In this document: positions 1 through 64,000 of the stretch, piece by piece
Layout: each line of letters begins with the position of its first letter
Position numbering within the stretch: the first letter of the stretch is position 1
Position numbers and translations under genes: made by a program
NCBI GenBank assembly: GCA_907163375.1
Contig: CAJQUW010005325.1
Span: 1-64,000 of the forward strand
Source: Prostheceraeus crozeri
Lineage: Eukaryota; Platyhelminthes; Polycladida; Euryleptidae
DNA length: 64,000 nucleotides
Reading direction: 5' to 3'
Notes under the pieces: generated by a model
The model's input: the letters and a program-made list of their open reading frames with translations, nothing else
Told to the model about the DNA's origin: nothing
Database searches by the model: none

Positions 1-1209
1 TTTTCTCCGGGTACAGGGGTAAATCAAGCTGTTATTTTTTGCATTTTTACCCAATCATCTGAATTCTTTGAGAGTCATCAGTCTTCTTCATTATCACATT
101 TGAAGGTACTTGGACATGTAGAATACAACTTCATTTGGTCGCTTTTGAAGGAAAATATTCCAATCTTCAGATGCGAAGGTTTGAGCTGTACTCTATGCGC
201 AAATCAATCTTCAATCTCATTTTGTGCTACAAACAATTTTTTAATACATTCTCATGAAACACTTCCTGCATGAAAAAAATTCGTACTGAGAGTCTCTCAT
301 AAACATCATTACTGCTTTCTCATCTGAGCAACACGCCTTAATAATTTTGAGAGGTTAAATATTAGCCTCATCAGCGTTATCGGTGACCTGTTACTGCTGT
401 GAAACCGGCCTGCTTCAGGCGTCCTGCCTGGAGGTTGCCGAACCGGACCGGTCTGAGAGTTGCCTGCCATCGGACTGGAACGGCCCGAAAATCTCGACTG
501 GTTGTGGTTGCCAGTCCCTACTCATGCTAACATGAATGACCAGCCATCTATGAAAATCATGCGAATCATAATAAGTAAAAATCATGACAATCAGGTTATT
601 GTTAATGCATTCATGGAACTGTGTAGTATCAATTTTGACAAAGTGTCAAGCTGCAGGGATTCAATGCATTTGCCAATGAAAGCATTTGTACTCGCTTATA
701 GCATGACGTGCTTTTCATTTTTCTAACCTGTCATTTTGACTTCAGATGTCTCGTAAGAAAACAAGTTGCGATGTTATAATACTAGTTGCATGAAGTGGGC
801 AGTGATTAAAAGATAAAGTCAGAATGGTGAATCTTGAAGATAAGATCAGTACCTTTCAGATGGTATACAACATGTGGGCATTACATACACCTAATGATCT
901 AACGAACTAATTGGAAATTTCTCAATGCAACATCAATTTTGCGAATCATGCAATCATCATGCAGCAGCATCAGATAGTTCTTTTCAGCTATACTTGTGAA
1001 TTTCATTCAGCTCAGAATCAATGGTTCTTTTGATAACTATGAACTTCTCTTTCTTAGGTCAAAAGAGCAACGTCAAAGAGCCACGTCAATAGAGCAACGC
1101 GTTGAAATTTCATCGCTGCCTAGTCACCTCAGAGAAATAGCCCTCGTAATATTTTTACAAAGCAATCTCAAGTTGTCACTGAAGATTGAGGGACAAGCGT
1201 TATATAATA
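1..1209. other. Stretch without recognisable gene
   Basis: Only short open frames (88 codons at 460-726, 72 codons at 996-1214) occur here and neither resembles a family I know. A locally GC-rich patch lies at about 398-510. I see no RNA gene or complete mobile element. Confidence 0.5.
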
Positions 1210-2228
1210 CATGACATACAGTAGATCGGACGGTCCCTCTTCTGTTGGCAGCAAGACTCAATGTCACTGGGTTTGCGCGAGGGCTTTCGAGGTCCGTCGG
1301 ACATTACATCATTAAGCGCATGATTATGATGTCCGACGGACCTCGAAAACCCCCGCGCAAACCCAGACATTGAGTTTATCTACCAACAGCAGATAGTCCG
1401 GCAGTCAGAACAAGTTTCTGCAGGGAACGAGGCCGAAAGTGAGACTTTCACAGAATGATGTACACCCTATGCCAACTACGATTCTCCACGTCTGCCGAGT
1501 TCTAGTGAGTTCCTCTTCTTGTCAGACAAGATCAAGGAAAATCACATGTAAATCCAATGGGACGCAGATTGCAGTTTTTGGCTAAAATGAAATTTTGTAT
1601 GTTTTCTCTGATTAAACGAAGCGTAGCAAGCCCAGAGTCATAATGTTTTACATGGAATGTCTTCAGATTATTTCCTCTGATGTGCATGTGTTTTTATCAT
1701 GCATCTAATCGGCAATATATGTGAGAATGTGGTTGAAAGTGGATAAAGTTGCTCAAAATGTTTGTGTTTGCCGACATAAAGAGGCTCGCCAAATCTAAAT
1801 GTGTCCAGCTTTATAGACAGGGGTGCATGAAAATGAAGGGAAATGACCTGAAGACATTCATTCCATGTAAAACATTATGACTCTGGGTTTCGTTTAATCA
1901 GAGAAAACATACAAAATACATAATACAAAAATACATAAAACAAAATACATAATACAAAATACAACATACATGTTTCGTTTAATCAGAGAAAACATACAAA
2001 ATTTCATCATACCCAAAAACTGCAATCTGCGTCCTACTGGATTTACTCGTGTTTTTCTTTGATCCTGTCTGACAAGAAGAGGAGCTCACTAGAACTCGGC
2101 AGACGTGCCGTTTCGCAGTAGGCATAGGGTGTACATCATTCTGTGAAAGTCTCACTTTCAGCCTCGTTCCCTGCAGAAACTTGTTCTGACTGCCGGACGA
2201 AGAGGGGAACCTCCGATCATGTCATCTT
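1210..2228. repeat. Composite foldback (long inverted repeat) element, about 1 kb
   Basis: The two ends are inverted copies: GATCGGA followed by a CCCTCTTC block on the left matches TCCGATC preceded by GAAGAGGGG on the right, with ATGACAT/ATGTCAT just outside. The main arms are about 1390-1620 and 1982-2205. Inside them a second inverted pair (about 1612-1672 and 1850-1905) carries AGTCATAATGTTTTACATGG and its complement. A block starting GTTTCGTTTAATCAG occurs at 1889 and again at 1970, separated by a degenerate ACATAATACAAA microsatellite. No transposase is encoded, so this is a non-autonomous foldback element. No convincing target duplication was found. A diverged copy of one arm lies at 33719-34065. 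Confidence 0.75.
1242..1389. mobile_element. Hairpin MITE nested in the foldback element
   Basis: This 148 bp insert interrupts the left arm between CCCTCTTC and TCCGGCAGTCAG, which are adjacent in the right arm. Its ends are CTGTTGG and CCAACAG. Most of its length forms one long hairpin, including the inverted pair GGTCCGTCGGACAT / ATGTCCGACGGACC around a loop of roughly 24 bases. Because it is absent from the right arm it must have entered after the foldback element formed. No clear target duplication was found. Confidence 0.65.
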
Positions 2229-3268
2229 AAGTTGTGCTGTAATGATCCATTATCAAATATATCGATAAAAGCATTCAGACTTTTATATTTCCTTCATATT
2301 ATTTAACCTCAAGTGGAGTCCAAACTGAAATTATGAAAATATGACATATCCTCTGAGTTCTATTCGAGAAAATATGATGATGAAAGAAAATATGATGTTT
2401 GGTATAGCAACTGCAGGACCAAAAGGACTTCGAAATTATCACATTTTGGCACCAAACACGAATGAAAAGTGCAGCTTCAGCATCTGCATGAGGGTATTTA
2501 AGGGCATAAGGGTCCTTAAATATGAACTGATGAGCATGACTTTATCAACACGTAGGCCTACCGTTTAGTCTAAGATTTAATAGTCTACGGAATCATTTCC
2601 GCCGAAGCAAATGAAATGAAAATGACACTCAGACTGGCTACCGATACATTTGTGTAATTCCGAATGATACCTTTTTCCTGTTCACGTTGACCAGACACAC
2701 TTAGTCGAATACACGACACCTGGTCGGAATTTCAGATGTTTTCCCCTCATAACCATGTGATAAGATAAATCACATTGCTTAAATTCTAGACATGAGACAA
2801 TTTGTGAACTTGAAGAATTTCACATGAAATGTGCATAAACATGTAAAGCAATCAGTCATCATCACTGTCTTTATGAGACGATAACAAAACAATGCACAAA
2901 TAATTTTACACAGCTTATTTCAAATAAACAGGAATTTTAAAGTGAATGTGCCTGAAATGTAGATGCCGTCAGTATGCCTGTTATTGAAGCACAGTAATTC
3001 TCAGAATTTTAGGCACTTTTACAAATGCATATTACCTGCTGTATAGTACTGATCTCTATCACTTTCAGCTTTTCAGTAGCATATGATGTCACATGACATT
3101 ACATAATGCAAATTAGATTGAGTCACGGCACGGTTAAAAAATTCGAAGAATCCAGGAAACGGAAGAAAACAATGTTAAAACAACTACCCTAGTGGAAAAT
3201 CGTGTAAAAAATTAGGTCACTAAAAGTCAAGAGATCTTTCGCTGTCTTATCCGGGAGGTTCATTGTTC
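2229..3268. other. Stretch without recognisable gene
   Basis: There is one 75-codon open frame (2341-2568) with no family resemblance. A TAGGCCTA octamer lies at 2553-2560. Nothing else is identifiable. Confidence 0.5.
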
Positions 3269-3499
3269 AATTTCCCGCGATATAATAAAAAATCTCTCTC
3301 TCAGTTAAAAAAAGATTTTAAAATTTTTCAAAATTAAGGTTTTCCCCAGACGCGCTTCGCCACGGTGGACAGTCTCAAGGGGTCTACAATAAATAAAGGT
3401 ACCCTTGAGACTGTTCACCGTGGCGTCCTTTTTTGAAAAATTGTAAATGAGTCTTTCAACTGAGAGGGAGAGATACTTCTTCTTTCATCGCGGAAATTA
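3269..3499. mobile_element. Palindromic MITE
   Basis: The ends AATTTCCCGCGA and TCGCGGAAATT are inverted, followed inward by inverted CT/GA-rich blocks (CTCTCTCTCAG / CTGAGAGGGAGAG). A central inverted pair, CGCCACGGTGGACAGTCTCA and its near-complement, surrounds a loop at about 3386-3404. The whole unit can fold on itself. An 11 bp direct repeat (AAAGTCAAGAG) lies at 3223-3233 and 3499-3509 but does not abut the left end, so I do not call it a target duplication. Confidence 0.65.
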
Positions 3500-3513
3500 A
3501 AGTCAAGAGCGTG

Positions 3514-3516
<3 letters not shown>

Positions 3517-3547
<31 letters not shown>
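3517..3547. repeat. (AT)n microsatellite
   Basis: About 15 uninterrupted AT dinucleotides. It abuts the 3' end of the reverse-strand retroelement remnant at 3560-4260, the arrangement seen several times at 26-30 kb. Confidence 0.95.
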
Positions 3548-3548
<1 letters not shown>

Positions 3549-3559
3549 ATACTTAAAAC

Positions 3560-4260
3560 TTAGAGTTCCTATCCATAGGAGGTGCAGAGTATAATATGTA
3601 ATACATACAAGGGCTTGTCGACCCAACTTTTAGATGGACGGGAAATAAATCAAAACTCATAATCAATTTTTATTTATGTCTGTAAACTAAAGATGAGGGC
3701 TAGGCAAGAAGCATAACGAGAGGCTAACCAAAATAATGAATGATAAAAATCAAGAAACATAAGAAACCAAAATATGATAGCTATGCACGGAGTCATCAAG
3801 GTTTCGGCCCCTAACCTCCAACCTGTACCACATGTCGGAGCCAGACCAACCACATCGAATGAACGATAAGGAAGGTCTCTCCAAACCTGGGGAAGCACAA
3901 CTAATACTTGAATTTCAATTAAATTTGGATACATGAGAACAAAAGGATGCTTTTAACATGGATAATAGCGGTTAGTTTAACGTTCCTATGATGGAAGGTA
4001 TTTGGCGAGGTGAAAAACAACCAAGCTTATAAATGAGGAACCCATTTCTCGAGAAGGACTTTTAGCAAGAATTCATTAGTGGATTAACCTTGCAACCTCG
4101 TTCCTTAAAGATATTGAAAATGTCTTTAGCTCTTGATATAAAGGCGGAAGTATCTGAAGAAATTTTAGCGAATCTGATGAGTTGGGCAGCATAGATGTTT
4201 AAGTCAGTGTTAATAGGCATATTACTTTCGGGGAAAGTATATAGCACCACTGGGAAGTTG
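3560..4260 (-). pseudogene. Retroelement C-terminal remnant (reverse strand)
   Basis: Reverse-strand frames at 4062-4250 and 3674-3934 read as two pieces of one degraded protein. The upstream piece has the pattern Q-L-I-R-F-A-K-I-S-S followed by a helical F-I-S-R segment. I recognise this from reverse-transcriptase-bearing elements common in marine invertebrates, just after the polymerase core. The downstream piece contains APTCGTGWRLG, then a strongly hydrophobic segment and ASRYASCLA, which looks like the same class of C-terminus. Stops and a frameshift separate them. The element class (Penelope-like, DIRS-like or other) is not resolved. Its 3' side runs towards the (AT)n tract at 3517. Confidence 0.5.
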
Positions 4261-7200
4261 AACTTATCAACTTTATGGTAGACCTTCGTGGTGTAAAGGC
4301 ACTAACTTGGATATTGATCTAAACGTCCAAATAATCCACGCATTTGTCATTAAGTTTCAATGTAGATATTGAAAATGTCAATGTCAGTGCTTGATGTGGC
4401 AATCCATATATATGGCGTCATAATATTTGAGAAATGTCAAAATCAAAATTACAAAGCTTGCTAAAGACCATGTGGAAACGAATGAATGACGATGAAGCTT
4501 TAGCGTCACTACTCCCTATACTGGTGGCTTGGCCTGTGCTGACGTCATCATCATCAGACTTTTCTCGATGGTCGTAGTATCAGCCATTCTTGGCGAAGTT
4601 CATAAAAACTTCCTTTGATGATTGTGTGGGATGTGATACATCCACTGCACAATCTTCTGCCTCCGATTTTACCAAGAAATTGCAAATTTCAACTTCCTTT
4701 GTGTGTGTACAGTTGCAGAACTACTTTTGTCTTGACTTTGCACTGGTGCCTCTATTACTGCGACTTTTTTAGTTTGATAAGCGTCATTTATTCACAAATA
4801 TGAGAGAAGAATATTCAAGTACTGCATCCTAGACCCGAAATATCAAAGAAGTGTCACATTTTAATTAATTTAATTTCAAAAATGAAATATCTTCCTTTTC
4901 ATTTTAATAAAAATGAGGATGAAAGTAATGTGGTAAGGTTATAGCCAATAGTTATGATTAAGATGGCAACAAGAGTTATTGTAGAACAAATATTGTTGAG
5001 CAAGTTTTAAATTGCCTTGTAAATAAAACTTGCATTTGATTCGATTCTGTGCAAATTAAGGTTGTTGTTTCACGTTTTTCTTTGTGTGTCTACAAAAGCT
5101 TTGTCAAAGAAAGAGGTCTTAATCAATCAAATGAATGATTTAAAATTTGTAATTAGCAAGTTAGTGAAATTTCGACGGGCATCCATTAAACATCACTTTA
5201 AACACACTGCTGGCAAATCGCTCAAGTTAGTGTGCCTGCAATAATTAATGAATGCTGCTTTTTGCAAACACAATATAAATAGAACAATCAACTGAGGATG
5301 TAACTCAATATTTAATTATTCTATTTACATGAATAACTTGATTCATGAAGTGGCAATCTCCTTGAATTGACATGTAGACACAATCGAATTATTTTGATAG
5401 ATGATAATTGCTTTCTATTTATGTCATGAATTATTTTAGACACAATTAACCTAACTTGAAAAAATACCTGATAATATGTGAATTTAAATGTAAATAATTA
5501 AAAAAACAAAATTCATGCTAAAAAATAAACAAATTAAAAAACAAATTACAAATAAATAAAAATTAAATTTTGATAATTTTAACTTGAATACATTTTTTTT
5601 GATTTTGATCTAACAATAGTGAAATGAAAAAAATAATGTGTGAAATCAGATTCATTTGCAAGTATACCATGCTCTTAATAGCTCCATTCACGTGATACAT
5701 GTAATCATAGATATCCGAAATTTTCATTGTTAAAGTTACAGTAGTAGGACTAAACTGGACAGCAGCTGCTAGTTGATAGTAATTTCAGTAGCTTGGTCAG
5801 GCACCGATGTATAACAACATCGCTAGATCTTGAGATAAATTTGAAAAGCATGAATGGTTGTAGATCCTTAACTTAAGATGAAGCATTGTAGGTTAATTTA
5901 TCAAAATTAACCTTGTAATTTTAATGATCGAGAATCTTTACAAAGTGTAGTGAGTGACAAGATGCTGTCACCTAACTAATGTCAACCACTGGAAGTAGCT
6001 ATCGTTTAAGCACCATTGTCGTGACAACGCATCAGACGTGCTATTGCTCTATGCATGTTTCTTATAGTCCTTTAATATTATAGAGCATCGGATTTCTGTG
6101 CATGTAGCCAACAAAACACTACTTATAAAACTTCTGATATTGTCTCTAATCTAATCAGGTACCATACATACATATGATGTAATCTGCAATTTTCTTCACG
6201 GTGATGCAGTCTTCAGGGCGGGAAAATGACGATAATCTTGTGCTAAAAAATTCGATGAGTGACTATTAAAAAATTATTATTGAAAACGTCAAAGAAGTCA
6301 TAGAAGAAAATCATTTCGCTCTTCATTGTGTCACCCGGAAACTCAAGACAATTTCGCTTTCACAAATGTAACTCGAACGAATCTTTACCAGGATATGTCA
6401 TTGAAAACTAATGTAAAAGAATGTCAAAATGAATGCCACACCCTTGTAAAACAAGGATGCATCATTTATTGAATGAAACATTTTATGATTCTTTTTATAG
6501 AATTCATGGAAAGCATCCGGTCAGAAAATGCACGCCACCAATTTTAATTCTTATTCTTTTGAATTTCGCGATGATTTAATGTGAGATGAATGAGCTTTAT
6601 TTCCTGTCAACGTCTTATGAGTCATCGCCAATTCTTCAAGACCAACAAAAGAAGTATTCAGAGTTTTATTTCCTGAAAATTACATATTGCGACAGTAGTT
6701 TGACTCCAATAATACCTTCTCATTCAACGAAGGGATGCAATTTGCTTTCAACAGGATTGAATATAATAATACAAAATCATAAACCGTTAATCAAATCAGT
6801 TAACATACAAATTAAGTCTATTATAAGAGCTTGCAAACAAGCATGGTATTCAAAGATTATGTCATCATTTTTTCTATCAACCCACCCACCTCAGTTTCAC
6901 GCATCGGCGAACACTACTATGCTATTCTCTGAAATCAAATAGAATTTACCTTTTGAGAAGTCATAAAATGAATGAACCAATATCGAAATAGAGAGCGTGA
7001 GAAAATGCATACCTTGTTTTGCATTAATGGATTTAAACAAATGAAAAATTTACTTTTACATTATCCACCGTATATTATAAATTAAGACAGCGCTTTTCCC
7101 ACACTTTTGTTTCCATTGTAAGTAATAAATCGTTACGATTACAGAAAAATGTTTGCCACATGACTTGAGCTCAAATTGACAATGCACAAAATGAAATAGC

Positions 7201-8828
7201 CTATCATGAAAAACATACAATTATTCATTAAAAAGAGAAGCCGAATTCAAAAGAATACTTTATTGAGTGTTCTTAATTATTTGTGGGAACTAAAAGTTTC
7301 AGAAGATAGAGATTCTTAATTACAACGTGATGCTACTATAGGGAGGGTCAATAGAAATGAGATGATACGATGGCAACGAAGAAAAATATGTTTAACCGTC
7401 GAATCTTTGATACAAATAAAATGCAAACAATTTTCTCAAGAGATTCTCATGCTTCACCTATCCATTATACTACAATGAAGTCCGGAACAAAAGGGGGCAT
7501 TTCTTATCATTTGAAATATGAATGTGAATAATGAATGGATTTGATGGCTATCTATCCTTTAAAGTGAAATTTATATTTTTAGACATAAAGAGTGTTAAGT
7601 CTAAATGTACGAAGAAACTCACATATTAGATCTTGCAAATTATATTTGAATATTATTTCTGTTGGTCAGCTTGACTAAGAAGGTGTGATATGACTAAAAC
7701 TTCTTCCATTCAAAGATGGAGGTCGCTCGGTTTGGTGAATGATGCATTTCAACCCATATTTGCAATCATCGATAGAAAACTAAAAGTGTGCACCTATGGA
7801 ATGGAAAGACTTCCATCTATGAACTTGCTGCATCTTTTTTAAATTTGATATGAATAATCATTATAACAGTGAAAAAAGAAAAGCATGCCAATGTTTTGAA
7901 ACAGAAAATGTAATGGTCTCATTTTTCGCGATCTTTACTCTAACAGTTTACATCGTCTTCCTCAATTAGCAAGTTTATTAAATAAACCGATTACCTTCAA
8001 GGCTATTTTGCTGTGTGAAAAGGATCACCTCCGATGTCGATGACACTTTTCTGAAGGAAGTAAGCCCCATGGTCGCACCATGTTAATTATGTTTGTCGGC
8101 ATAATAGTAACATAATACTATCAAATCTTGATAGTAGTCTAGACCTCAGTAGCAATCAATGGACATGAGTTCACTTTAAAATCTACTCTCGCTGTGAGTT
8201 TCGGGCGTCTATCAAGTTCAATATTATCAGGTGCATCAGGTACTAGGATAAATCATAAAAACATGAGGGCTGTATGAGAGCTGTGCGCGGTGCACCGAGT
8301 ATTTCTACTTGCACAAGTTCTTTGGCCGGTGCATCGAAAGAGGGAATTTCGATCAATTTGAGATTTTGCTGTCTTATTTTCATTACGATTAATTTATTTT
8401 ATCTTATTTCTTCGTCACAACAAATGTGGTGAGAAAAAATCTTTAAGCATAGAATAATTGAAGAGTACTTTTCAGCACAATGCGGCGGGCAACTTGCTAA
8501 TTCCGAGCATCAAATTCCATGATATTCACGACTATATCACAATATGGCCGATGTATTTCCTGATGTTGAGAAAATTGAGACTCACAGTTGATATCTCTTT
8601 GACAATCCAATGTGCAAGTTGCCAGTCACTAAATGTCGTTTAGCTACCAAAGTTCATTCTACTCCAACACATAGTCCCCAGCTTGCTGTCTGTTGATGAA
8701 GTTCAAAGAACTGAGACAACATCTCTTTTCCTGGTGGCTGGTTGGGATGTGAATAATCTTAATCATATTCCATGAGTGAGAGTGAACGGGCCACATCACA
8801 AACCGAACCGCTCATGGGCTGAATATTT
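4261..8828. other. Long stretch without recognisable gene
   Basis: AT-rich DNA with only short open frames, the longest 118 codons at 6586-6942. None carries a motif I recognise and none has a supported splice structure. There are A/T-rich low-complexity patches around 5500-5640. No RNA gene or complete mobile element was identified. Confidence 0.5.
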
Positions 8829-9310
8829 TTGAATCTAGTTGAGTTTTGTGTGACAGCTAGTGTGCAGCCTGAAGCGTCCATGCAAGTATCGCAAAATAAC
8901 TCTGTTTTAAATATACTTATCTACCTGACCTGGCTTGAGAAAACTCCCTACCTTACTGATGAGCTCAAAGATGTCGCCTCACAGCCAAGTCGACAGCGTC
9001 TTCGTTCTGCCGAACACAACAAGTTACTTGTTCCATCCTACAAGCATCCAACACTCGGCGGTCGATCTTTCCCGGTTTATGCGACGAAACTCTGGAACAC
9101 TCTACCTGACCACTTGACTGAAGTGCAGTTTCTTTCTGTTTTTAAAAGACTTTTAAAGTCTCATTTACTCAAATGACTCTTTATCGTGCATACTGTACCA
9201 ATATGTTATTGATATTTTGTATTTTTGTACCATTGTTCTGAGGATTTGAAATCATTCTGATGAAACTTCTCTTGAAATATAATCGTGATTGATCGTGATT
9301 GATTATCTAA
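8829..9310 (+). pseudogene. LINE 3' end (ORF2 C-terminus plus tail)
   Basis: The frame to 9176 ends with a stretch typical of the C-terminus of CR1/L2-like LINE ORF2 proteins: RLRSAEHNKLLVP, then GGRSFPVYATKLWNTLPDHL, then a final FKRLLKSHLLK. It is followed by an AT-rich tail ending in repeated TGATTGATCGTGATTGATT, the sort of short tandem 3' end such LINEs carry. The polymerase and endonuclease domains are absent, so this is a 5'-truncated insertion. Upstream of about 8928 the frame no longer looks like LINE. Confidence 0.75.
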
Positions 9311-9517
9311 CAGACTACAGCGGCCAAAGTGACTCAAAGAATTTTAGCGCAGCCGAGGTGATATCTTTCTTTCTACAGCCAGGCCGCGCTGTTAGTTGTG
9401 TGGCTCAGTCTGGCTTGATTTTGAAAATCTTTAGGTCCTGGTCTTGAACAGGATAGTTTCATTTCTCTTTTTGATCAAATGTCCTTAGAATTCTTAGCTA
9501 TCAATAATTTCTTTTAA

Positions 9518-10481
9518 TCAAGACTGTCCAATTGAGCTATATTCTGCGCTGAGAAAAAGTGGGACTATAAAAAAAAGTGGGCAGAGTCTGTATTTCATGT
9601 GTATTTGTACCAACGATCCTGTCGTTTCACTGACGGGATCCACTGCAACGGATAACATTGGATCAATGCTTGCGCTTGCTTGATTTGAGTCACCTGTTCG
9701 CATGCGTGCGCACAGGTGCAAAACTTCGCAAAAACTTGACGAAATGTATGTAGTGGTTTTCCTGAAGGAATTAGAACATGTCTGCGGAGTAATTGCCTCT
9801 AGATTTTGCTCAGCCAGTTGAACCAGGGCTGTATGGCGTTGCTGCAGAGTCTGACTGTTCATTTGCTCTCTCACCTGGGCCATTTATCGTTTAAATCCAG
9901 CTTTCCATACAGAAAAACAATTTTCAGCTATATTCAAGAACGGACTATACGCTGGAAGGAATCGACACCCGTGGGAGTGGTGTAATTGAGCTTCCGTGTG
10001 GCGACGATGACACGGGGGATTATCAAACAGGAATATATAAGAATCCCCTCCAGTTGCATCGGATGCCCTTCCTAGCCATTCGTGAAACGTTCAGCATCTG
10101 TTCCTCTTTCGAATTCATGGTGAATGACTCCACGTCTGGCAGAAACGACAAAAATTAACGTAAAATTATGGCTTCGATTTGATCCAACAACTCGCACGGC
10201 TCTTTCTCCTCTTCTGGCGCGAGCGTTCGTTCGACTTACATGCAGTTTGAAACCAGACTTGTCAATGAAAATAAGCTCCGGGGGATTTTCACCGTTGATT
10301 AAGAGTTGACTAAGTTGACTAAGAGCCAGTTGCCATAATCCTTTCTCGCCCGCATAATATCATGGCGGTTTCGGTCTTGAGGGCCACTCTCCATTTTCTT
10401 TAGCGCCATCAAACTGTTCTTCAGAGCTTTGCATATTGTACTGTTGGACACCTGCGGCTTATGTGGCATCTCAACTCGCAA
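9518..10481 (-). pseudogene. IS630/Tc1-mariner-like transposase, broken
   Basis: Reverse-strand translation gives an ordered set of transposase blocks across several frames. First comes an N-terminal helix region (VSNSTICKALKNSLMALKK, about 10440-10380). Next is FIDKSGF with an RTNARARRGE stretch (about 10280-10200), the first catalytic aspartate. Then FLFDNPPCHR (about 10030), the second aspartate. Last is FLPAYSPFLNIAENCFSVWK (about 9960-9905), with the glutamate of IAEN. A TAA stop follows FKR just before the frame that starts at 9883. At least one frameshift and two stops break it, so it is inactive. Terminal inverted repeats were not found. Sequence up to about 10790 may belong to the same element. 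Confidence 0.75.
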
Positions 10482-11129
10482 ACAGCTTCTCAGTTGGTCA
10501 AGTGTATATTCGGGATGCTATGTATATATGCTCACGCATCTCTTCACACATCTTCACGTGACGCCGCCCTCCACGCTGACGTCCAACAACACCATGCTGT
10601 TGAAATCGACGAATTTTGCTCCAGGAGGTTCCACGTTTCACACCTAACAAACGGGCACCTCAACGTAGTCTTCGCCAGTGTCATGAACTTGAATGATTCA
10701 CATCTTATCCACTTCGGAAATTCGCGATCGAGACATGCTGACTGCAGACTAACCGCAATTAAACACCCTTTTACACATTGATTCTTGATCTGTAAATGCC
10801 GTTCAAGCGTTTCAAAATCGACTGTTGAGTTTCTCTATGTCAATGGAATATCATAGTGAAGCATTCCAATTTCAGTGACGCAGACAGAAATCAAGTGCCG
10901 CTGTTGATTAACATAATTCTACTATTGGGCGGCAAAACCTGTACACGGTGGAAGTTGCGAAAGGACGAAATACTAAGGCCTCAGCCACACTGAAGGCAAA
11001 GCAAACACGAGCGTCCCGAGCGTCTCGAGCAAACGTATGCCCGTAAGCTATTAATCGCTCTGGTTTGCTTTGCTCGCAGTGTGGCAGTCTACAACTGCTG
11101 TAATGGTGTCTATGTAATGGTAATGGTAA

Positions 11130-11330
11130 TGAAGTCTATTCCTCATCCGATCCCTAAAGAAACTTTGGCTTCCAATAAAAGAACTCATCAGCGTCTACAA
11201 GCATCATGTCTTACCAATTTTGGAATATTGCAATCCACTATTCATCGGCTTGAATAGTAAGAATGCCTTCAAGTTGGAAAAAATTCAGAAGTGATTTCAT
11301 CATGTCATTTGCGGTTAGCATTGCCAATGT
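11130..11330 (+). pseudogene. LINE fragment (post-RT region)
   Basis: A forward frame reads LPIKELISVYKHHVLPILEY and then C-N-P-L-F-I-G-L with a following K-L-E-K-I-Q-K. This is the characteristic region just C-terminal to the polymerase in CR1/Jockey-type LINEs (compare VYESFVRSVFEYCCPLFIGL at about 58000). A stop interrupts it after IQK. Only about 60 codons survive. Confidence 0.7.
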
Positions 11331-11353
11331 AATAATAATAATAATAATAATAA
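11331..11353. repeat. (TAA)n microsatellite, LINE-type tail in reverse
   Basis: About seven TAA repeats followed by AAATCTTTATTTTAAG. Read on the reverse strand this is an AATAAAGATTT-like end followed by (TTA)n, the usual 3' tail of a LINE. A reverse-strand insertion therefore probably ends here. Its coding part is not recognisable. Confidence 0.6.
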
Positions 11354-11809
11354 AATCTTTATTTTAAGAGGATGACACTGGTAGCAATAGCTAATTTACA
11401 ATGGTCCTCTAGCATACAGAAAAACATGATTAGGTAGATAAAAGAGAATGAACATCAATTAGAAGTTTTTGAAGAAATCACATATATAGTTTCGCTTAAA
11501 TTTCAAAACACTGTCAGCCTGAGGAGTTTCCTTTACTGTCCTCAAGAAGAGAAGTCCAATCACTTCGACTGCTCTTGGCTATGTCTGACGTCAGTCATGT
11601 GCTTCACACTTTGCTTCCTCCTGTTCTTCAATACTCAAGACAATACACAATGCCTTTATGTAAAACTCAAAGACGCTACAATTCCTATATTCCCTATTGT
11701 ACTTCGTTATTCAATCGTACTTACGCATGACTTCTATGTACATGTACGTTCACTTTTGGAAATTAACTCACCTACCGCTCAACATTCATTAGCTTCCTAA
11801 ATATTTCAG

Positions 11810-11900
11810 TGCATGTTCACTTGACTTTTATTATTTCGTGTCTTTTTATGTATTGTTTGATTTCTATTCTACCAATAAACGTGTATTATTATTATTATAA
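11810..11900 (+). repeat. LINE-type 3' tail with (ATT)n
   Basis: ACCAATAAACGTGT is followed by (ATT)4-5 at about 11884-11898. This matches the poly-signal plus trinucleotide ending seen on the LINE at 35011-38020. No coding region of the parent is preserved immediately upstream. Confidence 0.5.
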
Positions 11901-11975
11901 TGGTGACTTTATATTTGCTGCAAAACGCTTTGCTCGGAAACGCTTGGAAAAGCTCGCAGTGTGGCTGAGGCCTAA

Positions 11976-12653
11976 TGCATCAGTAATAAAGGTGTCAAGT
12001 TAAGAAAACTTGTTAACAGATGCCATCTTAGGAGGTATGTACATCGGGTAATATGATATTGACATTTGGACGTGCTTCTTACCTGGAAAATTTAGGGAAT
12101 ATGTACTTATCAGGGGGTAGAAGAGACACATGAGATAGTGAAAAACTTTCGGGGAGAAAAAGAAAATCCGATAAATGTGGTAATTCAATAATAGCACTAA
12201 AAGCGTCGATCAGTTTTCCGGGGAGAAATCGAAAGCAATAATAAAGTTTCCGGTCGGAGAAATAAATATAGGGAAAACGTAGTGTGACACCGGTACAGTT
12301 ATTATTATTCGGTCAAAAATTTTCAATATGAAAGTGTTGAGGCCGGCCTGCGGTTTAGTAAATTAATTCTAAAGTTAATAAACATTTGAATACAGTTGCA
12401 AATTATGTTTGAATAATCAATTATCATATTTCAAAATTCAAAATGTTCTCATTTTCAGAAATGAGGCAAATGAGCTTTCATAAACTCAAAGGCCATCAGC
12501 AAAATGCAATTTTTGATGAATATAGTGCATGCAGTATTAGTTAATGCACGACAGCGTCGGGACCGCGATGCGGTCGAGACGCGTAAGGCGTGAATCAAGA
12601 AGCTTAATGCTACAATCCACTGTGCATTATTAAGTCACGCTGCACTCGTCGCA
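11976..12653. other. Stretch without recognisable gene
   Basis: Only a 65-codon reverse frame at 12000-12197 without a family signature. Repeated short purine blocks of the form TTTCCGGGGAGAAA/TTTCGGGGAGAAAA occur at about 12148 and 12215. No element boundary is clear. Confidence 0.45.
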
Positions 12654-13057
12654 TAGTGATGTGCGGTTTAGATAAATTTCTTAACCGTAACCGACCGTAC
12701 AGAAAGCTTCCGTAACCGCAAACAATCGCAACCGTGGATGTTTTAACCGTAACCAACCGTTAACCACAGAAATACATGTATATCCGACTATTGATCGTTG
12801 AACGCATCTAGGCTCGTTGAATCAATACCATATGTCAGTTATCTACTGCTCATCGTATTACACTACGACTTGCATAATAGTCCTACACATGACAACTTTA
12901 AGACAACATTCAATTGTCACTCATTTTAATTTTCAAAAGTAGAACAAATAAAAACAAAATCATTTATTCAAATTCAAAAAGTAACTGTGATTAACTGTAA
13001 TCGCCCATCACGTTGACCGTAACCGACCGTAACCATGGTTACAACCGCACATCACTA
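12654..13057. mobile_element. hAT-type non-autonomous element (404 bp)
   Basis: The exact 15 bp ends TAGTGATGTGCGGTT and AACCGCACATCACTA are inverted. They are flanked by TCGTCGCA (12646-12653) and TCCTCGCA (13058-13065), a 7-of-8 match consistent with an 8 bp hAT target duplication that has aged by one base. Subterminal repeats of AACCGTAACCGACCGT-type sequence cluster near both ends, as is common for hAT transposase binding regions. No coding capacity is seen. Confidence 0.8.
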
Positions 13058-15916
13058 TCCTCGCACTTCAGTTGACGCTAGAAACAGTTGATGAGTACTT
13101 GTCCACGGTATTGAAGACGCAAAGGAATCATGTGCTTTTTCATGATCACTGATCAACCTACATGTATTCATGAGTCGCATGTAAGACAAAGAAAGGTCAT
13201 CTGCTTTATGTGTAATCATGACTGGCTGCGCAGATCTGCCTTCAAATAACACATCTGTCACTAATCTACGAATGCTTCACATGAACGTCGTGCAATAATA
13301 TTTATCAAGCATGTACTACTTCTCTTATTTCATTAATACACGGCATACGAAATTTTGGCCAGCATTAAAGTACAATAGTGCTCGCATTCATGTTTGTAAA
13401 TAAACATGCACATTCATGATTCGAAATTTGCAAACTCGTGATTGCTTTTCATACAGCAACTATCACTTGTACTGGCAAGGAAAATTGCCATGTTATCAAT
13501 AACTTATCCCGCCAATAAAATATTTTCAATCTCGTAGAAATCATATATCTGGTAGAAATCTCTTTTCATGGCTTGTTGACGTTGTTCACGTGCTGGTATT
13601 TCAAACCATAGTTAGAGATAAATTTAGAAGTGTGCCAGGAAGCTCATATTCTCACCATCAATGTCTAATGATATTGACGTTCATGATGATACACGCGATT
13701 GCAAACCGAACAAACTGAATTCCACTGTGTATCAAGTGACATTGCGGTGAACAGGAGGCTTTAAGTCATCTTTCGTTGAATGAAAATTCGTCAAAGGTTT
13801 CTCTCCTTTTTTTTCACGTTAAGTTAAAAAGTTAAGGGTAAAAACATAAAAACAACCCTACGCTTCGGGTACTCACCCGTTCTCAAGGGCATCAGCAGTA
13901 AAAGAGACACAAATGAACATTTGCTGTCTGACTGCGGATTATGTGAACATGAATCAAAAATCGATGAGTTCATATTTGCGATTGATTTGCGGTGAAAGAC
14001 GTTTGAATGTGCATGTAGTTCCCTTTTATCAAGCGAGTATCCAGAGGGTCAGAACACTTTTCAAGAATGGTCAAATCAAAATCATTGATAGTCAGGTCAC
14101 GAGTTTGTTGTTTGCAAAAAACGTGATTAGTCAGAACACGACTGGAATTTCTATTATGCAACTACAAATATGCTCCGTAAAACGAACTTCGAATGGCCTG
14201 TTACTCACACCAATATTTCGCAACATAAGATTGCCATACAAAGAAAAATTGTAAAAGGATCAGGGTTGAGATGATACCATCGGAACTTTCAATGAAATAA
14301 AGGCTAGAACAGACTATTAGCATGGGACTATGAAAGTATGGGATGATAATGCGACATAGAGTCTTGAAATTTGAAGCTCTGTTTGTATTTCATTCCGAAG
14401 TTCACGAAGCCATTATTTTCATTTCTACTCGTATCAATAGTGTCTGAGGCGGCTTCAATATAAAAGGATCTTCATTTGTTTTATGTATGCGCCAAAGAAC
14501 CGCATTTTTATTTACATAAGAAAGTACTGATAAAATAACAATGTGGAACAATGTATCAATATAAAATTCACTTTGTGATCGCCAACAAAATCACAATAAA
14601 AACTTTAAATCTGAGTTATTTTTTATGCTAGAAACCCGGATCCCAAAAATTTGGTTCTGCGCGCCTCTTCATGCGTCTGGACGATGTTTATGTTATTAAC
14701 TTCACTAACAAATTTTTGCCCTCCCTAATCAAATCACTCTCAAAGAAAGTGACTGAGGTTAAGGTTAACAGATTTCATAAAGTCAAAGTTCACTGAAGCA
14801 AACAATGTTTGACTTTCGATGATGCGTCTAACCATGATTTCGGGTAGAAATATGTCGTAGCACTTGTCCCCTCCCTTGTATACGCCACTGGTAACCAATC
14901 ATTGACTGTGTATATCAACTGTTGAGGATAAACGTAATAACTGCTAATTGACGTTGACAGAATGAACGCCAGTCAATCATATCCACAAAAATAATCACAT
15001 CACATTCACTAAATCTTGTAATTACTCAGTCAACGTCTTCTCACCATCTCGTCTTCACATGCTTTGTATTATTAGAGATGATAAGGTATTTATATTTTTT
15101 CCCTTTCACAAGCATCCGCCTCTCGCTTTATGTTTCTATTCTTTTTTCTTAGCTGCGCATAATAAGTACAGAAGTGAACTCTCGATCTCATTTACGACCT
15201 GTTGTCGTATTTTTTCTGACTTTCTAAAAGACAAGAATAATTTCTCGTGTGGTCGGTCGAAAGGAAAGAGGATCTCCTGGTGGGAGGGTATTCGTGTGAC
15301 CGTGTGTGCGTGCGGACATCTAAACAGGTCGCTTCCATTTCCCAGGTATCAACGGCGAAGGCAATTGTTCGCAGAGTGCCTCATTTACGTTTTAGCAATG
15401 CTGTGAGAAAAAGTTGCAAGGAAAGAGCGCTTACCTCTCGTCCTCCCTTCTTCGTCTCATGAAGATCACATACCTCAGTTCTCCCATATGATACACCACA
15501 TGTTGTTGTCACCTTTTCTCACCTCTTACCCGACTGTCTGGCCTCCTCATCTTTACAGACCACCTCCTGCGCATCTATCAAGCACTCTTGGGAAGATCCA
15601 CGAGTTTCGCAGAAGAATTTCACTTCGGAATTGTCGGCTACTTTGATTCTTGAGGTCATTAGAAAAAAAATTCAATCGGAATTCTATTTCGATCATGATA
15701 AAAACTCGAATGATATCTGACCTGGATTCCTTCGATAAGTCATCCAGTTCTGGAGATATTCATTTTCAAAGTGAACAAATTTTGTCCTGATCACACCTGC
15801 TCTTCTTAAAGTAATTCCTTTAAAATAATGAGCACCGTTAGTTTGAAACAAAAGGCCTAATGAACGGATCCAGGGGAACACATCGGGTTAACAAATGTCT
15901 CATCAATTGCATAAAA
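13058..15916. other. Long stretch without recognisable gene
   Basis: Open frames reach 113-115 codons (13913-14254, 15059-15406) but show no family motif. At about 14868-14889 the sequence CCCTCCCTTGTATACGCCACTG looks like an isolated right end of a hAT element; no matching left end was found. Nothing else is identifiable. Confidence 0.45.
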
Positions 15917-16780
15917 CCATCTGATGAACTCATTGATCACTTATCGTCTATAAAGAAGGACTTGTTTGAACGCATCGTTTGCTATCTGTAAGAAGAAACC
16001 TTACAAGAGCATCGCGTTCACTGCCTGTAAGAAAGGATCTGATGAGCGCATCGCTAACCGTCTACAAAGAAGTACCTGGTGAACACATCGCTAACCTTCA
16101 ATAAAGAAGGACCTGATGAACGCATCGTTGACTGTCTGTAAAAGAAGGACCTGATAAGTGCATCGCTAGCCATCTGTAAAGAAGGACTTGATAAGCGCAT
16201 CGCTAGGCGTCTGCAAAGAAGGACCTGATGAACGCATCGCTAACCTTCAATAAAGAAGGATCTGATGAGTGCATCGACAGCCTCCTTTGAAGAAGAACCT
16301 GATGAACGCATCGCTAACCTTCAATAAAGAAGGATCTGATGAACGCATCGACAGCCTTCTTTGAAGAAGAACCTGATGAACACATCGCTAACCTTCAATA
16401 AAGAAGGATCTGATGAACGCATCGACAGCCTTCTTTGAAGAAGAACCTGATGAACGCATCGCTAACTGTCTGTAAAAGGAGGACCTGATAAGTGCATTGC
16501 TAGCCATCTGTAAAGAAGGACTTGATGAACGCATCGCTAACCGTCTACAAAGAAGGACGTAATGAACGCATCGCTAGGCGTCTACAAAGAAGGACCTGAT
16601 GAATGCATCGATAAAACTGTCTACAAAGAAGGACCTGATGAGCGCATCGCTGATCGTCAGGAGGAAAGTAAATAAGCCTATTGGATACAGACATCTTTTA
16701 TCAGTTACCTAAAAATCTAATGAATATATCGTTATCCGTCTGTAAAAATAAACTGCGAACGCATTACTCACTGATTGTAC
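15917..16780. repeat. Minisatellite, ~37 bp unit, about 20 copies
   Basis: The core GATGAACGCATCGCTAACC, followed by a variable GTCTACAAAGAAGGACCT part, recurs about 20-22 times with point changes and small length differences. Between about 16225 and 16460 two alternating unit types form a higher-order repeat of about 75 bp: one ends CTTCAATAAAGAAGGATCT, the other has GACAGCCTTCTTTGAAGAAG. This dimer is repeated about three times and is more uniform than the rest. The edges decay gradually. The units contain stops in many copies, so it is not a coding repeat. Confidence 0.9.
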
Positions 16781-17423
16781 TCGTATTAAAGATCTAGATG
16801 TTATCAGACAATAATAATACTTCAAATTGTCAAACAGTCAAAGGATGTGGTCATTCGACTAATAGTGAAAACTGCACTTTATGTGATTGCACCACAAGTT
16901 TCTGACAACCAAGAATGTACTGTGGAATGTGAAATTGGAGTAGGTTCAGCTCTGCCTCGTCGCCTAAATTTGAAGAATTCGTATTAATGAAAAAAAAATC
17001 TTCCATCACCTCCTCAAAAAGGCTCGTGAAGTGCCCTTGAAGCTGAGACTGGAAGCAACCTACTGCTTTCTTTACATACAAGTCATATTGCGGATACATT
17101 GTAGATCATAATGTGACAAACATGCGACAGAATACGTGACAGATCAACCTGACAAATGCTATTGACATAATGTGCCTCATCAAAATGTGACAGATAATTC
17201 TCCTGAAAAATTATGGAAGTGGTAAATTGATGAAGTTAAATAAAACTATGTTACAAATTTGATTAAATTATTTAGACCATGATTTAGGCCTCTCCAAATT
17301 CTGATGAAACTGATGCTTTGTAGATGTTAATCATGCTCACGTGCGTAATTTTAAAATGCAACTTTAATATTTCCAGCATAATATTGCAGTTCCTTGCATT
17401 TTTATCAGTGCATCTTAAAAGTA

Positions 17424-17551
17424 GTTCTTGCATTGGCAATCAATGTACTGAATGTAATGAGATATTCCTGCATGATATTGAGTTCTTGCACTAATGCGAG
17501 GAACTGCAACGAAATCTCAATACATTCATCATTGATTGCCAATGCAAGAAC
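17424..17551. mobile_element. Short hairpin element (128 bp)
   Basis: GTTCTTGCATTGGCAATCAATG at the left is the inverse of CATTGATTGCCAATGCAAGAAC at the right. Inverted similarity continues inward (TGAATGTAATGAGAT / ATCTCAATACATTCA). This is a foldback MITE-like unit with no coding capacity. No target duplication was confirmed. Confidence 0.6.
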
Positions 17552-17734
17552 CAATGCAATTAACATTTCCAAAACGCTGCAAGTCAATATAGTCTAATTC
17601 GCATAGGTGCTTATTAGGGTTCGCAGCCCAGATGAAAATAAAGCTCGGGCTAGCAGGTTTCAAATATATTTGGAGCCCGGGCTCCCGGGCAGCCCGAATT
17701 TTTAAAGTTTGCTTTAAAGTTTTATAAAGCAAAT

Positions 17735-20345
17735 TTGTTCTGTGCATACGCGCCTACTGCTGTCCATCCAGAGGACGCTCGAGATTTTTTCGAATTTCTT
17801 TCTACAAATATAGACTCTTTGGCACAGCGGAACACTATGATCATTCTGGGTGATCTAAACGCCGTTATAAGAAAGTCTGATCTAGCTCCTTTCGTCAGCC
17901 CCCGTGAAAATGCCAATACTGACACTATAATGGACTTCATTTCACGCCATGACCTCGTTTCTGCAAACACTCAGTTTCGCAAGCCCCCACAACGCCTTGC
18001 TACATTTTTAGGCTGCAAACGTAGACGCCGCAACGCTACAGGAAGGAACGCAACAACAAGGCTGGCACAACTTGATTATGTGCTTATCCGGCGGAGAGAA
18101 CGCAGTAGGTTCAGTAACTGTGATACCATCATGCCCTCATCTCTTCCTACTGATCACAAACTGCTGTACTGTGATGTCCGACTTCGTGACCCACTCTTCC
18201 GACCACCGAGGTCACCTTTTAAGTATGATTTTCTCGCTCTACGTGAAGAAGAAACTCAACAACTCTTCTCTACGACTTTCTTATCAATCCTTAACAATTC
18301 AAATCATCCTAACAGCTACGGTGAAATTGCCGGGGCTGTCAAAACCACACTATAAAAGACAATACCCCTCGTTCGTCAGCCACATAGTGGACAACCAGTA
18401 TGGAAAAGTGACAAGGATGTGTTATCCGCTCAGTCGAAATTAGCGCACATCCGTCGATCCGGAAACTGCTGAGGCGAAAGAGGCACAGAAAGAACTTGCT
18501 CAAACTTACAAGGTTTGTCAGAGAGCTGCCCTGAACAAAGTCATTACCACAATAGCAGCGGCTGGCAGTGCGCGCAAGAACGATGCGGTCTGGACAGCCG
18601 TGAGAACACTGACGGGAAGAAGACGGAAAAGTGGAATCACCGTTTTTGGGGACACTCCTACTGCCCGCAAAGATGCAATTAAGGATTATTTCTCCGCAAC
18701 TTTGAATGCAGCCTCACCGAAATCGATCAACATGTCTTTCCCTCAATGTTCCGCTCTACCCTCTGAATCAGACTTCAATGTGACTCCGATAACTGTTGAT
18801 GAAATAATGCAACAGGCCATTCAAACCCCAGGAGGAAAATGTGCAGGACCAGATGGCGTGCCAGCTGAGGTACTAAGCATTCAATGTGTTGCTGAGCATC
18901 TTGTCGGGGTAATGAACAGTCTGATTCAGGGTAGACCAGCCCCACCAGAATGGACATCTGCTAATATCATCGGAGTGCCAAAGAAGCCAGGTACAACTCG
19001 ACTGGAAGAGCACAGAGGTATCTCGCTGATGTCATGTGCTGTAAAACTTTTTAACAAGATCATCTTGTCAAGGATTCGACCTGTCCTAGAACCCTACCTA
19101 AGATTCGAGCAAAATGGCTTTCGTCTGCACCGAAATACGACCTCACATATACTCTGTCTTCGGAGAATATTGGAGGAGTGTCGCATTCACCAACGTAATC
19201 TCGTCTGTGTTTTCGTGGATTTTCGCAAGGCCTTCGATTCCGTTTCTCGAAGCGCTCTCGCCGGTGTACTGCGAGCTTTCCGCGTTCCACCACTACTTGT
19301 GCATTCCATCATGGCACTTTACAGGGACACAAGAGCTGCGGTAATGACCAGCGACGGACCTACAGACACCTTTCCAACCACCTCTGGAGTCCTTCAAGGA
19401 GACACACTCGCACCGTTCTTGTTTGTGCTACTGCTAGACTGGATTCTCCATGACGCCATTCCCTCATACGAATACGGGCTGCTTCTAAGCCGTCGGAGGA
19501 GTCTTCGGCATCCCCAAAAGCGTCTGTCTGTCCTTGCATATGCTGATGACCTCGTACTATTGTCCTCAACGGTCGAAGGAGCAAAGAGTTTGGTCGCCAA
19601 CCTCCAGACTTCAGCAGCAAAAGTGGGCCTGTCAATCAACATCAAGAAGTCCAAAGTTATGACTATTCCATCTGATCTCAATGTTCACATCGAGTGCCGC
19701 GACATCGACGGTAGTGTAAAACGCTTTCCTCGATCAAACAGATTTGTCTATCTCGGCGGTGTTGTTCCATCAATCCAATCTGACATCGAGAGGCGAAGAT
19801 CTTTGGCCTGGACTGCCTTACGCTCTGTTAGGGTAGTCCTACAGAGTGAAGCGTTGCCTAATGCTCTCAGAATTCAACTCTTCTCATCAGTGATCGAGTC
19901 GGTGCTCCTTTACAATGCGGAAACCTGGACTCTAACAAGGACTCTCGAGAGGCGACTGGACTCCACCCATTCCGCTTTACTGCGCGCGGCTTTCTCCACA
20001 CGCTACACAGACAAAGTAAAGGCCGACGATCTGTATCGAAGGTGTGGGCTCATTCGACCGAGCCAGACCCTACAACAACGACGGTTGACTCTGTGCGGGC
20101 ATCTGGTTCGAGCAGAAGACTATTGTCGTGAACCGGCTCAAGACATCTTGTTCATGACTTCACATGAACCCCGTCGACGAGGACAGGCAAATTCTACGAC
20201 CTATGTCGACTGCCTATTTAAAGACGCTAGTGCTCCAGATCAAGTAAATGGCATTTCATATGTCAGACAGTTAGCCCGAGATCGGAAGATCTGACGCCTT
20301 TTGACGTAACTATGCATGTATGTATGTATGTTTATAAAGTATTCC
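17735..20345 (+). pseudogene. APE/RT non-LTR retrotransposon, 5'-truncated
   Basis: The 17735-18355 frame is the C-terminal half of an apurinic-type endonuclease: CAYAPT, GDLNA, RLAQLDYVLIRR and LPTDHKLLYCDV. The same frame resumes after a single TAA at 18353-18355. A frameshift near 18450 then leads into a 564-codon reverse transcriptase frame ending at 20294. Polymerase landmarks by residue in that frame: GPDGVPAE at 83-90, FVDFRKAFDSV at 205-215, SGVLQGDTLAPFLF at 262-275, and the catalytic AYADD at 313-317. The C-terminal RRLTLCGHLVRAED and the RRRGQ region match the RTE-type pattern, so RTE-like is my best clade guess. The N-terminal endonuclease and any ORF1 are missing; the 5' junction is near 17735, where the first codons have no ATG. 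A short (ATGT)n tail at about 20312-20332 marks the 3' end. GC content is clearly higher than the surroundings. Confidence 0.9.
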
Positions 20346-21280
20346 TGTCAACTTACATTTCTCGATCCTTCATAACATTTCTTTCTGTATATCGTCCCGA
20401 TACATATTCATGATTATTTCTCTGATAGAAATATTTGATTTCGGAAGATTCGGCTTTAGTTGGTGGACGTCTCTACTTTTAGTTATGATTGTCAGTAGCA
20501 GAAAAACGTACAGGGAAGTAGTCTAGAATTTTCCTTCACTAGAAATCCTATTAACATTCGCGGTTTTTAGGCTTCGCTAGCTGCTAATGTTTGAACATGC
20601 TCACGTCATGTGTTTTCAGGTGATTGTGCAGCTCCTCGGCGATGCTTGCGCTTACTGCTAAAATCTGGTTGTAGACCTTATTTTATGCTATATTATTGCC
20701 TTCCAGATAGGAGTATAGGAGTGCTTCTAAATTGGCGTGTTGCTTCTTGATTCTACCTGTAATTGATTGCTTGAACTATCAACAAACTGATACTGTTTTG
20801 ACTGAGATCGCACAATTTCACATGCTTTTCCGCATAGCGACTGCATTGCAAGTTCGAACTCATATAAATGCAGTGGTAAAGGAAGGACGATCGCCGTTGA
20901 GGCTGTTCCCAACTTCATCTGCTACTTCAGACATTAATGTAGAATACTTTCAGAAAGCTTGACCAGTTGTATAAAATCGATTGCAGCTATAGGTTTCATC
21001 ATTTTAATGTGTATTCATTGGTGCACTTATTAAACCAGCAATAAAGCATGTCTTCTCCTGCCAACCAATGCCGTTAAATCTAATCGGGGCAATAACTTCC
21101 TAAACATGATATCATTAGTGTAATGCAATTGACACCGCATCCAATGCACGTCAGCATATTTGATGAATTTTCTCTGTTTGTGGGCGAATGAGAAATTGTT
21201 GTTTCAGTGATTTTTCACTACAATTCTACTACATAGTTAAGATAAATCCGTCAGTTTTAGAAATCTGGGCAATTTCCTAC
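20346..21280. other. Remaining interior of the host element, no gene seen
   Basis: This lies between the LINE tail and the right inverted end of the 17615-21364 element. The longest frames (76 codons at 20732-20962 and its reverse-strand overlap) show no family resemblance. Confidence 0.4.
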
Positions 21281-21364
21281 AGCCCGGGCCAGATCTCTAA
21301 AGCCCGGGTTAAGCCCGAAAATCGAGAGTAGACGGCCAAAAAATCAGGCAAGCTGCGAACCTTA

Positions 21365-22283
21365 GTGAAACTCTGAAGTTGGATTACACGCAAGCTATGG
21401 CTCAGAATGCACCATTCCACTCGTTGAAATAACCTTTGAGATGGTCGATTCTTCGATAGGCTAGTCAATTGATGAATTGAGTAAAAGTACCCCAATGGTA
21501 ATAAGCATGATTTTTTTGTTTTAAAACATATTGTTTTTTGAACTATGGAAATACAGAAAGTTGAAAAATAACAGCTCTTGTGTGATCTTATATTTTGCAA
21601 TGAAATGAAATTCTACACAAATTCCAGGTGCAAATATCCGCTTCAAATCATAACTCCCCCTTATACGGAAAATCTTAGATCTGCCACTGGGAAGAAGAAA
21701 AGGAAGAAATGAAGAATAGGAGGAGACGAGGAGATGGAATTCTTGCAATAAATAGTAAATAGGTAATAATGGTAATAAATAGGTAATGTAAAGTATACCG
21801 TCGCTCTATTGATGAGTAAGACTATGCCACTTGTCAAAGACATCATATCTTGAAAATGGTGGTAAACGACATATGAGAAAAAGTACGAAAAGGAAGGGAA
21901 GAATACCTATAAATATTCCAGGAATGCCTAATATGGAGTCAGTTGTTTCTAAATGACAGATTCCATATTGGGCATTCTTGGAAGAAATTGTGACAACTCT
22001 ATAGATCCAATCAAAATACTGGCAGATGGCCATAATTTGCTATAGCTTAAGTCAAATATTCCCAAACTTTACCGCAACGTTCCCCCTTTCGATCCTGAAA
22101 AAATGATTCCCCACTATTCAGCTTAGAAGTAAGTTGACGTATTTTTATAGAATGTATTCTACAAATAATTCAGAGTGCAAATTTCTAACAGATATTCATG
22201 TACAGTGAAAATATGCAAACTAATTGCAGAGACCGCGTTTCTGTCAATCAGAAGGATGATGATGCTTAGCTTTTACGAGTTTA
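21365..22283. other. Stretch without recognisable gene
   Basis: Only shadow-length frames. ATCTGCCACTGGG at about 21679-21691 could be an isolated hAT right end (CCACTG), but nothing pairs with it. A small inverted pair TGCCTAATATGGAGTC / GATTCCATATTGGGCA occurs near 21925-21975. Confidence 0.4.
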
Positions 22284-22763
22284 TCAATACGGGGTTGAGT
22301 GGAGGCCAAAGCAACGCGAGCGTCGGCTTCGACAGGCAGTATTTCTATATTCATGTTTTATGATAGAAATTTGACTGAATGCGGATTCACACTCCCAAGA
22401 TGTGGGGAAAATCAAAAATACTGAAAGAGCAGCTGCGGCTAACTTCGGAAACTGGTTCAGTCGTCGAATCCAGAACCCTGGATGGGATACATCCTCAAAC
22501 TCTCGTCTCAAGAGACGAATCTTCTTCATAACGATTATCTCTTCCTTCACTTCAACGTCGTCATCGGAGATTTGATCAGCGGCCTCACTGAAGGGGAATC
22601 TCACCCATTTCTTCAATTTCGCCGGAAATATAGAATAATTGTGGTCACACTTGTATAAGCATGGTCGATTTTTTACCCCAGCTGCACCGTTGATAATTCC
22701 CCCTTCCCTTCCCTCCCCCCAAAGAAATAGCTGTTCCCCCTGGGAAGGAATTCCCCCCGCCAC
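22284..22763 (-). pseudogene. hAT transposase C-terminus (dimerisation domain)
   Basis: The 159-codon reverse frame contains, in order, an acidic helix (ISDDDVEVKEEIIVMKK), then FWIRRLNQFPKLAAAALSVF, LIFPTSWECESAFSQISIIK and HEYRN. This is the hAT C-terminal dimerisation signature (Y/FP-L-A--AL---L-FP-T-CES-FS---IK---RN) as found in ZBED/FAM200-like hAT proteins. The DDE catalytic core and the BED finger are absent. The frame runs into unrelated C-terminal residues after RNTA, so the piece is a fragment. I see no evidence that it is domesticated. Confidence 0.75.
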
Positions 22764-23417
22764 TTTTGGAAAACACTGGACTGTATACGGCTAATAACTC
22801 TTCCGGCCGTCAAACCGCTTCAGCGTGCCGCATCGCAATACGGCAGAGTGTGACGATATCTGCCGTACATGTACCGTACATCAACTTTCCTGGTTAGACA
22901 TCGTGGACTCATATCCATGTATCATTCATGATAGATATTGTATCATAGTTGTCACAGCTGTTCAGACTATGACTCGCTATGTATATAGAATTTCAATGTA
23001 ATTGAGTTGGTAGCCTTGTGGAAGGCTGAGCTGTGAAGATGCTCGAATAAAGATTGACTTAATAAACAAATTTAGCTATAAGGTACCAAGCGTTACACAG
23101 AGACACTCATAAACAATGCCACTCTGTCATCCGAGCTTTAGCCTATTGGTAATTTTGTGAATTTTCAAGTTGAAACGCTATTGATAATGTTTCTTTCATT
23201 GACGACAACCTCAGTTTCTTTATGACTGCAATAGTCATTCTCCAGCACACAATGAGTGCATGCCGCCGATCTATCTGCATAATTAAGTGACGTTTAGCTT
23301 CTCGTCAACGATCAGCGAATCCACGACACTCATGTGGGTTAAATAATGAATATAAAGTCATTGTGTCAAAGCATATGAAACAGCTGATGAAGTCACTCGC
23401 GTTCGTGATAGTTGTAT
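22764..23417. other. Upstream flank of a tRNA gene, no protein gene seen
   Basis: The last ~200 bases (from about 23245) are a diverged copy of 25110-25250. They share GCATG-CGCCGATCT-TCT and GTGACGTTTA with CGATCAGCGA-TCCACG. The duplicated unit therefore carries upstream sequence as well as the tRNA gene. Confidence 0.5.
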
Positions 23418-23491
23418 GGTCCCATAGCTCAGTTGGTTAGAGCGTCGTGCTAATAACGCGAATGTCGAGGGTTCGAGCCCCTCTGGGACCA
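23418..23491 (+). tRNA. tRNA-Ile (anticodon AAT)
   Basis: Full cloverleaf. The acceptor GGTCCCA pairs with TGGGACC with A as discriminator base. The D arm is GCTC/GAGC with loop AGTTGGTTA. The anticodon stem TCGTG/CGCGA has loop CTAATAA, giving AAT read as IAU in the mature tRNA. The T arm is GAGGG/CCCTC with loop TTCGAGC. Internal A and B boxes match consensus. CCA is not encoded, and there is no intron. A run of six T follows at 23495-23500. Confidence 0.97.
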
Positions 23492-23494
23492 ACA

Positions 23495-23500
23495 TTTTTT
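23495..23500 (+). terminator. RNA polymerase III T-run terminator
   Basis: Six T residues three bases after the tRNA-Ile 3' end, the standard polymerase III stop. Confidence 0.85.
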
Positions 23501-25280
23501 AAAGAGATTTTTTACGTCGAAGGATTAGTGGAAGGAGGCCCTTAATTGAATAAGCACGGAGACAAGATAGCTAGATTTACAAATGCATCCCAGCAAAAAA
23601 TTCACCCTCTTGCTTCTCTGTTCTTATTTCATAGCATTCCGTCGACAAATTTAGTGATCAGCTCTAACAACTAGCCCTACGGGTCAAAGTCATTGATTGT
23701 TGCGCACAGTTAGCTACTTAAAGTGTGCACTTGAAATTATCCGTTTAACATGGTCGCTTTAAAGACAAATAATGAATGCTTTGACACAAAGACAGAGTCC
23801 CTGTGGTCTACATGCATTGTCTCTCCTTCACCATGTCCTGCATCAATGTCTTCCCTTTACACCTGCTGACAACTTATCTCATTATACATTCACTCTCAAG
23901 TCTCAGCGGAAGTTCACGTCGATTGTCCATGGTCACTTAATTGCTTCAGTCACATCAAACCAGATCCAGGTCCACTTTACGAGCGGTGCACTTCAATCAG
24001 CATCAACATAAGTGATCATCGCAGTAACTTAAATATCTGTACACACTCACTGACAATTTCAAGGGACTTTCATTATTTTCATTCCTGTCCCTTCCTCACT
24101 TGCAAGAAAAAATAAATTAAGTAGCCTATCACAACATCAATATCCTACAGACCTAATAGACATTCCCAATCCAAGATTATCATATAATTAGAAGTTTAAT
24201 TGAATATTGGCAACTAATTGATTGGTGTCATCAAATAATTGCAACCGATTGATTGGTGTCATCTAATAATTGCAATCAATTGATTGGTGTTATCGAATAA
24301 TCACAATTTGCTGATTGATTGACTTGAAGCGGGGGAAGGCATTTCATTAACTGCTTTACTTCATTAGTAAAGAAAATTGCTACAGATTTAATGTCTGAGA
24401 ACCCGTACATAGCCCACGGGATTGTCCGAATCGCGATCGGGATTGTCTCACATACGTACGACGTATATATGTAAACTGCGCTATGACGAGACTCAGCAAA
24501 TACAACACTTCGGGATCACAATTATTCTATAGTTCGGGAATGATTTCTATAGTTCGTGCCATGTCTGCTTCATTTACCTATGCTTGAAGTAATTTCTTAT
24601 CAATTCATTTTGTTACAAGGAAAAGAGTCGACATCATGTTTACAGATATATTCCATAAGATTCATCCATAAGTGCACTCAATCGTGTGTCCTTTGTTGAT
24701 TCGCCTAAGTGTTCCAGGGTCAACAAACATAATCGAGGAGTCAAGTGATAAGGCTAATGTCTCAGCAATCCCACGCTGTCAAAAGTAAATCCCACACACA
24801 GCTTACAACAACTATTGTCTTGCAACAACATATTTAGGAAGTTGTAACGTCAATTTGCGGTGAAAGGGATGGGAGAACACAGCCGTTAACGCCCCAATGC
24901 GGGTCACTTGAACGAGATCACAGCGACGTGAAAGCTAAATGCGGAAGCGGACGCTTTCTTGTGCTATCTCCGATTTCTGCCTCCATCCTGTTCTCACTTT
25001 TAATGTGAATAGATGAGAAGAGCACAGCGTTTCACTTACCGACCACCCTCTCGTAGGCACGCAAGCACTCACTTTGGCAGCGATGAGAGAGTTTCCCACA
25101 CTGCCAAGCCTGCATGCATTCTGCGGTACACAATGTCCGCATGTCGCCGATCTGTCTACACATGTGACGTTTACTTCACATACACGATCAGCGACTCCAC
25201 GGTATTCATGCAGGTCAAAGTACTGAAATAGTACTGAAAATCAACTCATGATGTCACTCGCAATCTGAAAAATGCTGCAT
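23501..25280. other. Inter-tRNA region with duplicated flank, no protein gene
   Basis: From about 25090 the sequence repeats the upstream flank of the first tRNA gene, so roughly 270 bp including the tRNA was duplicated. Open frames (79 codons at 23772-24011, 72 codons at 25013-25231) overlap or neighbour this flank and have no recognisable product. A 31 bp tandem repeat lies at 24210-24310. Confidence 0.5.
24210..24310. repeat. 31 bp tandem repeat, three copies plus a partial
   Basis: Units start at 24210, 24241 and 24272 with the core ATTGATTGGTGTCATC followed by AATAATT. A decayed partial unit follows at 24303. Confidence 0.85.
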
Positions 25281-25354
25281 GGTCCCATAGCTCAGTTGGT
25301 TAGAGCGTCGTGCTAATAACGCGAATGTCGAGGGTTCGAGCCCCTCTGGGACCA
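25281..25354 (+). tRNA. tRNA-Ile (anticodon AAT), second copy
   Basis: The 74 bases are identical to the copy at 23418-23491, with the same arms, loops and AAT anticodon. An eight-base T run follows at 25356-25363. The flanks are a diverged duplicate of those at the first copy, while the gene body is unchanged; selection or gene conversion would explain this. Confidence 0.97.
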
Positions 25355-25355
25355 G

Positions 25356-25363
25356 TTTTTTTT
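25356..25363 (+). terminator. RNA polymerase III T-run terminator
   Basis: Eight T residues two bases after the second tRNA-Ile gene. Confidence 0.85.
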
Positions 25364-26164
25364 AATGAGCAATGCTTTAACTTTCTCAAAGTGCGCATGG
25401 GACCATGGAATTCAGTATCAACTCGTGCCCTCAACTGAGATGAAATTCAAACAATATTGTGTCCTATATTGTTATTGATGCTACCGTTTTCGACCAATTA
25501 ATATACTGTATTAAGGGGATATCACAATGAATTTTAATTATTTCAGAGCTATCATAGAAAAATTTCAATATTTTGATGATAAATGAACAAAGATTTATAA
25601 ATGCAATAAAAGTATCATAATCGCGAAGTCATCGATCTGTGCTTGAACCCTGTGATAAAACTAGCTCTCAAACTCAACCATGCGAGCGCTGGTGCGGCAA
25701 AACACATTTCGAAATGAAAATTGATATTGAAAAAATTGCGGGTACAAAGTCGAAAATTATTCGAAAAGGACCAGTGGCGTAGGGTGCCATTTTGAAACAG
25801 GTATTCAAGGAAAAACCTGATTATAGGGCAACCACATGCATTGTAAGCTACTTCAATCTATTCATATGCAAATGTTTACATACAAGACAAATAACTATGT
25901 AGGCCTACTATACCTACAAGTGCAAAACTTCGTCTTAAATCAAAATATGCTCCGCAGTATTATGCATGCATAGTTTCAGTGTTGTCAAGGTTGAAATTCG
26001 AGTCTCCACCTAATTCCCACAGAATCCACATACCCCACATAAATAGACATAATTTATATGCTATTTCTCTTCATATGGGACTAGAATAACTGATGTCCGA
26101 TATTTACATTTCAGTTGAACTTAAAACAATAGAACTTAAACGTTTTTGCCCGCAAATTTACAAG
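25364..26164. other. Stretch without recognisable gene
   Basis: CAGTGGCGTAGGGTGCC at 25772 resembles a hAT left end but has no partner. A TAGGCCTA octamer lies at 25900. Otherwise nothing is identifiable. Confidence 0.45.
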
Positions 26165-26411
26165 CTCCAACCGAATGTATCCAAGCTAGAGCGTGAACAT
26201 AAAGAGTCTATGTTCATCGAGAAGTTCAAGCCTGCATTGAATGGTTTAGGTTTAACATCATGATGATGTTTTTGTTAAGGTGATATCTGATTATTTTGAA
26301 TTGATTTGCTGCTATGTATTCATTCATTTAATCGCATTGAGAAGCCAGCACAGCTGGTGAAACATGTTTGCGAATAAATTCCTTTCATATTGAAGCCTCG
26401 ACTTTCTCTTT

Positions 26412-26420
<9 letters not shown>
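26165..26420 (+). mobile_element. Penelope-like element B, 3' end (copy 1)
   Basis: The short forward frame KESMFIEKFKPALNGLGLTS matches the C-terminal end of a Penelope-like GIY-YIG endonuclease, where the E of the ES-(x)-IEKFKP-LN motif is the metal-binding glutamate. It is followed by a conserved ~160 bp 3' untranslated region containing CCAGCACAGCTGG, GAAACATGTTTGCG and AATAAA. The element runs directly into the (TA)n tract at 26421. Further copies lie at 27890-28190 (reverse) and 28860-29130 (forward). Everything upstream of the last ~30 codons is missing. Confidence 0.7.

Positions 26421-26485
<65 letters not shown>
26421..26485. repeat. (TA)n microsatellite
   Basis: About 32 TA dinucleotides separating the 3' ends of Penelope-like element B (left, forward) and element A (right, reverse). 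Confidence 0.95.
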
Positions 26486-26488
<3 letters not shown>

Positions 26489-27410
26489 AAATCAAAACGA
26501 ATTGATTTGTGATGCACTACATGTTTCAGCATGTGCACATGCCATCTTCAGGTGAACAAAAGACTGTTTGACATTTAATCACTTAAATACAAAATCGAGA
26601 CATATCGGATGATGATCACTTTTCATACAATTCAACATTTATGGCGTCACGTTGTCTGGTCTCTTGCGTCAAGTCAAACAATAAAAGCAGTGAAATACAA
26701 GATTTAAAACAATAAAACTATTTACAGCTATTTACAGATTCAGGCATAGAGATATGGAGCTTCCCCGTTCATTCATCAGGTGGTCAATATTTGATTTCTT
26801 CAACAGGATAGATTCTAGAATTCTTGGATAGTACGTGCTAGAGACAATTGGCTTGAAAACTTTTCTTTCTGAGGAGGATGAATGTGCATCAGAACTGATT
26901 TCAGTGGGCGTTGGATAGCCCTTCAGATGCTCATTCATTCTCGTCACCAGATGCCGAACTGAACTACCGATGTAGCACTTGTCACAGTGCTCACACATGT
27001 ATTTGTAGACAATGTTAGATTTGAGTTCGGACGGCACTTTGTCTTTATTCGAGAAGAACATGCTAGTTTTCATAGTTTTGAAAACAGGACGAATTTTGAC
27101 ATTCGGAGGAATAATTTTGTTGATCTCTTTGATATGATTCAATAAATTGTTCTCACCTTCAGCAATGAAAGGGAAGCTCCAATTGAGTATGCGACACTCT
27201 AATGGATCTGAATTTTGAGTGAGAGTCCGGTTCTCATGTCTCGCCTCAACATCTTTACGAACGCGAGTAATTTCATATTCAGTGAAGCCATTTTTTTGAA
27301 AAATATTGCTGATGATAGAAACGGATTTTTGATAATTTCTGACGCTGGAATTTATTTTCAAAGCACGGTCAAAAAGAGATCTCATGGCGGCGAAGCGGTA
27401 TCGCTTAGGT
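26486..27410 (-). mobile_element. Penelope-like element A, 3' part
   Basis: A reverse-strand retroelement segment whose coding part is annotated separately (26732-27385). Its 3' untranslated region (26486-26731) carries a degenerate hammerhead-like fold at about 26514-26555 and ends at the (TA)n tract. The reverse transcriptase domain upstream is not present as an open frame; the 5' junction is near 27410, where an inverted copy of its own 3' end begins. Confidence 0.75.
26732..27385 (-). pseudogene. GIY-YIG endonuclease domain of a Penelope-like retroelement
   Basis: The 217-codon frame ends in a GIY-YIG nuclease module: NIVYKYMCEHC at 124-134 supplies the GIY equivalent (IVYKY) and a CxxC zinc knuckle. 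CYIGSS at 137-142 is the YIG block. RMNEH at 149-153 carries the conserved arginine and histidine. LESILLKK from 190 holds the metal-binding glutamate (E191). The CxxC between the GIY and YIG blocks is typical of Penelope-like elements and nicks target DNA during their retrotransposition. Residues 1-120 look like the linker after the polymerase; the polymerase itself is missing, so the protein is a fragment even though this frame is open. The ATG at 27385 is only the first available in the frame. Confidence 0.8.
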
Positions 27411-27424
27411 GAATACGCCGAATT

Positions 27425-27800
27425 AAATTGTCTCTAGCACGTACTATCCAAGAATTCTAGAATCTATCCTGTTGAAGAAATCAAATATTGACCACCTGAT
27501 GAATGAACGGGGAAGCTCCATATCTCTATGCCTGAATCTGTAAATAGCTGTAAATAGTTTTATTGTTTTATTGTATTTTACTGCTTTTATTGTTTGACTT
27601 GACGCAAGAGACCAGACAACGTGACGCCATAAATGTTGAATTGTATGAAAAGTGATCATCATCCGATATGTCTTGATTTGTTTGTATTTAAGTGATTAAA
27701 TGTCAAACAGTCTTTTGTTCACCTGAAGATGGCATGTGCACATGCTGAAACATGTAGTTGCATCTGAACAAATCAATACGTTTTGATTTTATCAAATTTA
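27425..27800 (+). mobile_element. Penelope-like element A, inverted partial copy
   Basis: This is a near-identical inverted copy of about 26490-26850. It includes the last codons of the nuclease frame (LESILLKKSNIDHLMNERGSSI), the 3' untranslated region and the hammerhead-like segment at about 27720-27760. It is truncated upstream at the point where the IVSSTYYPRILES segment starts. Together with the reverse copy it forms a head-to-head pair about 575 bp apart. Confidence 0.8.
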
Positions 27801-27819
27801 TTGGCCGCGGCATTGTTCA

Positions 27820-27821
<2 letters not shown>

Positions 27822-27875
<54 letters not shown>
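27822..27875. repeat. (AT)n microsatellite
   Basis: About 27 AT dinucleotides between the inverted copy of element A and the reverse copy of element B, mirroring the tract at 26421. Confidence 0.95.
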
Positions 27876-27880
<5 letters not shown>

Positions 27881-27889
27881 ATAAAATTC

Positions 27890-28190
27890 AGAGAGAACTA
27901 AAGCAAATGTATACATTTAAAAGAAAGAGAAAGTCGAGCTTCAATGGAAGGAATTTATTCGCAAACAAACATGTTTCACTGTGGCTGGCTGGCTTCTGCG
28001 ATTAAATGGAATGAATCATAGCAGCATATCAATTCAAAATAATCAGATATCACCTTAACAAAAACATATCATGATGTTAAACCTAAACCATTCAATGCAG
28101 CTTGAACTTCTCGATGAAACATAGACTCTTTATGTTCATGCTCACATCGCTCTACATTCGGTACATTCGGTTGGAAATGTCGCAAATACA
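27890..28190 (-). mobile_element. Penelope-like element B, 3' end (copy 2, reverse)
   Basis: Reverse complement of 26165-26420, with the same C-terminal codons, the CATGTTT block and TTTATTCGC in the tail. With copy 1 it forms the outer arms of a nested inverted structure spanning 26165-28190. Confidence 0.75.
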
Positions 28191-28859
28191 AATTTACCAA
28201 AAATCATGGGAACGTTCGCTATATTTGTTCGCTATTTGCAACTAAAACAACGTTTGTCTATCCAAAACTTTTGATAAACAATGCCATATAGAACGAGCTA
28301 AACTATCAAAAACATTGAAAATGAAAAAGTTGAAAATAAATTAAATTCCAGTGTGATTTCTTTTATCCATACCTAAATCCATACATCCTTCCTTTTCAAC
28401 TTTGTAATTAAAAAACACCACTGGATGTATTTTATACTCAGTTTGAGTATGCTTAATGCTTTTAAAAACTGCAGACAACTTATAGGCAACGAGATCCTGT
28501 TATCCGTGCTCAAATGAGAACAACCCGTATGAGCACTGAATGGGATTACGATATGCAATGGAGAAGTTATGTAAATGCTGTGCTAACATCATTGACTGGA
28601 TGTCAGTGGAGTTCATCATTGATAATGACAAGAAGGGAATTTGTGGAATTTGATTAAAAACATTGCTTCAATTGCAAATCTAAAGTTGTATAAGTTGCAG
28701 TGTAAGGTTGGCAAGAACTATATATTGGTCAACTGGCGATACTTTGCGCATCGCATCACTGTCCATAGGCAACATTTAATAATTCTAATTACGTATGTTA
28801 CATGTGAGTAGGCATATTGCTATGTGTGCCAGGGGACCTTCCATGAAAATTTGTATTTG
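28191..28859. other. Stretch without recognisable gene
   Basis: AT-rich sequence between two element-B copies. No frame with recognisable similarity was seen. Confidence 0.45.
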
Positions 28860-29130
28860 GCGCCATCTACAAGCTCAACCGAATGTATCCAAGCTAGAGC
28901 GGGTGAACTTAAGAGTCTATGTTCATCGAGAAGTTCAAGCCTGGCATTGAATGGTTTAGGTTTAAACATCATGATGATGTTTTTGTTAAGGTGATATCTG
29001 ATTAGTTTGATTGAATTTGCTTACTATGTATCATTCATTTAATCGCATTGAGAAGGCCAGCACAGCTGGTGAAACATGTTTGCGAATAAATTCCTTTCCA
29101 TTTGAGCTTGGGACTTTCTCTTTTGCTTTA
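28860..29130 (+). mobile_element. Penelope-like element B, 3' end (copy 3)
   Basis: Collinear with 26165-26420 with several single-base indels, including one that breaks the EKFKP-LN frame. It ends in a (TA)n-(TATC)n tract at 29129. Confidence 0.75.
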
Positions 29131-29169
29131 TATATATATCTATATCTATATATATATATGTGTGTGGTG

Positions 29170-29200
<31 letters not shown>
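29129..29200. repeat. (TA)n/(TATC)n/(TG)n compound microsatellite
   Basis: TA and TATC repeats to about 29158, then TG repeats to 29200, sitting between element B copy 3 and element C. Confidence 0.95.
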
Positions 29201-29202
<2 letters not shown>

Positions 29203-29670
29203 GGTGAATTCAAAGCAAGGTATAACAACCACAAAAAGTCATTCAACAACGTCCGGTATAAGAACGAAACCTTATTGTCAACGTACATCTGGTCCCTCAA
29301 AAATCAAAGATCACCATACAGCATTAAATGGAGTATCGTACAACAGACCAAACCGTATTTTTGTGGCAGTCATTTCTGCAATCTGTGCTTAACAGAAAAA
29401 TTCTACATCATAACATCAAAGTCAGACATTCTTATAAATAAAAAAAGTGAAATGATAATATCTAAGTGTAGACACCGCAGAAAATATCTGTTGTCTAGTT
29501 TCAGACCCCCGACATCATATTTCGCTGTTTTCTAATCAAGTAACCATGATTTAGCTACCTAAGTATCTGTCCATTCATTTATTGACATCTGATGATCGAT
29601 GACCATTTTGTTATCGTGAAACTTGAAGTAATGGCAATAAATGTTTGATCTAACTTGCATTCTAATTATA
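29203..29670 (+). pseudogene. Penelope-like element C, GIY-YIG C-terminus and 3' end
   Basis: The frame to 29535 reads GEFKARYNNHKKSFNN, then NETLLSTYIWSLK, then a WSIVQQTKPYF and C-N-L-C-L-T-E-K stretch. This is the second half of a GIY-YIG nuclease (FxxRxxxHxxSF, the W of the IW-LK helix, and the CxLCxxEK block holding the metal-binding glutamate). The GIY and YIG strands are lost at the microsatellite junction. The 3' untranslated region runs to a second (TA)n tract at about 29667. It contains a hammerhead-like relic near 29588-29625 (CTGATGA then GTGAAAC), with a stem but no proper cleavage site. Confidence 0.7.
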
Positions 29671-29714
29671 TATATATATATATATTTTTAGACAAGTATA
29701 TATATATATATATA
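29667..29714. repeat. Two (TA)n tracts
   Basis: TA runs at about 29667-29685 and 29697-29714 split by TTTTTAGACAAG. They follow the element C 3' end. Confidence 0.9.
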
Positions 29715-29843
29715 ATGGACCCATTTGACCCAAAGTCTGCGAGTCAAATCTGACTGTCGAATCATAACATGCCTTAAGTTCCATTGAGATGGATATAGTG
29801 GAAATCAGTAATCCTATGCGAACAAAAATAGCAAATAGATTAG

Positions 29844-29891
29844 GAGAGCGTTAATTAGCCAGCAGTGCCTTCCTGGCTAATTCACGCTCTC
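29844..29891. repeat. 19 bp-stem hairpin at the 5' side of the ribozyme element
   Basis: GAGAGCGTTAATTAGCCAG pairs with CTGGCTAATTCACGCTCTC with one mismatch and a 10-base loop. The right half of this hairpin is also present in the decayed copy at about 51600-51625, so at least that half belongs to the element. Confidence 0.75.
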
Positions 29892-29892
29892 A

Positions 29893-29970
29893 ACAGATGG
29901 TCCGGTGACCTTGCGGCTAGAGGGTATGCTTGCACGTCCTCTAGCTCCAACGTCGCTGGTTCAAACCTAC
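29893..29970 (+). promoter_or_regulatory. tRNA-like polymerase III internal promoter
   Basis: The B box GGTTCAAACC at 29958-29967 matches the tRNA consensus. An A-box-like GACCTTGCGGCTAGAGG lies about 40 bases upstream. CTAGAGG and CCTCTAG between them can pair as a 7 bp stem. The remainder does not fold as a full cloverleaf, so this is a SINE-type head, not a tRNA gene. Confidence 0.6.
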
Positions 29971-30012
29971 CCACGACTGATGAGGCCCAACAGGCCGAAA
30001 CATGTCTCGTGG
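29971..30012 (+). ncRNA. Hammerhead ribozyme (type I, minimal stem III)
   Basis: Every core element is present and in register. Stem I CCACGA (29971-29976) pairs perfectly with TCGTGG (30007-30012). The core CTGATGA is 29977-29983. Stem II GGCC/GGCC has loop CAACA (29984-29996). GAAA is 29997-30000. A very short stem III (AC-AT-GT, 30000-30005) leads to the GTC cleavage triplet, with predicted self-cleavage after C30006. A tiny stem III is typical of hammerheads in SINE-like and Penelope-like elements, which often act as dimers. This is a sequence-level prediction; activity is not shown. Confidence 0.85.
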
Positions 30013-30050
30013 TGGTTACAGCTGTTGAGATTTGATAAATATATATACCG

Positions 30051-31584
30051 CTATATATTACGACATAAAATCATAATGATGAGTAATTTGATTATTGCTG
30101 CGTGTTACCTACCAATCATGTGAAGAATATTTATCCAGACGATCGTTCAGACAAACTTTATAAACAAAGCAAATGGTCAGTGTGGAATAAAGTTCAGTGC
30201 ACAAATTCATGAAATGAAACCAACTGCATAAATGGAACAATGAAATGGTAAACAAACAGTATGATGAACAAAACACAACAGCTTCATGAATGGAACTTTC
30301 AATTCTGAAAACCATTGAAGCTCCATGATGTTGACATTTCAAAATATTTGTTCTCATTACGTCTTTCTTTACTCGAATTGTTGATTTCCTTCCTCTTCGA
30401 GAACTTCCATTGAGTCTACTAAAAGTACCTCGACGTTAAAGTTTTTCTCGATTTATATTTAAGTAAAAGAATAATTTTTGATCATCGAGATAAACTTTCT
30501 TTACTAGCTACATGAGTTTTCGGGATTTTCGTCCGTTGCCAAACAAATATATAAGAAGAATATTTTACGACATGCGAAGCTGGCGGAAGCTTGTGGTGAG
30601 CAAATATTTTGAAAAAATAGCATCGTGGAAAGATTTACGACGCGACGATATATTGAACTGTTGTAATTGGCATGTTGCTATAATTATTTTGGTTGCAAAT
30701 GAAAGTAGATAGTAATGAGACAAAAGTTGGAAACGATGATTTAGAACTAAATGTAAATAAATGCAGTGGCATCTATGATTGATAGGCATGTCCCTCTATG
30801 GTAAAAGTCTGTAGTTATGAAGTTAATCTCATTGATAGTAGTTGACGCGAAAGTACAGGGGTTGCTAGTTATTTTTTCTCGAGATGTTACATTGCTTAAG
30901 ACCATTTTCTACGTCAATTTAATAAGCGATTAAAGGCCTCACTTTTTCAAGCGGACATTGGTGTTATATGATTCCATTCGGTTGCGACGTTGATATAGTA
31001 TGAGAAAGTACCTCTATAGTTGGTGGTTATGTCTATCAGTGTTTCACACTCAGATGCATTATTTGATTATCCGTCTACATACAGCCTATTATTTCAATTG
31101 GAGTTGTGGGCCAATTTCTGTCCTCACACATGAATTGCTTGCAATGTATGGAATGCAATATACCGTGATGTGAATTAATATGCTGACAATTCATATCCAG
31201 AAGTGGAGAGCATCAAATGTGGAAGTAATTATAGATATAATTAGAGTATTATAGAATTTTAGTATTATAGAAATTTCCATTCATTTTTTGGATAGCCTAC
31301 GCTTAGAGATACTAATAAATATCAGCATATCTCAAAATATTGTTAAGTTTTTGAATAAGACAAGACGAAATGCTCTTCTTATGAAGCTGATAAAAAGCAA
31401 CTGATCGTCTACACTTACAATCAATGAGCACCTGATTTTTCATGATCAAAATTTATTATGCATTGAAATGTTGTGGATGCTGACTGTTTATTGCACAACA
31501 TTTTTCATTCACTTCTGTTCAAGCATAACAAGCCGTTATGAATTGTTAATATTTAACTGCTGCTATCTAACTAAGTTGGCGTGC
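30051..31584. other. Stretch without recognisable gene
   Basis: Several 60-82 codon frames, none with a family signature. No RNA gene or element boundary was identified. Confidence 0.5.
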
Positions 31585-31658
31585 GGTCCCATAGCTCAGT
31601 TGGTTAGAGCGTCGTGCAAATAACGCGAATGTCGAGGGTTCGAGCCCCTCTGGGGCCA
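31585..31658 (+). tRNA. tRNA-Ile (AAT) copy with altered anticodon loop
   Basis: Same 74-base gene as at 23418 and 25281 with two changes. The anticodon loop is CAAATAA instead of CTAATAA, so the nearly universal U33 is an A. The 3' acceptor strand is TGGGGCC, turning one A-U pair into a G-U pair. A T4 terminator follows at 31662-31665. The flanks are not a copy of the other two. U33 is needed for the anticodon U-turn, so this may be a pseudogene. Confidence 0.8.
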
Positions 31659-31665
31659 CTCTTTT

Positions 31666-33718
31666 GTCAATGAGTGCTTGCATTCTAAGCATTGACGTTG
31701 TCATGGTGAACTATCCACTTCAGCTAATGATGAGAATTGTTGTTGATCTTCTTCATTGTAATTTATAATTGCTTTTTTTTAGTAACATCCCTGAATTTTA
31801 ATAGAACGAAGGTTTGAAAAGACAAACAGAAGGACGATGCAATATTCTGCTAGAAGCTACACTGTCTTTAAAGAAGTTGTACTATTTTTGGACAAACAAA
31901 TTACTGCTATCAAATCTAAAAGTGTAAATAGGTCTATAAGTAGATGTATGGCATTTCTCACCGACGATTTATTTCTTGCAAATGGAATAATTTGATACTG
32001 AGTTGTATCCTGAACTCGAAAGTGAGAAGAGATCTGAATAACCTCCATTTCATTCAATATCAGTAATCATCAGCAGACGTAATTCTCATCTCTCAACATT
32101 AACAAAACTCTGTTTTTCAAAATTCAGCATATTAAGTTCTTTTCTTCGGGTAGCCTGTACATTGAGCACTTCTTTTAACACAGTGCACACTAGGGGTCTG
32201 CGTACGTGACACGAACACGAACACGATCGTGTTTCGTGTTCTGTTGAACCTTGTCATTGATGTTTGTGTTTTGACAGTCACAGCGGTGTTTTATTTCGTG
32301 TTGACTAGAATTTCTTCTAGATTGTAGGCTTGTTCTATAGCCTAACCTTCATCAGCCCGGTGTATATACAAAAAATGGCACTCAATATTGAAAGAATAAA
32401 GTAGATAGTGCTATCAGAGCAATATTTATTGTATGCAATTCTAACTTTAACTTCGAGTTACATATAACAAATATTGTTCTGATTTCACTATCTACGTAGA
32501 CTTTGTATATTGGTTATTAATTGCTGGACGGTATTAATGTGCACACACATTGATTTAATTGATATATCAGCTTATGTTCTTGTCATATAATGTCAATTTG
32601 GACATTGGTGCGTGCAGCTACCAAGTCCTGTCACGTAGGCCTATTGGTAAGCTATACTCAATACTCCACTATACGAAAATTTTGACTACCTTGGTAAAAC
32701 GTTGGCAGTAGACCTACATGTACATGATAGCATTCATACAATCCAAGACAGCAAATGACATGACTAGCAAATGAGAAACAGGATCATGCTAAGGGATGTT
32801 TCATTTGGAACTTGCGCGCAAAGATCCACTTTGCAATGGGAGCATCTGTATCTCAATGCTTTTGACCAAGAGGTGAAAAGTATTTGGTATATTTGATATT
32901 TTCGAGCTCAACTTGATGTAGGCCTACTCACATATCTTTAAGACAATTTGTCGTCGGCATTGGATAAAAGCTAATTTGGATTGTGCATGAATCTAATTAG
33001 CATTCTTTGTAGATAATCTCAAACAACAGCTCTGCAACTTTCTTGATAGGACGAGAGCTACTGACACTTTCTTCCTAAATTCGTGCACTAAGGGCTTAAT
33101 GGCATGGATTTGTAGATCTTGAAACGCTGAATACAAAAACCAAATTCTTGAGTGTCACAGCCAGTCGCTTTAGGCTAAAAGACTCTCATTGGAATCCAAT
33201 GGTAAAATTCAAGAAATATCTATTAATTGTGAAACACTAGGCAATTTTCGCACATTTTCTGTTATATTAAGAAACTATTGTATAAACTTTTGTATAAGAA
33301 ACTACTTATCAGAATGCCATGAAATTTGAAGCATGATTGCGTTCAGAACATCAACTTCGATCTAAAAGTTGAAGTGAGTCACATGATTCAGCATTTGATG
33401 TTTGAGAGCCTCTACAAAACGAATAAAATCGCCAAAAATAAGTCAAAACATTAAATTTACTCATTCATCGTCGATCTTATTCTCGCTAGACTCAAAGCTC
33501 GCTGCAGAGACCCGACAACTCTTTATCAACGACTGCCATTAAACATTTGCAACTTTCCCCTTTTTGAAATGTGCTCATCGATTCATTCGAGGCAATAAAA
33601 TTATTTCTATTCTCATACATTCTATATGCTGCATTCTCTAGGTTTCCTGATGAATGCTGTTATTGCGATTTCTGGAAGCATTACGCTAATAGGGTTCCTA
33701 ATTCTTCAGATTTACTAT
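31666..33718. other. Stretch without recognisable gene
   Basis: A locally palindromic CG-rich patch at 32200-32245 (ACACGAACACGATCGTGTTTCG) looks like the subterminal part of a DNA transposon, but no matching end was found. TAGGCCTA octamers lie at 32636 and 32919. No gene was identified. Confidence 0.45.
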
Positions 33719-34065
33719 TAGTCCGGTTGCCAGAACGAATTACTGCAGTGAACGAGACCGAAAATGAGACTTTCTCAGAATGATGTACAACCTCTGCCTA
33801 CTAGAGTATGCGCATCTTCCGAGTTCTAGCTGGCTCCTCTTCTTGCCAGACGCGATAAAAAAACTTATTAATTCAATGGGACGCAGATTGAAGTTTTTGG
33901 TCAAAATGAAATATTCTATGTTTTCTCTGATTAAATGAAAAGTATTGAGTCACAATTCTTGGCATAATATGTCTAAAGGTCATTTCCTATCATGCTTCTG
34001 ATCGTCGATATATGCAAGAATGTGGTTAAATGTGGATTAGATTGCTCAAAATGCTAGTGTTTGAA
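33719..34065 (+). repeat. Diverged copy of the 1210-2228 element arm
   Basis: The stretch from GTCCGGTTGCCAGAAC to CTCAAAATGCTAGTGTTTG follows 1396-1770 collinearly (GAGACTTTC-CAGAATGATGTACA, GACGCAGATTG-AGTTTTTGG, TTTTCTCTGATTAAA). It lacks the inverted partner, so it is a partial member of the family. Confidence 0.75.
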
Positions 34066-34746
34066 TGAATGAACGTTTATATTTGTATAAAAATGAAAAT
34101 CAAAGTTACAGTTAGAAAGTTGCATTCTTCGTACATCATCAGGAATACAGATCAGGTAATGCAGATTGTCAAATCACATGATTGCTGCTTCTTTTGAATG
34201 AGCAATATAACAGGAATTCAACATAGAAAATGATTAGAGCGGTTAAAAGTGCAGTGACAAAGGGGAGAAAGCTCGAGTCATATCGGTTAGTACCATAGAG
34301 TAGCGATATATAGGTAGAGTGTCGACTCAAAAAAGTATCTGTATACAGTAGAAATTCTATATGAGAAGATTTAGTTTTTTGCGGATATTACGTTCCCGTG
34401 GTCCAAAATATTATTTGAGCAGTTTCAAAAAAGTCAAAATTTTTGCCAATTTATATACTTCCGACATGACGCCCCTCTATTAATAGAATGAAACAAGTTG
34501 GATATCAAAAGGAATGAATATTTGCTAATAAGCATCCTAACTAAGCGGAAATTAAGCTGATTATCGAGAAAATTTCATGAATCATATTATAATGGAAATC
34601 TTCATGAAAATGTCGCGATATTAATCGTGCTTTCTTGGCTGAAATTTCAAGTTTTGATTCAATTTTCCCCGGCATGACTTTGTGATTCACTAAATTCATG
34701 TTTCATTTCTTGAATTCGATCTCTATGCATCGCTGCGTGCTGGTCG
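34066..34746. other. Stretch without recognisable gene
   Basis: No open frame of note and no element boundary until the MITE at 34747. Confidence 0.45.
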
Positions 34747-35002
34747 CATAGAAATAAACTGTTTATCTGAAGTAGACTAGAATGGAAATTGACTCAAGGT
34801 CGCGGCACATCCGGGGGAACTAAGTTGGGGCATGAAGAACCAATTAAAAGCTTCGATTTACTCATGTGACTGATTCTAAGCCAATGATACAGACGTTGGC
34901 AGGTGCATCTAAGTGAAAATGCGTGCGATTTATGTGCCGCTATTGTGTATTGCATGAAGCTTAATTTCCATTATAGAGGTTTTATTGTTGTCAATTTCTA
35001 TG
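34747..35002. mobile_element. 256 bp MITE, copy 1 (hAT-type)
   Basis: Ends are CATAGAAAT and ATTTCTATG. The exact 8 bp duplication GCTGGTCG flanks it at 34739-34746 and 35003-35010, the length hAT transposases make. The interior (CAAGGTCGCGGCACATCCGG, CTTAGTTCCCC complement, GTGCGATTTATGTGCC) is nearly the same as in the copies at 58954 and 59316. No coding capacity. It lies at the 5' edge of the LINE at 35011. Confidence 0.9.
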
Positions 35003-35010
35003 GCTGGTCG

Positions 35011-38000
35011 GATGGCTTGCAACCGCTGTTCACCTTGGTCGTTGCAACTTTGTGTATCTCTTGTGTCTTATGACTTCTCATTATGGCTGCTTTTAGATAC
35101 AATTTTTCCGCATTGCTTAATATTCGGAACAAAAAGTGTTGTTGTGTATCCCGACAAACTAGACGGCGACTTTTCTATCATGAGATTTATCATCGTCACA
35201 TACCTGTGGTTACTTCTGTGCGAATGGATGACTCTAGTATTTCTGATAAATATCATATTCAAAGACAGTTGGTTCCTATACCCAAGAGGCTTGGTCAATG
35301 ACGTTCCCGACGTCGTCCTGTTAGTTATCCCAATACTCGTCTTACACATACGAGGTCTTTTGCAAACAAGTTTGAAGAATTTAGTTTGCTTATTTCCCAG
35401 CACCAACCGGATATTGCGGTTGTTACAGAAATATGGCTGAACAACCTTGTGGATGATGTATCTATTAAACTGGATAACTACAGTCTGTTCCGAAGTGATC
35501 GTATTCTTGGTAGAGGAGGTGGAATAGCATGTTACCTTCAGGATCATTTCACTTCATACACAGTTGCAGAGGCATTACTTGTTTCTTCGGCATTTCCTAA
35601 AAAAGAATTGTTGTCAATATTCATTCAGGAATTATTTTTGGTTATCATTATGGTCTATCATCCTTACTGGAATAATCCCAGTGCTCACGATGGTGCTCTT
35701 ACGACCATGACCGCACTAACTGACTTCGTTCGAGTGAAATTTGGTCCATCATGTCGTCCTTTGGTTTGTGGTGATTTTAATGACTTACGTCATTATTACA
35801 ATGATATTCGAATCGCCACACAACTTTCTCCAATGGTTAAATTTCCTACACGTGGAGATCATGTTCTTGATCAGATTTTCGCAAATTTTGGAACTAACTG
35901 TAACCCTACCTCTTTACCACCGATTGGTTTGTCTGATCACAAGGTTGTGTTGTGGCAACTCACTGTGAAAACTGTACCTGTTGTTACTTTGAAAAAGAAG
36001 ATTTGCAAGTTATCTGTTTCGAATATGGTTAGATTTTTCGATTATGTGTCTACAGTGGACTGGAAGTCATTTATTCTTTCGTGTAAAAATTTGGAAGAGG
36101 CTGCAACCTTTTTCCATGGAGCCCTATTTTCTATATTTGATGCTTGTTTTCCTGAATGGACGATCAAACTGATGTCTACTGATCCGCATTGGATGAAACC
36201 GTCGCTAAAAGTGCTCATCGATGATCGAGACCGTGCATATTATCTTGGTCAGTGGACAAAGTATGAACGACTTAGAAATAAAGTCATCGCTGAAATTCAA
36301 TTTCTTAAGAAACATTATATCGACAGTGCACTTAACTCTGGCTGTCCTCGGAAGTTATGGAGTTCTTTAAAGGTCGTTTCTCGGCAATGCAAGAATTCTA
36401 CTTCTTTAAAATTTTCTGTTGAGGAATTCAATGACTACTTTACGTCGATTTTTCAGGACGTCAATGTTCCACTGAATGATAGCTCCTCTATATCTGGTGA
36501 GCCTCTAATTCTGTCAACTTCGGAGGTTGAATTGCATCTCTCCAAGCTATCAAAGAAAGGGGTGGGATTTGATGGGATTCCGTCTTGGATCTACCGTTGC
36601 TATGCTGGAGTTCTTTCGCCGGCTATTACGGTATTATTCAATTGGTCTTTTAGTAAGTGCTACGTTCCTCGTTCACTTAAAAGTGCAAATATTTGTCCTA
36701 TACCAAAGCGGGATCACCCCCGTGATATTTCAGACTATAGACCCATATCTTTGTTAACGCCATTGTCAAAAGTTTTTGAACGCATTGTTGTACGTAAACT
36801 TATTCTTCCTTTCATCGAAAGTAGTGTTAATTGTAATCAGTTTGCATACTTACCCTGTCCTGGAGCCGGGACTACTAGTGCTTTAGTTTTAACACAACAT
36901 AAAATTTTGTCGTTTTTAGACTCGGCATCAGGGTGTGTTCGTTTGCTGTCAGTAGACTTAGCAAAAGCTTTCGACAAAATTCCTCATAATGTGATTTTGA
37001 ATGCATGCAAGGGTCTGAGTAAAAATGGATTCCCAGTTTTTTATCCGAGAGAAGGCAACGTACTTTTATTAATAATGTTTTTTTTCTTGGTCACCCATTG
37101 CAAGTAGCATTCCGCAAGGTAGTGTCTTAGGGCCTATTTTATTTGCAATTGTTGTTAACGATTTTTGTCCTGTATCTCCTAACTCGTCTGTGATTCGTTA
37201 TGCAGATGATTTACTATTCCTGCATTTTGTGCGTAATGCCCAAGAGGATAATTTGCAAGCCGAATGGCTGAACTTCTTGAGCTGGTCAAGTTCTGTATAC
37301 TTACCTGTTAATGATTCCAAATGCTGTATTATGAACATTGTCACGAGGAGACATTTAACCCCAAACCCTGTTTCTCTTTCTGTTTATTCATCATTACCAG
37401 AAGTAGAGTATCTAACGTTTCTCGGTGTCATTATGTCTCGCGATTTAAAATGGAATCGCCATGTTGATTATATTACAAAGAAGGCACTAAAAAGATTTTT
37501 CATTCTGTACAATCTTCGGCGTGCGGACTGTCCGCCTATGTTATTGCGAAGGTGTTACATTTCATTATTTCATTTATTCGGTCTATTTTGACGTACTCGT
37601 ACGCATGTTTTTGCAATATTCCGCAGTATTTGTTAAAGAAGCTCATCGCAATAGAAAAAAAGAGCTTACGGAATTATTGGTTTGCCGTATGTTGAGGAAC
37701 TTTCTCCTGCTGTTGTTTGTGATAAAACGTGTGAAAGTCTTTTTTCTAAAATTGTAAAATATCAAGAGCATCCTTTGCGTGAACTATTTTCCATTCGTTC
37801 TTGTGTGAGAGCTACCAGAAGTAGTTGTATTTTGAATCCTTCGCCCACCGAGACTGAACGGTTCAGAAAGTCGTTCATTAGATTTTGTAGATAGTCTGTT
37901 TTTATGTATATTTTTACGACATTTTGTGCAGCCTTCTCTTCCTTTGTCTTTTTGTATATCTCGATTTATGTAATGTGCTCACCGAATTTGATCTGTTGAG

Positions 38001-38020
38001 ACAATAAAGATATTATTATG
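35011..38020 (+). pseudogene. APE/RT LINE (CR1/L2/Jockey-like), several frameshifts
   Basis: One frame runs from about 35083 to 37107 with a single TGA at 35299. It includes the endonuclease start (TRSFANKFEEFSLLI, DIAVVTEIWL with the catalytic E), RGGGIACYL, VCGDFND and PIGLSDHKVV. The polymerase follows: KRDHPRDISDYRPISLL, then VDLAKAFDKIPHNVIL. A shift in an eight-T run at 37078-37085 moves the reading to SIPQGSVLGPILFAIVVND and the catalytic RYADD (37193-37210), then LGVIMSRDLKWNRHVDYI. Another shift near 37575 and one in an A7 run at 37655-37661 lead to the C-terminus ending at 37894. The tail ends AATAAAGATATTATTATG. ORF1 is not visible. Confidence 0.9.
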
Positions 38021-38344
38021 AATCTGAACAGTGATGTGGACCTACATCTTTCAAAGTTAATTGAAATCATTGTCTTTGATTATGTGATTTTGCTCTGCAA
38101 GTGGCAGGTTGCCTGTGATATGATCTCGCTTAAAAAAATACATTCTTGAGGTTGAGTAAGGAATTAATAGGAACCCATCGAATTGGTAATTTAACAAACA
38201 TTAAATCCCAAAGGCTGTCATGACACTGAGAATCTGTAAAGTACCACCATTCCTTCTACAATATAATCATGATCACTCAATTCCGTGGCAATTTCTTTAA
38301 AACTGCAAACATTTGCATATCTCACATTTGGTAACAATTACCAT
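38021..38344. other. Short spacer between LINE copies
   Basis: From about 38230 it is the 3' untranslated part of the reverse-strand LINE at 38345-38960, shown by the second copy of the same sequence at 39100-39300. Confidence 0.5.
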
Positions 38345-38960
38345 CTATATCCCCCTCGAGTTCATTAGATAAAATCGAAAGTGTATACACATTGGGGATT
38401 TAATAAATGCGGAGCTACCACTCTGCCTACTTACTTTATGGTTAGTGCGACTCAAGGGAACACGCAGCTGTCCGCAGTAAGGCAGAAATCTTGGGGCAAG
38501 ATGATGAATAATACTGCTTGGGTCAAGAATCTTTCGTAAAGTTTTCAAAGAAAGCATCTCTCCACGTTTAGATAAATCATCTAGAATATTGCACTTGCAG
38601 TCAAATGAGCAGATGATGCGATGACAACGACGCTGAATTGAGTCCAACTGAAAAATATTTTTCGCAGTCTTTCCTACACAAAGATCTGGCAGTTGTACTC
38701 TAGCACGCGTTGTAAATTTGTACCAAATCATGCTTCGTTACATGAGGCATCCTCTTCAATGTTCTTAGTAAGTAAATTCTGCCTGAGGCAATTTTGGAAA
38801 TAGCGTCGATGTGTCGATCCCATTTCAGATTCTCTTGGAACGTCACTTCCAAGATCTTAAACTCTGGCTCCAAATCAACATAATTTATCGTCAAAGTAAT
38901 TCCTTTGCGATCAAGTCGTTGTTGATATATATGTTATTCAGTTCGCCATGCTTGCGTAAC
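38345..38960 (-). pseudogene. LINE fragment, post-RT region (reverse strand)
   Basis: Reverse frames at 38700-38894 and 38345-38731 give FKILEVTFQENLKWDRHIDA followed by SGRIYLLRTLKRMP and VQIYNAC. Then come LDSIQRRCHRIICS, a CKCNIL-DL block and a C-terminus. This is the region downstream of the polymerase in Jockey/CR1-like LINEs (LGV-F---LKW--HI). The frames overlap out of phase, so there is at least one indel. Polymerase and endonuclease are absent. Confidence 0.75.
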
Positions 38961-39079
38961 ATACTTGCTTTATAAGGGATAAGGTGCTTGAATTCAAATG
39001 TCTTGCATTTGATGCGCAGAGGTCTTGGGTTATGACGTAGTGAATTACCGAAATGTCTCATTTGTAACTCTCCAAAATT

Positions 39080-39300
39080 GTCATGCCACGTAGGACTTGC
39101 AAAATACTATTCTTCATTCTGTATTACTATCATGATCAGTCAATTCCGTGATAATTTCTTCAAAAAGAACATTTTTACATATCTCACATGTGTTTCTGGG
39201 TCTCAACTCAAGTTCATTTAACAAAATCGAAGCTGCACACACATTGGGAATTTCATTAATACGAAGTTGCCACTCTATCTAATATACCTACTCTATAGCT
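39080..39300 (-). repeat. Second truncated copy of the same LINE 3' end
   Basis: Follows 38230-38430 collinearly (ATCATGATCA-TCAATTCCGTG, CATATCTCACAT, GTTCATT--A-AAAATCGAA, CACACATTGGGAATTT). The two lie in tandem with the same orientation. Confidence 0.65.
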
Positions 39301-42300
39301 TGAAATGTCTGTGATTTCAATTAATCTTCATATATTTGATAGCTACCATGTTCAAAATGATGTGGATGTGGGATTACCTCCTCAAAGACTCAAAGTAGTA
39401 ATTATTGTATTATTTCAATCAAATTTCCGCTACTACACTGCATTTCTTCAAATTCAATCTTTATCATGATTTGAGTGACTGATTTATATTCATCAGACAT
39501 CATACTCCTCAATTCCATTGATCTGTAAACAGTGCGACTCCAACTGGTTCTGAAATACAATCAAACGCTGTTGAAATAAATAGGTAATTGTAAATATGCC
39601 AACATTGACGAGACGAAATTGCTGAATTATCAAAACTTTATCAATTCTTAACCTGGAAATTCTGTGAGCTGTAAAGCTTCTTCCTGCAATGTAGAAATTC
39701 TGCTTACTGTAGTAACTGATAATTTGTTTGAACTGAAATGAAAATACGGAGTTAAAGCTGCCAGGAGAGAAATCATGAAAGTTTACTGTTGTCGGCGTTC
39801 TTGTGGTATGCCAAAGTCAAATCCCATATCACATAAACTCATTTTTTAGACTATCAAATATCAGCTGCATAATGCCACAACTTATATTTGGCAACAGATT
39901 CTGCAAATATAAGACCGATTTTCCCAACCAGACTTTTGGATGACTTCCAACTTCAACAAACACAAATATAGAACGCCATTAGCTTGAAATACGGTACTGA
40001 ATATGTAATGTTCTATGAGATTGAGTTTCTACTTAAATTGTGATTAAAGCGTTGTTTCATCAATGTTATTAATGATTAATATCACCAGCATGTATTTAGC
40101 ACCAAACTTCCGCTTGCAATCCTTTGAGATTTTCGTTTAATAATAATCATGTATGATAAGTTTTTTCTTTGGATTGTTTATTAACTCTTTCAGTCTACTA
40201 GAAGTGAAGACTAATTCAAAAACGATGTCACATGCTGGAACTAAGTAAATTGGCAAAAGGGAATTCCTACTGCCTTACAGAGATTGGAAAAGCAGTCGCG
40301 CGTCGCTTGCGAATTGCTCTGGATTCCTCCAAAATGCTTCGATTGCCACGATTCCTTCAGATTCGAAAAATTCAGATCATTGCGTACAAGTTTCTCGTTC
40401 ATGCTGGTCCGTCAGATTCTTTGTTTAGAAGTTGGCAGGCGTGAGAAATTTAGTTCACTCCATCTGTTCGAAGGATTTATCAATGAATGGTACTGTGACA
40501 GCGATGTGTGACTGAGCGAAGAACTCGATGTGTATGACGTGCGCGCCACTTGCTGCTGCCTCAGGCTAACTGCTTATTCACTGACGACTTATTGTTTGAC
40601 CGTAGATCGTATGTAATGTGTGCCATTTTAATATCGCATGCGAGATATGACTCTGCCCTTCTGGGAAACAGCGACTAGGGAAAGAACATTATGATTCTGT
40701 GGTTGCTACAAGTCATGCGATACAACATTTTTTGTGTGGGAGCTTTCCTTGATGATTGCTTTATCAGATGCCAAAGTGTTTGAGTGTTCTAATAAATACT
40801 TCGGAGTACAAAAAGAGACAGATGATTGATTTGTGCATAGAATGCAGATCAAGCAGACATATACATATGTATAAACAGTGAAAGGTTTTCCTTCAAATGT
40901 AAGTAGGATTACAATGTATTGTACCTGTGAAATTGTATTCTATAGTTCCAAAAACCTTCAAATGTGATTCTGAAGAAGAATGACAACTTGGAGATGCCTG
41001 AAGAATTCAAATGATTAGACAAACACACAAAAAATGTCTATTTAAATTGCCGTTAATAAGTAGTGTTTACATAACACTCGAATTTCAGAAAATCGTGCAT
41101 GAGATGATTCATAGACTCATGTGTGCAATATGCTGTACTGCTACATTGAAAATTGTGGCGTTTGTTTATTGAACGCCATCACTCGCAGTGCTTAGAAAAG
41201 TGGCGATTTTCAGACTTTCAGAAAGCAGTTTTCAAAATATTCCCAGTGGGCCAAATACAACGATTTTTGATGTAAGGTATAAAAGTACACTAAACTAAAA
41301 AGTCCCACAAGCGTAGATTCGTCAGATTAGTTTTACAAGGACCTCAGCAAAATGCAACTCACTAGCCGAATCGCCCCCCTGGTGTCCGTGCATGGATACG
41401 GTTCATTAAAGCGAATTTTTTTCATTCATGTTAATCTTGACCGGTAATAGTCTTCTCGTCAGCGGAGTGTCCGGCGTGTGATTGGTCTTTATTACCCTGC
41501 GGCCAGTGTCACTTTTCCATACCAAACCAGACGCATTCCAGTGCGCTCTCCTAAAGATTGACTGCCTGATTCATGCTCGTCTTCCGTCGTCTACCGATTT
41601 CTATGCGACTGCGGGTCAGCATATTACGGTAGGACGGGCAGAGGTTCCGACGTTCGATCTTAAGAGTCAATTCCTAATTGGCTCATCAAAGGTGACACTC
41701 GGCGCAGTTCCTCTGCATAGCTTCTCATGTAATTGACTGTAATTGCGAACGTAGATATCTTCGTTTTCCGTTGTCTTTCACGCTAGAAATGAAAGGTTAT
41801 TGAGCATTTCTGAAGCTTTGCATATTCGGTACTTCAAGCCAAATTTGTGCAAGCAACGTGAGCTGCTAATTGGTATTCATCTACCGTGGTGAAGCCATCT
41901 CCATTTTAACATGTAGTTGTACTTCTCATTTGTTATCACTCATTTGCATTCTTTCTACCGGGTATGTTCTGTTGAGAAGACCGGCGAAAGGCCTCCAGAG
42001 CAATAAAGATTATGAATTCGGCTTGATGCGCGCTTTCATTTATTTACAGATTAATTAATAACCACATATCCTTTGGAAAAATTCATCGGTTGTGCTTTTG
42101 AGATTGGACCACATTTACCACACATTTATACGGAGGATTCCTGGAGCTAGAGATGGTATTTGAGTATGGGTCTAGAATCTTCAAATTTCATCGTTCACCA
42201 CTGGTTGACAAAATTGCGATAAAATTGTAATTAATATTCAGCAATCTATTGCAATCCATTGCAATAAATTACGATTAAATGAGAAATACTCGTATATTTA

Positions 42301-44845
42301 GAATTCTATATTCTTATATTCGATAGAATCCTTGGGTTCTTGGGTCCACTTCGGGTCTGGGTCCAAGATTTGAACCCAATTATCATCTCTGCCTGAAGAT
42401 CTTCCTAAAGACTACATTTTAGATACTCCTCAAATACTGCGATAGTTAGGACTATTCGTTTTTGCGCAATGCTGATAGATAATTCAATTTTATCAAATTT
42501 GACGCATGAGAACTCAATCATTGACTTTCATTTGAAAGTGCATTTTGAAAATCGAACATCCTTTTCGGTTTCTTACAAAATTTACCATCTAAATCGATTA
42601 AAATTACTCACTTGCACCACTTATGAAGTTGCTGAAGCGCTTCGATCAATGCAGTTGAACAACAATAAAAACAATCTGTTGTGATGTTCTGGAGCAATTA
42701 TCCCGGAGCTTTCAATGATTGAACAATATACTCGTTCTTGATAATCAGGTTACTCGAATGAAACGTCATCGGCTAATATTTCTATGCGAAGACTCATTGT
42801 CAAGGACATGCCCGAACGCTGTTACATAATACATTGCCATCTAAGTCAGGGGCGGGCAGACTTTTCATTGCGCGGGTCACAACTTAACTCCATGGGCATC
42901 TTTTGGGTCATGATAAAAAATGCAAATATTTTCTTTGATTGTTTATTATCTATCAAACAGCGCAACAACTCAAGCATTGATATGAAGGCTAAAATTTTAG
43001 ACAACCAGTTGTATATTATGATGGATAGAACCACGGAGCAATAAAATGGTGAATATCTAAAAATCAAGAACTTATAGCTAAGCCAAATATAACACAATAA
43101 TAATGATTGACAGCCTAATGTAGCTTATGCAGTGCAGCCAATAACAAGTGTCAGACTTATATGTTGTCACACACTTCAACAACAGCGGTTTTATATCAAA
43201 GCTTAAACAAATTATACTTTTGTAGCAAAACCTCTTAATTGACAGACTTAGGTGCGATCTCCATTTGAGGACAGCTTATATGAATGTTGTTTCTATCAAC
43301 TTATGAGGTTTATTCGAGGAGCGCGTTATGCATTTTAAGTTGATAATAATTGTTTGGAAGACAACTAAGCAATTTTTCTGAATTTTTCAAATAACAAAAT
43401 ATGAGCAGTTTACACAATATGCGATTGATAGCGTGTGATGTTAATGACGATTGTCAGAGCCTGTTCTTGCAACGTACATGTTCGATGCTGACAATGTACC
43501 GATGAATTCGAACAGATAAAAGTCTCGTGAATCTCACAAGTTCCCAGTTATGCACAGGTATTACAACGTCACCATCTGCTATCTTTCTATGATAAGAAGA
43601 GACGCGACGCCAAACCACTTTCACTGGAAGAGCTTTGGCGACATGGAGAGACGGAGAAAGTGGCGTCCATCTCACGATCGCCAACATGGGGGTCGTATAT
43701 CAGAAAGAAAAATACTTATCTTAATTTCTGCTTTTTAAACCGCTCTTACGATACGATAGACAGTGATGTCTTGCGGTCTGGGTAAACAGAAAAACGTCAG
43801 CATTGTGTCAACAATCTGATGGAGCCACTTCACTGTCATTGTTTCTGTCGTCAAACTGTTGAAAATATATCGTGATAAGCCTACATACATTCTATGAGCT
43901 TAGCAATTTGACTTCCTTGATTGCCCAGAGGGGCGTGGCTTGGGAACGGATCTCAACATAAATTATTGATTGAAAACAGTCTTTGCGATGTTTTTGTAGT
44001 CAACAATAATTTCACGAGGCCAAGCCGCCAAATAATCACATGTACATGCAATATTACGTGTAATTAATTGTATTACGCGACGATCTTGATGTCGGAATTT
44101 TTAAACATCTAGTGAAATTCAGAGTTGTACTATACATGTAAATGAGAACCAGGCAATGTCCGACAATTGTCAGACATTTAACTTTATAAGTCATAACATG
44201 CATTTTGAGCACAAGATTTGCTACATGAACATTGATGATTACAATTGTCAATTATGTGGACATTGTTTTGGTTATATTAATTATTCAGGACATGAATATA
44301 GCGCATCGTATTCCATATTTTCATGTAACTCGCCTTTTGACTTTTTTCAAAATTCGACAGTAGCCGACAGATCTGTTCCCTCCAACAAAAATCGAACTTC
44401 TTCAATTATTAGTTGATTTAACCCATTAATGTTGGAACTGGAGGACAAGCGAGTACATCAACTACAGGGCCAGGGACCATTCAAACAAGAGCCACCGCCG
44501 TCCGCTGTCATGCTCATCAAACTTCGAATAGAAGTTTCGTTCCCCATCATACTTCACAGATTTGCTTGTTTGGACTACCAATCCAATTACAGAATAAAAA
44601 ATACGTTCATAAAAAGTTGCAAAAAATGCACCTGTTATAGCTTCACTGTCAAGAAAATGCCCGTTATGGATAAGTGTAAATCTAAAAAATCAAATAAAGA
44701 AGCCTTGTTTACATTCGAAGCGAAAGCACAATAGACCGAGACGCCCTTCTTCCATGTGGCCGAGTTATTTTTAACTTATCCCACTGCCAACATTCTGTGG
44801 GTGTTGAGTAAGAATGCAAAATATTATTTTAGGTTTTAGTGGCCC
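39301..44845. other. Long stretch without recognisable gene
   Basis: Frames of 60-100 codons occur throughout (for example 40232-40444, 41482-41736, 44429-44734) and none shows a family motif. CAGGGGCGGGCAGAC at 42847 resembles a hAT left end without a partner. No RNA gene was identified. This is the largest unexplained part of the window. Confidence 0.45.
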
Positions 44846-44930
44846 TTGACCCGACCAAAGTTTGAACTCAAGTCTCCCGCACACAGAGCGCGAACACTAC
44901 CACAAGGCCACATCCGGGGAATATCATACA
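44846..44930 (-). mobile_element. tRNA-derived SINE head (reverse strand)
   Basis: On the reverse strand TGGCCTTGTGGTAGTGTTCG is an A-box-like segment, followed by GTGCGGGAGACTTGAG and a B-box-like GAGTTCAAACT, then TCGGGTCA. This is the common layout of a tRNA-derived SINE promoter in invertebrates. Its 3' body is not clear. Confidence 0.5.
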
Positions 44931-44989
44931 ACACGTTCATAGAGGCTATAGAAATGCGAATGACATGCGCATTTCAGCCTGCCGCATCA

Positions 44990-45066
44990 GCGGCTCGTGG
45001 CTCAGGTGATAGAGCACAGGTGAAGCTAACCTGGAGTCGTAGGTTGTTCGAATCCTGCCAGCCGCA
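44990..45066 (+). tRNA. tRNA-like sequence (pseudogene or SINE head)
   Basis: The acceptor GCGGCT pairs with AGCCGC. The D arm is GCTC/GAGC, the anticodon stem CAGGT/ACCTG has loop GAAGCTA, and a T loop TTCGAAT is present. The loop would give AGC (Ala), but position 33 is A instead of T and the seventh acceptor pair is C-C. A T4 run follows at about 45070. This is more likely a tRNA pseudogene or SINE head than a working gene. Confidence 0.45.
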
Positions 45067-45599
45067 CATCTTTTGCATGGCAATTTGATCTACCGTTTAT
45101 TTCATTTCATTTTATTGTTTAATGCGATACAATACAGGACAGATGACATTCAATTATAAAAGAAAATAATGAATTCGCAAAGTTGATAGAAACGAATTTG
45201 ACTGAATCACACGAAATTCAAAAGCATGTACAATAAACAGACAATTTGTTCCATATAGAATTAGATGTTTTCCTAATTTCTACTTCAGTGCAGGAACGAA
45301 CACACAATTGTTCTTTATTCACAGTAGAAGATGAAGGAATCGAGACCCCTCAATCTATCATTTAATAGATGAATGAAAACTTCATTATAACCGACGAGGT
45401 TTTTCATCTCTCTGTTTTATGTCGTTCAGTCGAGTGAGAATATGAGATTGAACGGTGTGATAATTCTCGCTGAAGAAGGATTCTATGTGAATTTCCATGT
45501 CGATATATAGCAAATCAACCATTAATTTTGTTTAACAAGCATTGTCATGTTGCAGATTCCTTCCTTTCTTTCGTAATTGCAAATAATGTCAGGATAAGT
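45067..45599. other. Stretch without recognisable gene
   Basis: No open frame or element was recognised. Confidence 0.45.
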
Positions 45600-45800
45600 A
45601 AAGACACAGATCTCCGTGGCACAGCGTTTTATGGCTTGGTGGACAGGTCGAGCCCCGAAAGAGTTATCGGAAGTCGTCAGGAGGAAAGGCATCCGGACTA
45701 AAGGATCTCAATGCTCCATATAAAAGTGTGATTATGTCAGCACCGTCCAAGCCCCTAGCATGAGGAAGCAGTGACGTTAAACCATCAGTCAGTCATCTCG
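45600..45800 (+). mobile_element. Putative SINE with (TCAG)n tail
   Basis: A candidate polymerase III head (CCGTGGCACAGCG, then GGTCGAGCCCC as a weak B box) is followed by a body ending CCCCTAGCATGAGGAAGCAG, then TTAAACCATCAGTCAGTCAT. SINEs of marine invertebrates often end in TTAAACCATCAATCAATCA-type repeats. This is a match to a pattern, not to a named family. Confidence 0.4.
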
Positions 45801-48800
45801 AAGCAAATAGAAGAAATCTACTTTGCTTAATTTTAAATTACACTGGTGTTATTTCTATTTGAGCTTGAAAATTAATATGTGTTAATGCAAGCAATTTGAT
45901 CCCATGAGATTGATTGGTAGGCCTACATCAATTGATCAACGCTACCCTTCTTGCATTAATCGTCTGCTACAGATCAGTGGTGCATGCTTGAAGAGTAAAA
46001 TAGCACATAAAAGTACATGGCACTCATGAATTCCTCACCTTAATGGTGGCTCAAATTGTCGAAAAATGCTACATATGCTGAAAATTTACTTGTGAGTTAT
46101 GAATAAGAAGCTGTAAATTGTCAGAGACTCTGCCTGGATGAGCTCCATTTTATTAATCCACATTGGCTATAGGAGGACAGCGAAGCCCCTAAGCTGCTCC
46201 ATCAATGTACACCACTGCTTGCAGAAATGCATGATACTTAGTCAGTAGATTCATTACGTTATTACGGTTCTGAAAAAATAGCTCCATTAGCAAGCAGCGA
46301 AGTATCGAATTATAACGATCATAGATGATGGTTATACTGAATTGCCAGAAAAATTGAGCTGGATTTTCAGTTACATTGAGACTCGTAGAGGAAAGAAACT
46401 GATGAGAATCTTTTCGCCTTTGTAAGTGGATTGATTCAGCTGAATGAGTTCTTCATTCATTGCTACGGCCTTAAGGTTGTGATTCGAAGAATGATTTGAA
46501 TGTATAATTGTTGCTTCGTGGGATGTTGATACAATTTCCCTAGACTTCTGTGACATGAAATGCTTGAATATTTTGTTATCGTGTGATTTACTGTTGTTTA
46601 TTCGTGAGAAGGGCGATGCAAACACTGTTTGCATCCGATTGGACGTTGACACTGCGCAGCATTTTTTATTAATGAATTCAACATTATTCAGCATGTTGAA
46701 TCAATGCATAAATGAAAAACAATCCACATTTAATAGCAGCTACTTGGACGTGAGGGTTTCTGAATTCAAATATCAAACTATTGACGGAAAAGTCAAGTCA
46801 TATTTAAGAAAACATTTACAAAATAAAGAAGAAATTTTCAATATATTTCAGGTATCAAAACCATAGTCACTGTCAAGAAGACTAAAAAGTTTTATTCAAA
46901 CAATAAATAGTAAATACAAAATTGATAATAAGTGCATGAAGGAAATCACATGAACCGTACAGAACCTTGCATACTGAAGTTTGCAGTTTGCAGTAAGCAT
47001 TCTGATACATCAATGATATTTAATCCTATAGATAAACGGTGATTTAATGCACCTTGAGGTCATGGAATGAATTTCACCCGAATCAACGAAGGCAGTAGAA
47101 ATGTGAATGCTGATACATGCTACATTGTATTAACGTATACGGTAGATGATATGTATGACATACGAAACTCATTATATTTGAATACAGGCTTGTACTCATT
47201 ATATGCAATGCGTACTTCAATTGAAAATCTAATTGTTATTCAATATACATGCACATGTACATGTATATGATATTAACAAAAACTATCATGTTTTCCTTTC
47301 TTTATAAGCGCATCGTCATTAGTTGCCGTATGTCCCTGCTTCCTGCTGATGAGCGCTTAGAGCATGCATGCTTTCAACCCTATCGAGTAATGTTTGACCA
47401 CAAAATTGTATTTCTGTATACTTCACTCACCGGTATGCAATGGAGTTAGAACCGACCCGGAACTTCCAGGTTCGTAACGGGCAGAGAGAGGCGGTCCCAG
47501 CCCGTATCGGCCCGCGCTTCAAATTCTTTGCTGAACAGCCACAACCATCGCATTAAGAAGGAAGCGACGCTAAACGAGGAACTGGATTGCACTGCTGCTG
47601 CTAGTGTGCTATTCATATCATGACAAGCTTATTCATTGAACTGTAGGCTATTTGGCAGCTCATCCTACATTATATGCCATGTAATGTATTGCCATGTAAT
47701 CATGCCATGTATTATATATATATATGTATTCCTAAATTGAAGACCCGGATATTTTATAGCCCAAGGTCATTCATCAGTGTTTCACCAGAAATCGATATTC
47801 ACTGCATTGCCTACGCAGTGTTGTACTGTGCTAAATGTCGTTGAATTACCACGTTTTCTCACGTGCTTTGTGAGAAGGCTGAAAGACATTCAAAGGGTTA
47901 GATATATCGACTTGCTGCACACAAGCATCATTTTTTTACTTAAAATTAACTTTCCTAATTATTTGATATCGATTTAAGCAGGTAAACTAAGAATTTGTAG
48001 AAGGGGTCCATTGGAAAAGCTAAGGTCTCTGAGGGTCAATTTTGCCTTATGGCGTAATATACAAATTTGATGAACATATTTATGGGAACATTTTTTTCGA
48101 TTATAATTTCAGGTCAGATCGGTTCGTGTTCGGACCCGTCGGATTTTTTTGACGGCTACGCACCTCTAATTCATGGACCTATGTAAAGTATGCATCAAGC
48201 TAGCCATGATACAGTCTAGAACACTGTAGTGAGATGAAATAATAGAAATCATTGATGACATCAATGCTCAGTTATAAGCCAACAAGTTGTTCGACGTAGC
48301 AATTATTGAGAGCAGCAGATAAACCCCTATCTAATGAGAAAGTTTCACCTGACATTCAGGAAACAAGCATTGAATATTTGTTGCACTGAAGATTTAGAGG
48401 AACATACCGGTATGTTCCACATGGACTTCATTCGCAGTAAGATAATGTTGATAAAAGTATATACAGGAAGAGTACTAGCTGATAGACTACGTGAAGTACA
48501 CTACATAACGGAATATGACTGCGGTACGTGTCACATGCAAAGATATATTGGCCTGCATATTTTACATAGGCCCCTTCCACAAATAGGCGTGTTTTCTAAA
48601 AACAGCCGAGGCTCGCGGGCAGTGGCCAATTTTCCATGTCAGAGAGCCTTGTTACAGAGTCTATTTGCGTGTGCTAATTAAGGATTCGGTAATGCCCAAC
48701 CATGGCGTCAGTCCGTATTCCTGGTGGGTCGGGCAATACCCGAATGTTGCATAGATAGGTGCTAATTCGTCTCAGGTGTCGCAGTCAAAGTGAGTGTTGT

Positions 48801-49116
48801 TGCTTTTTTCAATAGCACTTATATTTCTACTAAGGTTCAAGCTGAAGCTGCTGAGTTGTCGAGGGATTTAACAACATGCATTTTCTAAACTTTCACATAT
48901 TGTCCACCGATGAAGAAAGCCACAAAATACATGTATCTTATGGAATCAGCAATGCAAGATAAACAAGACTTGAACACTAATTTAGGCTGTCGAGAAAAAA
49001 ATGATTTGATCAATATGGGTGCGTGTCGAGATTTCCTGCGGTTTTCTTCACAAGTTAGTCGATTAATTGAGGTACTGTAGAATTTTGGTCTGTGAGAAAT
49101 AATTGCCAAAATGAAT
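45801..49116. other. Long stretch without recognisable gene
   Basis: Frames up to 115 codons (48334-48681) without a family signature. GC-rich patches at 47448-47525 and 48110-48170 share CCGACCCG/CGGACCCGTCGG-like pieces and may be remnants of a DNA transposon, but no inverted ends could be aligned. A short TA tract lies at 47715-47726. Confidence 0.45.
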
Positions 49117-49616
49117 TTTTCATCTTAAACTTTATTACCTCATTTACAGACAAAGAAACAATTGAAACTATAAACAAGACAAAACTTTTTCGGCAAAATT
49201 CACGCTCTCTTCAATGTCATTAGATGTTGGAATGAATGATAAAGATGAAAATGACAGAAGTCAGTGGTAGTCATAGAACTTGATGGAAGGCAAAAATGTA
49301 TCAAAAATGATTTTTACAATTTAAGCTCAATAAAATGCACTATCAAAATATACCATGATAAAAAGTGCTATAATGGACAGCAGGACTTCATGGGTCTCGC
49401 AGGCGGCACTATTCCCTACGTAATGATGTTATGTCAATATGCATTTCTTTTTCAACGATTTTGATCACAGAACTTATTGTAATTTTTATCTTTATCATTC
49501 ATTCCAGCGTCTATGAAATTGAAGAGGGCGAGAATTTTGCCGAAAAATTTTTGTCTTGTTTATAGTTTCGATTGTTTCTTTGTCTGTAAATGAGATAATA
49601 AAGTTTAAAATGAAAA
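49117..49616. mobile_element. Inverted-repeat element (about 500 bp)
   Basis: About 130 bp arms, left 49117-49248 and right 49477-49616, are near-identical inverted copies. They contain TTTACAGACAAAGAAACAAT, AACTATAAACAAGACAAAA and GAATGAATGATAAAGAT. The 228 bp centre has no inverted symmetry and no coding capacity of note. It could be a MITE or two inverted 3' tails. No flanking duplication was seen. Confidence 0.7.
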
Positions 49617-50639
49617 GAAACTTGGATTAGTTTTCCCTCATGGCACGAAATTAAACAAATTTCATATTTTCGTATTTCACAGAAGAAATAATTGCATCAT
49701 TATGAAAATGCATAAAGTCATGTGTGTAAACCGCATGAAAATCATTTATATTATTGTACCTAGCGTCCCCAAAATTTGTGAAAATGAAGATGGAAGCCCA
49801 ACCTTAGCATTATGAGTGCTTAGAATTAAACAAATCTCAGTCCCTGTTTCAAGTCTACTCAAAGCAATGAATTGGTTAGCGTCTCCTGAGGCTAAGGACA
49901 GAGGAGGGAGCACCCACAAGTGCTGTATTCTCATATTCTGTCAGTTTAGCCGACCTGTCTATCTTGATAGAAAACAGCGAATGTCATCTGTTCTTCCTCT
50001 TGATTTCCACTTGCCGCTTTCTTGTTCTCATAGGGTTGACAAGCTCTTCACTTGATTTTGTTTAAACGTGTGAAAGAAGGGAATAATTTCTCGGTTCGTT
50101 TCTAATCATAAGATTCATCAATTGCTTTTTCTTCTTACGTATTGAATTTCTGTGGGAACTGTGCGAGGGAAAGCAGTTCTCATAATCTACTTCCCCTCCT
50201 TTCATGTCTTTTGTTTCTGTCTTTCTTCATTATCCTCTCTTCTGCCTCGCACTTAAAACATCGAATAACACTTTTACAAGGGAACAACATGACAAGGAGT
50301 TCGATCCCAACGAAAACAGGAAAGACCTCCCATGAGATGTTCTGTCATCAACATAAATGCAACTTTGACTACGTGAGGTCATCGCCAGCATATAACGATG
50401 CCAGTAAACACAAATGAACTTTTAGTATACGTGAGAGAATGCTTGTTTAAGATATAGACCCTGTTTTCATTCTTGTTGATTCACGAGGGAGCGAATACGG
50501 ACAATCTTATTGTTTTTAATCTTCACATTGACCTACAAGGTTATTTTGTATCAATTTGAATACTTTGAAGCTCTTTGTGAAAACAGCAGTTTGAAAGTAT
50601 CAATAAGTCAAGACAGATGTAGCCAATTTACAACCATGA
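49617..50639. other. Stretch without recognisable gene
   Basis: A 91-codon frame at 50142-50417 has a hydrophobic leucine-rich segment near its start but no other support. No element was identified. Confidence 0.45.
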
Positions 50640-50970
50640 AATTGATTTCGACATATTGAAACTCTTCATTCGTTGGTTCGTCTAGGATTCACGCTGGAGC
50701 CACATTCCAGAAAAATTAATTTCTAGGCCATAAAAGGCTTCCAGGAATGTCTGACGACATCCTCAAATGCCTTTCTGAAAGAAGCCTTCAATAATCCCAC
50801 TTCAATGCATGGAGCTAGCGTTGAAACTGCCTGATCGGGCCATTCCCAAAAATTATTGTTATTTTACAATTCAAAGCAAAACTTTTGATAGCTCGGAAAT
50901 ATTGCTGTCGCTGAATGAGAGCCTCTAGTGTAATCTCTTGAAAAATACCTTGATATGAATAGATTATATA
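50640..50970 (-). repeat. Dispersed repeat with coding-like reverse frame (copy 1)
   Basis: Collinear with 53480-53790 (CTCTTCATTC-T, CCACATTCCAGAAA, GCCTTTCTG-AAG-AGC, CCATTCC-AAAAT). In the reverse frame both copies read W-DQA-S-LAP followed by a F-KA/G-DV--HSWKPF-like stretch. This copy has frameshifts. Family unknown. Confidence 0.55.
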
Positions 50971-51470
50971 GATTCCCTGTAAAAGTAACAAATGCAAAAG
51001 TGTTTAAATTGTAATTCCACATGGTCAATAGAATGTAACTTCTGACCATATTCTGATCGTGAGGATCTTAGTTAGACTGTCTCTCAGATTGCTGGAATTA
51101 GCTTCTTTTTCGTGATTTTCTTCAGCTGCTCGTTATAGAACTCGCAGCTTCAAGCTTTCTCATTCCTACATTGCCTTACTCAGTCAAGAATGAGTCAATG
51201 CAAGGTCATAATGAAGTGTGCGGCGATTTGAAAAAAATCGGAAAGTTATTTCAAAGTCATCATTAGGTACATTTTCGAACCAATCAGAATATTGTATTCA
51301 AGTTGTGTCGATGTAAACACACCAGAAATTGAAACCATTCGGCCAAATGGTCACAAAGTCTGCATTTAACCCAATTTGCAAGCGAACAGAAATTCCGTGT
51401 TGAAAGTCGAGACCAGTCATATAAAACTATGTGTGATGTCTCTTTTATCAAATCTCAGAAAAGATGTAAC
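50971..51470. other. Stretch without recognisable gene
   Basis: No frame with similarity and no element boundary was recognised. Confidence 0.4.
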
Positions 51471-51815
51471 CGCCACGATAGGCCTACATGTTTCGGCCCG
51501 TTGGGCCTCGTCATTCGTGGGTAGCTTTGAACCAGTGATGTTGGAGCTAGAAGACGTGCAAGCACACCCTCTAGCAACGAGGCCACTGGACCATCTGTTA
51601 AGACCTTGAATTAGCCAGGAAGGCACTGATTTAAAGCAGGCGCGTGGAGTGCGGATTGCTGTCTGCAACCACTTAATACCGAGATTAAGCGCTTCATGAC
51701 GTGCTAAGACGAGCAACCTGGCAGTGAAGCTCAACAGGCCGAAACATTTGTCGTGTTTTGTCGTGGCTATATGTGCGTATGTGTTGAGATTTGATAAATT
51801 TATCAGTTGCCATAT
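51471..51815. mobile_element. Decayed, rearranged copy of the hammerhead element
   Basis: The reverse complement of 51471-51625 follows 29866-30012: hairpin right half, ACAGATGGTCC, tRNA-like head with GGTTCAAAG, and a hammerhead relic. In that relic the core is ATGACGA instead of CTGATGA, the cleavage triplet is GTA, and six extra bases split stem I. A second, forward piece at about 51724-51800 carries the right part of the ribozyme (CAACAGGCCGAAACAT) and the TTGAGATTTGATAAAT tail. The two pieces are head to head. The core changes make self-cleavage unlikely. Confidence 0.65.
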
Positions 51816-53324
51816 TGATTGTTCTATCTACCATGGTGTCATCTTGTTCGACAGGAGACTAAAATTGCTTTGCATTTAACTTTATGGTTTCAATGCTGTC
51901 CAGCAATGCGACATGTTGAAAATAGTTCCTATATCCATTACTAAATAAAATGTAAGTTATGATACTGTGACTATGTGTTGGGACGTCCGTTTACATCTGT
52001 AGCTGACCTATGAACTTTTGTCACCAAAGATGTAAAACCTGTTGCTCCATTATTTTTGATTAGTTAAAACCAATTGATGGGAAAGTCGAGTTCATGACTA
52101 ATTCGAAGCATGAAAGTCTCAAACAATCATCCCTGCAATACCCTCTACTGCATGTAGCCTATTTATGACTCGACTGGCAGATTCATTCATTTACTTAGTG
52201 TTTAAAAGCGAAGTGATCATTTGAAAGCTTTTCTAATAGTATGCAGCATTGGAAGACCATTTCTGTTGGAAAATGTGATGCCTTCTCGACCTTCTTTCGA
52301 GGAAAATGGCATTTCTTTCTACGTGGCTTTTCGCAAGAGTGTTTTGTATCACGGAGTTATATACGGGCTGAGGTTAAGGTTAAATGAGTAACGAGCAACT
52401 GTTTTACAAAAAACAAGTAAAGGAATGCATGTGACGAAAGTTACTTTAAGAGACTCTGATGATTGCCTACAACATGATGTGTCAAGTTAACATACATGTA
52501 CAGTACACATGATTTAAAGCGATAATTAATCCGAGCATGTGATTCAACTTTATAAAATTAAGTCAATGACAGTGCTGGATGACCTGCAACTAACATGCGA
52601 AATATGAGCTAATGCGAAAATTTGTTTTGTTATGAAAGCATGAATCATTATCATTATGAGTTTCATTCTATTTACTCATTTCTGATGACTCTTTCTGACT
52701 TTCTCTTTCCTCGGCATTTGAATATAAGTAACGGATACAGACCATGATTAATCACACCAAATAGTTACTCTGCTGCCCAGACTCATTATAACTTTGTCTC
52801 ATTTGATATGAGAAGAACTTATCAACCAGAGACACCGATTTCCTACCGATAATAGTAAGCATAATCAACCCTTGAATAAGGGCAGAATTACATACAACTA
52901 AACTAGGAAATTTGCAGTCCGCCAATCATCTTTGGGTAATCCAACACGGCCTATCTGTCCTTGTTAGTTGTTACCGAGAGTGAGTGCCTTTTGGTTTTGA
53001 AAATGTTGAATTTCATGCTGAATTTTATACACATGTACATCATCATTCATGGACTCCTAGAGCTACGCATCCTCAGTCCATGCATAATTAAGCCTTGCCT
53101 AGATTTATTGCATAGTTTTTGCTCGCCTGCAATCTAATAAGAGCTTGTAATGATACTCAACGTGTCAACAATTTTTATCACGATGTTGACGTCAAGCCAA
53201 CACGCTTAATATGCTTTATCAATAATACGGACTCGTCGATCAAAAGTATAATAGCAAGTAAACTGACTTGCTTATCTCTATTTCTATGTTTGTCTTCGGC
53301 AGACATATCAATGCTATTGCGGCT
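51816..53324. other. Stretch without recognisable gene
   Basis: No recognisable frame, RNA gene or element. A 97-codon frame at 53119-53412 runs into the repeat below. Confidence 0.45.
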
Positions 53325-53935
53325 CAGCAGTCGGCTCTTTTCGAAAAGGATTGCAACTGCATCTCGACTTAGACAAATTTTAGATAATAGTCTATACGCA
53401 TGTCCCTCGTAACTGCATGGGTGTCCTGCAGCTTCTAATTGTTTGATTAATTTTTTCTGTAACCAGATTTGTAGCGGGTTATTTTGAAATTGTAAGACTC
53501 TTCATTCATGGGTAGGTTTAGGGTTCACGTTGGAACCACATTCCAGAAATATGAATTTTTGATCCTAAAAATGCTTCCATGAATGTTTGAAGACATCCCG
53601 AATGCCTTTCTGGAAGGAGCTTTCTAAAACCCTGCCTTCAGTATTTGGAGTCAAAGCTGAAGCTGCTTGATCAGACCATTCCGAAAATATTCCTGAGCAG
53701 TTCAATGCAATGCCCGCGATTGTTAGAACATATTGCTTTCGCAGAATGAATGTTTTCAGCATAATCTCTCTAGCATGAATTGTCGGCCCTTTTTCAAAAG
53801 ATTGCATCTCTATTTAGACAAATTTGAGATAACAGTCTGTACGTGTGTCCACCGTAAATGTAGGAATGTACTGCAACTTCTAATAGATTAATTAATTTCT
53901 TCTCAACTTGATTTGTAGTCGGTGCATACTTTTCT
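53325..53935 (-). repeat. Tandemly duplicated repeat with coding-like reverse frames (copy 2)
   Basis: Block A occurs at 53325-53475 and again at 53785-53935, with block B (53480-53790) between them; B also occurs alone at 50640-50970. On the reverse strand both A copies read QKKLI--LE-A-H then GH-YRLLS-ICL-RDA. B reads IAGIALNCSGIFSEWSDQAA, then a SSFQKGIRDVFKHSWKHF stretch. Many differences between the A copies leave these residues unchanged. I do not recognise the protein; it may be a piece of an unknown mobile-element or host gene family. Confidence 0.5.
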
Positions 53936-55643
53936 GATCTTGTCTTATCACAAAAATGGATTATTATCGATCTATAATAATATAAAATACAATCAAAAAT
54001 GAAGGAGCTGCACGCCCAAAGCAGTTTATTGAAGTCACGTTTTCTCATTTAATTAGAAATTGTGAAAATCCAGATTTGAAGAAAGACCGACGGCACATTT
54101 AGATTCTACTCGACGAAGGCATGTTTGTCACATGTAAAGAATTTAAAATGTATGACATATTTAAACAATTAAATAATACAGAATTTTAACGTAAACAATG
54201 ATTTCATGCGTTCATAAATATAGTGTGTATAAAGTTAACAAAAATACCTTTACGATTTCAATGTAATTATGTGCAAATCCAACGATTTTAAATGTTGCAA
54301 GATGGAATAACGGTTGCATGTTCAAATGCATTGTTATTACTCAAATTTAAAATCGTTTTCTTTGAACAGAAAGGAAGTGAAACTTAAGCTTCCAGCAGGC
54401 AAATTCATACTCTGGAGGAAGTGGATGTGTTTGTCATCAATCAGTTGCTTAAAGCGATATGGGCTCATTTTCTTAAGAAAGACGTATATTTTATTCTGTT
54501 CTGTATTTAGGATATTACCAAATCATCAGCATTAGCTCATAAATCATACGTCAATGCAGTTTAAAAAGGACCATCATCCACATACCTCAATGGCACGATG
54601 CTACAACTATCGTCTCATGAATTAGTCAGCTGTCATGCACAGGACGTCAAAGGAAAAAGACCGGATTTAATTATATTAGATGGCAGAATCCATCATTTTT
54701 GTGTCGCGAAATTGGAGTTCTCGATAATGGATAGTTTATGGCGAGCATACGTCTTTTGAAGATTGTTGAATTCATTATATTGCATTATTATTTTAAAAAT
54801 AAGCCTTTTTTGGAAAGATTATGATTTTAAAAAATTGATCGTTTTCGGACGATTTGCTTTAAAGCATGAACAAGCAGCCGACTGTGTAAGAACACATTTT
54901 ACGACAGGCTCTTTATACCCCATTCAAAAATGACTAAGAACATCATATGAACTGTGACATGCTGAAATCAATGGCAGTGGTTGATAGTGAACGACAAAGA
55001 AGCCTGACATCATGTAATATTCAAAGACTACACCTTTTGTATTCTATTTGAAACTTGTTGCATTCTTTTCATACCACCTGGTTTTACTCAGACATCAACA
55101 AGTTTATCTTGGATGCAACGTTTTTAATTTTGTAGCGCAAAAGGGTGTAGAACATATATGTGCATCGGAATCTATACTGCTCGCGTTCACATGTGGTTAT
55201 GATGTACACAAAGAATGGCTGTAACCAATGCCTTGCAAAATGCTTTTGATAATAGTACCTTTTTGTGAAGGTTTCAGTTGAATACCAGCAACTTGACAGT
55301 GTACTTTCAAGTGAAATTCACAATTTTTCTCATTTCACTTTAAAAATGAAATAATTCATAAAAAAATTTACAATGCTCCCCTTAATCGTATTAATATCGG
55401 AGGGGGGCATCGGTTAAATTTGTAAAACACAAGCTTCTCAATAAAGCCTTAAAAATCTCCCATTCTGTGCATATTGCATTGTGCATTGCAATTTCATTGA
55501 CAAAATTTTTGAAACATTTACTTCTTTAACTTCTTTCATTTTTGACTGGTATATATACATGTATGTATGATGCCTTGATAATTTAGTCACAATCTCCACA
55601 AAGTCGTTAGCACAGAAAAACAACGCATGCAGCAGATTCAACT
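53936..55643. other. Stretch without recognisable gene
   Basis: AT-rich sequence with only short frames. If the Tc1 element has a right terminal repeat it should lie in the last few hundred bases, but I could not locate it. Confidence 0.45.
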
Positions 55644-56657
55644 TCAATAGCGCGTGTGCCCCCCTCTAGCTCCAATACATTCAGTAATCCGAGATGGCAT
55701 GGATTCACAAAGTTTCTGAATGAAGGATGTTTCAAGGAGAAGCCACTGCTCTGTCAGTATTTCAGAGAGAATCTTCAGGGACACTGGTGGAAGTGAATAG
55801 CAGTCTCTCACTCGCCGCCCAAGCTCGTCCCAGACTTGTTCAATGGGTGACAAGTCAGGTGAGCGTGTAGGCCAGTCAAGGGTTTGAATGTTCAATCTCC
55901 TAACAGTGGCAATGACAGCCGAGGAGCGATGTGGTCTTGCGTTGTCGTCTTGGAAGACGAGATCCTCCACCCTGACCACTGGGGCAACAACAGGAAGCAC
56001 AATTTCATTGAGATACCTCTCTCCAGTCAACGTGTCTTTGATGATGACTGCTGTCGTTCGTCCGCCATGCCAAATGCCATCCCACAGCATAACACATCCA
56101 CCACCATATCTGTAGTGTTCTTTAATACAGCATGGGGCAAAGCGTTGACCTGGAAGACGATGCACTCTGACACGATCGTCATTGAAATCCAGAGTGAATC
56201 TCGATTCATCGGTCCACAAGACTTTCTGCCAGTGATGATCATTCCATGAGCGATGGGCATCACACCAAGCAACTCGTCTTCTGCGGTGCTCAAAACTCAA
56301 TGGAATTAGGACAGTTGGTCGTCGCGATTGAATTCCAGCTTCTCGCAATCTTCGATAAGCCGTTCGAACGCTACAGTCTATATTTGAGGCACTCTTCCAG
56401 TGTACGACTAGCTTTGGGACTGACACAAATCTATTCCTCTTTGCAGCTAAAACTAGACGTGCGTCTGTCCTTCCTGCAGACTTTCTTGGTCGACCAGATC
56501 CCTTCTTCTTTTTAACATCTCCTTCTGCTTTCCATCGACACCACCACCTCCAAACAACGACTCTCGATAGTTGCAGCTCTTCGGCAACACTCGCACAACT
56601 TCTACCACAACGAATCATTCCAATAGCCATACCTTTGGTAAACTGATCGTGTGCCAT
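55644..56657 (-). CDS. Tc1-type transposase, intact (DD34E)
   Basis: A 337-residue uninterrupted frame, the usual length of a Tc1 transposase, which cuts and rejoins element ends at TA sites. Residues 1-50 form the first helix-turn-helix (ASVAEELQLSRVVVWRWW). GSGRPRKS at 53-60 is the GRPR hinge between the two DNA-binding subdomains. The second helix region (VSVPKLV, TAYRRLREAGI) follows to about 110. The catalytic triad is D150 in LWTDESRF, D238 in FQDDNARPH and E273 in SPIEQVW, exactly 34 residues between the last two. The sole start is the ATG at 56657. GC content is well above the flanks. Terminal inverted repeats were not located, so mobility is unproven. No stop or missing key residue is seen. 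Confidence 0.93.
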   Translation of the reverse strand: MAHDQFTKGMAIGMIRCGRSCASVAEELQLSRVVVWRWWCRWKAEGDVKKKKGSGRPRKSAGRTDARLVLAAKRNRFVSVPKLVVHWKSASNIDCSVRTAYRRLREAGIQSRRPTVLIPLSFEHRRRRVAWCDAHRSWNDHHWQKVLWTDESRFTLDFNDDRVRVHRLPGQRFAPCCIKEHYRYGGGCVMLWDGIWHGGRTTAVIIKDTLTGERYLNEIVLPVVAPVVRVEDLVFQDDNARPHRSSAVIATVRRLNIQTLDWPTRSPDLSPIEQVWDELGRRVRDCYSLPPVSLKILSEILTEQWLLLETSFIQKLCESMPSRITECIGARGGHTRY

Positions 56658-57217
56658 TTTATTTTACAAAAGCTGGATTTCAGTTCAAGTTTATGTTCAA
56701 TTTGTAAAAGCAATTGTGACAGTTGTATCGATATCAAAATTTGAAATTTGACCACCATAGATCTTTCTCCATTCTCTATTATCAAACTCCCTTCCTATCT
56801 CCACTATGTTGAACTATGCGTTCTACATTTTCTAATGTAGAACGGAATTTTCTATGAATCAAAATACATGTAATCCAATGGCTACCGTGCTACATTTTTT
56901 TACCCTACAATGCACCCAAATTGCAAGTAAGCTTAGATGATATCTTGGGTATAGATAATAAGGCTACACCTCATGCAAATGCCAGTTAAATATCGGTTCA
57001 CTTGAAATTTCAAATGAAGGAAATGCACATAGAAGTAGATAATAGTACTTTCTATGGTATTGTTAATTTCTATGGAAATGCATGACATCAATATTGGATA
57101 GGCTATCTACTAGGACTTTGGATGCCATGGAAAGCCAACCACGTTTGTGTTCTTAGCAGATTGTCTATATCGTCACTGGTCCATAGAGTTCATTGACATT
57201 TCTTGATCGTTTGATAA
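56658..57217. other. Flank of the Tc1 gene, no gene seen
   Basis: A short perfect hairpin TTCTACATTTTCTAATGTAGAA occurs at about 56821-56842. ATAGAAA and TTTCTATG boxes recur at 57025-57075, similar to the MITE ends at 58954. No complete element could be delimited. Confidence 0.4.
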
Positions 57218-57323
57218 TAGTGATATAACTACTCCATCTGTACTACCATAGAAAGATGTAGCACTCGGCTTCGCCTCGTGCTACATTTTCTGTGGTAGTA
57301 CAGATGTCGTAGTTATATCACTA
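57218..57323. repeat. 106 bp near-perfect palindrome
   Basis: The left arm TAGTGATATAACTAC...CATCTGTACTACCA...ATGTAGCAC is mirrored by GTGCTACAT...TGGTAGTACAGATG...GTAGTTATATCACTA. Arms are about 46 bases with about four mismatches and a 13-base TCGGCTTCGCCTC centre. It could be a small MITE or a cruciform-forming site. No duplication was found at the edges. Confidence 0.85.
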
Positions 57324-57559
57324 TAATGTGTTGAATGGTAATACATAGAAAGCGAGATATTGCATCATGCCTGAGAAAAAAATGAAACAAACTTCAATTC
57401 AAGCCAATGATAGTTTGTTTCATTAATTATAGCTATTTTTTCATATGAAATTTAAGTTAAGCACTAAAATATTTATTGGACTTATATGCATCAACTTCAA
57501 CTTTAAAAAGAAAAGCACATTTGAAAGACTTGGTTCCTTCAACTCGTAGAATACACTTT

Positions 57560-58260
57560 CAAAATTATGGGGATGACTTTTTGGACATACCAAGTGTGTG
57601 ACGAGAAGTCAAAGCGAACATTCGCATAACGACGATGTAAGTTATTGAAACGATTGCAAGCACAGAACACAAACGAATTTCGTCGTCTTGAGTATGACAC
57701 TCAGGTATAATAAAGCGACCAGTCGCAGACAAGGGAGGTAGCAATTTATGAATGATGTGATCCTTCTCCATGATGCATCGAAGAAATCTGTCACATAAGT
57801 TATTTCCTCTTGATGTTGTAGAAATAAGATAATCTTGTGCACATTCATTACCACAGATAATTGGATGGAATCTTCGTTGAATAGACTCAAATACTTGCGC
57901 TGTCTGTTATTGATAAACCGATGAAAAGTGGACAACAGTATTCGAAGACTGACCTCACAAATGACTCGTATACTTTGACAAGATCCTTTTTGACAATGAA
58001 GGTTTAAGGACACGCTATGCATGCATACGTTTTGATGCAGATTTTACTATTTTTGTCACGTGGTCTGACCAAGTTCCTTTTGAGTTCAGACGGACTCCTA
58101 GAATGTCAAGAGTGTCAACCATAGGCACGTCAGGTAAAATCAAATTACCGTTGAAATTTCGGTTTTGAATAAGAAGACCCTTGCATTCGTCACTATGTAG
58201 TATGCTTAATACTTGTGGCTCATGCGGTCTCTTGCATTCAAACGGAACGTACGAAATGTT
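57560..58260 (-). pseudogene. LINE fragment, post-RT region (reverse strand)
   Basis: Reverse frames read ILGVRLNSKGTWSDHVTKIV, then LVKVYESFVRSVFEYCCPLF with I-G-L, then a long decayed C-terminal part to about 57560. This is the region after the polymerase of a CR1/L2-like LINE. Stops after KRMHA and SASI and at least one frameshift break it. Confidence 0.7.
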
Positions 58261-58953
58261 TTGATGTCATTATTTTGCATGATAAACTTTGATGGTAAGT
58301 TTCCGATAAATTTTTAAAATTTGCAGTTGTATTCTGACAAAATGGAACCTAAATTAGAATCTTCGGAAATTTTAATTGCTTTAATTTATTAGTAGTCAGT
58401 AGGCCCTTATTGAGAATGGCTTCATGTGATTCAGTGGATGACAAGGTGTTTTATGGAATCTACTGTTAAATCAGAAATCAGATGTCTGACTAGTCTGAGA
58501 GCCACGTAACATACAATTTGGTCAGGTAGCTCTCACATACAACCGTCTATCATTTGATTGAAGTTTGACGCGAATTCAGTCACAACTGTGCAGCAACGAC
58601 TTTCACAACTTCGCATTGAAAAGATTGAATAAAAAGTGCAATTTATCTGTTTTCTTATCAGAAGTCCTTCACGGTCGACTGTTCATTTCAGCTGAGTTTA
58701 GACATGGTCACGCAGAATGTTGTTGATGATGCTTTTGAAAGTAGGTCCTTTGAAATTGTGATGCCGTGTGAAGATCTTTCATCAGATGTCTGGTCGGTTT
58801 GCAAAGTAAAGGCCGTATCACATCAGGTGTTGCGTGTTCAGAGTCATAGATAAATAGTCAACAAATTATTCATATATATGGTGAAATTTCGAACTCAAGA
58901 GGAAGCAGTTAAACACGTACATGAACATGTAATGCGACAAAAGGGATGAAATG
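58261..58953. other. Stretch without recognisable gene
   Basis: No frame or element was recognised up to the MITE at 58954. Confidence 0.4.
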
Positions 58954-59209
58954 CATAGAAATAGATAACAATGAAATATCTAGAACGGAAATGAAGATTC
59001 ATGCAATACACAATAGTGGCACATAAATCGCACGCATTTTCAGTTAGATACACTTGTCAACGGCTGAATCATTGGTTTAGAATCAGTCACATGTGCAATT
59101 ATAAGCTTTTCATTGGTGGTTCATGCCCCAACTTAGTTCCCCCGGATGTGCCGCGACCTTGAGTCAATTTCCATTCTAGTCAACTTCAGCTAAACAATCT
59201 ATTTCTATG
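58954..59209. mobile_element. 256 bp MITE, copy 2 (inverted orientation)
   Basis: Ends CATAGAAATAGAT and AATCTATTTCTATG, flanked by the exact 8 bp duplication ATGAAATG (58946-58953 and 59210-59217). Reverse complement of copies 1 and 3. Confidence 0.92.
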
Positions 59210-59315
59210 ATGAAATGTCATAGACTACCTAGATAGATGGTAATGAAATGTGAATGCAACTATCAAAACGCAGAAGTTGAAAATACTCAGTTGGAACAAA
59301 CTGATTGGATGTTAC

Positions 59316-59572
59316 CATAGAAATAGATTGTTTAACTGAAGTTGACTAGAATGGAAATTGACTCAAGGTCGCGGCACATCCGGGGGAACTAAGTTGGGGC
59401 ATGAATGACCAATGAAAAGCTTTGATTTACACATGTGACTGATTCTGACACAATGATACAGCCGTTGACAAGTGTATCTAAGTGAAAATGCGTGCGATTT
59501 ATGTGCCACTATTGTGTATTGCATGAAGCTTAACCTCCGTTCTAAGAGGTTTTATTGTTGTCGATTTCTATG
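59316..59572. mobile_element. 257 bp MITE, copy 3
   Basis: Ends CATAGAAATAGAT and ATTTCTATG, flanked by the exact 8 bp duplication GATGTTAC (59308-59315 and 59573-59580). Same orientation as copy 1. It lies 106 bp from copy 2, facing it. Confidence 0.92.
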
Positions 59573-61301
59573 GATGTTACAGTTGTAACCAGGAAGATCT
59601 ATGAATGCTATGATAAAGAATTCTTTATCACACTATTCATAGAAATCTTTGTTATGACGTTACAGTGCAATAACTTTTTGCATGGTTGGCCTACAAAAAC
59701 CGTTGACTGACAATTGACAGACATTTATCCTACAAAATCTATTTTGTCGGTCATTGATAGTTCTTGTAGGATAATTGCCACTGAACACCTACAATATCTG
59801 ACAAAAAGCGGCAAAATGAATGGCAATGAATTATAGCTTAAATTTTATCAAAAATGTAGGTAATTAATTAAATTATGTCAAAATAAATCATGGTTTTGCC
59901 ACACAACAATACAGATTGCCCAAAAGTCAAGCAATCACTAATCTAAAAAGTCAATCAATATTCAACAGTATTTGTTTAGTTAATTTGCATACAAGGCATC
60001 TGTTTCGATGTCGGTGGAAAGCCTACAAATTCGTCGGATATCGCAGGATATTGGAGTTGACAATCGTTGGTTGATTTTATCAGTAATTTTGTAGGATAAT
60101 TGTTGGTCTGCGGTTTACAGTGTACATGTACATGTGTGCGTTTCACACGACGTTCAAAACGCAACACGCAACATGTATGTGATATGATGCGGTCTTAACC
60201 TCCTGAACACTCCCCTACATAATTACCCGATTTCATGAACAGAGCAACTGTGTTGAAACATGGCTACATTAACAGATGACATGCAATTAATCTGCTCTGA
60301 AAAAAATACAAAAAGGATCTTGCTATTAATTAATTCAACTGCATCAGAATAAATGAAATTTCGAATATTTCTATACACCCAGGTGTATATGGGCCAGCTA
60401 TCTAATAATTTATCGAAACTTCAATGATTTTGCATAAAAACCTAGCCTTAAATGCCAAATGGAAGATCCATCACGTCAGAATTCAAATGCGATTGTTCTG
60501 TCTGAGTCCGGAAGCATATTGGACGTACCACGCACTTTTATATACAGAATTCAGAATGTCACTAATCTCAATTCAATTTCATATAACTTTACTCCTCTAA
60601 TTGAGTACGCAGTTTCCGCAGCATAAACGCAATACGACATCATGCATGAAAAAGTTCATCAAGTTGCGTCACTGCTTGTCTTCAAAGAAAAACGTTTCTG
60701 CAATTCACAAATTACTTTGCAAAAATTTCCTTTTCTCTTCGAGATTCAATCTCGATTATCACTTGAAAGCAGGCGATTAGCCGGCGCCTTGATCTAAATA
60801 ACCAGTCTCTTGTCCTGAGAGTGCCGTTGAACTTAATTCAGAAAGACAAGCTCGTGAAAAAATTCCAACGTCAACATTTGGAGACTGACTGGCGGAGAAA
60901 GAGTATACGTCCTAAAGCAGGGTTCACTGATGGCGCCTTAGCAGAGAGTTTAGATGGGAACAGGCAGAACAGCAGTTACAGAAACTAATGGCGACCTACC
61001 ACGACTTTATTTTACAGATTTTACACTAACGCAACATGACCAGAGAAACACAATCATTAAAAACTCAATCAGTTCTAGTACGATTAAAGCTCATGTAAAG
61101 TGTGCCGTCTATAGATCGTCTATGGGATAAAACAGCGCTTGCATGGTGAGAACTTGTTATCGCATACCAAAGATAAAAGGAATCTTCAACTTTTTATGCT
61201 TGAGATAAACAGATTAGCTGCACAATGGAGGCAAATACGACGAGCAGAATCAACGAGAAATGTGAGAGTACTGTTGATTTAGTTTAAGAATAGCTTCATA
61301 G
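59573..61301. other. Stretch without recognisable gene
   Basis: ATCCTACAAAAT-type boxes at 59729 and ATTTTGTAGGATAAT at about 60090 are inverted and may belong to a degraded DNA transposon ending near TTTACAGTGTAC at 60115. The ends do not align well. No gene was identified. Confidence 0.4.
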
Positions 61302-62589
61302 CAGTGGTGGGAGCTATTGCGGCACGATTAATCGTGTAACGGAATCAATCGCGCGATTCTTGAATGACCAGGAATCTTGCGATTTTCTTGCAATAAGAAT
61401 TCTCAATGAAATTTGCTTGATGAGGTAAAAACAGGTTTCCATTCACTCTTTCATCGTTTTAGATAATTGCATTGCGCTGGTGCTCGCTCCTGAGATCATG
61501 TAGACAGAGCTGCCGTGTGAACTCTCTATGGGAGCTCCCCACATGGCATTAAACACGTTTGCGTCGGGTATACCATTTATACGAATCATAGGCCTACATG
61601 CTGTCAAGGCAGTCGAACATAGTAGGTTCCTATGATATCTTATTTCCGCATTGAAATCATATAAATACATTGACAACAATTCGCATTAATACTTGATTCA
61701 CATTTAACATGCACACTATGAACATAAGCCTGTAACAATTGCACCTGCAGATTCGCTAGTTGTGACGATTGTAGAGTTCCAGTTCATGGCATATAATAGA
61801 AAGATGTCCTCAGATGTTAACTATTTAGGCACAAAAATTCCATGGCGATAGTAGACGCTGCGCTTCCCTACATGAGCTTGTCAGCACGCCTCGGAATTGC
61901 CCAAAGTAGCTTAGAATATCTGGAATGGCTGAGCAAGGGACTGCACAACGGGTTGTTCTGTGTTTATCTTGGCTATATGACGTGCGGATGATTATCATAA
62001 AGATTATAGAATGCCAATTCTCTTGTTTTAAGCTAGTCTGGGCCACTCCGAGCCGTCCTGACGAACCCTTGTAAGGTAGCAGTGTCTAAGGCCATCATAG
62101 AATTTTTGTGCAAAAAATTGTTCAAGTCTAAGGACATCTCTCTTTTAGATTTGCTAATGTTTTGCTAAGGTTTTAGTTTAATAGATTGATTTAATTGATA
62201 CATAATTAACCTTATCTCAGGGCTGACAGAAGAAGAGGCAAATAGCTACACTACTGCAGCCATTTTCGATAAAATATGATGGATGAAGATCGAACGAACC
62301 AAGACTGGAAAATCTTGTACATGATGTAGTGAGCCTATTTGCAGTGCTTTTATGATTGCAAATTTTCAGTAGAATCTTATAAATGCATGTATATTATCAA
62401 AACTTTTCATGCCTTGTTTGCGACTTTTTATGTGTTTTGATTTGCTATGCTGTTTTCACAAACATTTACACATAAAGTATCGCAGTAATTCATAGGGTAG
62501 TTATAATTTCAGTCTATTAATGCAAGCTAGATTAACTGCAAACTTTTAGTCGCTGAATCCTAATGTATTCAGAGTCGCGCCCGCCACTG
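61302..62589. mobile_element. hAT-type element, 1288 bp, non-autonomous
   Basis: Ends CAGTGGTGGGAGCT and CGCGCCCGCCACTG are inverted and begin with the hAT-typical CAGTGG. The exact 8 bp duplication CTTCATAG flanks it (61294-61301 and 62590-62597). Inside the left end is an inverted GATTAATCGTG/ATCGCGCGATT cluster. Interior frames (78 codons at 61443-61679, 73 codons at 61825-62046) have no recognisable product, so the cargo is unexplained and no transposase is encoded. Confidence 0.9.
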
Positions 62590-63346
62590 CTTCATAGTCA
62601 GGACTTTTACACTCCACAATGTTATGATGGAGGCACTGAATGAACGCGCGCATCAAGGGTTTATTTCAGGGGGGGAATGAAACTAAACTTTTGAGTTTTC
62701 CTTTTCTATAATATGACATGTTCATCGTATGTGATTATTTGTGCTTTTCAACCTATTTTGACGAGTGCACTAGCGATTAAAATTGAAAGCTATAATTTAC
62801 GTATTTAAATGACAAATAGACATGCAAGCACTCGCAACCCTAGAACAGAAGCTAGTAAGCCAATAATCGATTGTGAATAAGACCCTGGCGAGTGCATGTG
62901 GCTAAAAAAGATGATTTGTTTCTGAATAAGTTTTCATTTAGCTAGAAATTATTTTATCTTTTGGATTTTTCAAGTAATGACATGAAATTTAAGATTTGCT
63001 TATGCAAACTACTAATAATGACTTGGTTTTTCTGGCGTTTAGATTTGTTTGATAGACTTTAATTGTGCATTCATATATTAGCAATACGCCATAGGCCTTA
63101 CATGTAACGCACACACATTTGTGCAAGACAATTGCCTCGCTATAGTTTCCTAATGAAATAAGGTTTTAAGCTCTGTCATAAGCACGACTGTTGAATGGCA
63201 ATTTTAGACGTGATTTTAAGATATACATTATTTTACAAATCTTGATACATTTTGGTACATTTTCTGATTATTCTTACAAGACTGAAATGTTTGTTCAATA
63301 CTTGTTTCACAAATTTGATGGGGATGGACGTGCATAGCATTACGGT
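62590..63346. other. Stretch without recognisable gene
   Basis: No frame or element was recognised. Confidence 0.4.
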
Positions 63347-64000
63347 CAGTGGCGTATTCAAGGGGGGACAAGGGGCATGTCCCACCCGAAATGAAATCTG
63401 AGCGGGGGATAATCTTTGTGTTTTTTACGGGGTATATTAACATCAGTCTATGTCAAATGATTAATTTATTTATGTGATAATCTGAAATCCTACAGTAGCG
63501 AGCTTGGCTAATTTTGGCATGTTCCCTGTTGCGGAACGATCGCGAGGAATGTTCATTTCTGTGAGTCAGATAGTCGCTGATACTAGTTGTACTGTCACGG
63601 GCGTCTCGATATGGCTTGTGGCCATGACACAACACGATTTTGCGACACCCACAAGTAGAGATTGACTGGGTATATAAACGCCTGTTCTATTTCGCATTTG
63701 CTTTCGTTCTAATCCATTAACACAATTTCATCGACAATCAAAAAGTGTGATTCCTCTATTTTTTCAAACTTATTTCATTTGTTCAATATCTTCATGATCA
63801 CACCTGCAACTACTGCAAAAGCAGAGCGATCATTCAGTCAACTGAGACTCTCAAAGACTCATTTGTATTCTGTGATGTTGTCTGATCGACTAAATGGACT
63901 GGCTTCATAGCCATTCATAAGATTGCAGACTCAATTATGATGACATAATTCAACGTTATGGAATGCATCATGACACTCACTTGCGGCTCAAATAAAGAAA
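63347..64000 (+). pseudogene. hAT element with transposase C-terminus, cut by window end
   Basis: CAGTGGCGTATTCAAGGGGG at 63347 is a typical hAT left end. At about 63795-63910 a forward frame reads ITPATTAKAERSFSQLRLSK followed by THLYSVMLSDRLNGLAS and a stop. This is the hAT dimerisation signature (P-T-A-AERSFS-LR--K---RS-M---RL--L). The DDE core between them is missing, so this is an internally deleted copy. The right end was not found in the window. Confidence 0.75.

What the first reader, a model, noticed from the sequence alone, without database searches (positions are those of the whole stretch)
29971..30012. Complete hammerhead ribozyme downstream of a tRNA-like promoter
All core positions, a perfect 6 bp stem I, a 4 bp stem II and a GTC cleavage triplet occur within 42 bases. 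The ribozyme sits behind a polymerase III-type head in a short element next to Penelope-like elements. This order resembles schistosome SM-alpha elements, but the host looks like a different marine phylum, so it may be a new hammerhead retroelement family.
Basis: partly seen in the sequence, partly recalled or inferred. Interest (0 to 1): 0.82.

Follow-up and report, generated by a model that had tools for sequence, protein, structure and literature searches.

The report
Hammerhead repeat spread by Penelope elements
The self-cutting RNA is real and belongs to a gene-less 303-letter repeat whose insertion scars match those of Penelope-like jumping genes, which suggests that it travels as RNA circles copied by their enzymes.

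Summary
The hammerhead at 29971-30012 is real; the interpretation shifts. It is one truncated unit (29861-30040) of a 303-bp repeat of the metazoan non-LTR retrozyme kind. The exact 30-nt ribozyme motif occurs 1807 times in the 2.05-Gb host assembly, reversed control 0. Stem III is a single C-G pair over two bases; the ACAUGU palindrome suggests dimer cleavage. The unit has pol III A/B boxes but no tRNA-model match.

Insertions look like those of Penelope-like elements (PLEs). Of 40 insertions in 38 loci, 30 are divergent head-to-head arms of up to about 17 units; in 29 of 30 one arm ends at unit 180, the other at 208. PLE1 of the same genome shows the same two kinds of end in 8 of 8 loci with both arms seen, matching the two internal start sites and two-strand priming measured for an anole PLE (PMC11167929). 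Variants fixed in long arrays recur in both arms, as if both copied one circular RNA; short arms also carry unshared variants. It is a new variant of a known kind. RNA circles, cleavage, PLE action in trans and host phylum are unproven.

The parts
29861..30040 (+). Truncated retrozyme unit: positions 1-180 of the 303-bp repeat, ending at start site 1 (GATAAA) against TATATA
   Evidence: 97.3% to the family consensus over 29861-30044, the last bases matching by chance inside TATATA
29844..29862 (-). Short inverted piece of the unit's own 5' part, forming a 19-bp hairpin with 29873-29891; specific to this copy
   Evidence: Inverted repeat; the other copies match only from query position 18 on
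29906..29916 (+). Box A-like sequence (consensus TGGCCTTGTGG, one mismatch to TRGYNNARNNG)
   Evidence: Box scan on the consensus
29959..29967 (+). Box B, GTTCAAACC, no mismatch to GWTCRANNC; its end is one side of outer stem I
   Evidence: Box scan on the consensus; fold
29964..30017 (+). Type I hammerhead with outer stem I; core 29971-30012; expected cut after C30006; ACAUGU palindrome in place of a normal stem III
29890..29897 (+). Left side of the helix that encloses head and ribozyme (CTCAACAG with CTGTTGAG 30022-30029; 12 bp in the family consensus)
   Evidence: Circular fold of the consensus
30022..30029 (+). Right side of the enclosing helix
   Evidence: Circular fold of the consensus
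51444..51696 (-). Older copy B of the unit, ribozyme core mutated, ends without tail
   Evidence: 84% to the consensus; alignment; no hammerhead match
51725..51812 (+). Decayed copy C, head to head with B, keeps a tail-like 3' end
   Evidence: 74% to the consensus; sequence
26486..27433 (-). PLE1, arm without tail, with an open frame (GIY-YIG region) at 26732-27433, next to a TA tract
   Evidence: GIY-YIG E 0.0013, under the curated cut-off; a young relative has RVT_1 E 3.8e-6 then GIY-YIG E 0.0022
27426..27822 (+). PLE1, head-to-head second arm with tail, next to a TA tract
27876..28195 (-). PLE2-like fragment with tail (named by inspection only)
28847..29138 (+). PLE2-like fragment without tail (named by inspection only)

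Best explanation
It is a unit of a 303-nt non-coding metazoan non-LTR retrozyme that is mobilised in trans by Penelope-like elements (PLEs) of the same genome. Proposed cycle: multi-unit arrays are transcribed, plausibly by RNA polymerase III from the A/B boxes in each unit (inferred). The hammerhead cuts the transcript into 303-nt monomers, probably as a dimer through the ACAUGU palindrome (inferred). Host ligase closes the monomers to circles (shown by others for coral, mussel and axolotl retrozymes, inferred here). A PLE protein cuts both strands of AT-rich DNA and starts reverse transcription at two internal RNA sites, 34 and 62 nt 3' of the ribozyme cut (unit 180 and 208), one from each target strand. 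Each cDNA runs round the circle from under one to about 17 laps, and the two are joined head to head by end joining. Shown in sequence: the ribozyme, 303-bp arrays, divergent arms, the two fixed ends and their pairing, variants of long arrays shared by both arms, a few target-site duplications, and the same two kinds of end in PLEs of this genome. Inferred: pol III, cleavage, circles, and the PLE protein acting on this RNA.
For: 303-bp units (29 of 35 exactly 303); same-strand ribozyme spacing 303 in 34 of 35 cases among the first 100 listed places. Of 40 insertions 29 are head-to-head 180/208, 1 is 180/180, 10 are single-armed. In a second sample chosen by an internal query, 3 of 3 clear head-to-head insertions are 180/208, while 7 clear single arms end at 208 in 4 and at 180 in 3; against a half-and-half chance 29 of 30 has p 5.8e-8. 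PLE1: 8 of 8 loci with both arms seen, of 11 loci, have one tailed and one untailed end. A PLE with open frames of 836 aa has both kinds of end in the one array read. PLE strand changes within 6 kb are divergent in 30 of 30, among 150 listed places. PLE identity: RVT_1 E 3.8e-6 followed by GIY-YIG E 0.0022 in one young copy. Published biochemistry: two adjacent internal start sites, both strands of AT-rich DNA cut and extended (PMC11167929). Only 1 of 60 inner arm ends lies at the ribozyme cut, and arms reach 16-17 units, so the template is not a cut linear monomer. Array variants are shared by both arms.
Against: No RNA data: circles, cleavage and pol III use are untested. Tail sequences of PLE1 and PLE2 are not significantly like the retrozyme's (182 and 141 of 1000 shuffles reach the score), so no partner PLE is named. 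Over all 30 pairs 7 variants are shared and 28 are not; in the 13 pairs with both arms of 300 nt or more, 6 are shared and 11 are not, all 11 in L016 and L045. Target-site duplications were found in 3 of 22 insertions examined; 7 show none and 12 lie in TA-rich sequence where they cannot be read. Sample 1 was picked with a query ending in TATATA, so its TA targets are partly selected; only 4 of the 11 loci of sample 2 abut clear TA tracts. One pair is 180/180 (L026). The RT and GIY-YIG matches lie just under Pfam's curated cut-offs. The consensus is 50.5% GC, above the under 45-50% given for animal retrozymes.
Confidence: 0.82

Rival explanations
1. An ordinary tRNA-derived SINE, SM-alpha-like, moved by a LINE through a shared 3' tail.
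For: A/B boxes 53 nt apart, found together in 6 of 400 shuffles; LINE-type reverse transcriptases lie in the window.
Against: 303-bp tandem arrays and divergent arms; two fixed ends like those of PLEs; no tRNA-model match at E up to 10; no poly-A end in the ends printed.
Confidence: 0.07
2. Head-to-head arms arise by fold-back self-priming of one cDNA or of an antisense template, as proposed for rotifer PLEs in PMC3846280, not by two-strand priming.
For: Both arms share array variants, which fold-back also predicts; Arkhipova et al. 2013 proposed self-priming for head-to-head PLEs (passages).
Against: Fold-back predicts mirrored inner positions; only 2 of 30 pairs lie within 12 nt of each other in the unit, 2.5 expected by chance. 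It does not predict one 180 and one 208 end. Junctions have microhomology or filler.
Confidence: 0.1
3. The template is a long uncut multimeric transcript, or several clonal circles from one source locus, and not a single RNA circle.
For: Arms run through the ribozyme cut; a homogeneous source array would also give homogeneous arms; variant G278T occurs in two sampled arrays (L045, L047).
Against: Variants such as those of L051, L052 and L056 are fixed in nearly all units of both arms yet were seen in one array each; 16-17-unit arms would need transcripts near 5 kb.
Confidence: 0.3
4. DNA-level amplification: a satellite spread by unequal crossing-over or by DNA circles.
For: Homogeneous tandem arrays.
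Against: Dispersed insertions with different flanks, two fixed ends and some target-site duplications; ribozyme intact in 180 of 192 anchored units.
Confidence: 0.03

Closest known systems
Metazoan non-LTR retrozymes (coral, mussel, axolotl; Cervera and de la Pena 2020, PMC7229834, parts 1-4 of 6 read)
   Same: Type I hammerhead in a non-coding tandem repeat of 150-450 bp, dimers to large multimers, dispersed in an animal genome that also has PLEs
   Different: Divergent two-arm arrays with paired fixed ends, and A/B boxes; the 2020 review says such elements seem to lack promoters and show no motif that betrays their partner (PMC7761336, passages). 50.5% GC, not under 45-50%
Penelope-like elements with GIY-YIG (Frangieh et al. 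2024, PMC11167929, parts 1-2 of 4 read; Arkhipova et al. 2013, PMC3846280, passages)
   Same: Two adjacent internal start sites giving an optional tail, both strands primed, AT-rich targets, head-to-head inverted repeats with the tail on one side, TSDs of 8-10 bp, hammerhead upstream of the start sites
   Different: This element encodes nothing and is 303 nt long; the strict pairing of the two ends and the many laps are not described in the passages I saw
Schistosome SM-alpha (recalled; the 1998 paper is not held)
   Same: Pol III-type head and a type I hammerhead in a repeat of about 300 bp
   Different: No sequence comparison was made; whether SM-alpha shows divergent arrays or PLE-type ends was not checked
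Newt and PLE minimal hammerheads that act as dimers (described in PMC7229834 and in passages of PMC7761336)
   Same: Very weak stem III with a palindrome
   Different: Here the loop 1 and loop 2 sequences resemble HH9; activity untested

Membership tests
Metazoan non-LTR retrozyme | Type I hammerhead in the repeat | tested here: met
Metazoan non-LTR retrozyme | Short tandem repeats of 150-450 bp, non-coding, no LTR | tested here: met
   303-bp units, arms of up to 16-17 units; at 303 bp there is no room for an LTR pair or a transposition gene
Metazoan non-LTR retrozyme | GC under 45-50% (descriptive, not defining) | tested here: not met
   50.5% in the consensus, just above
Metazoan non-LTR retrozyme | Self-cleavage and circular RNA in tissue | not testable with these tools
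Mobilised by a PLE | Two adjacent 3' ends that differ by a short tail | tested here: met
   Unit 180 and 208; same kinds of end in PLE1 and in one array of a second PLE family
Mobilised by a PLE | Head-to-head inverted arms | tested here: met
   30 of 40 insertions; PLE strand changes 30 of 30 divergent
Mobilised by a PLE | Shared start-site sequence with a named PLE | tested here: not met
   Only PLE1 and PLE2 tails compared: 182 and 141 of 1000 shuffles reach the score
Mobilised by a PLE | PLE protein starts on this RNA at both sites | not testable with these tools
   Needs biochemistry
tRNA-derived SINE | Pol III A and B boxes | tested here: met
tRNA-derived SINE | Recognisable tRNA fold or model match in the head | tested here: not met
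   No RF00005 match in the head at E up to 10; ARAGORN lists none there
SM-alpha | Sequence relation to schistosome SM-alpha | not tested
   No SM-alpha sequence was at hand

The most novel reading that the evidence does not exclude
Each two-armed insertion is made by two reverse transcriptases working at once on a single circular RNA. A PLE dimer loads at two start sites 28 nt apart, each copy is primed by one strand of the cut target, both run the same way round the circle for a similar number of laps, and the two cDNAs are then end-joined head to head. This would explain the strict 180/208 pairing, the shared variants and the correlated arm lengths, and would make the PLE tail the footprint of a loading platform for two polymerases.
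Probability: 0.4. Interest if true: 0.9.

Novelty: new variant of a known kind. Interest (0 to 1): 0.74.

Why it matters
A 2020 review says that animal retrozymes show no conserved motif that reveals their autonomous partner and seem to have no promoter (PMC7761336, passages). This family bears on both: a PLE-type insertion fingerprint and pol III-type boxes. It is also a natural record of how PLEs insert: start-site pairing, laps round the template and end joining can be read from sequence. The central claim can be tested with one purified PLE protein and one 303-nt RNA.

Tried and rejected
Rejected or unsupported: a conserved 5' hairpin (29844-29891), because other copies lack its 5' arm. 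A Helitron end (considered because CTAA follows the hairpin on the other strand), for the same reason. Mirror-like fold-back. PLE1 or PLE2 as partner by tail sequence. A tRNA cloverleaf. Copy B as a second working ribozyme. Assembly or palindromic-read artefact: the two flanks of an insertion differ and the arms end at different sites, so unlikely, but raw reads were not seen. A typed 208-end query found nothing, possibly because its words are too common for the search; an older internal copy was used instead. Host phylum from COX1: unresolved. PDB search with the PLE1 frame: no match at E 0.01. Pfam at E 0.001 did not name the window's PLE1 frame; at E 10 it gave GIY-YIG with E 0.0013. Failed steps: script error, redone; wrong strand, redone; stops in a PLE2 stretch; the other two proteins were rerun, PLE2 was not tested further.

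Full report
Observation. Rfam HH9 matches with E 8.8e-7 in a 501-base search but below its curated cut-off, and the whole-window scan at gathering threshold lists none. A relaxed scan that requires stems finds no second site in the window. Stem III is one C-G pair, beside the A-U of the core, over two bases. ACAUGU is a palindrome (duplex -6.0 kcal/mol), so I expect a dimer, as described for newt and PLE hammerheads in PMC7229834 and in passages of PMC7761336.

What carries it. The window holds an older copy at 51628-51444 (85% over 185 bases) and a decayed inverted one at 51725-51812. In the host assembly (2.05 Gb) one search listed 43 matches, of 576 first-look candidates with 40 scored. I fetched the places of all listed matches outside the window as 38 loci and re-fetched 11 of them longer. 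From them I took 35 full units, 29 of exactly 303 bp. The window copy is unit 1-180. The exact 30-nt ribozyme occurs 1807 times, the reversed control 0 times. Of 192 units anchored on the bases just before the ribozyme, 180 have it intact. This is the anatomy of metazoan non-LTR retrozymes (PMC7229834, parts 1-4 of 6 read).

Promoter. The consensus has a box A (one mismatch) and a box B (none) 53 nt apart; such a pair appears in 6 of 400 shuffles. It has no TTTT on either strand. Box B overlaps outer stem I. No tRNA model matches the head at E up to 10, so tRNA descent is open. A 12-bp helix encloses head and ribozyme in the predicted circular fold.

Insertion architecture. The 38 loci hold 40 insertions: 30 have two arms pointing away from each other with 3' ends outward, 10 have one arm. 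Of the 30, 29 end at unit 180 on one side and 208 on the other, 1 is 180/180 (L026). The loci were found with a query ending at 180 and in TATATA, so one 180 end and TA targets were favoured; the other end was free. A second sample was chosen by an internal query (426 candidates, 40 scored; 11 of the 39 places outside the window fetched). There 3 of 3 clear head-to-head insertions are 180/208, 7 clear single arms end at 208 in 4 and at 180 in 3, and L077 (180 end with a short inverted piece) is unclear; only L075, L077, L080 and L082 abut clear TA tracts. With ends near half and half, 29 of 30 mixed pairs has p 5.8e-8, if loci are independent. Among the first 100 listed ribozyme places, strand changes within 700 bases are divergent in 13 and convergent in 2, one of the 2 lying between two separate arrays of C274. 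Of 22 insertions examined for target-site duplications, L074 (10-11 bp), L078 (13 bp) and the head-to-head L079 (14 bp) have one, 7 have none, and 12 lie in TA-rich sequence. In single-armed insertions of sample 1 the inner end lies at unit 177-237 in 8 of 10, about one lap from the start.

Link to Penelope-like elements. The window's PLE1 is itself a head-to-head pair between TA tracts, one arm with and one without a tail; PLE2-like fragments show both kinds of end, but PLE2 is named by inspection only. PLE1 identity: the window frame matches GIY-YIG at E 0.0013, and a young copy has RVT_1 at E 3.8e-6 followed by GIY-YIG at E 0.0022, all just under the curated cut-offs. Of 11 distinct PLE1 loci, found with a tail-bearing query, 8 show both arms and all 8 are tail/no-tail; in L065 the no-tail end lies 16 nt earlier. 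A second PLE family, found at 73% protein identity with open frames of 836 aa and 2754-bp tandem spacing, has both kinds of end in the one array read. Among 150 listed PLE places, 30 of 30 strand changes within 6 kb are divergent. Frangieh et al. 2024 (PMC11167929, parts 1-2 of 4 read and one find) showed for an anole PLE that reverse transcription starts at two adjacent internal sites, that the tail is the stretch between them, and that both strands of AT-rich DNA are cut and extended. They saw no difference in start site between the strands. Arkhipova et al. 2013 (PMC3846280, passages) describe head-to-head inverted repeats, an optional tail on one of them and TSDs of 8-10 bp. The retrozyme shows this set. 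The ribozyme cut lies 62 nt from the tail end here and, if PLE1 is cut after GUA, 57 nt there. The tail sequences are not significantly alike (182 and 141 of 1000 shuffles reach the score), so the evidence points to a PLE, not to a named one.

Template. Of 60 inner ends 1 lies at unit 144-149, where the ribozyme cuts. The longest uninterrupted arm has 16.2 units, and with a rearranged piece the L047 arm has about 17. So the template is not a cut linear monomer. Variants fixed in arrays appear in both arms: L047 2/2 and 17/17 units, L051 7/8 and 10/10, L052 5/5 and 7/7, L056 2/2 and 5/5, and on few units L037, L045 and L009. Against this, over all 30 pairs 7 variants are shared and 28 are not. 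In the 13 pairs with both arms of at least 300 nt, 6 are shared and 11 are not, all 11 in L016 and L045, whose arms have only one to three units; one of them (C229T in L045) is in 2/2 units of one arm and absent from the other. Among the 13, the 6 shared variants are matched in 1 of 200000 permutations of arms, a test that left the unshared variants out. Arm lengths of one insertion correlate (log r 0.74, 0 of 100000 permutations, 29 pairs). Of 30 inner junctions 11 have 1-5 nt of microhomology, 2 are blunt and 17 have filler; inner positions are mirrored no more than by chance (2 of 30 within 12 nt, 2.5 expected). This fits end joining of two cDNAs and not fold-back.

Reading. The best account is a retrozyme mobilised in trans by PLEs through circular RNA. 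The bolder account, two reverse transcriptases on one circle, fits these patterns, but clonal circles or multimers from one source locus are not excluded.

Host. The mitochondrial COX1 reads ATA as Ile (13 aligned Ile, 3 Met), AGA as Ser and TGA as Trp; AAA is undecided (1 Lys, 1 Asn). By recall this fits echinoderms, hemichordates or flatworms. I could not name the phylum.

Literature. The searches covered open-licence PubMed Central papers only. I saw no paper in their listings that reports PLE-type ends or divergent arrays for retrozymes, judged from titles and abstract starts and from the papers opened. The 1998, 2014 and 2017 primary papers on SM-alpha and PLE hammerheads are not held.

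Noticed in passing
window 23418-23491, 25281-25354, 31585-31658 (+): Three near-identical tRNA-Ile (AAT) genes, the first two inside a repeated stretch of about 270 bases.
   Followed up: no
window 55644-56663 (-): Open 339-aa frame of a Tc1/mariner-type transposase: HTH_Tnp_Tc3_2 and DDE_3.
   Followed up: partly
window 17654-20294 and 35302-37591 (+): LINE-like frames with endonuclease and reverse transcriptase matches.
   Followed up: partly
window 22284-22790 (-): Remnant of a hAT transposase dimerisation region, E 0.00037, under the curated cut-off.
   Followed up: no
window 16033-16658: Tandem array of a 37-bp unit, about 17 copies.
   Followed up: no
L010, L015, L018, L020, L026, L027, L038, L046: Single-armed retrozyme insertions whose inner end lies at unit 177-237, about one lap from start site 180; perhaps the polymerase stops on meeting its own start.
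   Followed up: partly
G000 C1140:1049578-1066043: PLE units with open 836-aa frames at 2754-bp spacing, four on one strand then two on the other: a divergent tandem array of an autonomous element.
   Followed up: partly
L069 about 2930-3001: PLE1 and a retrozyme end share one TA tract.
   Followed up: no
L083: Mitochondrial stretch with order A-M-cox2-P-V-W-cox1-G on one strand and a divergent COX1.
   Followed up: partly
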